Origin: Mycoplasmataceae bacterium
GTDB taxonomy: Bacteria; Bacillota_I; Bacilli_A; Mycoplasmatales; Mycoplasmoidaceae
Direction of reading: 5' to 3'
Length of the DNA stretch: 52,334 bases
NCBI GenBank assembly: GCA_031258945.1
Contig: JAIRME010000004.1
Span: forward strand, 1 to 52,334
Shown: one piece after another, positions 1 to 52,334 of the stretch
Layout: each line of letters begins with the position of its first letter
How positions within the stretch are numbered: position 1 is the stretch's first letter
Position numbers and translations under genes: made by a program
Notes under the pieces: model-generated
Seen by the model: only the letters and a program-made list of their open reading frames with translations
What the model was told of the DNA's origin: nothing
Database searches by the model: none

Positions 1-79
1 TTAACAATTTAAATTAGATCAATTAACTACAAAAAGTGTAATATACTTACAAAAGTTTAAGGGCATTAAAAAACACCAT

Positions 80-463
80 ATGAAAATAATTAATACAGAA
101 AAAGCACCTAAAGCACTTGGGCCATATTCTCAAGCTATTATTGCTAATGATTTTTTATTTATTTCTGGGCAAATCCCTTTTGATCCAATTACCATGCAAA
201 AAGTGAGCGAAAATATCAAAGATCAGACTCGTCAATCATTAGAGAACATTAAAGCCATCGTAGAAAACGCTGGTGCAACTATGAAAGATATAGTACGTTG
301 TGGAGTATTTTTAAAAAATATGGATGATTTTACGGCAATGAATGAAGTGTATGCGGAGTATTTTAACGAATGAAAACCTGCTAGAAGTGCTGTAGAAGTA
401 GCTAGATTGCCCAAGGGTGTATTGATAGAAATTGAGGCTATTGCATGTTTAAAAAATAATTAG
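80..463 (+). CDS. ridA: RidA family reactive imine/enamine deaminase
   Basis: The product is 127 aa, the usual length for the RidA/YjgF/UK114 family, when the TGA at 371-373 is read as Trp. The family forms trimers that hydrolyse reactive 2-aminoacrylate-type enamines released by PLP enzymes. The N-terminus carries the family motif GPYSQA and FISGQIP. The C-terminal stretch [15 protein letters not shown] contains the conserved Arg that binds the substrate carboxylate, followed by the usual VLIEIEAIA strand. The stop is 3 nt before the ATG of the amino-acid permease, so the two genes are probably co-transcribed. That pairing fits a role in amino-acid-linked damage control, which is inference from context. 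Without code 4 the gene would be cut before the active-site Arg. Confidence 0.93.
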
Positions 464-466
464 TGT

Positions 467-2008
467 ATGAAACCAATTAGTGTATCAAATAAAAAAATAA
501 GTGTAAGTGATTTATCTAAAAAGAAACAGTTGGGTTTCATGTCTTGTATCATTGTTGTTATTGGTGCTTGTATTGGTGCAGGTATATTCTTTAAAAACGG
601 CAGTATCTTAACTAATACTCAAGGCAGTATAGTTTTATCGGTTGTTTGTTGATTGATTGCAGCAATTGGTGTAATTGCGATGGCTTTATGTTTGGCAGAA
701 ATCGTATCTGGTCAAAAACAACAATCTAATTTAGGCATCGCAGCTTGAATTAAGACATTTAACACTAAATACTTATATGACTCGTGTAAAAATTTTATCG
801 CTTATATTTACACGCCTATCATCTTAGTTTCTTTAGCGTATTATTTTGTTCAGGCAATGTTCCAAGGCATTAATCCTACCCATGCATTGCATTGATGAGC
901 TATTATGCTAATTGCTTTGGGAGTATTATTTTGATTTTTTTTCACATCAGGTTTATCGGTAAAATTTTTCAATGTGCAAAATTGAATTATTATGTCGGTG
1001 AAATTCATCCCCATTGTTTTTGCTCTTATTATTGGTTTCATATTCGTGGGTTCTAATCCCGTCGCCAATACACCGTTCCCTAGCTATACACAAAGTAATA
1101 CACCATTGTTTAGTCAATTATCACCCGTTTTTGGTATCATCGCCTCTATTCCTGCTATTTTCTTCGCATTCAATGGTTTTACCTATCCAGCTAATTTAAC
1201 AAGCGATATGAAAGAACCTAAAAAATTGCCTCTTACTATGACTTTAGGTTTAATTATTGTTACTCTAATTTATGTAGGCATTAGTGTATCCATGCTAATT
1301 TCGTCTAAAACTGGTGGGGTTGATGGTTTGAAAGGTTGATTACCAGATTGACTATACACCGTAATATACATATTAATCGCCGTCGGTATTTTAAGTGTAA
1401 TTAATGGCACTGTTACAACTAGTGTAAAAATTTATGAAGATTTAATTGCTAATAATCAAATTGCTTTTAGTCATAAATTTAATATTAGTAAAAAATACAA
1501 TGGGAAACCAATGGGTGGAGTACTATATGGATTGATTGTAACTTTTATTTTCTTTACTCTTTGTACAATCATTGGTTTGTTTTTCTCTAATACTGCTAAT
1601 CTACCTACCATGTTTGATACACAGACACAAGGTATTTTTTCATTTGTAGACATTATTTCCAACTGAGACGTATTGTTTATATTTATGTTTATCGGTGTAG
1701 CTATTTTAGGTTGCTTAATTAATCGTAAGACTCATAAAGTAGCTGTACAAAAAAGTAATATATTTAAACCGGCCGCATGAGTGGCTTTAATTTTATTGGG
1801 TATTAGTATTCTTTATTTATTAATTAGCATATTTGCAGATGTTGGATTGTCCATCCATTATGCATCGGCTGGTAAATATGATAATGCAACTGATAAACAA
1901 AATGCATTATTACAAACTTCACTGTCGGCTGTCATGTTTTTAATATATATCGGAGTTATTTTTATTCCTTCTTACATTACCAAAAAATATTCAATACATA
2001 AACATTAA
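467..2008 (+). CDS. APC-superfamily amino acid permease
   Basis: This 513-aa polytopic membrane protein has about 12 hydrophobic segments and several TGA-encoded Trp residues. The first transmembrane segment carries the APC signature GACIGAGIFFKN (about residues 32-43), the glycine-rich unwound helix that contacts the substrate amino group and carboxylate. Its length matches amino acid/polyamine/organocation antiporters and symporters (usually 450-520 aa). The substrate cannot be read from the sequence. It starts 3 nt after ridA and its end overlaps the end of the convergent recU gene by 4 nt, so no separate terminator fits between them. It likely imports amino acids for an organism that probably makes few of its own. 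Confidence 0.9.
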
Positions 2009-2484
2009 ATCTTTTCTAATAAATTAAGAATCCCCGGATACACAATTGAAAGTAATTGACATTCTTTCGCGATGCGATCATATTTGATGGTTTTTGTTTG
2101 ATTGATTTTTGTGCATTCATCAATCCATTTAATTGGCAATAAATGAAATTTATCGTGTAAAGAAAAATACACAATTACAAAAGCTATACTACCAGCATGC
2201 TCGGCTTTCAACAAATAACTATATTGATGTGGTTTTATCATTTCTACACTGAAATTAACTTGACTAGTCTGTTTTACCTCAAACTCTATATGCTTGCAAT
2301 TAGCAAATCCACAATAATCAACGGTAGATTTGCTCAATAATTTACCAATTACTAAATTACCATTCAATTCTTTTACTATCTTGATGGGGATATTTCTCTT
2401 TTCAATCAAGCAGTTGGTATTACTTAAATAATCAATCGTACGATTAACCACTTCTTCAGCATACATTCCACGATTAGCATACAT
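2005..2484 (-). CDS. recU: RecU-type Holliday junction resolvase
   Basis: The 159-aa product resembles the Firmicute/Mollicute RecU resolvase, which cuts four-way junctions during recombination and chromosome segregation. The N-terminus MYANRGMYAEEVVN matches the family's NRGM..E start. The nuclease core is visible as YCGF, then HIEFEVKQT (the E-x-K part of the PD-(D/E)XK active site), then HQYSYL, the I..HQ helix. The C-terminal half has the AFVIVYFS strand and a LLP motif as in RecU. It is slightly shorter than Bacillus RecU (about 200 aa), mainly by lacking an N-terminal tail. It overlaps the permease tail to tail. A start at 2484 is supported because MYANRG is the conserved beginning. Confidence 0.85.
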   Translation of the reverse strand: MYANRGMYAEEVVNRTIDYLSNTNCLIEKRNIPIKIVKELNGNLVIGKLLSKSTVDYCGFANCKHIEFEVKQTSQVNFSVEMIKPHQYSYLLKAEHAGSIAFVIVYFSLHDKFHLLPIKWIDECTKINQTKTIKYDRIAKECQLLSIVYPGILNLLEKI

Positions 2485-2614
2485 GATCTTTGTAATATGT
2501 AATATACAAAAAATAAAAAGATGACTTAAAAAATCTATTTTTTAACAATGCATCCGTTTTTAATGTCTGCATTATTAAATTTGCAAAAAAGATTAGAGAG
2601 AATAACTAAGAAGA
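2485..2614. other. Intergenic: recU promoter side and AT-only hairpin
   Basis: This 130-nt spacer separates the start of recU from the end of the DnaI-like gene. It holds an AT-only inverted repeat around 2526-2545 (TTAAAAAA, 4-nt loop, TTTTTTAA) that could end transcription of the helicase-loader gene, but it contains no G or C in the stem and is weak. A TATTAC-like sequence upstream of recU could be its -10. No further coding frame is seen. Confidence 0.35.
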
Positions 2615-3502
2615 CTAATAACGAAAATTATTACCAATTATTTGCATTTGCTTATTTTGAGTGAGAGCTCTAATTCGTTCAACTAGTCTTTCAGCATTGA
2701 AAGATTTGTGCATTAAATTAGATAGTTTCTTGTAAAAAGAATCAATACTCAAATTAGAAGTAAAAAAAGTTAATTTGTTATGATCCATACGATGATTTAA
2801 AATAATTAATAAATAATTATTATAAAATCAAATTTTTTCATCTTCGGCACCGAGATCATCCAAAAATAATACATCTACATTTTTCATTTTATTCACAATC
2901 TCATCGTTGACAGAATTTGGTTGATCGAATCCTTGTTTTAGTTTATAAGCAATTTCTGCACAATTTACAAATGCTACTGATTTTTCCCGCATAGCAAATT
3001 CATTAGCTAGTGCTATGGCCGTATAAGTCTTGCCAATCCCGACACTGCCATATACAAAAACACCATGTGCTTGTTTTGGTTGTTCCAACACTTGATGGTA
3101 GTAACGTAATACGGCCTTCTTAGATTCGTCAACTTTTTTACCAATAGATTCAATATTCAATAATATTTTTAATTTACTATTAGGAAAATGTCGAATCCAA
3201 TAGTGATTCTTAATTTGCAGTAATGCATATGTTTTGTCATTAGGTACAGAAATAACTTCCAACTTACCTTTAGTATTACGAATTAACTGGGTGTAGTAAA
3301 AGTACGGTTCTTGTTGATTATTAAAAACATCTTCTCTTTCCTTAATCATGTGAACTATCACCCCTAAATATTGTTTAAATTCTTGATCACTTAATGACAA
3401 ATCTTTAATGATAGGGTGATGACGATATTTATCTAATTCTTGTTCAACCACTTTATGATCATTTTTCATGTCATTGAGGATATGTAAATGTTTGCGATCC
3501 AT
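2615..3502 (-). CDS. dnaI: DnaI/DnaC-like replicative helicase loader (AAA+ ATPase)
   Basis: The product is 295 aa once the TGA at 2828-2830 is read as Trp. It has an N-terminal helical region of about 130 residues and a C-terminal AAA+ domain with Walker A GSVGIGKT (152-159), Walker B VLFLDDLGAE, sensor-1-like FFTSN and a C-terminal LVERIR motif typical of DnaC/DnaI loaders. Such proteins load the replicative helicase at the origin. It starts 4 nt after the stop of the DnaB/DnaD-like gene, the same order as dnaB-dnaI in Bacillus, which strongly supports the assignment. If TGA were a stop it would lack the sensor and arginine regions. Confidence 0.88.
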
Positions 3503-3505
3503 TAA

Positions 3506-4666
3506 CTATTCCTCAGGGATTCATTCCACCAGTGTTTCTTGTACCTTAACTTTTGGTGTTTCTACATGATAACTAGAATGGTGAGCAAATAGAAAATAAT
3601 CATAAATGCTAGTAAGTGACTTTAAACCCAAATTATTAACAGTTTGAGCAGTTTTAGTAATGTATTTAATATTTAATATGCCATTAGTTTTAAACAATGT
3701 GTAATCAACCAGAAGGTTAATGATGAAATCTGGTAATAAGTACTTATTACGTAATAAATTAATAATTTCTAACTGTTCTTTAGTTAGAGAAGATTTCAAG
3801 ATGGCTCGTAGATATTGTTCAGCATTCAATGATTGATAATCAGCAAATACTTTATTGTTTTGCGTTGGAGTCAAATGCTCTATAAACATTTTGCTGTTAC
3901 GATTAAGTTTAATATTTTGTAATATGTTAATATTATTCACACTATGAAGCATTTGGTGAAATTTTAAACGTAATAATTCCGGATCTACACGATAATCACG
4001 ATCATCAGTTAAAACCACTGCATTGTAAATTACGTGTTCAATTTCGTTAAAAGATAGATCATAATTTTTGAAATATGATTCTACAACCGCTTTAGCTTCT
4101 TTGCCAATAACAATCGGCAAAGAAGTACAAGCAGCAATTCGACGATATAGTTCATTAAAATTCATGAAAGATATTTCTTCAATTTCCTGGTCGTTAAAAA
4201 CAGATTCAAACGTAACTGTGATATTGTTAGCTTGGTGGGGTACACGATTAGCACTGTAAACATATTCTAGTTTCTGGTAGTTCATTTCACCTATTTGTTT
4301 AATTAATAAATGACGGAATCTTTGGTTTTCACTAAATGACTTAAAATTTAATGGTTCGTTAATAATAAAAGTATAGAGCGCATTATCCCTTTTAACTTCC
4401 AAATAAGATGTTAATAATCCTAACGCCTCTAATTTAATCCTTGTTTCACCAAATTCTACAATAGAACAGCCAATTTGTTTAAAAAAATCGCTCATTTCTG
4501 TAGCCGTACCTAAAGCAATGATTTGTTTTTGGGCTTCATGAACAAGATTAATATAAAGATTGGTCGCTTGAATACCCAAAATAGGAGCATATAAATCATG
4601 CAAAAAATGATCATTAAGGGTAAAAGCATATTTTTTAATGGCATGAAATCTAGCGTTTTGTTGCAT
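3506..4666 (-). CDS. dnaB: DnaB/DnaD-like replication initiation and membrane attachment protein
   Basis: The 386-aa protein (TGA at 3521-3523 read as Trp near the C-terminus) resembles the Gram-positive replication-initiation protein DnaB, not the hexameric helicase. Early residues FTLNDHFLHDLYAPILG and NLYINLVHEA fit the winged-helix N-terminal domain. The middle carries a helical DnaD-like region (LRAILKSSLTKEQLEIINLL, then YLLPDFIINLLVDYTL). There are no membrane segments. The call rests on this pattern and on the dnaI-like gene directly downstream. The start has a GGGAGAAGG ribosome binding site just upstream, which fixes the ATG at 4666. Sequence conservation is low, as is usual for this family in mycoplasmas. 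Confidence 0.78.
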
Positions 4667-4747
4667 GACCTTCTCCCTTCAAGTAAAAGCATTAACTCTA
4701 TATAAAAACAAAGACAAAAGTTAATGGTTTTATGAGTATATATACTT

Positions 4748-5323
4748 TTAAAAATTTTGTAAGATTTCTAAAATATTTTCTTTAAATTTCTTTAAATTTT
4801 TATAGTTTTCCACAACTATATACTTGGTTCTATTTCTTGTTTTTGTAGGGTATTCTAATTTTCCCACAAAACTTGTGGGAAATTTTCTTAGGTATGGCAT
4901 TTTTTTTGCTAAATTTTTATTTTTTAGTGTTTTTTTAGCGTCAATAAAAATTACCTTCTGAAAATACTTAGAAAACGCTGCTCTTTGATGCATATATATA
5001 CCCATTTCAACAAAAAAAATATCTGATTTTTTAAGCATTTTCTGCAATTGTGCTTGCATTAATGGAATTATTAATCTATTTAATTTTTTTAATTCTTTAG
5101 AATTAGAAAAAACTAATTTTCCAAGTCTTATTCGGTCAACTTGCACATTATTCACATAATTACTACCGAAATGTTTATTTATTAATTGATACCCTATTTT
5201 GTTTCACCTATATATACGATGAATATATCCATCCATATTAAAAGTATGAAAACCTTGATTTTTAATAATTTTTAAAGCTGTACTCTTGCCACTACCTATT
5301 TCACCAGTGATACATACTAACAT
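4748..5323 (-). CDS. coaE: Dephospho-CoA kinase
   Basis: The 191-aa product begins MLVCITGEIGSGKST, a P-loop (residues 7-14) at the extreme N-terminus as in CoaE, the enzyme that phosphorylates dephospho-CoA on the 3'-hydroxyl of ribose in the last step of CoA synthesis. The FNMDGYIH segment matches the family's DAD/D-x2 region, and a LID-like Arg/Lys-rich helix follows. One TGA is read as Trp (IYRWNK). Its start lies 2 nt after the fpg stop, the same mutM-coaE pairing seen in Bacillus. The ATG at 5323 is chosen because only it includes the whole P-loop. The C-terminal half is divergent and Lys-rich. Confidence 0.85.
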
Positions 5324-5325
5324 AA

Positions 5326-6156
5326 TTATTTTTGACACCTTGGGCAATAGTACGTCCCTCGCCCATTTACTTTGATTTTAATAATTTTACTTCCACAACA
5401 TACACAAGGTTTACCTTTTTTAGTATGAACTAATAACATTTTTTGAAATTGACCAGTATGATTAGCGTCGGATTTATAACTTGCGATAGTGGTACCACCA
5501 TATTTAATAGATTTCAACAATATTTTTTTGGCATATTTGGCAATATTATTAAAATCTTTTATAGTCAATGTACTAGCTTTCCTTGTGGGGTTTATTTTAC
5601 TTAGAAATAAAATTTCATCCGCATAGATGTTCCCAATTCCTGAAACATTAGTTTGATCCAAAATGGCAGTTTTAATTGCTTGATTGGAATTACTAATTTT
5701 ACTGCTTAGGTATTTACCAGTAAAAGTACTTTCTAATGGGTCCAAAGCTAATTTAGTTAATTGATGTGCCTTTAAATGTTGATGTTCTTTATAAATATGA
5801 AATGTACCAAAAATGCGTGAATCATAATATCTTAAAACATGTTTATTGTTAAGAAAAAATTCAATGCGTAAATGAGCTTTAGGAACAAAAGATTTTATCG
5901 TTTCATAAAATAGTTTGCCTTCCATACGTAAATGAACCACTAATGTTTTTTGGTGTGTTAGATGAAAAATCAAAAACTTACCTTTTCGTTCAATATTGAT
6001 TATCTTTTCATTCAACAGAAATTTCTTAAATATTAATGGTGTACTATTTTTTAATAGTTTTACTTTGTAAATCTTTACATCAATGATACGTTGTTGTAAT
6101 AGGCCACTATTATTTAACGTGTTAATAATTGTTTGGACTTCAGGTAGTTCAGGCAC
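5326..6156 (-). CDS. mutM: Formamidopyrimidine-DNA glycosylase (Fpg/MutM)
   Basis: The 276-aa enzyme excises 8-oxoguanine and other oxidised purines and nicks the abasic site. It starts PELPEVQTI after the initiator: Pro2 is the Schiff-base nucleophile and Glu3 the conserved acid. The helix-two-turn-helix NVSGIGNIYADEILF and the C-terminal zinc finger CVCC...CPRC are intact. The initiator codon is GTG (6154-6156); an ATG 2 nt upstream is out of frame and would not give the essential proline at position 2. It follows manA with a 1-nt gap and precedes coaE by 2 nt. Confidence 0.96.
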   Translation of the reverse strand: MPELPEVQTIINTLNNSGLLQQRIIDVKIYKVKLLKNSTPLIFKKFLLNEKIINIERKGKFLIFHLTHQKTLVVHLRMEGKLFYETIKSFVPKAHLRIEFFLNNKHVLRYYDSRIFGTFHIYKEHQHLKAHQLTKLALDPLESTFTGKYLSSKISNSNQAIKTAILDQTNVSGIGNIYADEILFLSKINPTRKASTLTIKDFNNIAKYAKKILLKSIKYGGTTIASYKSDANHTGQFQKMLLVHTKKGKPCVCCGSKIIKIKVNGRGTYYCPRCQK

Positions 6157-6157
6157 A

Positions 6158-7063
6158 TTATCTCCTAATGTAAGAAACTATCAAAGTTAGTTTACCGTTT
6201 AATTTAAATGTGAGATCATTATTACCAATAATAAATGTTGAGCCTTTCTTAATTGGTTTATCTTCGATATAACCGTTACCTTCTATTACTACACATTGTA
6301 ATCAACAACCGTAAGATAAATCATAACTATTAGTGCCATCGTTCTTAATTTCTTTAATGGAAAAAAAAGGTGTTGTTAATAATTCATCATTTTCATGCTC
6401 TAACTTAGGCTGCACGAAGGGGACATTAATATTTTCCATAGATTCATGTATATTTAACGGACGATCTTTTTGATTACGTTCATAATCATATAAACGAAAA
6501 GTAGTGTCAGAAGATTGTTGAATTTCTAAAATAACCAATCCTTTTTTTAAAGCATGTACTGTCCCGCTTGGAACATAAAATAAGTCTTGCTTACGAACTG
6601 ATACAAAATTAAGCAACTTTTCTCATTTCTTGTCATGTACTAAACTTATTAATTCATCTTTTGTTTGTGCTTTGTGGCCATAAACTATTTGTGCATTAGT
6701 TTTGGCATCCAAAATATATCATGCTTCACTTTTAGGTAGAACATTTTTATGAGAATTAGCATAGTCAATCGTTGGGTGTACTTGAATGCTTAAATCTTCT
6801 TGACAGTCTAATAACTTTACTAATAATGGATAATGTTTGCTTTCATGATAATTAAAAAAAGCACGATGATCTTGATAGAAATCAAATAAAGTTGTATTGT
6901 TATGCTCTTCGTTGAGAATGATTGATGATTTCCCTTCAATACCACTAATAATTCAAGCTTCTCCTAAATTGTCTGAGGAACTAATACCATAATTTTGGAG
7001 ATTGTGACCTCCCCATGTTTTTTTTACTAAATATGGTTTTAAAAATAAAATATTATTTTTCAT
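6158..7063 (-). CDS. manA: Mannose-6-phosphate isomerase, class I
   Basis: The 301-aa product interconverts mannose-6-phosphate and fructose-6-phosphate. Visible family features are KKTWGGH near the N-terminus, the zinc-binding QVHP motif (residues 94-97), SEAWYIL, and VPSGTVHAL with the second metal histidine. The length matches the short Bacillus-type ManA (about 315 aa). Several TGAs encode Trp. It is the first gene of the manA-fpg-coaE run, with 1 nt separating its TAA from the GTG of fpg. It joins the fructose-6-phosphate pool fed by the NagA/NagB genes further along. Confidence 0.92.
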
Positions 7064-7192
7064 ATTCTTTCTCATTATACCTACTTATAATTCATGTATA
7101 TATTGATAAATATAAATGTGAAAAAATAAAGAAGATAATGACTAATTGTCTACTGATATAATCTTGATATTTTCTTAGCTCTAAATCTTCCC

Positions 7193-8524
7193 TCAATTAA
7201 GTTGTTGAACAGTTTTAGGATGATTATTCTTAATGATTTTATCTATCTTACCATTAGCCACTTTAATTGTCATAGTGGCTAAATCTGCCAGAATAGGATT
7301 GTGAGTCACAATAATAATAGTAGTTTTATATTTTTTATTAATATCAACAAATAATTGCATTATTTGTTTAGACATTTCTTCATCTATTGCACCAGTTGGT
7401 TCATCGCCGAAAATCAACATAGGATTTTTTGCCATGCTTCTTGAAATAGATACACGTTGTTGCTGCCCACCAGATAATTCACGCGGATATTTATTACGTT
7501 GTTCATAAATACCAACCGTTTTTAGTAAACCATCGATGTCTAAGCGTTTTTTTAAATCTTTTTGCAAATTACTACCAATTTCAACATTTTCTCTTACTGT
7601 TAAATTAGGTAATAAACCATATTGTTGAAAAATATAACCAATATTATCACGGCGAAATTTCGTTAATTGAGTTGAGTTATAACCAATTAAATTATGGTTG
7701 GCTACGATTGTTGTACCAGAAGTAGCGGTATCCATACCTGAAATGATATTTAGTAATGTAGTTTTACCACTGCCAGAAGGACCAAGAATAACTACAAATT
7801 CTCCATGCTTAATTTGCAAATTAACATCTTTTAGAACTTTTGTTACCAATGAACCATTAGTATAATATTTAACAACATTTCTTAGATCAATTAAATATTT
7901 ACTATTAATACGAGTACTAACTTTTTTGCTTGATTTTTCTAATTGTTTAACCAAAGTAGCTATGTATTTATTGGCAAAAGATTGTTTTAGACCTTTGATG
8001 TAGTCGGTATAATAATCAATTCTTTTCTTTAATTGTTTAATATGTATTTTTAAATAAATTCGATTGGGTCCATGTTTTTTAGGTAATACAATACTTCATA
8101 AATAGGTATAGCGCAATTTCATTCTATACAATCGTTTAGTTGAATTTTTAATTTTGTTAACGGTATGAACTTTGGAAGGGAAGAGCTCCTCTTGACTCAA
8201 TTCTTCGATATATTCAATGTATTTAGTTAATTGAGGTAAACTAAGATAGTTATAATTTTTGCTAGTAGATAATTGAGCTTTTTTGATTGCATAACGGTAA
8301 AGTGTCGTTTTTGCTAGTTGCTCATAATTTTGATTAATTAATCTTACTAATGAACGAGTGAATTTTGCAGATTGTTTAAATTCTCTATGATTTTTTGGTA
8401 CATAAGATTTAAATCGTCTTTCAATTTCATGAATTTGTTGATTATTTTTATCAATAATTTCATTACGATTATTTAAACGTTTTGTGAAATTATTAATAAA
8501 CTCATTCCGATTAATTGTTGGCAT
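7193..8524 (-). CDS. ABC transporter ATP-binding protein (MacB/LolD type) with long N-terminal extension
   Basis: The 443-aa protein has a normal ABC ATPase from about residue 210: Walker A GPSGSGKT (248-255), Q-loop, signature LSGGQQQR (350-357) and Walker B IFGDEP. The order and the short spacing place it in the MacB/LolD/FtsE class that works with FtsX-fold permeases. Ahead of this sits an unusual region of about 200 residues, rich in Lys, Arg, Asn and Gln and predicted helical, starting MPTINRNEFINNF. One TGA in this region is read as Trp, joining it in frame to the ATPase. It lies 2 nt after the permease stop, like the MG467/MG468 pair of Mycoplasma genitalium. The extension might bind the permease or the membrane; that is inference. 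Confidence 0.9.
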
Positions 8525-8526
8525 AA

Positions 8527-11500
8527 TTATCCTTTCATCATATCGATTAATCGTTCGCGTTTTAAGGAACTATAACCTCAAAACCCACTGACAGTAAAAA
8601 TTATTCCAATCGCTCCTATACCAATTAAAAACGATCATCACTTAGCGTTTAGTGTGAGTAATATACCTGCACCAAAGAAAATAATTGCTTGAAATCCATA
8701 AATCAATAGGAAACTCAATGGAATAGATAATAATAAACCAATTCCAATAACCGGAACATAAATCGACAAAAAAGAAGATACATTTTCTCTATCAGAATAT
8801 CCGAGAGCTTTTAATATGGCTGCTAATTTTTTGGAATCACCAATTAACATCACAGAAATTAACATAACGATAATAATAACCATTAAAGACACAATAGCTA
8901 AAACAACGGTTTCCACTTGAGAGATAGTATTAGATAAATTATTAAAAATAATGTAAGTCGAATCTCTGTCTTGCGCACCCGATACTAAAGAAATAAGTGA
9001 GGAGGTGCCATAAATAGAGGTTAACTTGTTAGTAAATTCATCAACTAGATCAATCATATCATTAAATTTTTGTTGTCTTTCTGGTGATTCACTAGAAGCA
9101 GCTTGTCAATCCACATATGCCTGATTAATTTTTTTACCGATTGATGATGTTCCATCAGGATTATCAGGGAGATCAATAATACCAGAAATAATATTAGCAA
9201 TTTCTAAATTAGCGCTTTGTTTTAATATATCTTTAGTTACATTAGAATTTAATGCATCGTTACCTGGATATATACCAGACGGTGAATATAAAGTCATTCC
9301 ACCATTAAGAATAGCACTACCATTATTTCTTCTAGTGAACACACCGTTAAAACCATAAGGTACTATTGTACCTTCACTCTCATCGTATGAAAGTGCAGGA
9401 TTAATGTTTGAATCATCAGTAGCAAATTTAGATAAATTTAATAAATCACTTATTTGATTTTTATCATAATCAGTAGAATTGGCAATGTTATAAGATTCTT
9501 CCCATCATTGTTTATTAAATATTTCATCAATTGTTGCATCTTCTTTTTCACTATTGAAGTATCAATTATTTAATTTGCATGTGTTATCAAAAGATTCATC
9601 ATTTTCTAATAGACTACTGCGTAATCCTAAAATATGATTAGCTAGTTGTTGATTAGTAAAATATTCCTCCCCTTGATATGTAGTATTAATGCCTACCACT
9701 TTAAAAGTTTGGATAGGATTGCTTGAATCATTTGCCATCTCTCTTGTAATTCGGTCTGCTTTATTATCAATCGTAAACTGAATATTATCCCCTACACTAA
9801 GATGATATTTGTGTTGTGCATAGGCGTTAATAATAATTGGATAAAACCCTTGTTTTATATCATTTATAGTATTGGTATCATTTAAAAGAGCATTAATCTT
9901 TTTGCCACCAGCATTAGTTAAATCAACATATTTACTATCAGATTTTAAGCCAACTACACGAACATTAGAATCGGTGCCAACTTTTTTACCTGATAAATAT
10001 GTATATGTTTCATCTGGTTCATCAAAGGATTTAAGTGGAATTTTATTGTATACAACAGAATAATCATTATCTAAGGCCGTGTCATAATCAACATTAGCTA
10101 TTTCAAAATTAGGTTTACCATCATTGCTGTCAACAGAATATACATAATTGATAAACGACATAAAATCTGGCTCCAAATTACCGATTGGAATACCAATAAA
10201 CGAAGAAATACAATTAGTCTTATTTAAAGTATAGTTGTAAGGACAGTTCGGATCAATTCTTTGATTAATAGGTAATTCTTCGCTTCTATTAAAGAATTGA
10301 TCTTCTTCATCTCTTTCTCTAATTTTGCTAAAATGTGAATCATTGTAATAATTTTTGTAATTGTTATTTGGATCAGGGTTTACCCCATCACCTCACATAA
10401 CTGCTTCACCTAATGCTTGAATCATCCTTACAGTACGTTGGTCTGATGTATTCTTGCTGTTTTCTGGCATTAGTGATACGGCAACGGACCACGGATTTGA
10501 AGTCATGCCTAACGCACCAACTGTAAAATTTAAAGCAGTTTCAATCATAGAACGATTTTTTAAATACATCAAATCATTAGCTTCACCAATTGCATCACTC
10601 ATCATTGGGTATAAAATGGAAGCATGTGTTTTACTTTGATCATCAATAAAACTTTGTTGAATATCACCACTTAGTGTTGGATGAGTAAGATCATATATAT
10701 CATAAGTCCAATCATAATAAACTTTTGGTATACCATAGTATTCATAACCTGTTGCACTCGGAAATACTGTGTCATATGATGAATCTTTTTCAGCAGACTG
10801 ACCATCAAAATAAATGGAAGGTATTCAATTTTTTCCTTCAATTGATTGAACAAAACCAGTTTGACCAAAAACATCTGCGTTTACTGGAATATATTGACCT
10901 CCCTGATTAGTTGGCGAATATAAATCAACAGCATAACTATAATTACGACTAGCAAAAGTGCTAGATTCAGCATAACTAAATTTACCAATCATATTAATAC
11001 CAAATACTAATGTAGAAATGGATAAACTTACCATAACAGATAGAACAATTAGCTTTCAAATGGAGTTAAAAGCAGTGGAAATTCTAAATTTAGTCATAAT
11101 CCCAAAACTACGAAATGGTTCTTTAATATGACGAGCAATGAAACTACCTTTAAATTCACTACCGTTTTTCATCAAATTAACTGTTTTTTCCCGTAATTGA
11201 ATGAAGATAGAAATTATTGAAACTGCTATGAAAATTAAAAATGGCACTAAAATAGCAAACAATAGTACTAAAATGTTAAAAGAAGCAATGGGTGTAGGCA
11301 ACATTCAATAGTTAGAAAATAAACTAATAGCAGGTTTTTGTAAAAAGAAACCAATGAGATACCCACTAAATCCACCTAAAATCGCTGGTAGTAAAGCAAA
11401 GGGCATCAATGAAAAAGCAATTCTACGCTTACTAATACCGTTAGCCTGCATAACACCAATTTGTGTACGATTATTACTAATATACCTTTGAATAACAATA

Positions 11501-13344
11501 GCACAAATAAATAAACTTAAAATTATGACAAATGCTGTTAATGCCACATCAATTAATCTTATTTTATTAACCAGCGATGGAATAAATGCCACTCTGAAAG
11601 CACTAGCATTTAACACATTGGTGGTATCATTAGCCATATAGCATGCTTGAATATCCTTTGGCCAATTCATCACTTCCTTTGCCTTTTGATTCATTTGATC
11701 TAATACTTGACTTTGATTTACACCTTTGTTAAATGAACCAACTAAATAGTTTTCAGTAAAATTACCACGATAAGCATCAAACATGCGGTTATAAGCGTGA
11801 GAATTACCAAAAATAATACATTCATTGGTAGGATTTGGATTGGAATGCATAATATCCAATATTGGATAAGTAAAGTCAGCAGTAATACCACTACCAATCA
11901 CAACAAATGGCATACTTACTTCGGATGAATTTAAAATTGTATTATTTTTATGTTCATTAATAAAAGAATTGAATTGACTTAATGTGTAATCACTATCAAT
12001 ATTATGTATATATCCATCATTAATATTTTGTATAAATTGATTACGATTACTAATTTGATATGGCGTAATACCATTGCGTTGTAAAAATTCAGGTGATACA
12101 ACTACATATTGAGCCGTTCAATCTCTCAATGATCAAGACTGGGGGCTGGTAACAGTTCAATTAATACTATAGCGATAACCTTTATTTTGTAATAAAAAAT
12201 GTGATTTGTAGTTATCAATGTATGACTTATACAACTCTTCATTATTAGTTGGATCAAAAGCGAGACTTTTGATTATGTTGTATAAATTAAGGTCAGTATC
12301 CTCTAAATTATACACATCGTCACCAGAAGCTAATAATTTAAAAAAAGCTTGGGATTCTTCTGCTTTAGCACCGCTTACGAAGTCTACATAAGTATCTGGC
12401 AATTGCTCATTGTAAGCTAAAAGTGCCCCAATTGGATCGTCCGTATCAGGAAACATTTGTTTCAAATCAATTCCTCATTGGACTAATGGATTAAATTCAT
12501 TGACAGAAAAATTATTTTGTTGGTTGTTTCCAAACAAAACTATTTTATCTATCTGATCTTCTGGATTAGATTGTATCATCTTATACAATTTACCGTCTGG
12601 TGAATTTGTAACATCCAATGATTTAAAATTACGTCATGCTACTTTTTCATTAAAATCAGTACTTAAGAATTGTTGCATCGGTGTATCAGTTTGGGTAATA
12701 ACATTGATTAATTCAACTTCAATCGGATTTACTTCTAAACTCAAAAGATCTAAATCTCCATTGTTTTCACCTTCTGTACCAGAATTTTTAATCTCATTCA
12801 TGATAGAATCATAAGATTCAGTTGATACATGATCACTAGATGTATGATCCGCATCCATATATGTTAATTTCTTTATATTTTGACTTTCAATTGTCACAAT
12901 TGGATGAAGTAACGAACTATAGTTGGGGTCAGTATCATGATTTTGATAAAAAATCCCTAATAACGTTTCTTCTTGCCCAACTGAATTTAAACTAACTTGA
13001 TAAGTACGTTGAAAACCAGTTTCTAAGTCGTTCTGTTCAGGTCAAGGTACAGATTTACCATCCGATGATTCCCCCATATATTCATTTTTAGTAGGATCAG
13101 TTGGATCAAAAGGGTTATTATCAAAATCATATTTTGCATTACCGATGACATAGTTTTCAGAAATAGTAAAATCGTGTAAATTACCAGACGTTGTAATCCT
13201 AGAATATTCATTACTAATATTAGAAGAAACACTATTTAAAATGGTAAAAATACCAATAGATAAAAATACTAAAAAAGTTAAACCAACAACAGAAGCCTTA
13301 TTGTGCTTAAGTGAACGAAACACATTCTTAATAAGATTTCACAT
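8527..13344 (-). CDS. Giant FtsX/MacB-family ABC permease
   Basis: This is a single 1605-aa frame when about a dozen TGAs are read as Trp. It begins MWNLIKNVFRSLKHNKAS followed by one membrane segment (about residues 16-38) and a large extracellular part of about 550 residues. A first set of FtsX helices lies near 597-720, with the RTQIGVMQANGISKRRI coupling-type loop between helices. Another segment near 763-785 leads to a second extracellular part of about 650 residues. The final FtsX helices span about 1465-1595 with the loop KKLAAILKALGYSDREN. This duplicated FtsX layout matches the mycoplasma MG468-like family, which probably extrudes or mobilises lipids or lipoproteins; the substrate is not known. 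The ATG at 13344 rather than the GTG at 13323 adds a membrane-proximal helix. The ATPase gene follows after 2 nt. Confidence 0.9.
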
Positions 13345-13446
13345 ATGTTAGAAATATACAAAATAAATGGTGTTTATTTGCATTATCTAATGTTAAAAAA
13401 TTTATCCGTTGGAATGGATATTATGTTGGATTGTTTTCAACCACTA

Positions 13447-13452
13447 TATAAT
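13447..13452 (+). promoter_or_regulatory. -10 box of the esterase gene
   Basis: A perfect TATAAT ends 10 nt before the ATG at 13463. Transcription starting 6-8 nt after the box would leave almost no leader, so the message is probably leaderless. Confidence 0.6.
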
Positions 13453-13462
13453 AAATTATCTT

Positions 13463-14356
13463 ATGAGAACTTTACTAAATAAAGGCATTGAATCATTATT
13501 TAAAACACAATTAAAATCAATTTCTTTCAACGAAGATAAACTTATTGCTCACACCAACTCCAAACAAGATCCTTGACCAAATAAAGCAATAGAAAATGGT
13601 TTGAATATTAAAATTATGATTATTAATGGTTTTAAATGCTTTATTGTCAATAGTAAGAAAAAGCAATCTAACACAAAACGTATCATTTATATTCATGGCG
13701 GAGCATATGTAAGTGAAATTTCTCAAATCCATTGAATCTATATTAAAACACTGATTAAGGAAACTAACGCCACAATTTATGTCCCAATCTATCCTCTATC
13801 CAATAACAAATATTCTAGCCAATTAGATGCCATTAAATTTCTGCTAAATTTATATAAAGAAATCACTACAAGCGAACCAGCATGTACATATACCATTATG
13901 GGAGATTCAGCTGGCGGTAATTTTGCTTTGATTCTAGCACAGCAAATAAAAATTAATCATTATCCTAAACCAAAAAATTTGATTCTGTTATCTCCAGTTG
14001 TAAGTATGGAATTTTCTCCAGAGGCTAATAAAATTGCTCATAATGATCCCATACTTTCTTACAACCTACTAATGGTTGTTATGAAATGACAATTGCAAAA
14101 TCAAAGCCCTAAAAACCCCTTATTCTCCCCCATATATGGAGATAATAATGACATAGGAAATATACATATTTTTATGGGACAACGTGAAGTATTCCTTTAT
14201 CACATTGAACGATACCTAAAAATATTAGATAAAAATAATATTCAATATTCAATTGATATTAAAAACGATATGTATCATGTGTATCCTTTATTCATAATTG
14301 ACAAGAATGCTAAAGAAACTAATGCAAAAATTTTTCAAATTTTAAACGAAAACTAA
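13463..14356 (+). CDS. Alpha/beta hydrolase, HSL-type esterase/lipase
   Basis: The 297-aa protein has the two hallmarks of hormone-sensitive-lipase-type esterases: the oxyanion-hole motif HGGAY (78-82) and the nucleophile elbow GDSAGG with Ser149. A conserved NDPI segment may hold the catalytic Asp, and the His is likely the one in MYHVYP near the C-terminus. It has no signal peptide, so it acts in the cytosol or at the inner face of the membrane, probably on lipid or short-chain esters. Two TGAs encode Trp. It is transcribed away from the giant permease and runs tail to tail into whiA, with 1 nt between stops. Confidence 0.85.
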
Positions 14357-14357
14357 T

Positions 14358-15284
14358 TTATTTCATTTTATTTAATTGTATAAATAATTGTTTAATTCTA
14401 ACTACATAATGATTGATACCAGTACGGGTAATATTTATTTGATATTTAATTTGAAAAATTTTTACCATTTCACTTAAAGATGCTTCGGGATTCTGCAAAC
14501 GAATTGAACAATAAAATCTGAACTTATCTGGTAATTTTTTAAATTCTTTCATTCTTCTTATAGCTTTTATCATTTTAACTTGTTGAATTCCAGCTAAAGA
14601 TGACTTATGCAAATTAGCTACATCCAAATTATTAATTCTTTGCACATTCGTATAATAGTCCCGAGCAATAATTTTATCCTCTAATTCATGCATGCAACGA
14701 TTAGCACCAACGATTTTTAAAAAGTCAGAAACATCTACCGCTTTTTTAATATAAAGCACAAACCCTTTTTCCCGTTTTAACAATGTACTAGAAATATTAA
14801 ACTTTAATAATATTTTTTGAATTAGGCGCAAATAATTAATTTTAGTTGAACGAATTTCTAAATGATATACGCTTTTTTCGATAGAACTAATGCTACCACC
14901 ACTTAAAAATGCACCAACTAGATAAGCTCTCTGGTCTGTCGGTTTTCGAATAATATGAAAAGGTATTTTTAAATTAAGTTTTAAATCATTGTTTATTTTT
15001 TTAAAATCACCAATAATAGTTAATTTGTAAGTGCGACGTTTATTTAATGATTTAATTTCAGTATAAGAAAATGTATGTTTAATACGATAAAGTTGTTTTA
15101 AAAAAGAAGCAATTAACTTAATAATTGGTTGAAATTGTGTTTTTATTTCTCATATTTCACCAACCTCATTAAAAGAAATAATTAAATTGTTAGTGAGATA
15201 GGAAGATAAAATGGCTTTTATTGCATTTTTTTCGTATGTAAAATGGGTAAGCTCTTCTTTTACTTTTTCACTAAAAGTTTGCAT
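14358..15284 (-). CDS. whiA: WhiA-type DNA-binding protein
   Basis: The 308-aa product matches WhiA: an N-terminal degenerate LAGLIDADG homing-endonuclease-like fold (FSEKVKEELTHF at the start, RAYLVGAFLSGGSIS, then YHLEIR) joined to a C-terminal helix-turn-helix (residues about 190-300, with DFLKIVGA, NRCMHELEDK, NLHKSSLAGIQQV and the final SLSEMV recognition helix). WhiA influences cell division and, in mycoplasmas, has been linked to ribosomal protein gene regulation. Its first 14 nt overlap the end of trxB. In Bacillus the order is trxB-yvcJ-yvcK-whiA; the two middle genes are missing here. The start at 15284 is fixed by the MxxFSxxVKEEL family start. Confidence 0.92.
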
Positions 15285-16227
15285 CTTCTTTTAAATATTT
15301 GATCGCAGATAAAGCAGCTAAGGTCCCATCACCAATAGCTGTAGAAATTTGTCGATAAATATTTCTAGAAACATCACCAGCTGCAAATATACCTTTAATT
15401 TTAGTTTCCTTATTTTGGTTAGTAATGATAATTCCGTTTGAATTTATTAATGTACTAACATTACTTAAAAAATCACTTTCTGTGTGTGAACCAATAAATA
15501 CAAAGACATAATTAACTTCTAATTTTTGTTTTTGATTATTAGTTTCAATTTCTATATCAGTTACATTTTGTTTGTTTCCATTAATTGCAAGACATAAGGT
15601 ATTATTAATAATTTGAATATTCTTATTATTGGTTAAAGTATTCAAAAGTTTGTCATCTACATTTAATTTGTCTTCTTTGGTGATTAAATAAACTTTTTTG
15701 GCAATTCCACTTAAATAAATAGCATCTTGAATAGCTAAATCGTTATTACCAAATACTGCTATGTTCTTGTCTTTTGTCAAAGCCCCATCACATAAAGCAC
15801 AATATGATACACCCTTATTTTTATATTCATTCTCACCAGGAACATTTAGTTTCATCTCTATTGTTCCTGTTGCTACAATTAATGCCTTTGCAAAATAATT
15901 AACACCATTTTCTAAAAAAGCCACATGATAATTTTGACGTTGTACTATACCAGTTACTTTACCATATATATAAATAGCTCCTAACTCTGTAGCTTGTGTA
16001 TACATGTTAAGTGCAAGGTCTGCTCCAGTAATGGATTTATATCCTGGATAATTAGTGATATTTGGTAAATTAACAATTTTACCACCTGGTACATCTTGTT
16101 CAACAAAACCCACTTTTAAATTGGCTCTTCGGCCATAAATAGCTGCTGTTAATCCAGCCGGCCCTGCTCCAATAATAAGTATGTCAAATGTGTTAGCATC
16201 ACTCGCTGTCAATGTTTCTAAACCCAT
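15271..16227 (-). CDS. trxB: Thioredoxin reductase
   Basis: The 318-aa flavoprotein transfers electrons from NADPH through FAD to thioredoxin. It shows the FAD-binding GAGPAGLTAAIY (20-31), the redox pair CALC (Cys143, Cys146; most family members have CATC), and the C-terminal FAD motif GIFAAGDVSR. The NADPH-binding segment is atypical: GNNDLAI in place of GGGDSA, and the usual HRRD/R motif that contacts the 2'-phosphate is absent (LITKEDKL). It may therefore prefer NADH or another electron donor, which is inference. It lies 3 nt after lgt and overlaps whiA by 14 nt. Confidence 0.92.
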   Translation of the reverse strand: MGLETLTASDANTFDILIIGAGPAGLTAAIYGRRANLKVGFVEQDVPGGKIVNLPNITNYPGYKSITGADLALNMYTQATELGAIYIYGKVTGIVQRQNYHVAFLENGVNYFAKALIVATGTIEMKLNVPGENEYKNKGVSYCALCDGALTKDKNIAVFGNNDLAIQDAIYLSGIAKKVYLITKEDKLNVDDKLLNTLTNNKNIQIINNTLCLAINGNKQNVTDIEIETNNQKQKLEVNYVFVFIGSHTESDFLSNVSTLINSNGIIITNQNKETKIKGIFAAGDVSRNIYRQISTAIGDGTLAALSAIKYLKEDANF

Positions 16228-16230
16228 AAT

Positions 16231-17292
16231 TTACCTTCCTAAATAATATAATATTTGATCATCATTTTTAAGTGTCATTTTTTTATTTTTAATAGTTTGA
16301 ACTAAACTATATTTCCTAAACCTATATAGAACTGTATGATTTAACACTATCAACACTATTCCAACTACCAAATATAAAGCTGACATTACATAAGTGAGAA
16401 TAAATGTAAATTGTGACTGTCTCAACGGTTCTAATGATAAACGTAAAATACCATATCAAATAAAATAAGCGAATCCTAAATCACCAATTTTTTTCTTAGG
16501 GATAAATTCACCAACAAAGAAAATTAATATTAGTCCTCATCAATTTAAAGTGCTTTCATAAAAAAATAACGGCTGATACACACTACCATCAATCCGCATT
16601 AAAGGGAATAAATGTTCAATAAAATTAGCATACGAACCATCTATTGCTCGACCATATAATTCTTCATTTTGGTAATTGCCATATCGTCCAATAATTTGAC
16701 CAATTAAAATTGCTGGTACAATTGCATCAACATAAGCTAGAAAAGATACTTGACGAACTTTATTAGGTTTAGTAGAAAAATCTCGTACTTGATATTTAGG
16801 GTATTTCAAAATAAAAGGAAATCATCAACAAGCCAATAATACAGTTAATACGACTCCGCCTTCAATTGCTAATCCCCCGTCCCTAAATGCTCAAAAATTA
16901 CTTCATGATGCATCACCTAATGCACATGACCATAATCTGGCTCCTAATATAGCAGTTGGAATGCCCATCAAACAAAACCAATAAAATGGATCAATCGAAA
17001 TTTTATATAATTTCCACATTTTAATACAACTGATAAAAATAGCGGCCATAAAGCCTATAAAAATAAAAATACCATATCACGCAACATCTAATTCACCAAT
17101 TGAAAAAGCAATAACATTGTAGTTTCGCAAAACCAAGACATTAATTAAAAATATTGAAAGCGGTAATAAAATAACTGTTAAACCAGTAACAATTAATCAA
17201 TTTCATGTTGAGTGATGATCATCTAAAATGGAAAAACCAATTACATTTGATTCTGTTTCATTAATGTTTATTTGCGCAAGATCTCTATCCAT
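16231..17292 (-). CDS. lgt: Prolipoprotein diacylglyceryl transferase
   Basis: The 353-aa membrane enzyme moves diacylglycerol from phosphatidylglycerol onto the lipobox Cys of prolipoproteins. It has about seven hydrophobic segments and the Lgt signature GRYGNYQNEELYG (202-214). The segment FRDGGLAIEGGV corresponds to the GGLAIHGG region of other Lgt proteins, with Glu where most have His. Many TGAs encode Trp. The N-terminal 45 residues are longer than usual and acidic before the first helix. Its start overlaps the end of hprK by 8 nt, the conserved hprK-lgt order of Firmicutes. The enzyme would serve the lipoproteins encoded at 50113-52081. Confidence 0.93.
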
Positions 17293-18217
17293 TTTCTTTG
17301 TTCACTTTTTCGTAATTTTGCATGTAATCTTCGGCTGAACTATAACCGTGCTGTTTTAATTTAAGGTCAATCACTGCTGTTTCAATTAAATCAGACATTT
17401 TACGCCCCGGAGTGATTGGCAATTTGTAATACGGAATATGTACTTTTTCAAGTTCTTTTGTTTTTAATTCTACCCCTAAACGTTCAAATTGAAGTGCCTT
17501 TTTGTCATCAACTACCAATTCAATAATGACATCTATATTTGAAGTGTCTTGCGTTTTTTCAATTCCTAACATACGTGGAATGTTCAAAATACCTAAACCT
17601 CGTACTTCAATAAATTTATTAGCAACAGCGTTAGGTTTCCCTAATAATCGGTCTGCCAAATTAGCTACATCTACAGCATCATCAGCAATAAACAAATGAC
17701 CTTTACGCACCAACTCCAATGCAACTTCTGATTTACCAACGCCCGATTCCCCTTGCAATAATACACCTACTCCATAAACACTAATTAATGTGCCATGAAT
17801 CGTTTTATATTCAGCCATTTGTTCGTTAATTCAAGCCGCTACTGTAACATATAACTGAGCTGATGGCATTGGCGAAAATAAAATAGTCGTTGAGTATTTC
17901 TTGGCAATTTTACGTAAAATATCAGCGTATTTGAATGCCTTAGTAATGATAATAACAGGTGGTTTTAGCTCTAAAACATTAGATATAGATTCCACAATTT
18001 TTTTATGACTTAACTGTGATAAAAATTTACTTTCATTGCCACTTCATAAAACAGCAGAAATAATATTTTCAAAAATAATATGTTTAGACGCTAATTCTAT
18101 CCCTGTTCGATTTAAACTAGGGATTTGTATTTTATTTCTTGAGCTGCCTTTATGTAATACTTCAAAATGAAATTTATTGATAAGTGATTTTATGGATATA
18201 AATTTTATCGTACGCAT
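17285..18217 (-). CDS. hprK: HPr kinase/phosphorylase
   Basis: The 310-aa product phosphorylates and dephosphorylates Ser46 of HPr, the central control point of the PTS in Gram-positive bacteria. The P-loop GESGVGKS (156-163), the following GHLFIADDAVDV and the signature IEVRGLGILNI are intact, as is the ERLGVELKT segment. The N-terminal domain (1-130) is typical. The TAG stop lies within the start of lgt. A TATAAT box 9 nt upstream of the ATG suggests a leaderless message. It fits with the PTS permease operon transcribed divergently from the same intergenic region. Confidence 0.95.
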
Positions 18218-18226
18218 GAGACATTT

Positions 18227-18232
18227 ATTATA
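18227..18232 (-). promoter_or_regulatory. -10 box of hprK
   Basis: TATAAT on the minus strand ends 9 nt before the hprK ATG at 18217. The spacing leaves essentially no untranslated leader. Confidence 0.6.
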
Positions 18233-18282
18233 GTGTTAATATACCTCTTCCAATACTTTTAGAACACTCAATATTTTAATTA

Positions 18283-18308
18283 TTGACAATAATTATCTTT
18301 TATATAAT
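18283..18308 (+). promoter_or_regulatory. Promoter of the PTS/nagB gene set
   Basis: TTGACA at 18283-18288 and TATAAT at 18303-18308 lie ahead of the ATG at 18316. The 14-nt spacing is shorter than the usual 16-18, so only the -10 is firm. The -10 ends 7 nt before the start codon, again leaving no room for a leader. Confidence 0.55.
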
Positions 18309-18315
18309 CTATGCG

Positions 18316-18912
18316 ATGAAGATAGCTAGCATACACCAAGAAAATGGTAAATTAAAAAAATGATTTAAAAATGCTATTGTAGGAATAAGTTGTATAGCTA
18401 TTGTTGGTGTAGGAATTACTGGTATTTGTATAAGTGGAATGCATCCATGATCAGAAATAGTTTTTTCTAACATGTCCGCTTTTGATATAAAAAATAATGA
18501 AATAACCGTTTATGCCGATGAAACTCCTCAAATAAATTTAGCTTGATTTACTTTAAAAATTCAAATTGAAAATCATAATAATGCTAAAAATCTTACATTA
18601 ATAGATCAATCATATTTTGACCCATATAAAGTTGATCCTGAAGATATAGCACCTCAACCAATAGGAAATGCTGAGTGAGGTGTATACACAGAACCTGAGT
18701 TTTCTAAAATGGAACGTTACTTTTTTATTGATCCGGAAAACGATACATTAAATTGTCATGAAATCCCAAATAATTATTCACCTGCTACTTTTGTTTTACA
18801 TACATTTGTTGAACTCTTTTTCTATGAAAATGCTTCATACAATTTTGGTAATTTATTATTAGTTTCTGATCCAATAAAGGTGAATTTATTACCTTCTAGT
18901 AATACTCATTAA
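18316..18912 (+). CDS. Unrecognised single-pass exported protein heading the PTS operon
   Basis: The 198-aa protein is not one I recognise. A basic N-terminus (KLKKWFKN) precedes one hydrophobic segment (about residues 20-42) and then about 155 residues predicted to lie outside the cell. There is no lipobox Cys in the expected place; a Cys (ISCIAIV and GICISG) lies inside the hydrophobic stretch. The outside part is acidic with many Asn, Asp and Pro, a composition common in mycoplasma surface proteins. It ends 2 nt before the PTS permease gene and so is almost certainly co-transcribed with it. A role as an accessory or sugar-capturing surface protein is possible but unproven. ATG 18316 is chosen because the ATG at 18311 runs into a stop. 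Confidence 0.75.
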
Positions 18913-18914
18913 TT

Positions 18915-20765
18915 ATGATTAAACGTAAACAATTGCTTTTTGGTGAAGTAATCCATAAAAAAGAAAATAACGGTAGAGCAAAAGAAGTCATTGCTAAATT
19001 ATCACGCGGATTAATGCTACCGATTGCCATGTTACCAATTGCGGGTTTATCTTTGGGTATTGGGGCAACAATTAATTCTCAAGCTGCCACTACAGCTGGT
19101 CAAACAATTGGTAGTGTATTAATGTTAACTGGTAATATTATTTTTGCAATATTACCTCTGTTATTCGCCATTGCTGTATCTATTACTTTTACCAAAGACT
19201 CAGGCACAGCAGCCTTATCATCAGTTGTTGGTTATTTTGTGTTCCTATTATTACAGACTGCATTAATCGTTAATCCTCATGGTAACGATCCCAATTATCA
19301 TTTTCTTTGATACAATTTTACTCCTGAAAAATTTCAAGCTATCTTTACTGAAAGTTTTGGGGTAAATACTTTATCCACTTCTGTTTTTGGTGGTATTTTA
19401 GTTGGAGCTACGGTTGCCTTTCTTTACAATCGTTTTAAAGATATTCAATTACCATATGCTATTGCTTTTTTTAGTGGAGTACGTTTTATTCCTATTATTA
19501 CTTTTGCAGCCATGATTATATTTAGCATGATTTTTGCCATTTTATGACCACTCATTGGACAAGGACTATTTTATTTGGGCGAAGGGCTTCAATATGGTGG
19601 TCAATACGGTGGAATTAACTCGCTAGTTTACGGTATCATCAACCGTGCATTGGTGCCGTTTGGTATGCATCATGTCATAAATACGATGTTGTGATTCACT
19701 AACATAGGTGGTCAATTCGATACTAATCTGGAAATGTTTAAAGCTAACGGAACTGATCTCCATATTAGCGCTTATCAATTAGCAGGTGATATTGTTGCTA
19801 GTAAAATCACTGGTGATATCAATATGCAGATTTATTTTACTAGGTTAATTGGACAGCACACAATTGAGGGTACAAAATATACTATTACTATTCAAGACAT
19901 CATCTATTCATCTAAGCAATCAGGTGTGCAAATCGCTCCTGGTCAATATACTAATTTCGCATATGTTTTTGGTTTATTTGGTTTATCTGGGGCTGCTTTG
20001 GGCATGCTATTTGCAGCACCTAAAGGAGAAGGCAGAAAACAAGCGGCTGCGATTGTTATACCAGGAGCGATTGTCAGCAGTTTAACAGGGGTTTCTGAAG
20101 CAATTGAATTTACCTTCTTATTCTTAGCTCCTTGATTATTCTGAGGCTTCCATGCCATATTGGCTGGCATTGGAGGAATGATTACCACCACCTTAATTTA
20201 CTATGCACCAAATGTCGCTCCACATGTTACCTTTTCGTTCGCACAGGGAGCACTAGATTTTGTAATTTATGGTGTTATTCCTGATATTCGTGGCGGTGGT
20301 ACACATTGTTGAATGTTACTATTAATGTCTATTGTTTATTTCCCTATCTATTTTGGGGCTTTCTACTGAGCTATTAAAAAATGAAATTTATCTACTCCTG
20401 GCCGTGGTGGTACTAAATTATTCACTAAAGCAGATTGAATGAAAGAAAAACAAGATAAATCTACTTTAAATAAAGCTCTAACTCTAAGAGAAAAATCAAA
20501 AGAAGTAATTATGGCATATGGTGGTGCAGATAATATTCTTAACATTGATGCATGTATTACCAAATTAAGAATTCAAGTGAAAAATAAAAAAATAGTAAAT
20601 GAAAATCGTTTGAAAGAATTAGGAGCTCTCGGTGTTATTCATCCATCTCCTCAATCAGTTTATGCCGTCTTCGGCAATGAAGCTGATCTAATTAAAAATC
20701 AAATGAAAGATATTATCGCCAAGGGTGAACATAAATACCTTGAAAGCAAACCAATCAAACATTAA
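18915..20765 (+). CDS. nagE: PTS EIICB, N-acetylglucosamine/glucose family
   Basis: The 616-aa permease takes up a sugar and phosphorylates it. The EIIC domain (about 25-500) carries LSRGLMLPIAMLPIAGL near its start and VPFGMHHVINTMLWF in the middle, the glucose/GlcNAc-family pattern. The EIIB domain (about 520-610) carries the phosphorylated Cys in NIDACITKLR. No EIIA domain is fused, so a separate EIIA must supply phosphate. The GlcNAc assignment comes mainly from the nagB gene immediately downstream and nagA nearby; glucose cannot be excluded. Numerous TGAs encode Trp. Confidence 0.88.
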
Positions 20766-20784
20766 TAAAAAGAGAGAAATTAAT

Positions 20785-21534
20785 ATGAAACAAAAAACAT
20801 ATCCATACAAAGTATTTGTATGTAAAGATGAAAAAATGACGGCATTAGCTTGTGCTAAAGCTCTAACTAAGGTAGTTAAAAATAAACCCAATGCCTGCTT
20901 GGGTTTAGCAACTGGAGGCACATGTATCCCCGTTTATGAAGCAATGGTAACTGATTACATCAAAAATCATACTAGTTATCGCAATATTAAGACTTTTAAT
21001 TTAGATGAATATATCAATTTAAATCCATTGTATATTCATGAAAGTTATCGAGCCTACATGAATTTTCGTTTGTTTTCTCAAATTAATATCCAAATGAAAA
21101 ATACCCATTTTCCGTGTTTCAAACACCCAAGTGCTTATGAAACTTTAATTCAAAAAAACGGTGGGTTAGATGTACAAATTATTAGTCTTGGCCACAATGG
21201 ACATATCGCTTATAACGAGCCCGGTTCTTCTCTAGATAGTGTTACAAGAGTTATTACACTAACGTCGAGCACAATTAGAGCTAATGCACGTTTCTTTGAA
21301 AATAATCCACAAATCGTTCCTAAGAGAGCAGTATCCATGGGTATTAAAAGTATTCTAAATGCACGAAAAATAATCGTTATTATTACTGGCATTGGCAAAG
21401 CAAAAGCCTTTCAACACATCTTGAAAAATAAATATGATCCGCAATGACCTTGTTCATCAATCATTTTTCATAAAAACGTAGAAATTTATGTTGATGCCAA
21501 AACCGCCAAAGTAGCTGGTTTTAAATACTCATAG
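20785..21534 (+). CDS. nagB: Glucosamine-6-phosphate deaminase, copy 1
   Basis: The 249-aa enzyme converts glucosamine-6-phosphate to fructose-6-phosphate and ammonia. It has FNLDEYINL with the catalytic acid, the strand ISLGHNGHIAYNEPGSS with the active-site His and Glu, and the ring-opening region. The phosphate-binding loop reads GLATGGTCIP where the family usually has GLATGSTP, which may affect the substrate. One TGA (21448-21450) encodes Trp; without it the last 28 residues are lost. An AGAGAGAAA ribosome binding site lies upstream and the gene is 19 nt after the PTS permease. A second, more canonical copy lies at 21989-22702. Confidence 0.9.
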
Positions 21535-21540
21535 CAAATT

Positions 21541-21559
21541 CATATTACATAGTAATATG
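21541..21559. repeat. Inverted repeat after nagB copy 1
   Basis: CATATTAC and GTAATATG form a perfect 8-bp stem around a 3-nt loop, 6 nt after the nagB stop. It could be an operator or a weak terminator; no U-tract follows. Confidence 0.45.
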
Positions 21560-21597
21560 TAAAGAAATAATTTAAATTCATTAAAGGAGGCGGTAAT

Positions 21598-21756
21598 ATG
21601 GCAAAATTTAAAATAACTGCAACAATAATAACAACGAGAGTGTTAACAAAATTAGTTGATTCCAAAACTTTAGAAGAAGCAACCGCGAAAGTTTAGTTAG
21701 AATCCGAAGCTAGTGATTGAAAAACAACTAAAACTTTAAAAACTACTTCGAAGTAA
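21598..21756 (+). pseudogene. Small 52-codon frame with in-frame TAG and very strong Shine-Dalgarno
   Basis: An AAAGGAGG at 21583-21590, the best Shine-Dalgarno in the window, sits 7 nt before an ATG. The frame reads MAKFKITATIITTRVL onward for 32 codons, meets TAG at 21694-21696, then continues in the same frame for 19 more codons, including a TGA-encoded Trp, to a TAA. The downstream part still looks coding (Lys, Thr and Glu-rich, code-4 Trp). It may be a recently inactivated 52-residue gene, a 32-residue peptide gene, or a readthrough case. I do not recognise the family. Confidence 0.45.
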
Positions 21757-21871
21757 AATATTTTTTATACAACTTTTTGTTTTCTCGACAAGTAGTTTCT
21801 AGTTCTGTTTTATCTATTCGATCAAAATAATCAGATCATTCACTTAAAGTTTTTGGTTTTTTATTTTTCAT
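21743..21871 (-). CDS. Small unrecognised ORF, 42 aa
   Basis: The frame encodes a charged 42-residue peptide beginning MKNKKPKTLSEWSDYFDRID, with one TGA-encoded Trp. TATAAT at 21879-21884 lies 7 nt before this ATG, the same arrangement as for the 35-aa ORF at 49730-49837. Two further ATGs lie upstream but overlap or touch the -10 box, so they are unlikely starts. Its last 14 nt overlap the end of the convergent small frame at 21598. Function is unknown. Confidence 0.45.
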
Positions 21872-21988
21872 AGCCATCATTATAGCAAGTTCATATTAAT
21901 GTATGTATTTAACATGTTTTTTTAATATAAGTTTTTATTAGTTTGGAATGGATTGATTTAATATCAAACATTTATTACTACAATTTAT

Positions 21989-22702
21989 CTAATCCAAATT
22001 ATCAGTATAAACAATTACATTACTATGATGTGTAAGAGCAGTAATAGGCCAATTTGGATCAAAATATTTTGCATGCTGTAAATGTTGAATTGCTTCCTTT
22101 TTCACTTTACCAGTCGCAATTAAAATAATTTTTTTAGCTTGCAAAATTTCCTTCAAACCCATTGTAACCGCTTGTTTAGGTACATTATTAATATCATCAT
22201 TAAAAAAACGTGCATTAGCTTGACGACTAGAAATAGTTAAATTAACAATATGAGTTTGTGAATCAATTGGTGTGCCAGGTTCATTAAAAGCAATGTGCCC
22301 ATTATTACCAACTCCTAAAATTGCTAATTCTATTTGTGGACATTGCCGAATTAATTTTTGATAATTATCACCAACTAATTCTTGGTTAGGAAAATATGTA
22401 TGAGTTTTATCAATATTAATATGGTTAAATAAATTTTTGTCCATAAAGTAACGATACGATTGATTAAAATATTTTTTGCTCATGCCAATATATTCATCCA
22501 AGTTAAAAGTTATGGCTTTAGATCAATCAGTATGATTAATTTGATAATCTTTAACAATGGTTTGATAAGTAGTTATAGGGCTAGAACCAGTCGCCAAAAT
22601 AAATGATGAATAAGGATTATTCTTAACTTGACTAATAAATAATTCTCCTACTTGTTTACCTATTTCGTTAATGTCTTGACACTTAACATAACGAATAGAC
22701 AT
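21989..22702 (-). CDS. nagB: Glucosamine-6-phosphate deaminase, copy 2
   Basis: The 237-aa product is a second NagB. It has the canonical phosphate loop ILATGSSPITTY, FNLDEYIGM, and LGVGNNGHIAFNEPGTP with catalytic His and Glu. It is closer to the typical short Firmicute enzyme than copy 1. Its ATG overlaps the TAA of nagA by one base (TAATG), so translation is probably coupled and NagA and NagB are made together. Together they turn GlcNAc-6-phosphate into fructose-6-phosphate. Confidence 0.92.
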
Positions 22703-23838
22703 TAAATTTTTCTCCCATGAATAAAAGTAGCACGTAACCTATAATCTTTGTCTAATAAAACAAAACTACTTTCTGCACCTTTAACTAAATTACCAAAATG
22801 TTTCTCCTGTTTAATGCTTTTAGCGGCATTTAAACTAGAAACTTTAAGAATGTCAGACATAGAACATTTAGTAATTTGACCGAAATTTTCAATTTGCTTG
22901 TGGTATGGTACATTACCTCCAGCAATGCAATTGGTACCGTGCAAATAATCTAATGATCCTCGTTTATCAATTCTTATTCCTCAAACATTAAAAACACCAT
23001 CTTTCAACCCTTTAGTTGACAAACTATCACTTATAACCATTATCTGATTAGCACCTAATATATTGTAAGTATTCAAAATAACTTCAGGTGCTACATGTAC
23101 CTTATCGCAAATTAATTCGCACTTCAAATCTTGTCGATTAAAGATAGCATTAATGATTGTTGGACAACGTTTATCAAAATTTGGTAAAGCATTATATAAG
23201 TGAATAATTCTTTTAGCTCCTAGCTCAAATGCTTGGTTTGCTTCGCTGAAATTTGCATTGGAATGACCAGTAGCTAAGAAAAATTTTTTGTTGATAAATT
23301 TATATTTACTTAAATTATTCTTAAATTCTGGAGCAACAGCTAATATTTTGGTTGTGTTAGGCAATATTTTATTCAAATGATTTAATTGTTTTAGGTTAAT
23401 TGGTCTAATCAATTTAGGATCATGTGCTCCTTTTTTAGTAATCGATATATATGGTCCTTCAATATATCATCCTTTAATTACATTATTTACATCATTTTGC
23501 TTAATATTTTTGTAATTTCTAGCTATTGCATTCAAATCTTTATCACTACATGTTATTGTAGTTAATAAAATACTACCTATGCCTTCTTTATTAATTTGTG
23601 AAAGATAATGTAGCATATCTTTATTATGTTGATTATTAATCAACATGTTAAAATCAAATCCATAACCTCCATGGGTATGACTGTCTACGAAAGCCGGCAA
23701 TAAATATAAACCTTTGGCATCATAACTAGATTTGGATGTTTGCCCTTCTTTGATTTCTACAATTTTTTCATCATTAAATTCAATATAACCGTCAATAATT
23801 TTATTTTCAAAAACAAGTTTAGCATTAGATATGATCAT
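22702..23838 (-). CDS. nagA: N-acetylglucosamine-6-phosphate deacetylase
   Basis: The 378-aa metallo-amidohydrolase removes acetate from GlcNAc-6-phosphate. Metal and active-site motifs are in order: HTHGGYGFDF (54-63), EGPYIS with the metal-binding Glu, ATGHSNA and HLYNAL with metal histidines, and ISDSLS with the catalytic Asp. Two TGAs encode Trp. It forms a one-base overlap with nagB copy 2. TATAAT at 23853-23858 lies 14 nt before the ATG, implying a leader of only about 8 nt. The gene is divergent from a Cys-rich mini-protein gene. Confidence 0.93.
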
Positions 23839-23852
23839 AAAATAGTTAATTG

Positions 23853-23858
23853 ATTATA
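23853..23858 (-). promoter_or_regulatory. -10 box of nagA
   Basis: TATAAT on the minus strand, 14 nt before the nagA ATG. The short spacing leaves a leader of about 8 nt without a clear Shine-Dalgarno. Confidence 0.55.
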
Positions 23859-23873
23859 TCAATTTGTATAGTT

Positions 23874-23879
23874 TATAAT
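23874..23879 (+). promoter_or_regulatory. -10 box of the Cys-rich mini-protein gene
   Basis: TATAAT on the plus strand ends 9 nt before the ATG at 23889. The divergent nagA promoter lies within 30 nt, so one regulator could act on both. Confidence 0.55.
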
Positions 23880-23888
23880 CCCACTACT

Positions 23889-24017
23889 ATGGGTGAAAAA
23901 ATAAAAAAAGATTGTCCTTGTGCTACACGTACATGTCCTAATTGAGGAAAATGCAAAGCATGCCGGAAAATGATGGCTGCTGAAGGTGCTAAACCTGTTT
24001 GTGAATGAAATATTTAA
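23889..24017 (+). CDS. Cys-rich 42-aa protein resembling DUF6485
   Basis: The 42-aa protein has six Cys (9, 11, 16, 22, 25, 38) in the pattern DCPC, TCPNWGKCKAC, then PVCEW. This spacing resembles small cytosolic Cys-rich proteins of anaerobic Firmicutes annotated as DUF6485, which have C-x-C, a C-x5-C-x2-C core and a final Cys. Two TGAs encode Trp, so it is truncated under the standard code. A metal or iron-sulfur binding role is plausible from the cysteines. A TATAAT box 9 nt upstream supports expression, and the glycosyltransferase gene follows after 9 nt. Confidence 0.72.
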
Positions 24018-24026
24018 ACATATTAC

Positions 24027-25088
24027 ATGTCCAAAATTCTAACGATTGTTATCCCGTCATATAATGCAGAAAAAACTATTAATAGTACACTTCTATCTTT
24101 AGATTATCAATGTGGTAAATATTTTAATGTCTTAATCATTGATGATGGAAGCGCACAACCTATTCAACCATATATTCAACCATGAATAGAACGTTATCCT
24201 AGTATTATTAAATGTATCCGCGTTAAAAACAACAATTGAGGTGGTTGTGTTAATTATGCAATTAAACATGTTAGCACTAAATTCCTCAAAATTCTAGATA
24301 GTGATGATACTTTTTTTGTTGATCACATGAATAGCTATTTACAACACCTTCAATCCCTCGCTAAAACTAAAGTAGATACTGTCATTACTAGTTTTTCAAT
24401 CAAGAATTTAAAAACCGGTAGTCTTATGAAGCGCCGTTATAATCTAAAGAAGAAAATAGTTTATACTAGTTTTGATAATTTACGATTTAATAAAATCCTA
24501 TCAATGCACGCATTTACGTGAAGTTTATCTTTGCTAAAAAAAATACAACCATTGCCTATTAAAATACCATACACCGATAATCTTCTTGTGTTTCGAACCA
24601 TTTTATTCAGCAAAAATGTTGTATTATTACCTAATCATATTTTTGTCTACAATTATAATTTTGGCGATGTTAATCAATCTATGTCCTGAGAAAAAACAGT
24701 GAAAAATTTGCCAAAATTAAAACATATATATCATGCGATGTTCCAATCACCAATTAGTAATCTTGGTTATAAACGAACTAAATTATTGATTGCTTCCATT
24801 AAACAAATGTTTTATCTTATTATTCTAATTATTTCGTTAGACAATGACATTTATGATTGACAAAGAAAACAACAATTTAATCAAGAATTAAATTTTATCG
24901 AACCATATATAAAAGACAAAAATATAACTAAAAAAATTAAGAGTGGATATTTGCGTATTATCAATCGACGTTCTATTCCTCTTGTCATACGTATTAATAA
25001 ATTTGTTCTATTAACTTCTCAAGTGGGTTTTTTAAAAATGTTCAAAATGCAATATAAAGAAAATAAATATGAAAAAATTCGAGCCTAA
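24027..25088 (+). CDS. Family 2 glycosyltransferase
   Basis: The 353-aa protein has a GT-A N-terminal domain: MSKILTIVIPSYNAEKTI, the nucleotide-binding LIIDDGS, and the metal-binding ILDSDDTF. The C-terminal half holds a short hydrophobic stretch (YLIILIISL) and basic helices that could dock on the membrane. Acceptor and sugar donor cannot be read. It overlaps the next hydrolase gene by 20 nt, implying coupled translation. With GalE encoded just beyond, a UDP-sugar donor is likely; that is inference. Confidence 0.85.
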
Positions 25089-25938
25089 CCGAGAAATTAA
25101 ACAAATGGTGCAAATTAAAAAATTTAAACATCCTATCCCTCTAGTTTATTTCAAACCATTAAAAGAAAACGATAAAACTTGTATATTTCTTTTTGTTGGA
25201 GGCTTAGGTGGAACCATCCCTTTTTTAGAGATCATGAATTATCCTTTTTTCAATAATCATTATTTATTTGGTTTTGAACGTGCTAGTCATGGGAATAATT
25301 TAAATAAACCCAAACGTTTCCCTATCTTTTTCTTAAAAGAATTAGATAAAATTATTGACAAAATTCATGATTTATTACCAAATAAATGCATTTACATTCT
25401 TGGGGAATCATGAGGTAGTGCATTGGCTTACTTGTATTGTAAAAATCATGCTAATAAAATTAATGGTGTTTTTTGTTGAAATATGCCCCATGCAATTAAG
25501 GATGCTAGTCATTCGCCTTGATCTGAAAGAATAATTATTTTTTTTAAGATGCTATTAACCATTCCTTTTGGCATTCCTTGTAAAGATTATCATGCTAAAG
25601 ATACATCTGAAGTTTTCTCATCAAATGAAATGTTGGTAAGATTATCTAAACTAGCTAATGCAAATAAAATTGTAGATTTGAGATTATATTTAGCCTCTTG
25701 ATGAAGTTTTAAACCAGCATGACGCTTTTTAAATAAAAATATCGGTAATCCAAAATACAATATGTTCTACATTCAATCTGGCGAAGATTTCATGTTTGAA
25801 AGGAAATATTTTAATCGTTTTCAAAAAAAATGACATGCTACTAATAGAATTAAATATTTTGATAATGGCTTTCATGTTTTTAGTATGGAAGAACCATGAA
25901 ATGAACAACTTTACAAATTTATTAATGATCACATTTAA
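25069..25938 (+). CDS. Alpha/beta hydrolase, unassigned substrate
   Basis: The 289-aa protein has an alpha/beta hydrolase core: VGGLGGT as the oxyanion-hole loop, then LGESWGSALA with the nucleophile Ser after a TGA-encoded Trp (residues about 113-122), and a likely catalytic His in GFHVFSM near the C-terminus. There is no signal peptide. It overlaps the glycosyltransferase by 20 nt and the end of the convergent galE by 17 nt. It may act on a lipid or a glycosylated lipid made with its neighbour, which is inference. Confidence 0.8.
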
Positions 25939-26881
25939 TTTGTTTTAAAAATAAATAATCTGACTTAATCATTTGACTAATTGAATACTTTGGTTTTCAA
26001 TGTAATTCTTTTCTCGCTTTTTCAATTGATGCAATCAATGTTGATGGGTCACCAGGACGATTATTCTTTAAAGAATATTCAAACTTTACATTGTTTATTT
26101 TGCACGCCAATTTAGTTATTTCTAGAACAGAATAGCCTTTGCCAGAACCTAAGTTATAAATTCCTGAATCATTCTTTTTTAATAATGACACAGATAATAT
26201 ACAAGCTGATACTATATCTTCAATATGAACATAATCTCGTACACATGTACCATCTTTAGTATCATATTGATTTCCATAAATGATTGGCTTTTTATTTTCA
26301 CTAATTAATCGATTAATAGCTGGAATTAATAATGTTGGTGTTTTTTTCATCATTCCAAATTTAAGAGAATTACTGGCTCCTGACACATTAAAAAAACGTA
26401 ATATTACATAATTAATGCCTGCTTGTTCAATTAATTTTTCTGCCAATAGCTTAGTTTTGCCATATGGGTTACATGGCTTTTTTGGTGTTTTTTCTTGGAT
26501 AAAATTTTGTTTTGAATTACCATATACTGCAGCAGATGAAGAGAAAATTATTTTTTCACAGCCATATTTTTTCATATATTTCAAAATATTTTTTGTCCCT
26601 ATCACGTTGTGTTGATAATATTTGTTTGGTTTTTTCATAGATTCTGAAACCACCGTTTTAGCAGCCAAATGTATTACTAAATTAAATTGATATCTAGCAA
26701 AAATTTTATTTAGCAAACGTTCATTTAAAATACTCCCATTAATTAGAGTAGCGTTTTTATTCACTATTCTTTTTTTATTAGTAGATAAATCATCTAAAAT
26801 AACGATTGTATGTTTTTTAACAAAGTGTTCGACTATAACCGAACCAATATAACCAGCACCTCCTGTTATTAAAATCTTCAT
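25922..26881 (-). CDS. galE: UDP-glucose 4-epimerase
   Basis: The 319-aa enzyme interconverts UDP-glucose and UDP-galactose (or the GlcNAc forms). It begins MKILITGGAGYIGS with the Rossmann glycine motif, has VIHLAAKTVV, SSAAVYG, and the catalytic NPYGKTK (Tyr-x3-Lys), and ends with NNRPGDPSTLIAS and a Trp encoded by TGA at 25997-25999. The ATG at 26881 follows the guaA TAA by 1 nt. Longer in-frame starts upstream lie inside guaA and would put residues ahead of the Rossmann strand. Its last 17 nt overlap the convergent hydrolase gene. Confidence 0.93.
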
Positions 26882-26882
26882 A

Positions 26883-28412
26883 TTATTCTCATTCAATTGT
26901 TCCGGGCGGCTTAGAAGTAATGTCATAAACAACACGGTTGATTCCTTTAACCTCATTGACTATTCGATTGGATATGTGATCTAATATATGATATGGTATT
27001 TTTGCATAATCTGCTGTCATACCATCTTGACTTGTGACTGCGCGAATAATAATTACATCTTCGTATGAACGTTGATCACCTTTTACTCCCACTGTTTTAA
27101 CATTAGGTAATACAGTAAAATATTGTCAAATACTTTGATCTAGCTTAGCTTTTTTAATTTCTTCTTGCAAAATCACATCAGTCTCTTGTACTAATCTAAT
27201 TTTTTCTGAAGTAATGGAACCTATTATACGAATAGCCAATCCAGGGCCGGGAAATGGTTGACGATTAACTATGTGTTCAGGCAATCCTAATTGTCTCCCT
27301 AATTCTCTTACTTCATCTTTGAATAGTGTATTCAAAGGCTCAATTAATTTAAATTTCATATTCTTAGGCAATCCGCCAACATTATGATGTGATTTAATAG
27401 TTTGAGCAGTGCTTGTACCAGATTCAATCACATCGGTATACAAAGTTCCTTGTGCTAATCATTTTAAACCTTTAATATGCTTAGTGTAATAATCAAAAGT
27501 TTCGATAAATTCTCTGCCAATAATTTTCCGTTTTTGTTCAGGATTAGAAATATTTTTTAACTTTGTTAAAAATTGTTTAGAGGCGTTCACTTTTATAAAA
27601 TTAACATTAAAATATTTTTTAAATGCTTTGGTTACAGCTTCTCCTTCGTTTTTTCTTAATAATCCATGGTCCACAAATAGACAAGTGAGATTTTTATTAA
27701 TTGCTTTGGCAATAATTGCTGCTGTTACGGCAGAATCCACACCACCTGACAATGCACATAGAACTTTTTCATTTTTTACGATTTGTTTAATTTTTATAAT
27801 TTGATTGGTAATGAAGGATTGCATTGTTCAATCAGCCTTTGCTCCACAAATATCAAAAATAAAATTTTGCAATATTTTTAATCCATGAACTGTATGACGA
27901 ACTTCAGGATGAAATTGAATTCCATAAATTTTTTTAATGTCATTAACTATGATCGCATTTTTGCAAGTTAGTGAAGCAGCAATAACTTTAAAATTAGCAG
28001 GTATTTTTTTTACTTGGTCGCCATGAGACATTCATACTAATTCTTTAGTCAATAAATTTTTGGTTAATTTATGATTTTTGATAATAATTTGCGTGCTACC
28101 ATATTCTTTTTTATGAGATGGTTGAACAATACCACCATTTTGATATGTTATTAGTTGCATCCCATAACAAATGCCTAGAATAGGTACACCTAATTTATAA
28201 ATGCGTCTATCAATTGACAATGCATGTTTATCATAAACTGAATTGGGACCGCCAGAAAAAATGATGCCTTTAATGTCCTTATCATTTTTTACTTGATCAA
28301 TATTAATTTGATTGGATACCAGTTCGCTATATACCCCAAATTCTCTAATTCGACGAACAATTAATTGGTTGTATTGACTACCAAAATCTATTACCAATAT
28401 TTTATTTGCCAT
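26883..28412 (-). CDS. guaA: GMP synthase (glutamine-hydrolysing)
   Basis: The 509-aa enzyme aminates XMP to GMP. The N-terminal class I amidotransferase has GICYGMQL with nucleophile Cys82 and the FHPE segment with the His-Glu pair. The ATP pyrophosphatase domain has the P-loop LSGGVDSAV, and the C-terminal dimerisation domain ends KPPGTIEWE. Four TGAs encode Trp; under the standard code it would break into five fragments. [13 protein letters not shown] at 28412 is the conserved start and overlaps guaB by 11 nt. GuaB and GuaA together allow GMP synthesis from IMP, which most mycoplasmas lack. Confidence 0.96.
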
Positions 28413-29535
28413 GGTAATTAGGTGCTTCTTTAACAAAATCTAAATGGTGTACATGCGATTCATTAAAACCAGAAATAGTAATTTTAATAAACTCTGCTTT
28501 TTGTTTCAAAGTAGGGATATCTTTAGCACCACAATAACCCATACCACTTCTTAAACCACCTACTAATTGATATAAAATATTGTCAACATTCCCTTTGTAC
28601 AATAAAGCAGCTTCCACACCTTCTGGTACTAATTTGGAAGCATCCATATTATTTTGAAAATAACGATCACTAGAACCACGCTTCATCGCAATCATAGAAC
28701 CCATACCCACGTACGATTTATATTTTTTACCATTGATTGTAATAATTTTACCCGGGGCCTCATCTGTGGCTGCTAACATACTACCCAACATTACACTATC
28801 AGCACCAGCGGCTAATGCTTTAGTAATATCACCGGAGTATTTAATCCCTCCATCTGCAATAATTGGTATTTGTTTTTTAGCAGCAACATCATAAACATCA
28901 GCAATTGCAGTCAATTGTGGTACACCAACACCAGAAATAATTCTAGTTGTGCAAATGGAACCAGGCCCAATTCCTACTTTCAAAGCATCCGCCCCTGCAT
29001 CAATTAGATGTTTAGCACCAGATTTAGTGGCAATATTACCAGCAATTAATTGAATTTTAGGAAAAGTTTTCTTAATTAATTTAATGGCATTAACAACATT
29101 CATTGAATCACCATGAGCGCTATCAATTGTTAAAACATCTACTCCAGCCTTAATTAGCATCTTAGCTCTTTCAATGTTGTTATTTGCAATAGAAATAGCT
29201 GCTCCAACAATTAAACAACCTTTAGTATCTAAATTAGCATCAGGATATTTTTTTAAATCAATTTTTGCTTTTTTAACTTGCATTACAGCATCAGCTTGTT
29301 CTAGAGATGATAAATTTTTGTGAATAAAACCGATCCCACCATTAAGCGCCATATGAATAGCCATTTTAGTTTCAGTTACTGTGTCCATTGCTGCCGAAAC
29401 TACTGGAATATTTAATGTTATCTTACGTGTTAATTTAGTTTTTGTGGATACCTGTCTTGGAATTACATTGGAGTATTGTGGCACTAATAAAACATCTCCA
29501 AATGTATGACCTCTTTTTATATTATTTTTTAACAT
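28402..29535 (-). CDS. guaB: IMP dehydrogenase lacking the CBS (Bateman) domain
   Basis: The 377-aa enzyme oxidises IMP to XMP with NAD. It has [21 protein letters not shown], the IMP loop GPGSICTTR with catalytic Cys195, DGGIKYSGD, and the flap YVGMGSM and RGSSDRY. Most IMPDHs are about 490 aa with two CBS domains inserted after the second barrel strand. Here that position (about residues 90-105) holds only a short linker, so the nucleotide-sensing regulatory module is absent. CBS-less IMPDHs are known in a few bacteria such as Borrelia. TATAAT at 29562-29567 gives a leader of about 20 nt. Confidence 0.95.
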
Positions 29536-29561
29536 ATTAACTTATTAATTGTGTGAGTCAT

Positions 29562-29567
29562 ATTATA
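29562..29567 (-). promoter_or_regulatory. -10 box of guaB-guaA-galE
   Basis: TATAAT on the minus strand, 26 nt before the guaB ATG. This is the only clear promoter upstream of the three-gene run. Confidence 0.5.
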
Positions 29568-29624
29568 TATTAAATGTAATGCGATTACATCTGAGTGAAT
29601 AGCGAGTGATTAAATACTTAATGA

Positions 29625-30548
29625 TTATTCTAGTTTCAATGAATATCTAGAATTTTTACTACCGCCTATAATTTTAATTAAATTTTTATTAATCATTGAT
29701 TTGAGTAAACTTTTAATAGCTCTCTCCTTCAAATTCGCAACTTTTTCAAGCTTTTTACGACTAGCTAGTTTATTTTTAGATAAATAATTAATAATTTTTA
29801 TTTCATTTTCTTTTAATTCAATATTCTGATTAACCAAATATCCATGATATTTGGTTAAAAATGTTTTTTGTTGCATTAAATAGTATGAAATCAAATATGA
29901 ATAATCAAATTTTGATTGACCTATGTAAACTGAATCTATATATGATTGTCTTGTTTCTTTATCAACAATGAATGGTACAACATTATTTAATAAACATTGT
30001 TTAAAGCTTATCATTCTACCAATTCTACCATTACCATCTCTAAAAGGATGAATAGCTCCATAACGAATGTGGAATTCAGCAATATCGTCTATGAGAATAG
30101 GTTTTCTTATCTTAAAATCTCTTAATAATTGATCCATCTTCTCATGAATCAAATAATGTGGAGTAGTTTCGAAATTTCCTGCTTTTACATTAGTTATCCG
30201 ATATTTACCAAATTCTTCTGGGATATTTTTGTGTAAAATCGTACTTCGTTTTAAAATAAATTGATATTTTTGAACTACATCATGAGTGAGTTCTTCATAA
30301 AGATTATGAAAGACATAGTCAAATAGCTTTAAATGATTAAGATTTTCAATAGCATCATTTTGTTTAACTTCTTTTGATAAATGTAATGATTTTATCGTTT
30401 GATGTTCTTTTATTTCCGATAATTTTTTATGATCTTCTCTAGTTACTGTAGAACCTTCAATGATTGATGAATGATATGTAAAATCTTCTCGAATTTTTTT
30501 ATAAAAATCTTTGTTTTCTTCAAGTAATGTGATTATAAGCTTAACCAT
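29625..30548 (-). CDS. Fic-domain protein with winged-helix C-terminus
   Basis: The 307-aa protein has the full Fic motif HPFRDGNGRIGR (167-178), so it should transfer AMP or another nucleotide-derived group to a target. The N-terminal helix carries SSIIEG (Ser27-x3-Glu31-Gly32), the inhibitory alpha motif of class II Fic proteins, whose Glu blocks ATP in the active site. The C-terminus (about 235-307) looks like a winged helix-turn-helix (ELKENEIKIINYLSKN, then ASRKKLEKVANL). This three-part layout is common in bacterial chromosomes but has no settled target. The ATG at 30548 is preferred over upstream starts because the family begins just before the inhibitory helix. No antitoxin partner is seen alongside. 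Confidence 0.88.
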   Translation of the reverse strand: MVKLIITLLEENKDFYKKIREDFTYHSSIIEGSTVTREDHKKLSEIKEHQTIKSLHLSKEVKQNDAIENLNHLKLFDYVFHNLYEELTHDVVQKYQFILKRSTILHKNIPEEFGKYRITNVKAGNFETTPHYLIHEKMDQLLRDFKIRKPILIDDIAEFHIRYGAIHPFRDGNGRIGRMISFKQCLLNNVVPFIVDKETRQSYIDSVYIGQSKFDYSYLISYYLMQQKTFLTKYHGYLVNQNIELKENEIKIINYLSKNKLASRKKLEKVANLKERAIKSLLKSMINKNLIKIIGGSKNSRYSLKLE

Positions 30549-30668
30549 GCAATTGATTATAAAATGAAATGCACCGAATGTGCACTGAATATGCACTAAA
30601 TAATAATTACTATATACTTTGAGACTAAAAATATTACATTTTTTAATTAATGTTTTAATGTTGATACT

Positions 30669-30674
30669 TATAAT
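30669..30674 (+). promoter_or_regulatory. -10 box of the SRP RNA gene
   Basis: TATAAT ends 4-6 nt before the base of the SRP RNA stem. It calibrates the -10 to start distance in this genome at about 6 nt. Confidence 0.65.
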
Positions 30675-30677
30675 ATG

Positions 30678-30764
30678 AAAGCCGTTACAACATTGGTTTC
30701 GAACCGTGTCAGGCCAGAAATGGAGCAGCACTAAGATATAACTGGTGTGTGTAATGGCTTTTTT
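30678..30764 (+). ncRNA. ffs: Small SRP RNA (4.5S-like)
   Basis: The conserved Ffh-binding domain is visible as GTGTCAGG at 30706-30713, then CCAGAAATGG, then AGCAGCA at 30724-30730. The outer strands AAGCCGTTACA (from 30679) and TGTAATGGCTT (to 30760) pair almost fully to close a single hairpin of about 85 nt. A run of T follows, as in an intrinsic terminator. The exact ends are uncertain by a few bases. The RNA scaffolds Ffh in membrane-protein targeting. Its 3' end touches the end of the convergent pflA gene. Confidence 0.88.
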
Positions 30765-31485
30765 ATTGACTATTAATTAGTTTTTTAACCTTATCAATCA
30801 TTTGCTTTGTAGGTTCCTTAATTTGCAATAAATGATAAACGATATTCAATTGTCTGTATTTACTTAAAGCCAAACGATGATACGGTAAAATTTCAAATTT
30901 ATCTAAATATTTTAATTGTTTAATAAATTTTCCTACTTTTCTTAAATCTTTAGGGTCGTCAGTATATCCAGGCACTAATACTTGCCTAATCCAAAATAAT
31001 TGTTTATTTTTTTCTAAAAATTTAATCAACATCAATTCGTTTTGAGTAGAACAACCAGTAATTAATTTATGTTTTTTTGAATTAATGTGTTTAATGTCTA
31101 CTATTCATAAAGGGTGGTATTGAATAATCTTTTTATAGAATTTAAAATTCGCTTTACTAAAAGTAACTCCTGATGTATCTAATGCTAGATTAATGTTATT
31201 CTCAAAACATAATTTAGCTAACTCAAGACAAAAATGTTGGTGAATTAAAGGCTCACCACCACTAAGCGTGATACCCCCGTGCTGATAAAACTTTTTATTT
31301 TTCCTAAATTTATCTATTACTTCTTGTGTTGAAATCTTAGAGTGTTTTCGGTTACTTCAAGATTCTGGATTATGACAATAAATGCATCGTAATGGGCAAC
31401 CTTGCAAAAATATTACTAACCGAATTCCTGGGCCATCTACTGCACCAAAAGATTCTATTTTAAAATAAGGAGCATCAACATTCAT
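30763..31485 (-). CDS. pflA: Pyruvate formate-lyase activating enzyme (radical SAM)
   Basis: The 240-aa product has [14 protein letters not shown], the radical SAM cluster motif [13 protein letters not shown] (Cys-x3-Cys-x2-Cys), [11 protein letters not shown] for SAM binding and [11 protein letters not shown] near the end. It generates the glycyl radical of pyruvate formate-lyase, which cleaves pyruvate to acetyl-CoA and formate without oxygen. No pfl gene lies in the window. Its presence points to an anaerobic habitat. The stop abuts the SRP RNA gene read in the opposite direction. Confidence 0.92.
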
Positions 31486-31510
31486 GTAAAGATTATAAAA
31501 TTAACTTAAT

Positions 31511-33208
31511 CTATCTGAAATTCATTTTTGTTTTCATTTTTTTGTAAGTATGTATCAAATCAATCTTTAGTGCAATCATATCATTTTTGGTTTTTATATT
31601 GGTAGTAGTAGTAATTGCTACTCCACATAATTGTGTAAAAGCAATAGTTAAAAAAGGAGCAATAAAATTTGGAATATGTGTAAAAGCCAAAAGGCCTTGA
31701 ACTGTTGATTTATCTGCTATGACTGTGGTATACAAAACAATTGTTATGCTCATCATGACTAACATTGAAATTAATTCTCTTCTGTTATGAAATATATTTT
31801 GTCATATTGATATTCTTTTTGAGTATTTCGGTGTTACCCAAAATCAAGATTTCCTTCGTAAAATAACTTTCATGAAAGTTGCTTCAATGTTTTGATAAAA
31901 AATAGCCGATCAAGATAATGAATAAATGGCTATAAAAACAATAAATTTTCATAAACTTATTCTGAATAATAATGTCAAGCATTGATTTAATAATTGTGTA
32001 ATAGAAAATAATATGCTAATGAGTGTAAAAATCCAAATAGCATTTTGATGATAATTTAATCCGAATATTATTGCGTTGATAAATAATGTACAAAATACTG
32101 AAAAATAAGTAAATACTTTCGTGCAAATAACAAACGATAATAAACATCTATATTGGAAATTAATTTTTTTATTCAACAAAATTTTGATGAATTTTAATTC
32201 AGCATATTCAAAAAATAAATATAAATTTCGAATTTGAGCTTTTCGAAAAGAAATAGAATCAGTTTGTATAAAATTACCTGTTGGTGCTAAATTCGAAATA
32301 AAAATTTTATAACCTGCATTTAAAATAGAATAATTAACACCATACATGTCGTTCATAATATCTGTATATTTAAACCCCATTTTTTCTAGACATATTTTCG
32401 AAATAATGGAGCCGTGACCATATCAACGATCAATTCCTATCTTATTATCAACAATAGCATTGCATGAACCGCTATCCAATGAATAACGAATAGCATTTGC
32501 ATAAAACGTGTCTTGGTTATAACTTGACTGAGTCGACTGCACCATTCCAATATTTTCGTTACCTTTAACATAAAAAATTTTCAAATTATCTTCTACAAAG
32601 TTTGGTGGCAACAGTTCGTCAGCATCAACATTGACAATATAATCAAAAGTTTTATCATTAACTTTCAATCAATTATTTAAATTTCCGACTTTATATAATT
32701 CATTATTGTTCCTACGAACAACATTGCATTTATGTTTTTTTGCAAAATCATCAACCATAATTTTAAATTTAGTAGTAACAGAATCATCTAAAATATAAAC
32801 AGCAGAAAATTTATATGTTTGTTTCATGGTAAATAAAAGATTATTTGGTAGAAAATCATCTTTAACTGTAATAAGAAGAAAAACTTTTAAATTCTTATCC
32901 ACTCTAACATCCTTAGTCATTTTTAAAAGTTTACGTGTGTAATACCTTCTTAAAGAATTACTAACTAATATATATATTAAGTTGTATATTCCCATTATTC
33001 AAGTAACAATCATAAAAACACATGATAATATTAAAAAAATTCTAACAGCTATAGGGGAAAACGATTGCAATAATTCAGGCGAATTTCATGGTTTAACCAA
33101 ATAAAAATAAACTATGATAAATACAATTCCTCCTCACAATAAAAAAAACATTGGAAATCAAAATTTCCAATGTTTTTTAAAGCAATTTTTTTCAGACGAT
33201 TTGTTCAT
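31511..33208 (-). CDS. Membrane-bound family 2 glycosyltransferase
   Basis: The 565-aa protein has two N-terminal membrane segments (about 20-38 and 55-80), a GT-A domain with YILDDS and the metal-binding DYIVNVDADEL, and four or more C-terminal helices. This resembles processive beta-glycosyltransferases of the cellulose/hyaluronan synthase class, but the QxxRW product-binding motif is not obvious; SFRKAQIRN occupies a similar position. Acceptor and donor are unknown. A perfect 16-bp hairpin lies in its first codons. Several TGAs encode Trp. The start may instead be Met20 downstream of the hairpin. Confidence 0.8.
33143..33178. terminator. Perfect 16-bp hairpin with A/T flanks inside the 5' end of the glycosyltransferase gene
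   Basis: Arms 33143-33158 and 33163-33178 pair perfectly around the loop CAAA. Both strands read a GC-containing stem followed by six or more T, so it looks like a bidirectional intrinsic terminator. It lies about 30-65 nt inside the minus-strand glycosyltransferase frame, so it may be an attenuator, or the true start may be downstream. Confidence 0.6.
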
Positions 33209-33228
33209 TCTTTGCTAAGTATACAAAT

Positions 33229-34323
33229 TTATTTTTTTAATAATTTAACTATGTGATGTATATAAATAAAGGCTGTTATTTTTTTTCATCATGAATTTGG
33301 TAAAATAATCTGAAAATTATTTGATTCAAATATTTTTTTAATTTGATGTAGAAATTCTTTACATTTGATTATTTGGTTTTCGTTTAATTCTTCTCTTATT
33401 TTCTTTCCCCTTAAAGTTCGACTAAATACCATACCTATGTTCATTAATACGATAAATAAAGAATTCCTAACTATCACATTACATAATTTAATGTATGAAT
33501 CGTCCCTCCCCATTAAGTCACATTTTTCTTTTAACTCATCACAAATTTGTTTAAAATTAAGAAAATTATCCGTCAAACGATGAAAAGCAATATTTGGTTT
33601 ATTCATTTGAGACATCATATTTTTAAAATAGTAATAAGTTGGAGAATAGACAAATGCAATTTTAGGATTGTAAGCAAATAAAATCGACAGTAATAAATGA
33701 TCTTCACCACACGAAGTATTATGTGAATACTTAAAATTAGTTTTAATAAAAAAATCTGATTTTACTAATACATTTCATATATAAAAAAGATTATTATTTA
33801 TATATTGGATTAGAGTGGTACGTTTTGAAAAATGATTAGAAAATCAATTCATTTTTATCTTTTTGTTACTTTTGTAAATATAAGATTTTGCAAATGTTAA
33901 TTCTGCATTAGTCTCTTGAGCAACTTTATACATTTTAAATAATCCATCTTTTTCAACAAAATCATCGGCATCAACAAAATAAAAATATTCAGTTTTTACA
34001 TGATTTAATAATTGCTGTCTAGCATGTGACGTTCCTTGATTTATTCGGTTATCCAAAATTATGATGTTGTCATATTTTGTCACATATTTACGCAATATTT
34101 TTAGTGTTTTATCATTGCTACCATCATCATAACAAATGATACAATACATATTTTTATCAAAAGTACTATTTATCAAACTATCTAAGCAACGATTAATATA
34201 TTTTTCAACATTGTAGCAAGGAATAAGAATAGAAATTTTATATTTACAATTAAAATTGTTCACATTTTCTTTAAATCGATTAATCATAATAAAAATCAAA
34301 TTATATGTTTTAATGTTAGACAT
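33229..34323 (-). CDS. Family 2 glycosyltransferase
   Basis: The 364-aa protein has a GT-A fold start KISILIPCYNVEKYINRCL, the nucleotide motif ICYDDGSND and the metal-binding YFVDADDF, followed by GEDHLL in the acceptor region. It is soluble or peripherally membrane-bound. It is separate from the GT2 at 31511 by 20 nt and transcribed the same way. The start is uncertain: ATG 34323 shares bases with the divergent PAP2 start, while ATG 34287 (MINRFKEN) lies 12 nt downstream of a TATAAT at 34300-34305 and would remove only 12 residues ahead of the domain. Confidence 0.82.
34300..34305 (-). promoter_or_regulatory. Possible -10 box favouring the downstream start of the GT2 gene
   Basis: TATAAT on the minus strand lies between the two candidate ATGs (34323 and 34287), 12 nt before the second. 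If used, it makes 34287 the start and gives a very short leader. Confidence 0.4.
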
Positions 34324-35236
34324 GATAAGCAAAGAATGAGTACATCCAAAATGATATCAAAAAGTTGTTAGACACATCTTCGTTGCTCTTCTACCAACCA
34401 TTATTTTATTCGCATTACAGCATTGATTGTGATTTATTGCTTGTACTATAGTTAAATCTTATCCTGATAATATTTTGTTAAAACCATGAACTCCACTAGA
34501 CGAGTTTCATGTCACTGCTGCTAATTCATGATTTGTAATTTTTTATGGTTTAAGTTTTGCGTGATGATTAATAATTCCAATCATTATTTATAATGTTTAT
34601 GGAAAAAAACTATATTATCGCTACATATGAACATTAACTATTATGTATCTTGTAGGATTCGTTATTTTTTTAGTTATTCCCACTTCTTCTTCAGAACTAT
34701 ATGCTAATGATAAAGCTTCAATAACTGGAAATGATTTTTTTTCCAGATTTATTAAAGATAATATGCGTAGTCATAACTCAGGCGTTTGTGCTATTCCTTC
34801 TTTCCATGTAATTGGAACCTATTCAATTTGATTAGTACAACGTTCATCTTTGAGTAAAAAATATGAAATAAAAATTGATAGGAAAGGTAATATCATTTTT
34901 TTTACGATAAGTAGTTTTTTTACACTAATGGTGAGTTTGTCAATATTTATGATTCACCAACACTATTTTGTAGATTTCCCAACAGCTGTAGTGGTTTGTG
35001 AAATAGTTTATTGAATTGTAACCAAACTTGAAAAAAGACCTAACCCTATGCAAAAACTGTTTACTAATTTTAATGTTGGTTTGCTGTTTGAACAAAATCA
35101 AAATGTTAGTTGGGGGGGGACTTGATCTAACAAAATACAAAAAGCAAAATACTATAAATTGTGATATGTTTTAATAATAATTCTATTTTTGCTTATATGT
35201 ATTGGATTAATTTATAGTTTCAGTATAGGACTATAA
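34322..35236 (+). CDS. PAP2-type membrane phosphatase/phosphotransferase with a G8 tract
   Basis: The 304-aa polytopic protein has about six membrane segments. The PAP2 motifs are visible as IPSFHVIGTY (PSFH at 159-162, in place of PSGH) and HQHYFVDFPTA with the second His and the Asp (about 211-220); the first KX6RP motif is not clear. The family dephosphorylates lipid phosphates or transfers phospho-groups in the membrane. Codons 264-266 lie in a run of eight G (35112-35119); slipping by one base would replace the last 38 residues, including the final helix, with a short tail. Many TGAs encode Trp. It sits among glycosyltransferases, so a glycolipid or polyprenyl-phosphate role is likely. 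Confidence 0.75.
35112..35119 (+). repeat. G8 homopolymer in the PAP2 gene
   Basis: Eight consecutive G in an AT-rich coding sequence. The present length keeps the frame open to the TAA at 35234-35236. Confidence 0.85.
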
Positions 35237-35276
35237 AAATTAAACATATAATTCACGATTTTTTGGGTATTACCCC

Positions 35277-35468
35277 GAAGTAGGTTTGTACATAATATTG
35301 ACGTTTTTTTCAAGACTCTGCTCGAAAATTAGCTCATTCTTTAAGAGTTACTACGAATATATTCTAGTGTTATTTTTATTTTTTCTAACATAAACTATTT
35401 GCTCTGTTATTTATTAGAATGTACTTCCTTCATTTTATTAATAAATTATTCCGTCAACTTCTTTCACC
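35277..35468 (-). pseudogene. Decayed duplicate of the ppa 3' end and the start of the 95-aa gene
   Basis: About 190 nt align to 36270-36448 with many point changes and small indels. Shared stretches include CATAATATTGACGTTTTTT, AAAATTAGCTCATTCTT and TACGAATATATTCT. In the copy the 95-aa frame is broken within 17 codons and the ppa tail has a TAA at the place of a Tyr codon. The order (end of ppa, then start of the small gene) is preserved, so the two loci arose by a tandem duplication of about 1 kb. Homology stops at a run of eight C. Confidence 0.8.
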
Positions 35469-35474
35469 CCCCCC
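35467..35474 (+). repeat. C8 homopolymer at the end of the decayed duplication
   Basis: Eight C in an intergenic position exactly where similarity to ppa ends. Confidence 0.8.
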
Positions 35475-35583
35475 ATAGAAAATTAGGTGAGCTAACCCTT
35501 CTATATGATAATCATAATGAGGATACATAATACATGATCTAAAAAGCTGATAATTCTTCTTTACAAAAGCAGAAAAATTCGTG

Positions 35584-35904
35584 TTATTTAAGATTATTAC
35601 GTTTTAAAACATCAAAAATAGTAATGACATTTTGTTCAAGATTATTAATTCGTGGTTCAAAAACATTGTTAGACCAATCTGAAAACCACTTAGGTGGTCT
35701 TGATATTTTTTTATTATTACTAAATCTAGTATTAATTCTTGTTTTTATAACAATATGATCACCTACCATAACGGGATTATGACTTGATTGAATAATTTTA
35801 TGTTCCGTCATTTTAACTTTCGCTTTGACCTCTTTATTATAACTCATAACTATTCTATCTATATTTGCTCCAAAAATTATTTGAATCAAACAATTATGAA
35901 TCAT
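35584..35904 (-). CDS. Hypothetical protein, possibly a decayed remnant
   Basis: The frame encodes up to 106 aa; an internal Met at 35847 (MSYNKEVK) is an equally good start. The C-terminal part has a Pro-Pro-Lys-Trp-Phe segment then EPRINNLEQNV, suggesting a short helix or coiled coil, a layout reminiscent of small phage or mobile-element proteins. Upstream in the same frame, codons look coding for about 33 residues (to about 36050) but are separated by a TAA, so the gene may once have been longer. I do not recognise the family. Confidence 0.5.
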   Translation of the reverse strand: MIHNCLIQIIFGANIDRIVMSYNKEVKAKVKMTEHKIIQSSHNPVMVGDHIVIKTRINTRFSNNKKISRPPKWFSDWSNNVFEPRINNLEQNVITIFDVLKRNNLK

Positions 35905-36100
35905 GAAATTAAAAAATTTGTCTGAAATTTGTCCTGAAATTATCCGATTTTAATTTTTTAGATGTCCGTGAAATGTACATTTAATAATATCGCTTTGTTG
36001 ATTTTTAGACAATTTAACAAAATTAACGGCACCACTATTTAATGAAGACGATTAATTAAAGATTTTTTTCGGAATGTTTTTGAATATTAATCTAATATAA
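35905..36100. other. Non-coding or eroded DNA
   Basis: No intact gene is seen. A minus-strand stretch with coding character (ending FHGHLKN before a TAA) lies in frame with the gene at 35584-35904, which suggests erosion of a longer gene. Confidence 0.4.
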
Positions 36101-36388
36101 CTATTCGTCAGCAAATGAATCAACATCATCACCTGCAAGTATTTCTACTTTTTGTGTTAAACTTTCAGTTGGTTTGCTGATATGTTTACCTTGAGCAACA
36201 AATTCTTTTCGTTTGTTTAGACGTTCTAAAAATTGAACATATGATTTACGATCTTTCAGGTATCATTCTGGAGTAGGTTGTGCATAATATTGACGTTTTT
36301 TGTTCCAAGATTCCATTCGAAAATTAGCTCATTCTTCAGGAGTTAAACTACGAATATATTCTGGTGTTATTTTTATTTTTTCTGACAT
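36101..36388 (-). CDS. Small hypothetical protein, 95 aa, downstream of ppa
   Basis: The 95-aa product begins MSEKIKITPEYIRSLTPEEW and contains Tyr- and Lys-rich helices (WNKKRQYYAQPTPEWYL) and an acidic tail. Two TGAs encode Trp. It begins 4 nt after the ppa stop, so it is in the ppa operon. It has no membrane segment. The decayed copy of its first codons about 1 kb downstream shows that the ppa-small gene pair was duplicated as a unit. Function is unknown. Confidence 0.72.
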
Positions 36389-36391
36389 AAA

Positions 36392-36952
36392 TTATTTGAC
36401 CTTGTATTTATTAGGATGTGCTTTCTTCATTTTGCTAATGAACTCTTCTTTTGGTAATGAACGATACTTATCCATTAGTTTGACACATTCGTGATATTCT
36501 TTAATCGCTCATTCCACATTTCTGAATCCTTTAACAACAACTTTCTTATTTTGTAAAAGCTTATATGTTTCAAAAAAATTCTTAATTTCCTTTAATGTGT
36601 GTTCAGGAAGATCTTCGATGGAATTTTTGCTTGCATAGCGTGGGTCAACAGCAATTACACCAATTAATTTGGTGTCAGTTTCACCATCATCAATCATTTC
36701 CATCGCACCCAAAATACGAGTTGGTACTACCGTGCCTGGATTAAATGGTTGTTGTGCATAAACTAATACATCCAACTCATCACCATCTCAATCTAAAGCT
36801 TCAGGAATAAAACCATAATTTTGAGGATACACATTAGCACCATACAAGATACGGTCAACTTTTATTTGTTTAGTTTTACGATCGTATTCGTACTTTATTT
36901 TTGAATCCTTAGGGATCTCAATTGTAACATTCAGTGTTAGTGTTTTGGGCAT
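36392..36952 (-). CDS. ppa: Inorganic pyrophosphatase (family I)
   Basis: The 186-aa enzyme hydrolyses pyrophosphate and so pulls biosynthetic reactions forward. The metal-binding signature DGDELDVLV is intact, with YGFIPEAL before it and IGVIAVDPR after, the usual spacing. The N-terminus [22 protein letters not shown] fits the family. Two TGAs encode Trp. It shares an operon with the 95-aa gene and lies 13 nt after the four-helix membrane protein gene. Confidence 0.95.
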
Positions 36953-36965
36953 TGGTATTTCTTTT

Positions 36966-37490
36966 TTATTTCGAAGTAACTTGTTGTATTACATCAATTC
37001 TAAATAACATAATAGCGACAACAGTGCAAAACCCCACGCCTGTTAAACCAAAGAGTAAATTTAAAACTAAAATGGCCACAAAGTTTCAGCCTAGGAATGC
37101 TGCTGGCATGGCAAATACGCTAACAATGATTGAAAGAACACAAAGAATCCAAGCAATTAATAAAAATTGCTTAATTAACTTTTGATTTTTTAAATCTTTG
37201 ATTTTACTAATTGAACTTTTTTTCCATGCGATTATTACAAAAACAACCACTGGAATTAATAGTATAGAAGATACAATAGACAAAGCATTAGCAAACGGAG
37301 TTAAACCGTTAATCAATAAGCAGAAAAGTCAAATAGTAGCGGCTGTAATAGAAAATATGGCAGCTGTTTTCGGACTGTGTTTCTTTATTGAGTCTGTAAT
37401 TACCTTAACATCTTTCGATAATTCTTTTGTAAATGATCCTTTATTGGTTTTAGCATCATTTGAAGTAGATGAAGTTTTTTCGTTTTCCAT
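36966..37490 (-). CDS. Hypothetical four-helix membrane protein
   Basis: The 174-aa protein has a hydrophilic N-terminus of about 45 residues rich in Ser, Thr and Lys, then about four membrane segments ([70 protein letters not shown]) separated by a basic loop. Two TGAs encode Trp. No family is recognised. It precedes ppa by 13 nt and is divergent from lepA. Confidence 0.72.
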
Positions 37491-37540
37491 AATTTATTTC
37501 TTTCACAAATCTTAACGACATTATAACAATTAGGATTAAA

Positions 37541-37546
37541 TATAAT
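37541..37546 (+). promoter_or_regulatory. -10 box of lepA
   Basis: TATAAT ends 8 nt before the GTG start codon of lepA. The spacing implies a leaderless message beginning at or near a GTG. Confidence 0.55.
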
Positions 37547-37554
37547 AATTAATT

Positions 37555-39357
37555 GTGAATAAACATTACATTCGAAACTTTAGTATCATTGCACATATTG
37601 ATCACGGTAAATCTACATTGAGTGATCGTATTATTGAAATGACGAATACATTATCAAAACGTGAAATGCAAGATCAAATTTTAGATAGCATGGATCTTGA
37701 ACGTGAACGCGGAATTACCATTAAGTTAAATGCTATTGAATTACATTACCATGCAAAAGATAACCAAGAATACATATTACATTTAATTGATACCCCCGGT
37801 CATATTGATTTCACTTATGAAGTATCGCGTAGTCTCGCAGCCTGTGAAGGGGCATTATTAGTGGTAGATGCTACCCAAGGAGTGGAAGCACAAACACTTT
37901 CTAATGTCTATTTAGCTTTAGAGAATAGTTTAGAAATTATTCCAATTATTAATAAAGTGGATTTACCATCTGCTGATATTGAAAAGACTAAAAAAGAAAT
38001 TGAAAATTTAATTGGAATAGACACTAGTATCGCCCCAACTATATCTGCAAAAACAGGACTTAACATTCAAGATGTGTTGGATGCTATTATAAAATATGTA
38101 CCACCACCGATTGGTGATGATAGCCAACCACTTAAAGCCCTAATTTTCGATTCCTATTACGATGCATACAAGGGAGTTATTTGTTTAGTTAGAATTAAAG
38201 ATGGTATTTTAAAAATTGGTCAACATATTAAAATGATGTCCACTAATAAAGATTTTATTGTGACAGAAGTTGGTGTCAGAACACCTAAAATAATTAATCA
38301 AAAATTATTAAGTGCAGGAAATGTAGGATGATTTGCTGCTAGTATTAAAACAGCCCACGATATTAGTGTAGGCGACACGGTTACTGATTTTAATAATCCC
38401 ACCGATAAACCATTAGCTGGTTACAAAAAAATATTACCGATGGTATATTGTGGGATTTATCCAATTGATAACGCCCAATTTGATGCTTTAAAAGATGCCA
38501 TGCAAAAAATTTCATTAAGTGATTCATCATTGACTTATGAATATGAAACATCACAAGCCCTCGGTTATGGTATTCGTTGTGGTTTTTTAGGCTTGCTGCA
38601 CATGGATGTTATTCGTGAACGAATTGCTCGCGAATACAAAATTGATCTAATTATGACTACACCTAGTGTTAAATATAGAATCATCAAAACAGATCATACC
38701 ATTGAAATGATTGATAATCCTTCTAAATTGGTGGACCGTACATTCATTAAGCAAATAGAAGAACCATTTGTAAAGTTAAGCATTACTACACCTGAAGCTC
38801 ATTTAGGAGATATTATGAATTTATGTGCTGCTCATCGAGGTATATATAAAAACTTAGAATACTTAGACAGTATGCGCCACCGTGTTAGTTATGAAATACC
38901 TTTGGGAGAAATTATCTACAATTTTTTCGATCATTTAAAAACTATCTCGCGAGGTTATGCTACAATGGACTATGATTTGTTAGATTATCGTCCACAAAAT
39001 TTAGTGAAAATAGATGTGTTATTAAATAATACAAAAGTAGATGCATTATCATTCATTAGTCATAAAGATTTTGCCTACAATAAAGCTAATAAACTATGTG
39101 TCAAACTAAAAGAATTAATTCCCCGTCAACAATTTGAAGTTCCTATTCAAGCAGCAATTGGTGGAAAAATTATTGCTCGTGAAACCATTAAGGCTATCTA
39201 TAAAAATGTATTAGCTAAATGTTATGGTGGTGATGTTTCTCGTAAGAAGAAATTATTAGAACAACAAAAAGAAGGCAAGAAAAAACTAAAAGCAATTGGT
39301 AATGTTTCAGTACCACAAGATGTTTTTTTGAAACTATTGAATGAAAATGATAATTAA
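37555..39357 (+). CDS. lepA: Elongation factor 4 (LepA)
   Basis: The 600-aa GTPase binds ribosomes and can promote back-translocation. The G domain has [12 protein letters not shown] (G1), RGITIK (G2), [11 protein letters not shown] (G3) and NKVDLP (G4). The LepA-specific C-terminal domain ends [17 protein letters not shown] and [11 protein letters not shown]. One TGA (38329-38331) encodes Trp. The start codon is GTG at 37555, the only start that gives the full G1 strand, and it is preceded by a TATAAT 8 nt away and no Shine-Dalgarno. Confidence 0.97.
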
Positions 39358-39397
39358 CTAAGAATTACTTTTATTTACATTCTATTAAAAATATTCA

Positions 39398-39667
39398 CTA
39401 TTTTCTAATTTCTAGTTTTTTAACCAAAGCACGATATTTTTCTATATCGGTTCGCTCAAGATAATTTAACAAAGAACGTCTTTGTGACACTTTCTTGAAT
39501 AAACCACGCTTAGTTGAAAAATCTTTTTTATTAGTTGACACATGTGTAGTAATTGCATTAATCTCAGCAGTGAGAATTGCAATTTGAACTTCAATTGATC
39601 CTGTGTTTTTATCAGAACCACCAAATTCTTTCACTAATTGTTGCTTAAAAGCTTTACTAATTGCCAT
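39398..39667 (-). CDS. rpsO: Ribosomal protein S15
   Basis: The 89-aa protein is the full family length. It binds 16S rRNA helices 20-22 and starts central-domain assembly. The motifs [33 protein letters not shown] and [12 protein letters not shown] are typical. An AGGAAG ribosome binding site precedes the ATG. It is convergent with lepA and divergent from fumC. Confidence 0.97.
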
Positions 39668-39806
39668 TTTATTTTACTTCCTTTGATGTATTTAGCTTAT
39701 GCCATTACCGAGTAATGAAGTGAAGAATTTCATAACCAAGAAATGGTACGATATTATACATTTTAGTATTAGAATAATGGTACATAGATATTAGAAAGCA
39801 AAATAT

Positions 39807-41189
39807 ATGGTCAAAAAAGTAATTAAAACAAGAATAGAGCGTGACTCTCTTGGCGCTATGGAAGTGCCTATCAATAAGTATTGAGGTGCACAAACTCAAA
39901 GAAGTTTAATGAATTTCAACATAGGTTCAGAAATAGTATCGTTAAAACTAATTCATGCTGTAGCAGCTACCAAATGAGCAGCAGCTAGTGCTAATGAAAA
40001 ATGTAAAAAAATGGACAGGGTACGAGCAAGTTTAATTCGTAAAGCTTGTGAAGAAATAATTGCTGGTAAGCTAGATGATAATTTTCCCACTCGTGCTTAT
40101 CAAGCGGGCAGCGGTACACAAACTAACATGAATGTGAACGAAGTTATCGCTCATCGTGCTAATGAAATTGCTAAAAAGAATTTAATTCACCCCAATGATC
40201 ATTGTAATATGTCACAAAGTACTAATGATGTGTACCCAACTGCCATGAATATCACAGCAATTACTTTAATTAATGAACTTTTATTGCCTGCTGTTAATCG
40301 TTTAATTACTACCTGTGAAAAATTACAAGAACACGCTAAAAATGTAATTAAAATGGGCCGCACCCACATTCAAGATGCTCTACCAATCACTTTCGGGCAA
40401 GAAGTAAGCGGATGAGTTTATGCATTAAAAAATGGTAAGCATATGATTCAAGATGCACTTAAATACATGTTTGAAGTAAACATGGGTGGAACAGCAGTAG
40501 GAACTGGTTATAGCGCACCCAAACACTATGATGTCTATTGTGTTACTTTTTTGAACCAAATTTTAAAAACTAGAGAGTTCAAAGTTACACCTAATAAATA
40601 TCATGGCACATGAAGCAAAGATAATTTTGTTCACCTCCATGGAGCAGTGAAGGCCCTTGCTACTAATATTTACAAAATAGCTCAAGATGTTCGATTCTTA
40701 GCAAGTGGTCCTCGTAGCGGTTTTGGTGAAATTACCATCCCTGCGAATGAACCAGGTAGTTCTATCATGCCCGGTAAAGTAAACCCTACTCAATGTGAAG
40801 GTATGGCGATGATTTGCGGGCAAGTAATGGGGCACGATACCACAATCGCTTTTTTAGCAAGTCAAGGTAATTTTGAATTAAATACTTTTGGTACAATACT
40901 AATGCAAAACTTTATTCAATCTATCACTTTATTTGCTGAAATGATTGACTCTTTTAACAAACGTTGTGTTAGTGGCATTACTATTAACCATGATCGCATG
41001 GATCATTATGTTCGTAATTCCCTCATGTTGGTGACAGCTCTAGCTGATTACATAGGTTATGAAAAATCATCAGAAATTGCTAAATATGCTTATAAACACA
41101 AAACAACACTTAAAAAAGCTGCTCTAATTCTAAAATATGTTAGTGAAGCAGAATTTGATAAAGTAGTCGATCCTAAAAAAATGATTTAG
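39807..41189 (+). CDS. fumC: Fumarate hydratase, class II
   Basis: The 460-aa enzyme interconverts fumarate and malate. Family features: KYWGAQTQRSLMNF near the start, SGTQTNMNVNEVIAHRA, GRTHIQDALPITFGQE, and the signature GSSIMPGKVNP (317-327) in the mobile active-site loop. The HIQDA and NVNEVI forms favour fumarase over aspartase. Three TGAs encode Trp. A citric acid cycle is not expected in a mollicute, so it may dispose of fumarate from purine synthesis or serve malate metabolism. It overlaps the end of the convergent FtsK-like gene by 4 nt. Confidence 0.93.
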
Positions 41190-43123
41190 TTATCTAAATG
41201 TTCTTTTGTAGAATAAAAAGTCTCAATCACCTTAACAGTTTCAGCTAATTCGTTAGCATTTAAATAACAAGATTGAAAACGTATTTTTTTATTTGTTATA
41301 TCATCGAAATAGTAACCATCTCCATTACCATACAGTTGTACTCCTCGATAAGAATCAAAGATCTTTAATGATTCATGTTCACTTTCAAGACGAAGGATAA
41401 ATCTTGCACTTGTGTTTTCATAAATTTTTGGTTCAATTGATTCGTTGTTTACATTAATAGCTAAGAGAATTGTTTTAATGCCAACAGCAGGCCCACGTTT
41501 TAAAATAGTTTCTAAAATTTCCATATTTTGCAAACTATTTTTAATCAAATGATCAAATGCAGAAATAGCTAACATAATTGTTTTCAATTTCATGGAATGA
41601 TTATTTTGATACTTGTTATATTCAAATAATGTTTTAGCCCCGACTTCTTTAAATTTATGTTCGCGATCCTCAACTATTTCTAGTACTTGGTGTAATTTTA
41701 ATATACATTCATCTAATTGGTCAATAATGGATGACTGCATTTGTGGTAAGTTATCTAAGTATTTAAGTGACTTATCTCCTAATGGGCTTAATAAAATATA
41801 CTCTAATTCACTAGGCATATTGACATAGGCCAATGTAATCAATAGTACGGTTAACAACATAGCCGCACCACTTCCGCGTCTACCAATAATTAAAAGATTA
41901 GGATGTTTATCAGTGTTTATCACTAATGGAGTGTTATCAAAACTCATTCCAGCAATAATTTCATTATTTTTTAATTGATTAATCGAATTAAGAATTTGAC
42001 GAATAGATATTTTAGAAGAAACTTTATTAGGAATTTCAAATTTAACTACATTACCTTTAAATGAAATATTAAATTTATTCACTTTTAATAAATTTAATAA
42101 TTCTGCTTGTGCTTTTAAAATTTCATCAATGTCTTTTCTAGTAGGAACTTCAAAACTAATTTCTGAATATTGGGGCATGATAACCGTATTCTGATAGGCT
42201 GAATCAATATTTAGTTTTTTAATGAATTTGGTAATTATTTGTTGGTCTTTTTGAGACTGGCTTTTATTATCATAGTAATGATCAATGCTAGTATCAGTCA
42301 AAAAACTAATTGGTGGAGTTAATTGTTCTACTTTCTTGGCTTCTTGTTGAATTTGAATACTTTGATGAATAATTGGTTCGATGTCATTTTTCTCACCTGA
42401 TAATTCATCATAGGCATTGTTATATAAATTACCACCTAGTATGTGAATCAATCATTTACGAATTAATGTTACGCCTTTACTATCAGTACGATTAATGAAT
42501 ATTAATATGGCAATTATTACTAATAACAATGCCACCAAACCTAAAAGTATGGCAGCAACATATTGCCAGGCAATAACTAATAATGTACCAATAATGCCGG
42601 CATCTAAATAACTATTTACTCAAATATTTGGTAAAAACGGATGATAAATTTGTGCTTGATAGCTATTGGCTCAATTTTTAAAACCAGTCATGTAAGAATT
42701 TAAGTTAACATTCATTGTATTGGGTAATAAATATTTTTGAGTAATAGCTAATATTAATATTAAACCCACTATTAACAATATAAAACCTACAATAAACCGT
42801 TTAGAACGAAATAGTTTGATTACTTTATTATGAAAAAATTTTAAAATTAATAATGAAATCAAAAACCCATACACAACATATTTTACATTACCAAAAATTA
42901 ATTCAAAAATGTAAGCGTCAGCATAACTACCAATGTATGGTATACGTGCTAAAAAGACCAAAATAAGTAATAAACAAATAATGTTCAAGAACAAAAGCGA
43001 ACGTTTTCTTGTGCGTGCAATTTCTTCTGGTAGGACATTAATATCATCAATTGATGGTTCAGGTGATGTTTGATTTTGTTCTACTCTGACTGATTGACCT
43101 TCGTTTAATTTTTCTGTCGACAT
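41186..43123 (-). CDS. FtsK/SpoIIIE-like protein with degenerate ATPase motifs
   Basis: The 645-aa protein has four or five N-terminal membrane segments (about 45-225), a linker and a region that aligns in order with the FtsK motor domain: HPNLLIIGRRGSGAA for PHLLIAGATGSGKS, LLSPLGDKSLKYLDNLP for the IDPKxxEL strand, EDREHKFKEVGAKTLFEYN, and LKRGPAVGIKTILLAINV for the RAAGIHLILATQ strand. The Walker A Lys-Ser is Ala-Ala (residues 414-421) and the Walker B Asp-Glu is gone (TIMLAISAFDHLI), so it should not hydrolyse ATP. It lacks the DNA-reading gamma domain. It overlaps the RNase J-like gene by one base (TAATG). Bacillus has rnjB and spoIIIE in the same neighbourhood, which supports the origin. 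Confidence 0.82.
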
Positions 43124-44826
43124 TATTTTATTATTTTAGAACCTTTGGAAAAAATTATAGTTGTTAAAACCAGTGGTTTTTTATTAAACTTTTTTTCAAA
43201 TTGCTTATCCACAATTTTTCTAATCGAAATTTTAATTTCTTTCATATCCAAAGCATTTTTTTCAATTGCCACAGACATAAGATTACTAATTAACTTATTG
43301 CATTCTTCAATAATAGCATTTATGATAGGACGGTTCTCATCAGTTATATTAATCACACCAACTGTATCATAATTAAATTTCTTAATAATCTTCTCTTCTT
43401 TACTATACAAAAAGCTTAAAAGTACAACACCATTTTCTTTCATTTGTTCTCTTTCAAACATGCTAGAAGCACCGACATCTAAAACCCCTTGTGTACCAAT
43501 ATATTGTGGTTCTAACTTAATGAATTTAGATTTTGGTTCTAATTCAGCATTATTAAAAGAAACGCACTGCCCATTTTCCAAAATTAAAATATTTTGTTTA
43601 GGAAAACCAGATTGAATAACTGCTTTTTGATATTCAATAAGGTCCATGTATAAACCATTCACAGGAATGATATATTTAGGTTTAAGTGTTTCAACTAAAA
43701 TTTTATGGTCTTCATTAGAAGCTGATACTGGTAAAATTTCACGTGGTAACTTGTAAATACGATTAATGTTAGTGCGTGCAACATTATCAAATACTTTTGC
43801 TTCAAATGTTTCAAAACCCGGAATAGTATTTTCTGCAAAAATAAAAGTATCGTCATCTTTTACATGAAATTTTGGATCGTCATCATTAATAATTTTTTCT
43901 ATTTTGGGAAATAGCCTTTGTGTAGTACCAGTAATAACCAAAACTACATTGCTAGACTCATCTAATTTGTCATCACCAATAGTCAGTGGTCGTTTATTGC
44001 CTAAGTAAGCATGAGTATTTAAAAACTTGAATAAATCTGCGAAAACATTGGAGTAAATATTAATCGGTCTATTAGTACTTGCAGCAGCTTGTGCCAATGC
44101 TAACACCTTATATACATCATGGTCATAACAAGCTACTATTATACGCCCCGGCGAATCTAACATAATGTTCTCAAAATAAGATGCCACTCGATGATTAGGA
44201 GCGGTATAGCCTTTGAAACGGCCCACTATACCTGTACCAACAATTAATAAAATAATGCAACGTCCTGTAAAACGATATATTTCTACAATCTCATCTTCAA
44301 ATAAAGTATTTTTGTTGGAGGAAACAATGAAATCATCCATATAAACAATTGATCCTTCTGGTGTATTAAAAACAAAACCAAAAGAGCGAGGAATAGAATT
44401 GGACAATCTAAACGGAGTAATTAATGCTGCTCCAATTCTTTCAGTTTTCAATGGTTCCATAACACGAATGTTAAGTTTTATTGGATGTTGCTTATGACGC
44501 ATTGCCCGTTTTTGAAAATAAGTATTTAAGATAATTGCACCAACATTGGATGCATATACTGGAATATTAGGAATAAATTCATGAAAAAATTCTAAACTAC
44601 CAAAACGATCATAACTAGGTGTTCCAATAAAAATACCTTTAATTGCACGTTTATTTTGATTAATTCATAAAAAATCAGGAATAATTTTTTTCACTCCTAA
44701 CGAGACACTTGGTGGCGTGATAATACCACAATTGATGATATAAATATCACCATTGATTGTTAAAGCATAACAATCTTTCCCACGTTCATCAATACCACCT
44801 AGGGCAAAAAATTCTATTTTTGACAT
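43123..44826 (-). CDS. RNase J-like protein lacking the metal-binding histidines
   Basis: The 567-aa protein has the RNase J layout: an N-terminal beta-lactamase/beta-CASP region, a long middle and a C-terminal domain. It begins FFALGGIDERGKDCYAL, parallel to FALGGxxEIGKN. The HxHxDH motif is replaced by GTPSYDRFG (68-76), keeping only the Asp. The next metal His is also lost: LSNSIPRSFGFVF in place of THSIPDS. The VSASNEDHKILVETL segment stands for the SGHA motif and PVNGLY for PVHGEY, both without His. It therefore should not cleave RNA and is probably an RNase J2-type partner of an active J1 encoded elsewhere. One TGA in the first 60 codons encodes Trp. Confidence 0.85.
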
Positions 44827-44982
44827 ATATTATTTTTATTTATTTTTCTATACACAAAGATTCACTTCAATTTAACATGACCTAATAATGTTCAGATTTT
44901 ATTAGTGTGTATTATACATAAATATTCCAGAATGTCTATGTTCTCAGCACCATTTTTTTAAAATAACACATTCATAATTATT

Positions 44983-45019
44983 CTTATAGAATATATATCC
45001 CTATAAGACTATTTATAGG
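44983..45019 (+). promoter_or_regulatory. Alternative hairpins in the rpsB leader
   Basis: CTTATAG (44983-44989), CTATAAG (45001-45007) and TTATAGG (45013-45019) follow each other. The middle segment can pair with either side, giving two mutually exclusive stems just before the rpsB ribosome binding site AAAAAGGAAAAG. This may be a protein-controlled leader, but it is short and AT-rich. Confidence 0.4.
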
Positions 45020-45039
45020 CATATTAAAAAAGGAAAAGA

Positions 45040-46146
45040 ATGATAGAAAAAGATGAATCAGTACCTAAAACAAGAAGTACTGTAAAAGCAAAAACTGCTA
45101 CCAAATCTTCAACTCATAAAGTAGTTGATAGTAAAACTGAAAAAACTTCAGTTGTAGCTGAAAACAAAGAAACATATAAATTTAGACGTGATAAAAGAAC
45201 GCATGCAAATTCATCCAAAGATTTCCAATCTGTTAGAGAAGCAATTGAAAAGAAAATTAATGACTTCTTTGAAGCTAACAAAGACTCTGGTTTACGTAAA
45301 CTAGTTTCTGCTTCTAAACTGATGGAAGCTGGTGTCCATATTGGAATGCCAGCAAGATTTTGAAATCCTAAGATGAAACCTTTTATTTACCCTAAAAAGG
45401 GGAATCGTGCTCAAGTAATTGATATTTTAAAAACGATGGTTTTTATGGATCGTGCATATAACTTTCTCCGAGATGTTTCTCGAGAGGGTGGTACCGTACT
45501 ATTAGTAGGAACACGTGGTGAAATTATTAAAGAACATGTTAAAAACGAAGCTAAGCGCGTGAAATGTTTTTATATTAATCAACGATGATTAGGTGGTACA
45601 TTAACTAATTTTAAAACTATTAATAATTCCATCAATAAATTAAATAAATTGATTGCTCTACAACTTTCCGATGAAATTAAAAAATACTCCAAGAAAGAAC
45701 AAGTGATGATTGCAAAAGAAACAGAAAAGATGGGTAAATTTTTAGGTGGTATTCGTACCATGCGTTATTTACCACAAGCATTAATTGTAACTGATCCTAT
45801 TCATGAACATAATGCTTTAATGGAAGCACGTAAATTAAATATTCCTGTAATTGCTTTTGCCAATACAAATGCTAATCCTGATTTAGTTGATTTTTTAATC
45901 CCTGCTAACTCTAGTTCCATCAAAACTGTATGATTATTAATATCCATTATGTGTGATGCGATTGCAGAAGCAGCAGGTGAACCGTTATCTGTAGTGGATA
46001 AAAAAGATGAAGAAATTATTTTGCCAGAAATAATTAGGAAAGAACCAGATCAAAGTTTTATCCAACATAAACGATTCACTCGTGGTGGTTATACTAGACC
46101 ATCATTTAATAAATCACCAGTTAAAAGTGAAACGGTTGAAAAATAA
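45040..46146 (+). CDS. rpsB: Ribosomal protein S2 with N- and C-terminal extensions
   Basis: The 368-aa protein contains the normal S2 core from about residue 86 (LVSASKLMEAGVHIG) to about 320, with RWLGGTLTNF, RTMRYLPQALIVTDP and VIAFANTNANPDLVDFLIPAN. S2 is usually 230-260 aa. An extra 85 residues at the N-terminus are rich in Lys, Thr and Ser and predicted disordered, and the last 45 residues form another polar tail. TGAs at 45361, 45586 and 45931 encode Trp. An AAAAAGGAAAAG site fixes the start. The tsf gene, usually next, is absent. Confidence 0.96.
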
Positions 46147-46170
46147 TTTTAAAGAAAGGAAGGTGATAAT

Positions 46171-46461
46171 ATGAACTTTTTAAATAAAGTGTTTGGTGTG
46201 GTTTCATTCAAAGCGCTTCAAAAACAAATTGATAAGGGAATTGACCCAATCGCTGTTAAATGCAGTAGCGATGAAAAAGCTGTAAAAGTAGAAGATTTCA
46301 TGAAAGCACGTGGTTACTACTTACGTAAAGAAAGAGACAATACTACAACTAATACATCATTCACTGATGTACCAATTTCTAACCGAAGTAATATTAATAT
46401 TGGCAGCACTAGTACTAGTCAAAGTGTTTCAATTACTCTAGTGTTTAGTAAACAAAAATAG
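46171..46461 (+). CDS. Small hypothetical protein, 96 aa
   Basis: The 96-aa protein follows rpsB by 24 nt and has a strong AAGGAAGGTGATAAT ribosome binding site. The first 60 residues look folded (FGVVSFKALQKQI, then AVKVEDFMKARGYYLRK), and the last 36 are Ser, Thr and Asn-rich with strand-like alternation (SVSITLVFS). No membrane segment or known family is recognised. No TGA codons occur in it. It sits where tsf is usually found, but it has no similarity to EF-Ts. Confidence 0.7.
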   Translation: MNFLNKVFGVVSFKALQKQIDKGIDPIAVKCSSDEKAVKVEDFMKARGYYLRKERDNTTTNTSFTDVPISNRSNINIGSTSTSQSVSITLVFSKQK

Positions 46462-46486
46462 ATTTATTTCGGTAAATATTGCTCCC

Positions 46487-47833
46487 ATGAGTTTCTTAGA
46501 TTTTCGCGATAGTATATTTCCCTACATTGGTTTGATTGTAACCATTGTTGTTTTTATGGTCACCATCATCCCAGCATTTTTACTAAATCAAAAGAAAACT
46601 TTGTACTGGGCCCTCGGGAATCTAATTGGATACTATTTTGGATGACTATTGCTATTTCTGATTGGTCACTTTATATCGGCAGCCTTATCCAAACTAATCG
46701 TACCTTCCAACAGTAACATTGACCCCAATATTTTAATCCCGTTGTTTAATGAAATTATCCCTCTACTTTGATTCTTTTCGTTTTTATTAATCTGAAATCT
46801 GGGTATCTTACTGCCTAATTATCTTACATGATATAAGAATATTTTTATTCGTAAAAATGTTAGCGTAAATCAGTCACGTTATAAAAATCAAATAAAAATT
46901 AAAATTAGTATGGTGTTAATATCAGCGATTGCTTATGCTCCAATTGTCATATCTACTGGATCGCTAGTCCAGTCATTTACAACTTCTCAATCTCATGCTA
47001 ATAAAACTAGTAAAGGTGTAAGTAATATGTATGATGCACTATCTGTTATCACATACACTAACCAAACTCGTATTAATTTAGATGCTTTGCAAGGCATGGA
47101 AAAAATGTATAACAGCAATGTTGTTATGCCTGATGGGTCTTCTAAGCATCCATATGAATTCATCAAAAGCGGCTTTGATGAATTCTTTTCCTCTCCTACT
47201 TCAGATCTTCCTACTTTTAAAGAATACATAACTAATAATTTTATAAAAGATGATATTATTTCTGACGACGTAAATGCCTATTTTTATGTAAAGTGAATAA
47301 GCAATGATTATTTTGGTAACCCATTTTATCAAAATCGAACAGTTTCTAGTTTAGCTTCACAATTTATGTTGCCAAAAACATTGATGAAAGCTATCCCTGA
47401 AATATTGTCCAATTACATAAATGTAAAAACTATTACCTATTATGAAATTACAGATAAAACAATCAAATTAGATTACACCAACCCAGAAGATCCTACAATC
47501 ATATCACTTGAAAATTTAATGCAATATTTAGTAGATGGTACAGAATTAACTATTACAGTCCCAGATGAATCTATAACATCACAAAAAGATTATTATCATT
47601 TACGTCTTCTAAAAGATGATTTATCAGATTTTCGTATCAAAATTCTTCATGAAACTTACAATAATTTGTGCACCAAAATTACAAATGAGATTATTTCTCA
47701 TGATGACGATATGGATGATTATGATAAAATGCTTGCTCTTTCAAAAAATTATTTAGGCAAGATTTTCTTTATTGATCAAACACCTAACGGTACTTTGTAC
47801 ACCAACCCATCCCAAATAAGCAATAGTTTTTAA
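46487..47833 (+). CDS. Hypothetical membrane protein with large outside domain
   Basis: The 448-aa protein has four N-terminal membrane segments (about 12-32, 42-65, 85-110, 140-160, the third with two TGA-encoded Trp) and then about 285 hydrophilic residues, acidic in the last third (a DDDMDDYDK run). It starts 26 nt after the 96-aa gene and is convergent with pyrD, with 7 nt between stops. I do not recognise the family. A surface role is suggested by the topology alone. Confidence 0.72.
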
Positions 47834-47840
47834 ATATTAA

Positions 47841-48761
47841 TTATTGATAAGCTTTCCCAATAATATTGGTTAATTTATCTATTTTCAGTTTATGCATTAT
47901 TTGTGGTAATGTTTTAATAATTTTAGGGCAAGTATATGGATCAATTAAATTTTGACTTCCCACTTGTACAGCGGTTGCACCAGCATACATCATTTCAATC
48001 ACATCTTTAGCATTGCTAACACCACCACTACCAATAATAGGTATTTTCACAGCTTGGGCACATAAATAAATAGCCCGCAAAGCAATTGGTTTAATAGCTG
48101 GACCACTTATACCACCAACTTTATTACCCATAATAGGTTTACCAGTATTTATATCTATGCACATCCCTGGAACCGTATTAATTAACACTAAGCCGTTTGC
48201 CCCTGCTCGTTCAGCTGTTTTAGCCATTAAAACAATATCAGTGACCTGTGGAGCGAGTTTGATATAAATCGGTTTTTTACTAAACTTTTTAATCGTTTTA
48301 ATTAATAAGGTTAACGCCTGTGGATCAGATTCAAATTTAAGACAACCCTTATCTACATTAGGACAACTAACATTAATTTCATAAATAGCAATCATTGATT
48401 CATTATTGAATTTTTTGATGACTTTTACATACCCATTAATATCATTAGCAGCAATATTGGCAATTACTTTTTTATGAAAAATAGTCTTCAGCATTGGTAA
48501 TTCATACTTTTTAACATGATCAACGCCAGTATTTTGTAAACCAATAGAATTAATCATTCCTTGTGATATCTCACAAATGCGTGGTAGCAGATTACCATCT
48601 CTGGCATATGGTGTAGTAGCTTTGAAACTAATAGATCCTAAAATATTAAGGTCATAGTATTCGGCATGGTCAAAACCAAAACCAAAAGTACCACTAGCTG
48701 GAATAATAGGATTATCTAAAATTCAATTGCCTAATTTTACTTCCAATGATTTATCTATCAC
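47841..48761 (-). CDS. pyrD: Dihydroorotate dehydrogenase, class 1B catalytic subunit
   Basis: The 306-aa flavoprotein oxidises dihydroorotate to orotate. NVSCPN (Cys133 as the base), GGISGPAIKPIAL and PIIGSGGVSNAKDV with the FMN phosphate loop place it in the class 1B enzymes that work with PyrK. The start is GTG at 48759-48761, overlapping pyrK by 7 nt; an ATG alternative at 48557 would delete the first 68 residues, including the ASGTFGFG FMN segment. One TGA encodes Trp. No other pyr genes are in the window. Confidence 0.93.
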
Positions 48762-49471
48762 AGTAAATCCTCGCTTTTAAAAATTGGTCCATTTTTACAA
48801 ATACGCTGCATACCTTTTTTTGTTTTAATTGCACACCCTGTGCATGCACCAAAACCACAACCCATTCGTTCATCTAAAGATAATTGACCAATTTTATTAT
48901 TTTTAAAAATAGCTTTTAGCATATTGGTAGACCCACAAGCATAATAATAATTCTTTTGCAGGTGATATTTGTTAATTATTTTTACAACATTTCCTTTTTC
49001 ACCATAACTACCATCATCAGTACAGACATGAACTTGGGAATTTATTTTTTTAATTTCATTTAATAATGTTACTTTAGCCTTATTAGGGAAACCACAAATA
49101 AGATGGTAACCTATCCTCTGTTTGTTAAATTCTTTTGCCAAACAAAGAATAGGTCCTAACCCACTACCACCAGAAATTAAAACCGGTTTTCCATATTGTT
49201 TTTCATACTGATAATGATTACCTAAATCTTCCAATACATCAATCTGTTGATTAGGTTTTAATTGACTTAATGTTTTCGTCCCCTCACCAATAATTTCATA
49301 AATAAAGCTATATTGGTTATCAGTGAAGTCACTAATTGCCATCGGTCTTCTTAAATAAAAACCCGGTATTTTAATATTTATAAATTTACCTGGTTTAATT
49401 CACCTAGTGTCTTTACATGAAACAGTCATGCGATAAACATAATCATTCAATTTTTCGTTCTTTAAAATCAT
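48755..49471 (-). CDS. pyrK: Dihydroorotate dehydrogenase electron transfer subunit
   Basis: The 238-aa protein carries FAD and a 2Fe-2S cluster and passes electrons from PyrD to NAD. It has RRPMAISD for FAD, GGSGLGPILCLA for the nucleotide, and CGFGACTGCAI plus a fourth Cys (RICKNGPIF) for the cluster. The C-terminal TGA at 48758-48760 is Trp and is followed at once by TAG, so the true end is 48755. It is upstream of pyrD and the two are translationally coupled. Confidence 0.93.
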
Positions 49472-49671
49472 GTTGAATATTATAGTTTGGAATAATTGAT
49501 TTTTATGTAAGTGGTTTAAATAAATGTGCCCTTAATAAATTTGATTGTTTAATATGAAAGTTTATTGTTCTACTTTATAAAATTTTTAACTCTAATGCGA
49601 ATTAATAACTATGTTTTTAGTGAAAATTACTATTAGGATGACTATGACAATCATCGCTTCGTCAATGAATT

Positions 49672-49728
49672 CTAATTATCAAGTTTTGCCTTGATTAGAG
49701 ACGCTTTAAGTTTTTCTAATTCAGTCAT
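49672..49728 (-). CDS. Tiny ORF, 18 aa
   Basis: MTELEKLKASLIKAKLDN starts 1 nt after the stop of the 35-aa ORF. It is a Lys/Leu-rich potential helix. Its length makes it uncertain; it may be a chance frame. Confidence 0.25.
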   Translation of the reverse strand: MTELEKLKASLIKAKLDN

Positions 49729-49729
49729 G

Positions 49730-49837
49730 TTAACCTACTTTTTGCTCTAATTTAGATACTCTCATATCTAACTTAATCAACAATTCATATAAGTCTTTTA
49801 GGGTAATTTTAGTTTTGCTCGTGTGTTTCTTTCGCAT
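49730..49837 (-). CDS. Small unrecognised ORF, 35 aa, behind a perfect -10 box
   Basis: The ORF encodes a basic N-terminus (MRKKHTSKTK) and a heptad-like helix (LKDLYELLIKLDMRVSKLEQ), compatible with a short coiled coil. TATAAT at 49845-49850 lies 7 nt upstream, preceded by TGC as in an extended -10. The same 7-nt spacing is seen for the 42-aa ORF at 21743-21871. No family is recognised. Confidence 0.45.
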   Translation of the reverse strand: MRKKHTSKTKITLKDLYELLIKLDMRVSKLEQKVG

Positions 49838-49844
49838 TACACGA

Positions 49845-49850
49845 ATTATA
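49845..49850 (-). promoter_or_regulatory. -10 box of the 35-aa ORF
   Basis: TATAAT preceded by TGC on the minus strand, 7 nt before the ATG at 49837. No Shine-Dalgarno fits between them. Confidence 0.5.
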
Positions 49851-49956
49851 GCACACTCTATAACATCGTTTTATCTCCTCAATAATTCACTTTACTTAAA
49901 GAATTTTCTTTGAAACCAGCAAATTAAATTGCGAATATAATTTATGAAATATTTAC

Positions 49957-49983
49957 AAAAAGTTGAATAAACCTATGACTTAA
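49957..49983 (+). repeat. Short repeat flanking the lipoprotein pair, copy A
   Basis: The 27 nt share 23 identical positions with 52151-52177, with AAAAGTTGAATAAA and CTATG exact. It lies on the 3' side of the lipoprotein pair. Confidence 0.5.
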
Positions 49984-50112
49984 ATTATTCTCGGTAAATA
50001 GTTACTTTCCAAATAAACATCGTACTTAACACCGCGTCTTAAAAATTACAATTTTGGTTCGTTTATTCATTACGTTCTGTCATAAATACAAAATCATTGT
50101 TTGAACAATCAT

Positions 50113-51054
50113 CTAACTTTTAGGGTCAGGAGAAATTGGTTCAATCGATAAATTACTTAAATAATAAGAGGCAAAACTTATTTCATCACCCCACGAGTAG
50201 TCAGCACACAAGTAATAGAGCAAATATGATGGTACAGTTAATTCTATAGTTTTATCAAAAGGTCCAATAACATGTATGTTTATAGATACATCACTTGTTT
50301 TTACAGCATCGGTAACAGAACATCCAATTTCATTGCCATCGTAATACATAAATACATCTCTTAATCTTGTCCATGCTCAATCATAACTATTGCATACATT
50401 TAGATGGGCAAATCCTAATTCTTTTTGCGTATCTAAAGACAACGCTCCGTTAAAAGTGTCATTTTCCTGAAAACTGAAAACTAGTGGGAAATTGTCCACT
50501 TTGAGAGTTAGTGATCCTATATTCCAATCTGGAAGAACGATATCCTGATCTTTAAAAAAATCTAAATCATTAAGAACAGTAAGGGGGAAAGCAGGATTAA
50601 CATTAATTTTCAAATTTAGTGACCATGTTATTAAATCAGACGTAAAAGATGAATCGTCCTCTGCTGACATATTTTTAATTTTTACATCTTTAGCTAATTT
50701 AAATTGACTTTTATAAACATCAATAGATAAGAGTGATTGTGATGCTGCAATAGGATAGTATTGATCTATCTTATTTTCAAGAAGTGCGAAAGGTAAACTA
50801 AAAATATCCAAAGTTTTTTGTTTATCGCTTAAATTATTCATTCATAATTCTAACGCTTGTTTGGGAGTAGTACCGTAGTACTCTGATGGGTTGTTAGGAA
50901 TGTAAGGATTAATGTTGTCATAAATTTGAGTCGATAAACTTATTACATATTTAGGTTTGTTACTACATGATGTAAGTAATGTCGGAACAGCAATTGCGAG
51001 CGAAGACAACGATGTTATCCCCAATATTAGTGTTTTTTTAAATTTTATTTTCAT
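50113..51054 (-). CDS. Lipoprotein of unknown function
   Basis: The 313-aa protein has a lipoprotein signal peptide: a basic start (MKIKFKK), a hydrophobic core and the lipobox LLTSC with Cys30, followed by Ser-Asn. The mature part is acidic and rich in Asp, Ser and Leu with many aromatic residues, and contains WSLNLKINV and GSLTLKVDNF strand-like segments. Two TGAs encode Trp. Family not recognised. It follows the phase-variable lipoprotein by 43 nt. Lgt (16231-17292) would attach its lipid. Confidence 0.85.
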
Positions 51055-51097
51055 ATTATTTCTTTCGTTTAATTATGGAAGTATGCTTGATTGTGTC

Positions 51098-52081
51098 TTA
51101 AAAATAATTCATCTCTACTCAAATTTGATGCGGGGCATAAACTAAATCAGCTCCGGGAGCTATTTGTTGATCAACCTCGTAGAGAATAGGGGCTTTTTCA
51201 TCATCATAATTAAAATTAATGTATCCATACCAGTTAAGAAGACTAGAATTTACACTATGATTGTTATATCATGCATCAAATGTATCCCACGTCGCACTTG
51301 GAGATATTTTAAAACGAAGATCGTAAGTATCTTTGTTAGAGTTTGGTAGAATACAAACAGCGATAAATTTATTCGTTCATTCTGAGAAAGAGGCACTATT
51401 CGTTATAGCAATTCCATAAACATTTGACATTCCGCTTACATATTCCACACAATCAGTTCAACCAATGTCTTCTGATGGTGAACTTTTTTGTTTTACAGCA
51501 TAACCTAATTTTGCAGTTTGACTAGAAACCCCAGTCAATGTAGTTCAATTTTGTTGATAGGTTGATATATTTTTAGACTTATCTATAGTAATATAAGGGT
51601 GGTACCCAGCATCTTCAAAACCTAAAAGATTTACACTCCCCAAACCAGTGAATTTAATAATTCCAGGAATAGTACTAGAATTATTCGCAGTTGCTCCAAT
51701 TTTAAATGATTCTAAATTTGATAAGTCAGTCTTGTTACTAATATTCCAAGAAAGAGCTCATACATTTTTTTCTGTAGAATCTTGATTTAATGCAAATCCT
51801 TCTGGTGGGTTCGTTAAAAAATTCATATTAACATCCTGAGAATGTACATTTGGATTGGTGCAAGAGTACGATAACTTCAATGATCCTATTGAGTTCGCAA
51901 ATACATCTATTGAATATGAAGTGAATATTTTTCACTCTCCATATTCGTCTTCATATTTTAAAGCAATTTTATATTGATTACCAGTAGTAGCGCATGCCGT
52001 CGATATAAAAGGTATCGCAATCATTGGTGCAAACAAAAATCCCCCCCCCAAACAAATTTTGATTATTTTGTAACCCTTCAT
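51098..52081 (-). CDS. Phase-variable lipoprotein with G9 tract in its signal peptide
   Basis: The 327-aa product begins MKGYKIIKICLGGGFLFAPM, with the lipobox ISTAC (Cys30). Codons 11-14 are the run of nine G (minus strand; 52041-52049). The present length keeps the frame open to TAA at 51098; runs of eight or ten G give early stops (within about 35 codons). The mature part is rich in Ser, Asn, Thr and Trp, and several TGAs encode Trp. It is followed by a second lipoprotein. AGGGAGA about 7 nt before the ATG is the ribosome binding site. The family is not recognised; surface exposure is expected. Confidence 0.85.
52041..52049 (+). repeat. C9/G9 homopolymer in the lipoprotein signal peptide
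   Basis: Nine C on the plus strand, G on the coding strand. A change of one base closes the frame. Confidence 0.88.
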
Positions 52082-52110
52082 ATACTATCTCCCTATGTCC
52101 TAATAAACAC

Positions 52111-52144
52111 ATTATATTACGGTTTTATTCTTTTTGGGGGGGGG
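52111..52144 (-). promoter_or_regulatory. Promoter of the lipoprotein gene with C9 tract at the -35 position
   Basis: TATAAT at 52111-52116 (minus strand) is followed by a leader of about 25 nt with AGGGAGA. A run of nine C on the same strand (52136-52144) starts 19 nt upstream of the -10, where the -35 would lie. Length changes would alter the -35/-10 geometry. Confidence 0.6.
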
Positions 52145-52150
52145 AAAATC

Positions 52151-52177
52151 TAAAAGTTGAATAAATCTATGGTTTAA
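52151..52177 (+). repeat. Short repeat flanking the lipoprotein pair, copy B
   Basis: Partner of 49957-49983, 23 of 27 positions identical, in the same orientation. It lies just upstream of the lipoprotein promoter. Confidence 0.5.
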
Positions 52178-52237
52178 TCATTTTTAGTGAATAATTATAA
52201 AGAATTGTTATATCAATTTAGTTCGCATCAATGATGC

Positions 52238-52333
52238 TTACAAAACTTCTTTATATTTTTGTGTGTTCTTATAGATAAAAACTGTTCCTGTAATTATTAG
52301 TAACCAAGGTATAAATAAAGCCAATCATATTTG
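52238..52333 (-). CDS. 3' end of a membrane protein gene, cut by the window edge
   Basis: The last 31 codons read a hydrophobic helix (LALFIPWLLIITGTVFIY) and a basic tail (KNTQKYKEVL) before TAA at 52238. The first in-frame TGA is Trp. The helix-basic tail ending is typical of a polytopic membrane protein whose start lies beyond the window, but nothing more can be said. Confidence 0.5.
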
Positions 52334-52334
52334 A

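Follow-up and report, generated by a model that had tools for sequence, protein, structure and literature searches.

We consider it likely that the surface lipoprotein gene found near one end of the window (the whole 52,334-nt stretch of DNA analysed here) is a phase-variable contingency gene, switched through a G9 tract in its coding sequence and probably adjusted through a C9 tract in its promoter region, and that the other genes of this genome carrying two tracts rely on leader attenuators. Both nine-base tracts have exactly the sequence that had been claimed for them (C9 and G9 respectively when read on the forward strand; Table 1).

The window corresponds to contig 41 of an 835-kb metagenome-assembled genome (MAG; 46 contigs) from an uncultured, mycoplasma-like member of the Mycoplasmatales. 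Relatives from the same genus are other 'Mycoplasmataceae bacterium' MAGs, for example Cc175_bin15 and Pcl387_bin181, which we take from their isolate codes to be of termite-gut origin. The G/C tracts are not a product of chance, as the original prediction had argued: base composition predicts 0.003 runs of at least nine G or C in the window, which contains two, and 0.05 in the entire 835 kb, which contains 36 distinct ones. Dozens more tracts occur in the genome and their placement is consistent. Three classes are found (coding, promoter and leader), and sixteen of the G tracts fall within a repeated leader element of ~125 nt. Tract lengths given here are those of the MAG assemblies, with one genome per species. 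Homopolymer lengths are prone to error and several leader copies are located at contig ends, but an origin of the tracts in sequencing or assembly artefacts is extremely improbable given their consistent functional places and strands at 36 sites here and in several other, independent MAGs; exact lengths are uncertain, the presence of the tracts is not. Other tracts were observed in the course of this census. The window includes two extra G8/C8 tracts (35112-35119, forward strand, and 35467-35474), the first of which lies within an ORF of 327 aa. A G8 tract (C15:3934-3941, L004) falls in codon 58 of a gene for an ABC-transporter ATPase, the frame of which closes after 69 aa; this may be the OFF allele of a switchable transporter. 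Another G9 tract (C30:14490-14498, L011:2422-2495) extends across the 5' end of a gene for tRNA-Trp(CCA), and its slippage could alter the 5' leader of this tRNA.

The window lipoprotein gene (which starts with MKGYKIIKICLGGGFLFAPMIAIPFISTAC on the coding strand) matches no family in Pfam or NCBIfam. It has no relative among the 40 genomes searched, 24 of which belong to its own genus, and its G9 tract is therefore not comparable across species. An AlphaFold model of the protein was not usable (mean pLDDT 31) and was set aside. When the length of the G9 tract is changed in silico, the full-length protein is kept with G6, G9 and G12; with G7, G8, G10 and G11 the ORF shrinks to 33, 40, 34 and 41 aa respectively, so that one base more or fewer leads to an early stop, as anticipated. 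Some characters of the phase-variable class with coding tracts are thus present: the repeat is close to the 5' end of the CDS, its unit is not a multiple of three and the product is cut short when a single unit is gained or lost.

Table 1. Position of the window lipoprotein genes, tracts and associated elements
Feature	Position	Strand	Remarks
Surface lipoprotein gene, 327 aa	51098..52081	-	Translation table 4, TGA = Trp
G9 tract, codons 11-14, signal-peptide region, CDS nt 33-41	52041..52049	-	In frame as assembled
Lipobox-like ISTAC, Cys = residue 30	51992..52006	-	Translation, read by eye
Shine-Dalgarno-like AGGGAG, 7 nt 5' of ATG	52089..52094	-	Sequence
-10 element TATAAT (perfect)	52111..52116	-	Predicted transcription start near 52104
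C9 tract, ends 19 nt upstream of TATAAT, about -40 to -32	52136..52144	-	Start assumed 6 nt after -10
Perfect 13-bp inverted repeat TTTG9A / TC9AAA	arms 52040-52052, 52133-52145	.	Both tracts and their flanks
Second lipoprotein gene, 313 aa, without tract	50113..51054	-	43 nt downstream of 327-aa gene
Dispersed ~90-bp intergenic repeat, partial copy directly upstream of C9	52152..52193	-	Degenerate copy
Dispersed ~90-bp intergenic repeat, second copy (84%), just past 313-aa gene	49921..50005	-	

In five lipoproteins of the assembly, including the window gene, a G9 tract occupies the same N-terminal position. Two of the five (the window gene and C25:1502) are in frame; the frame is lost in the remaining three (C44:635, C24:4370 and C35:58136), each of which G8 would restore. 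This mixture of ON and OFF alleles among sister lipoproteins is expected of a slipping tract, although at the window gene itself only the in-frame allele was seen. By analogy with these sister genes, ON/OFF switching of the window gene by its G9 is well supported: slipped-strand mispairing would set the 327-aa lipoprotein ON with G6, G9 or G12 and OFF with any other length. The original prediction had proposed control by both a 'switch' and a 'dial'. The switch is supported by the frame logic and by the four sisters (one in frame, three out of frame), and the dial is plausible, which leaves the proposal as a whole half supported.

Tracts of C8 or longer precede TATAAT in 19 distinct promoters, that of the window included, against none for poly-G (G8), so that poly-C genuinely characterises promoters here. 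In most of these promoters the tract lies 4-13 nt from the -10 element, within the -35/-10 spacer. The window C9 lies beyond the spacer, outside the arrangement described for promoters of the fetA, porA and vlp type, and a change in its length would leave the usual spacing unaltered because of its distance from the -10. Its description as a '-35 site' tract is fair as to position, though no -35 consensus was found there and a scan for consensus promoters passed it over. As the C9 belongs by sequence to the genome-wide class of promoter poly-C tracts, a role as a transcription dial is plausible, and the tract would then tune both the 327-aa gene and the gene that follows. Less probable than this joint action, while deserving serious attention, is a scheme where the coding G9 alone matters and the C9 is a leftover, or neutral, outside the promoter core. 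The distance of the C9 from the -10 compared with that of most sister tracts speaks for such a scheme, as does the degenerate intergenic repeat adjoining it; against it, two other promoters of this genome have their C tract 20 nt from TATAAT (C14:14984 and C35:25930), and the presence before TATAAT of poly-C but never poly-G argues for function in general.

Promoter tracts are also found alone. Another species of the genus, G002, carries about 27 promoters composed of C8-10, GGTGTA and TATAAT (e.g. C12:1992-2014 and C14:25774-25793) and has no match to the leader model described below. Two poly-C/TATAAT promoters, C39:13055-13063 and C24:31198-31205, have near-identical flanks and different genes downstream, one of which encodes an NAD-synthetase-like enzyme (motif identified by eye). 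Promoter tracts are consequently not limited to surface proteins.

The 327-aa and 313-aa lipoprotein genes are probably co-transcribed, in which case the C9 could affect both and the G9 only the first. They form a block bracketed by two copies of the dispersed ~90-bp repeat, both in the same orientation; the contig end lies farther upstream of the 327-aa gene, on the same strand. Other copies of this repeat (C44:25177-25267, C30:16282-16371 and C15:5125-5214) are close to further C tracts. The two tracts and their flanks also constitute an inverted repeat, perfect over 13 bp, and in an RNA reading through this region the fold that pairs the tracts reaches about -41 kcal/mol. They might accordingly act as a pair, either through an RNA hairpin hiding the ribosome-binding site or through a DNA cruciform or inversion of the promoter segment. 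We regard this as very unlikely: the C9 lies upstream of the predicted transcription start and is absent from the normal mRNA, one arm is in the CDS so that inversion would take away the start codon, and complementary homopolymers pair trivially.

The third class of tract belongs to the leader element. Its members share a conserved order over ~125 nt: TATAAT, 6-7 nt, ATG, ~13 nt, G8-11, a hairpin, a second stem, an intrinsic terminator, a Shine-Dalgarno sequence and the gene. In the hairpin of this G type, the G tract is paired with a conserved pyrimidine run. Several species exhibit (GA)n in place of the G tract at the same leader position, and both units, of 1 nt (G) and 2 nt (GA), shift the reading frame. 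The genes located behind the leaders encode lipoproteins or single-span membrane proteins. About 20 such surface-protein genes are present in this genome (e.g. behind the leaders at C24:13150-13274, C36:217-341 and C37:14332-14457, and 17 more; L024-L043), and up to ~45 in other species of the genus. An RNA model of the leader has 20 matches in this genome, 49 in G040, 15 in G024 and 13 in G021, fewer in three further species (G048, G019 and G006) and none in the other genera searched. The 71 downstream proteins compared fall into 25 sequence clusters, so that the leader precedes genes unrelated to one another.

The RNA structure is conserved. In G-type leaders, 95.5% of cells are paired, 14 of the 34 pairs are changed on both sides and the covariation score is reached by no shuffle. 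RNAalifold gave no pair on the alignment of GA-type leaders, and covariation is thus shown for the G type only. Folding z-scores range from -3.8 to -8.2. Rfam searches identified only tmRNA, tRNA and SRP RNA and no match to the leader elements. The idea that the element is a small regulatory RNA, with poly-G as its seed, was considered and dropped, since a surface-protein gene lies behind each copy. The tract as a Shine-Dalgarno sequence for the NTG located just 3' was likewise dropped because this NTG is not conserved in the G024 and G040 copies. Separately, the leader-carrying genomes contain many copies of an intergenic 13-mer, GGTGAATAGTTAC (47 places in G040, 16 in G021, 8 in this genome, G000, and four more species), with almost no matches to the reversed-pattern control. 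A mobile element may end in this sequence.

The reading frames of the leaders show a regularity: of the 80 copies, 73 have a single frame that stays open past the tract as far as the terminator loop or beyond, with the other two stopping earlier, compared with 42 in shuffles. The number of repeats therefore sets whether the leader ORF stops before the terminator or runs into it, as in the pil1 leader of Streptococcus gallolyticus. A null model in which each species consensus was mutated at random to the observed divergence was also applied. In the three G-type sets, one open frame was observed in 15 of 15 copies (8.6 expected, P = 0.0002), 8 of 8 (4.6 expected, P = 0.01) and 25 of 28 (15.6 expected, P = 0.0001), these P values being too small since copies were taken as independent and the structural constraint was ignored; in the GA sets, copies are too similar to tell. 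The tests are supportive, not final. As assembled, 20 of 73 tracts are ON and 53 OFF, a proportion near one in three. In 29 leader copies a closed frame stops at most 15 nt from the terminator, and in 19 of 27 GA-type leaders a second frame stops beside it. As this last position corresponds to ON in pil1, the leader may act as a three-level switch.

Starting from the observed positions, frames, conservation and RNA covariation of the leaders, a mechanism can be proposed by analogy with pil1, from which we infer slippage in cells, termination, translation of the leader and ribosome-mediated antitermination. In the open frame, ribosomes starting at the leader ATG would reach the terminator and keep it from forming, leaving the gene ON. 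In the other two frames, an early stop would let the terminator form and transcription would end before the gene (OFF). In Mycoplasma pneumoniae, ribosomes are known to couple with RNA polymerase (PMC7858274). The tract might instead act through RNA structure alone, its length altering the long hairpin or polymerase pausing, and through these termination, independently of leader-peptide translation. The purine tract does pair with the conserved pyrimidine run in the G type, and G and GA could both pair. This possibility is nevertheless unlikely: the hairpin and the terminator do not overlap, so that no mutually exclusive fold is evident, and the position of the start codon and the one-open-frame pattern are retained despite the different tract unit.

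In nine other genes of this genome, a C tract in the promoter is followed 29-47 nt downstream by a G tract in the leader. The dual control of the window gene, which had been presented as notable, is consequently not exceptional within its own genome, although the second tract of these nine genes is in the leader and not in the protein. The window gene itself associates a promoter tract and a coding tract in the absence of a leader: its upstream region has no match to the leader model, nor the pil1-type arrangement of leader ORF and terminator.

Coding tracts and promoter tracts are known kinds of phase-variable elements. Two-tract control of one gene also has a precedent, as meningococcal porA carries a coding poly-A tract in addition. 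In Neisseria fetA (PMC5320596) and porA (PMC3899988), transcription is set by how long a tract of C or G is close to the -10. The window gene differs by a C9 located upstream of the spacer, a coding tract composed of G within a lipoprotein signal peptide, and a different phylum. In mollicutes, the variable tract of Mycoplasma hyorhinis vlp genes is a poly-A located in the promoter; unlike the genes of the present genome, these are not known to have an attenuator leader or a coding tract. The Vlp are surface lipoproteins switched by a promoter tract, as cited in PMC3899988. The surface lipoprotein family vlhA of Mycoplasma gallisepticum carries a variable GAA repeat upstream of the promoter (PMC6258824). 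The position of the window C9 is closer to that of the vlhA repeat than to the spacer tracts of fetA and porA, while vlhA differs by its trinucleotide repeat and is not known to carry a coding tract or leader ORF. In Bifidobacterium breve, a coding G9-G12 tract switches a pilus and G tracts in promoter spacers are mentioned (PMC9187656); this switch concerns pilus operons of Actinobacteria without attenuator leader.

The leader family has a single counterpart in the literature searched, where phase variation by leader-peptide attenuation was found only for the pili of S. gallolyticus. An out-of-frame change in the repeats of the pil1 leader peptide lets ribosomes reach the terminator and increases transcription (Danne et al. 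2014, PMC3894217); the demonstration there used variants of the repeat, mutants of the start codon and of the terminator, and chloramphenicol. The pil1/pil3 leaders and those of this family are alike in having a repeat in a leader ORF, a premature intrinsic terminator and a surface structure encoded downstream. However, pil1/pil3 carry 5-nt GCAGA repeats, in place of G or GA tracts, and are limited to two pilus loci, whereas the family has 15 to about 45 copies per genome, placed before unrelated surface genes. The start codon in the family lies 6-7 nt after the -10 and an extra hairpin contains the tract. Usually a single frame is ON, against two in pil1/pil3, and in many cases the promoter carries a further tract. 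The novelty of the family with respect to pil1 resides in its many copies per genome, its interchangeable repeat units and its combination with promoter tracts. As far as the literature searched tells, it is the first such case in mollicutes.

On balance, the evidence leans towards a mycoplasma genus in which a phase-variable attenuator has become a reusable cassette: tens of leaders in each genome, placed before unrelated surface genes, each subject to its own independent one-in-three lottery through a hypermutable poly-G or GA tract that is exchanged between species, and many associated with a promoter tract, would generate a combinatorial surface repertoire by attenuation and not by frameshift of the proteins. 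For the window gene, where promoter and coding tracts are combined, the balance between switch and dial could be readable within the same genome from metagenomic reads, without culture. If the cassette interpretation is correct, the tens of natural leader variants would constitute a library on how stop position governs termination. Attenuator phase variation would then be a general design, and an uncultured mycoplasma genus would diversify its surface mainly by leader-peptide attenuation, with two types of repeat.
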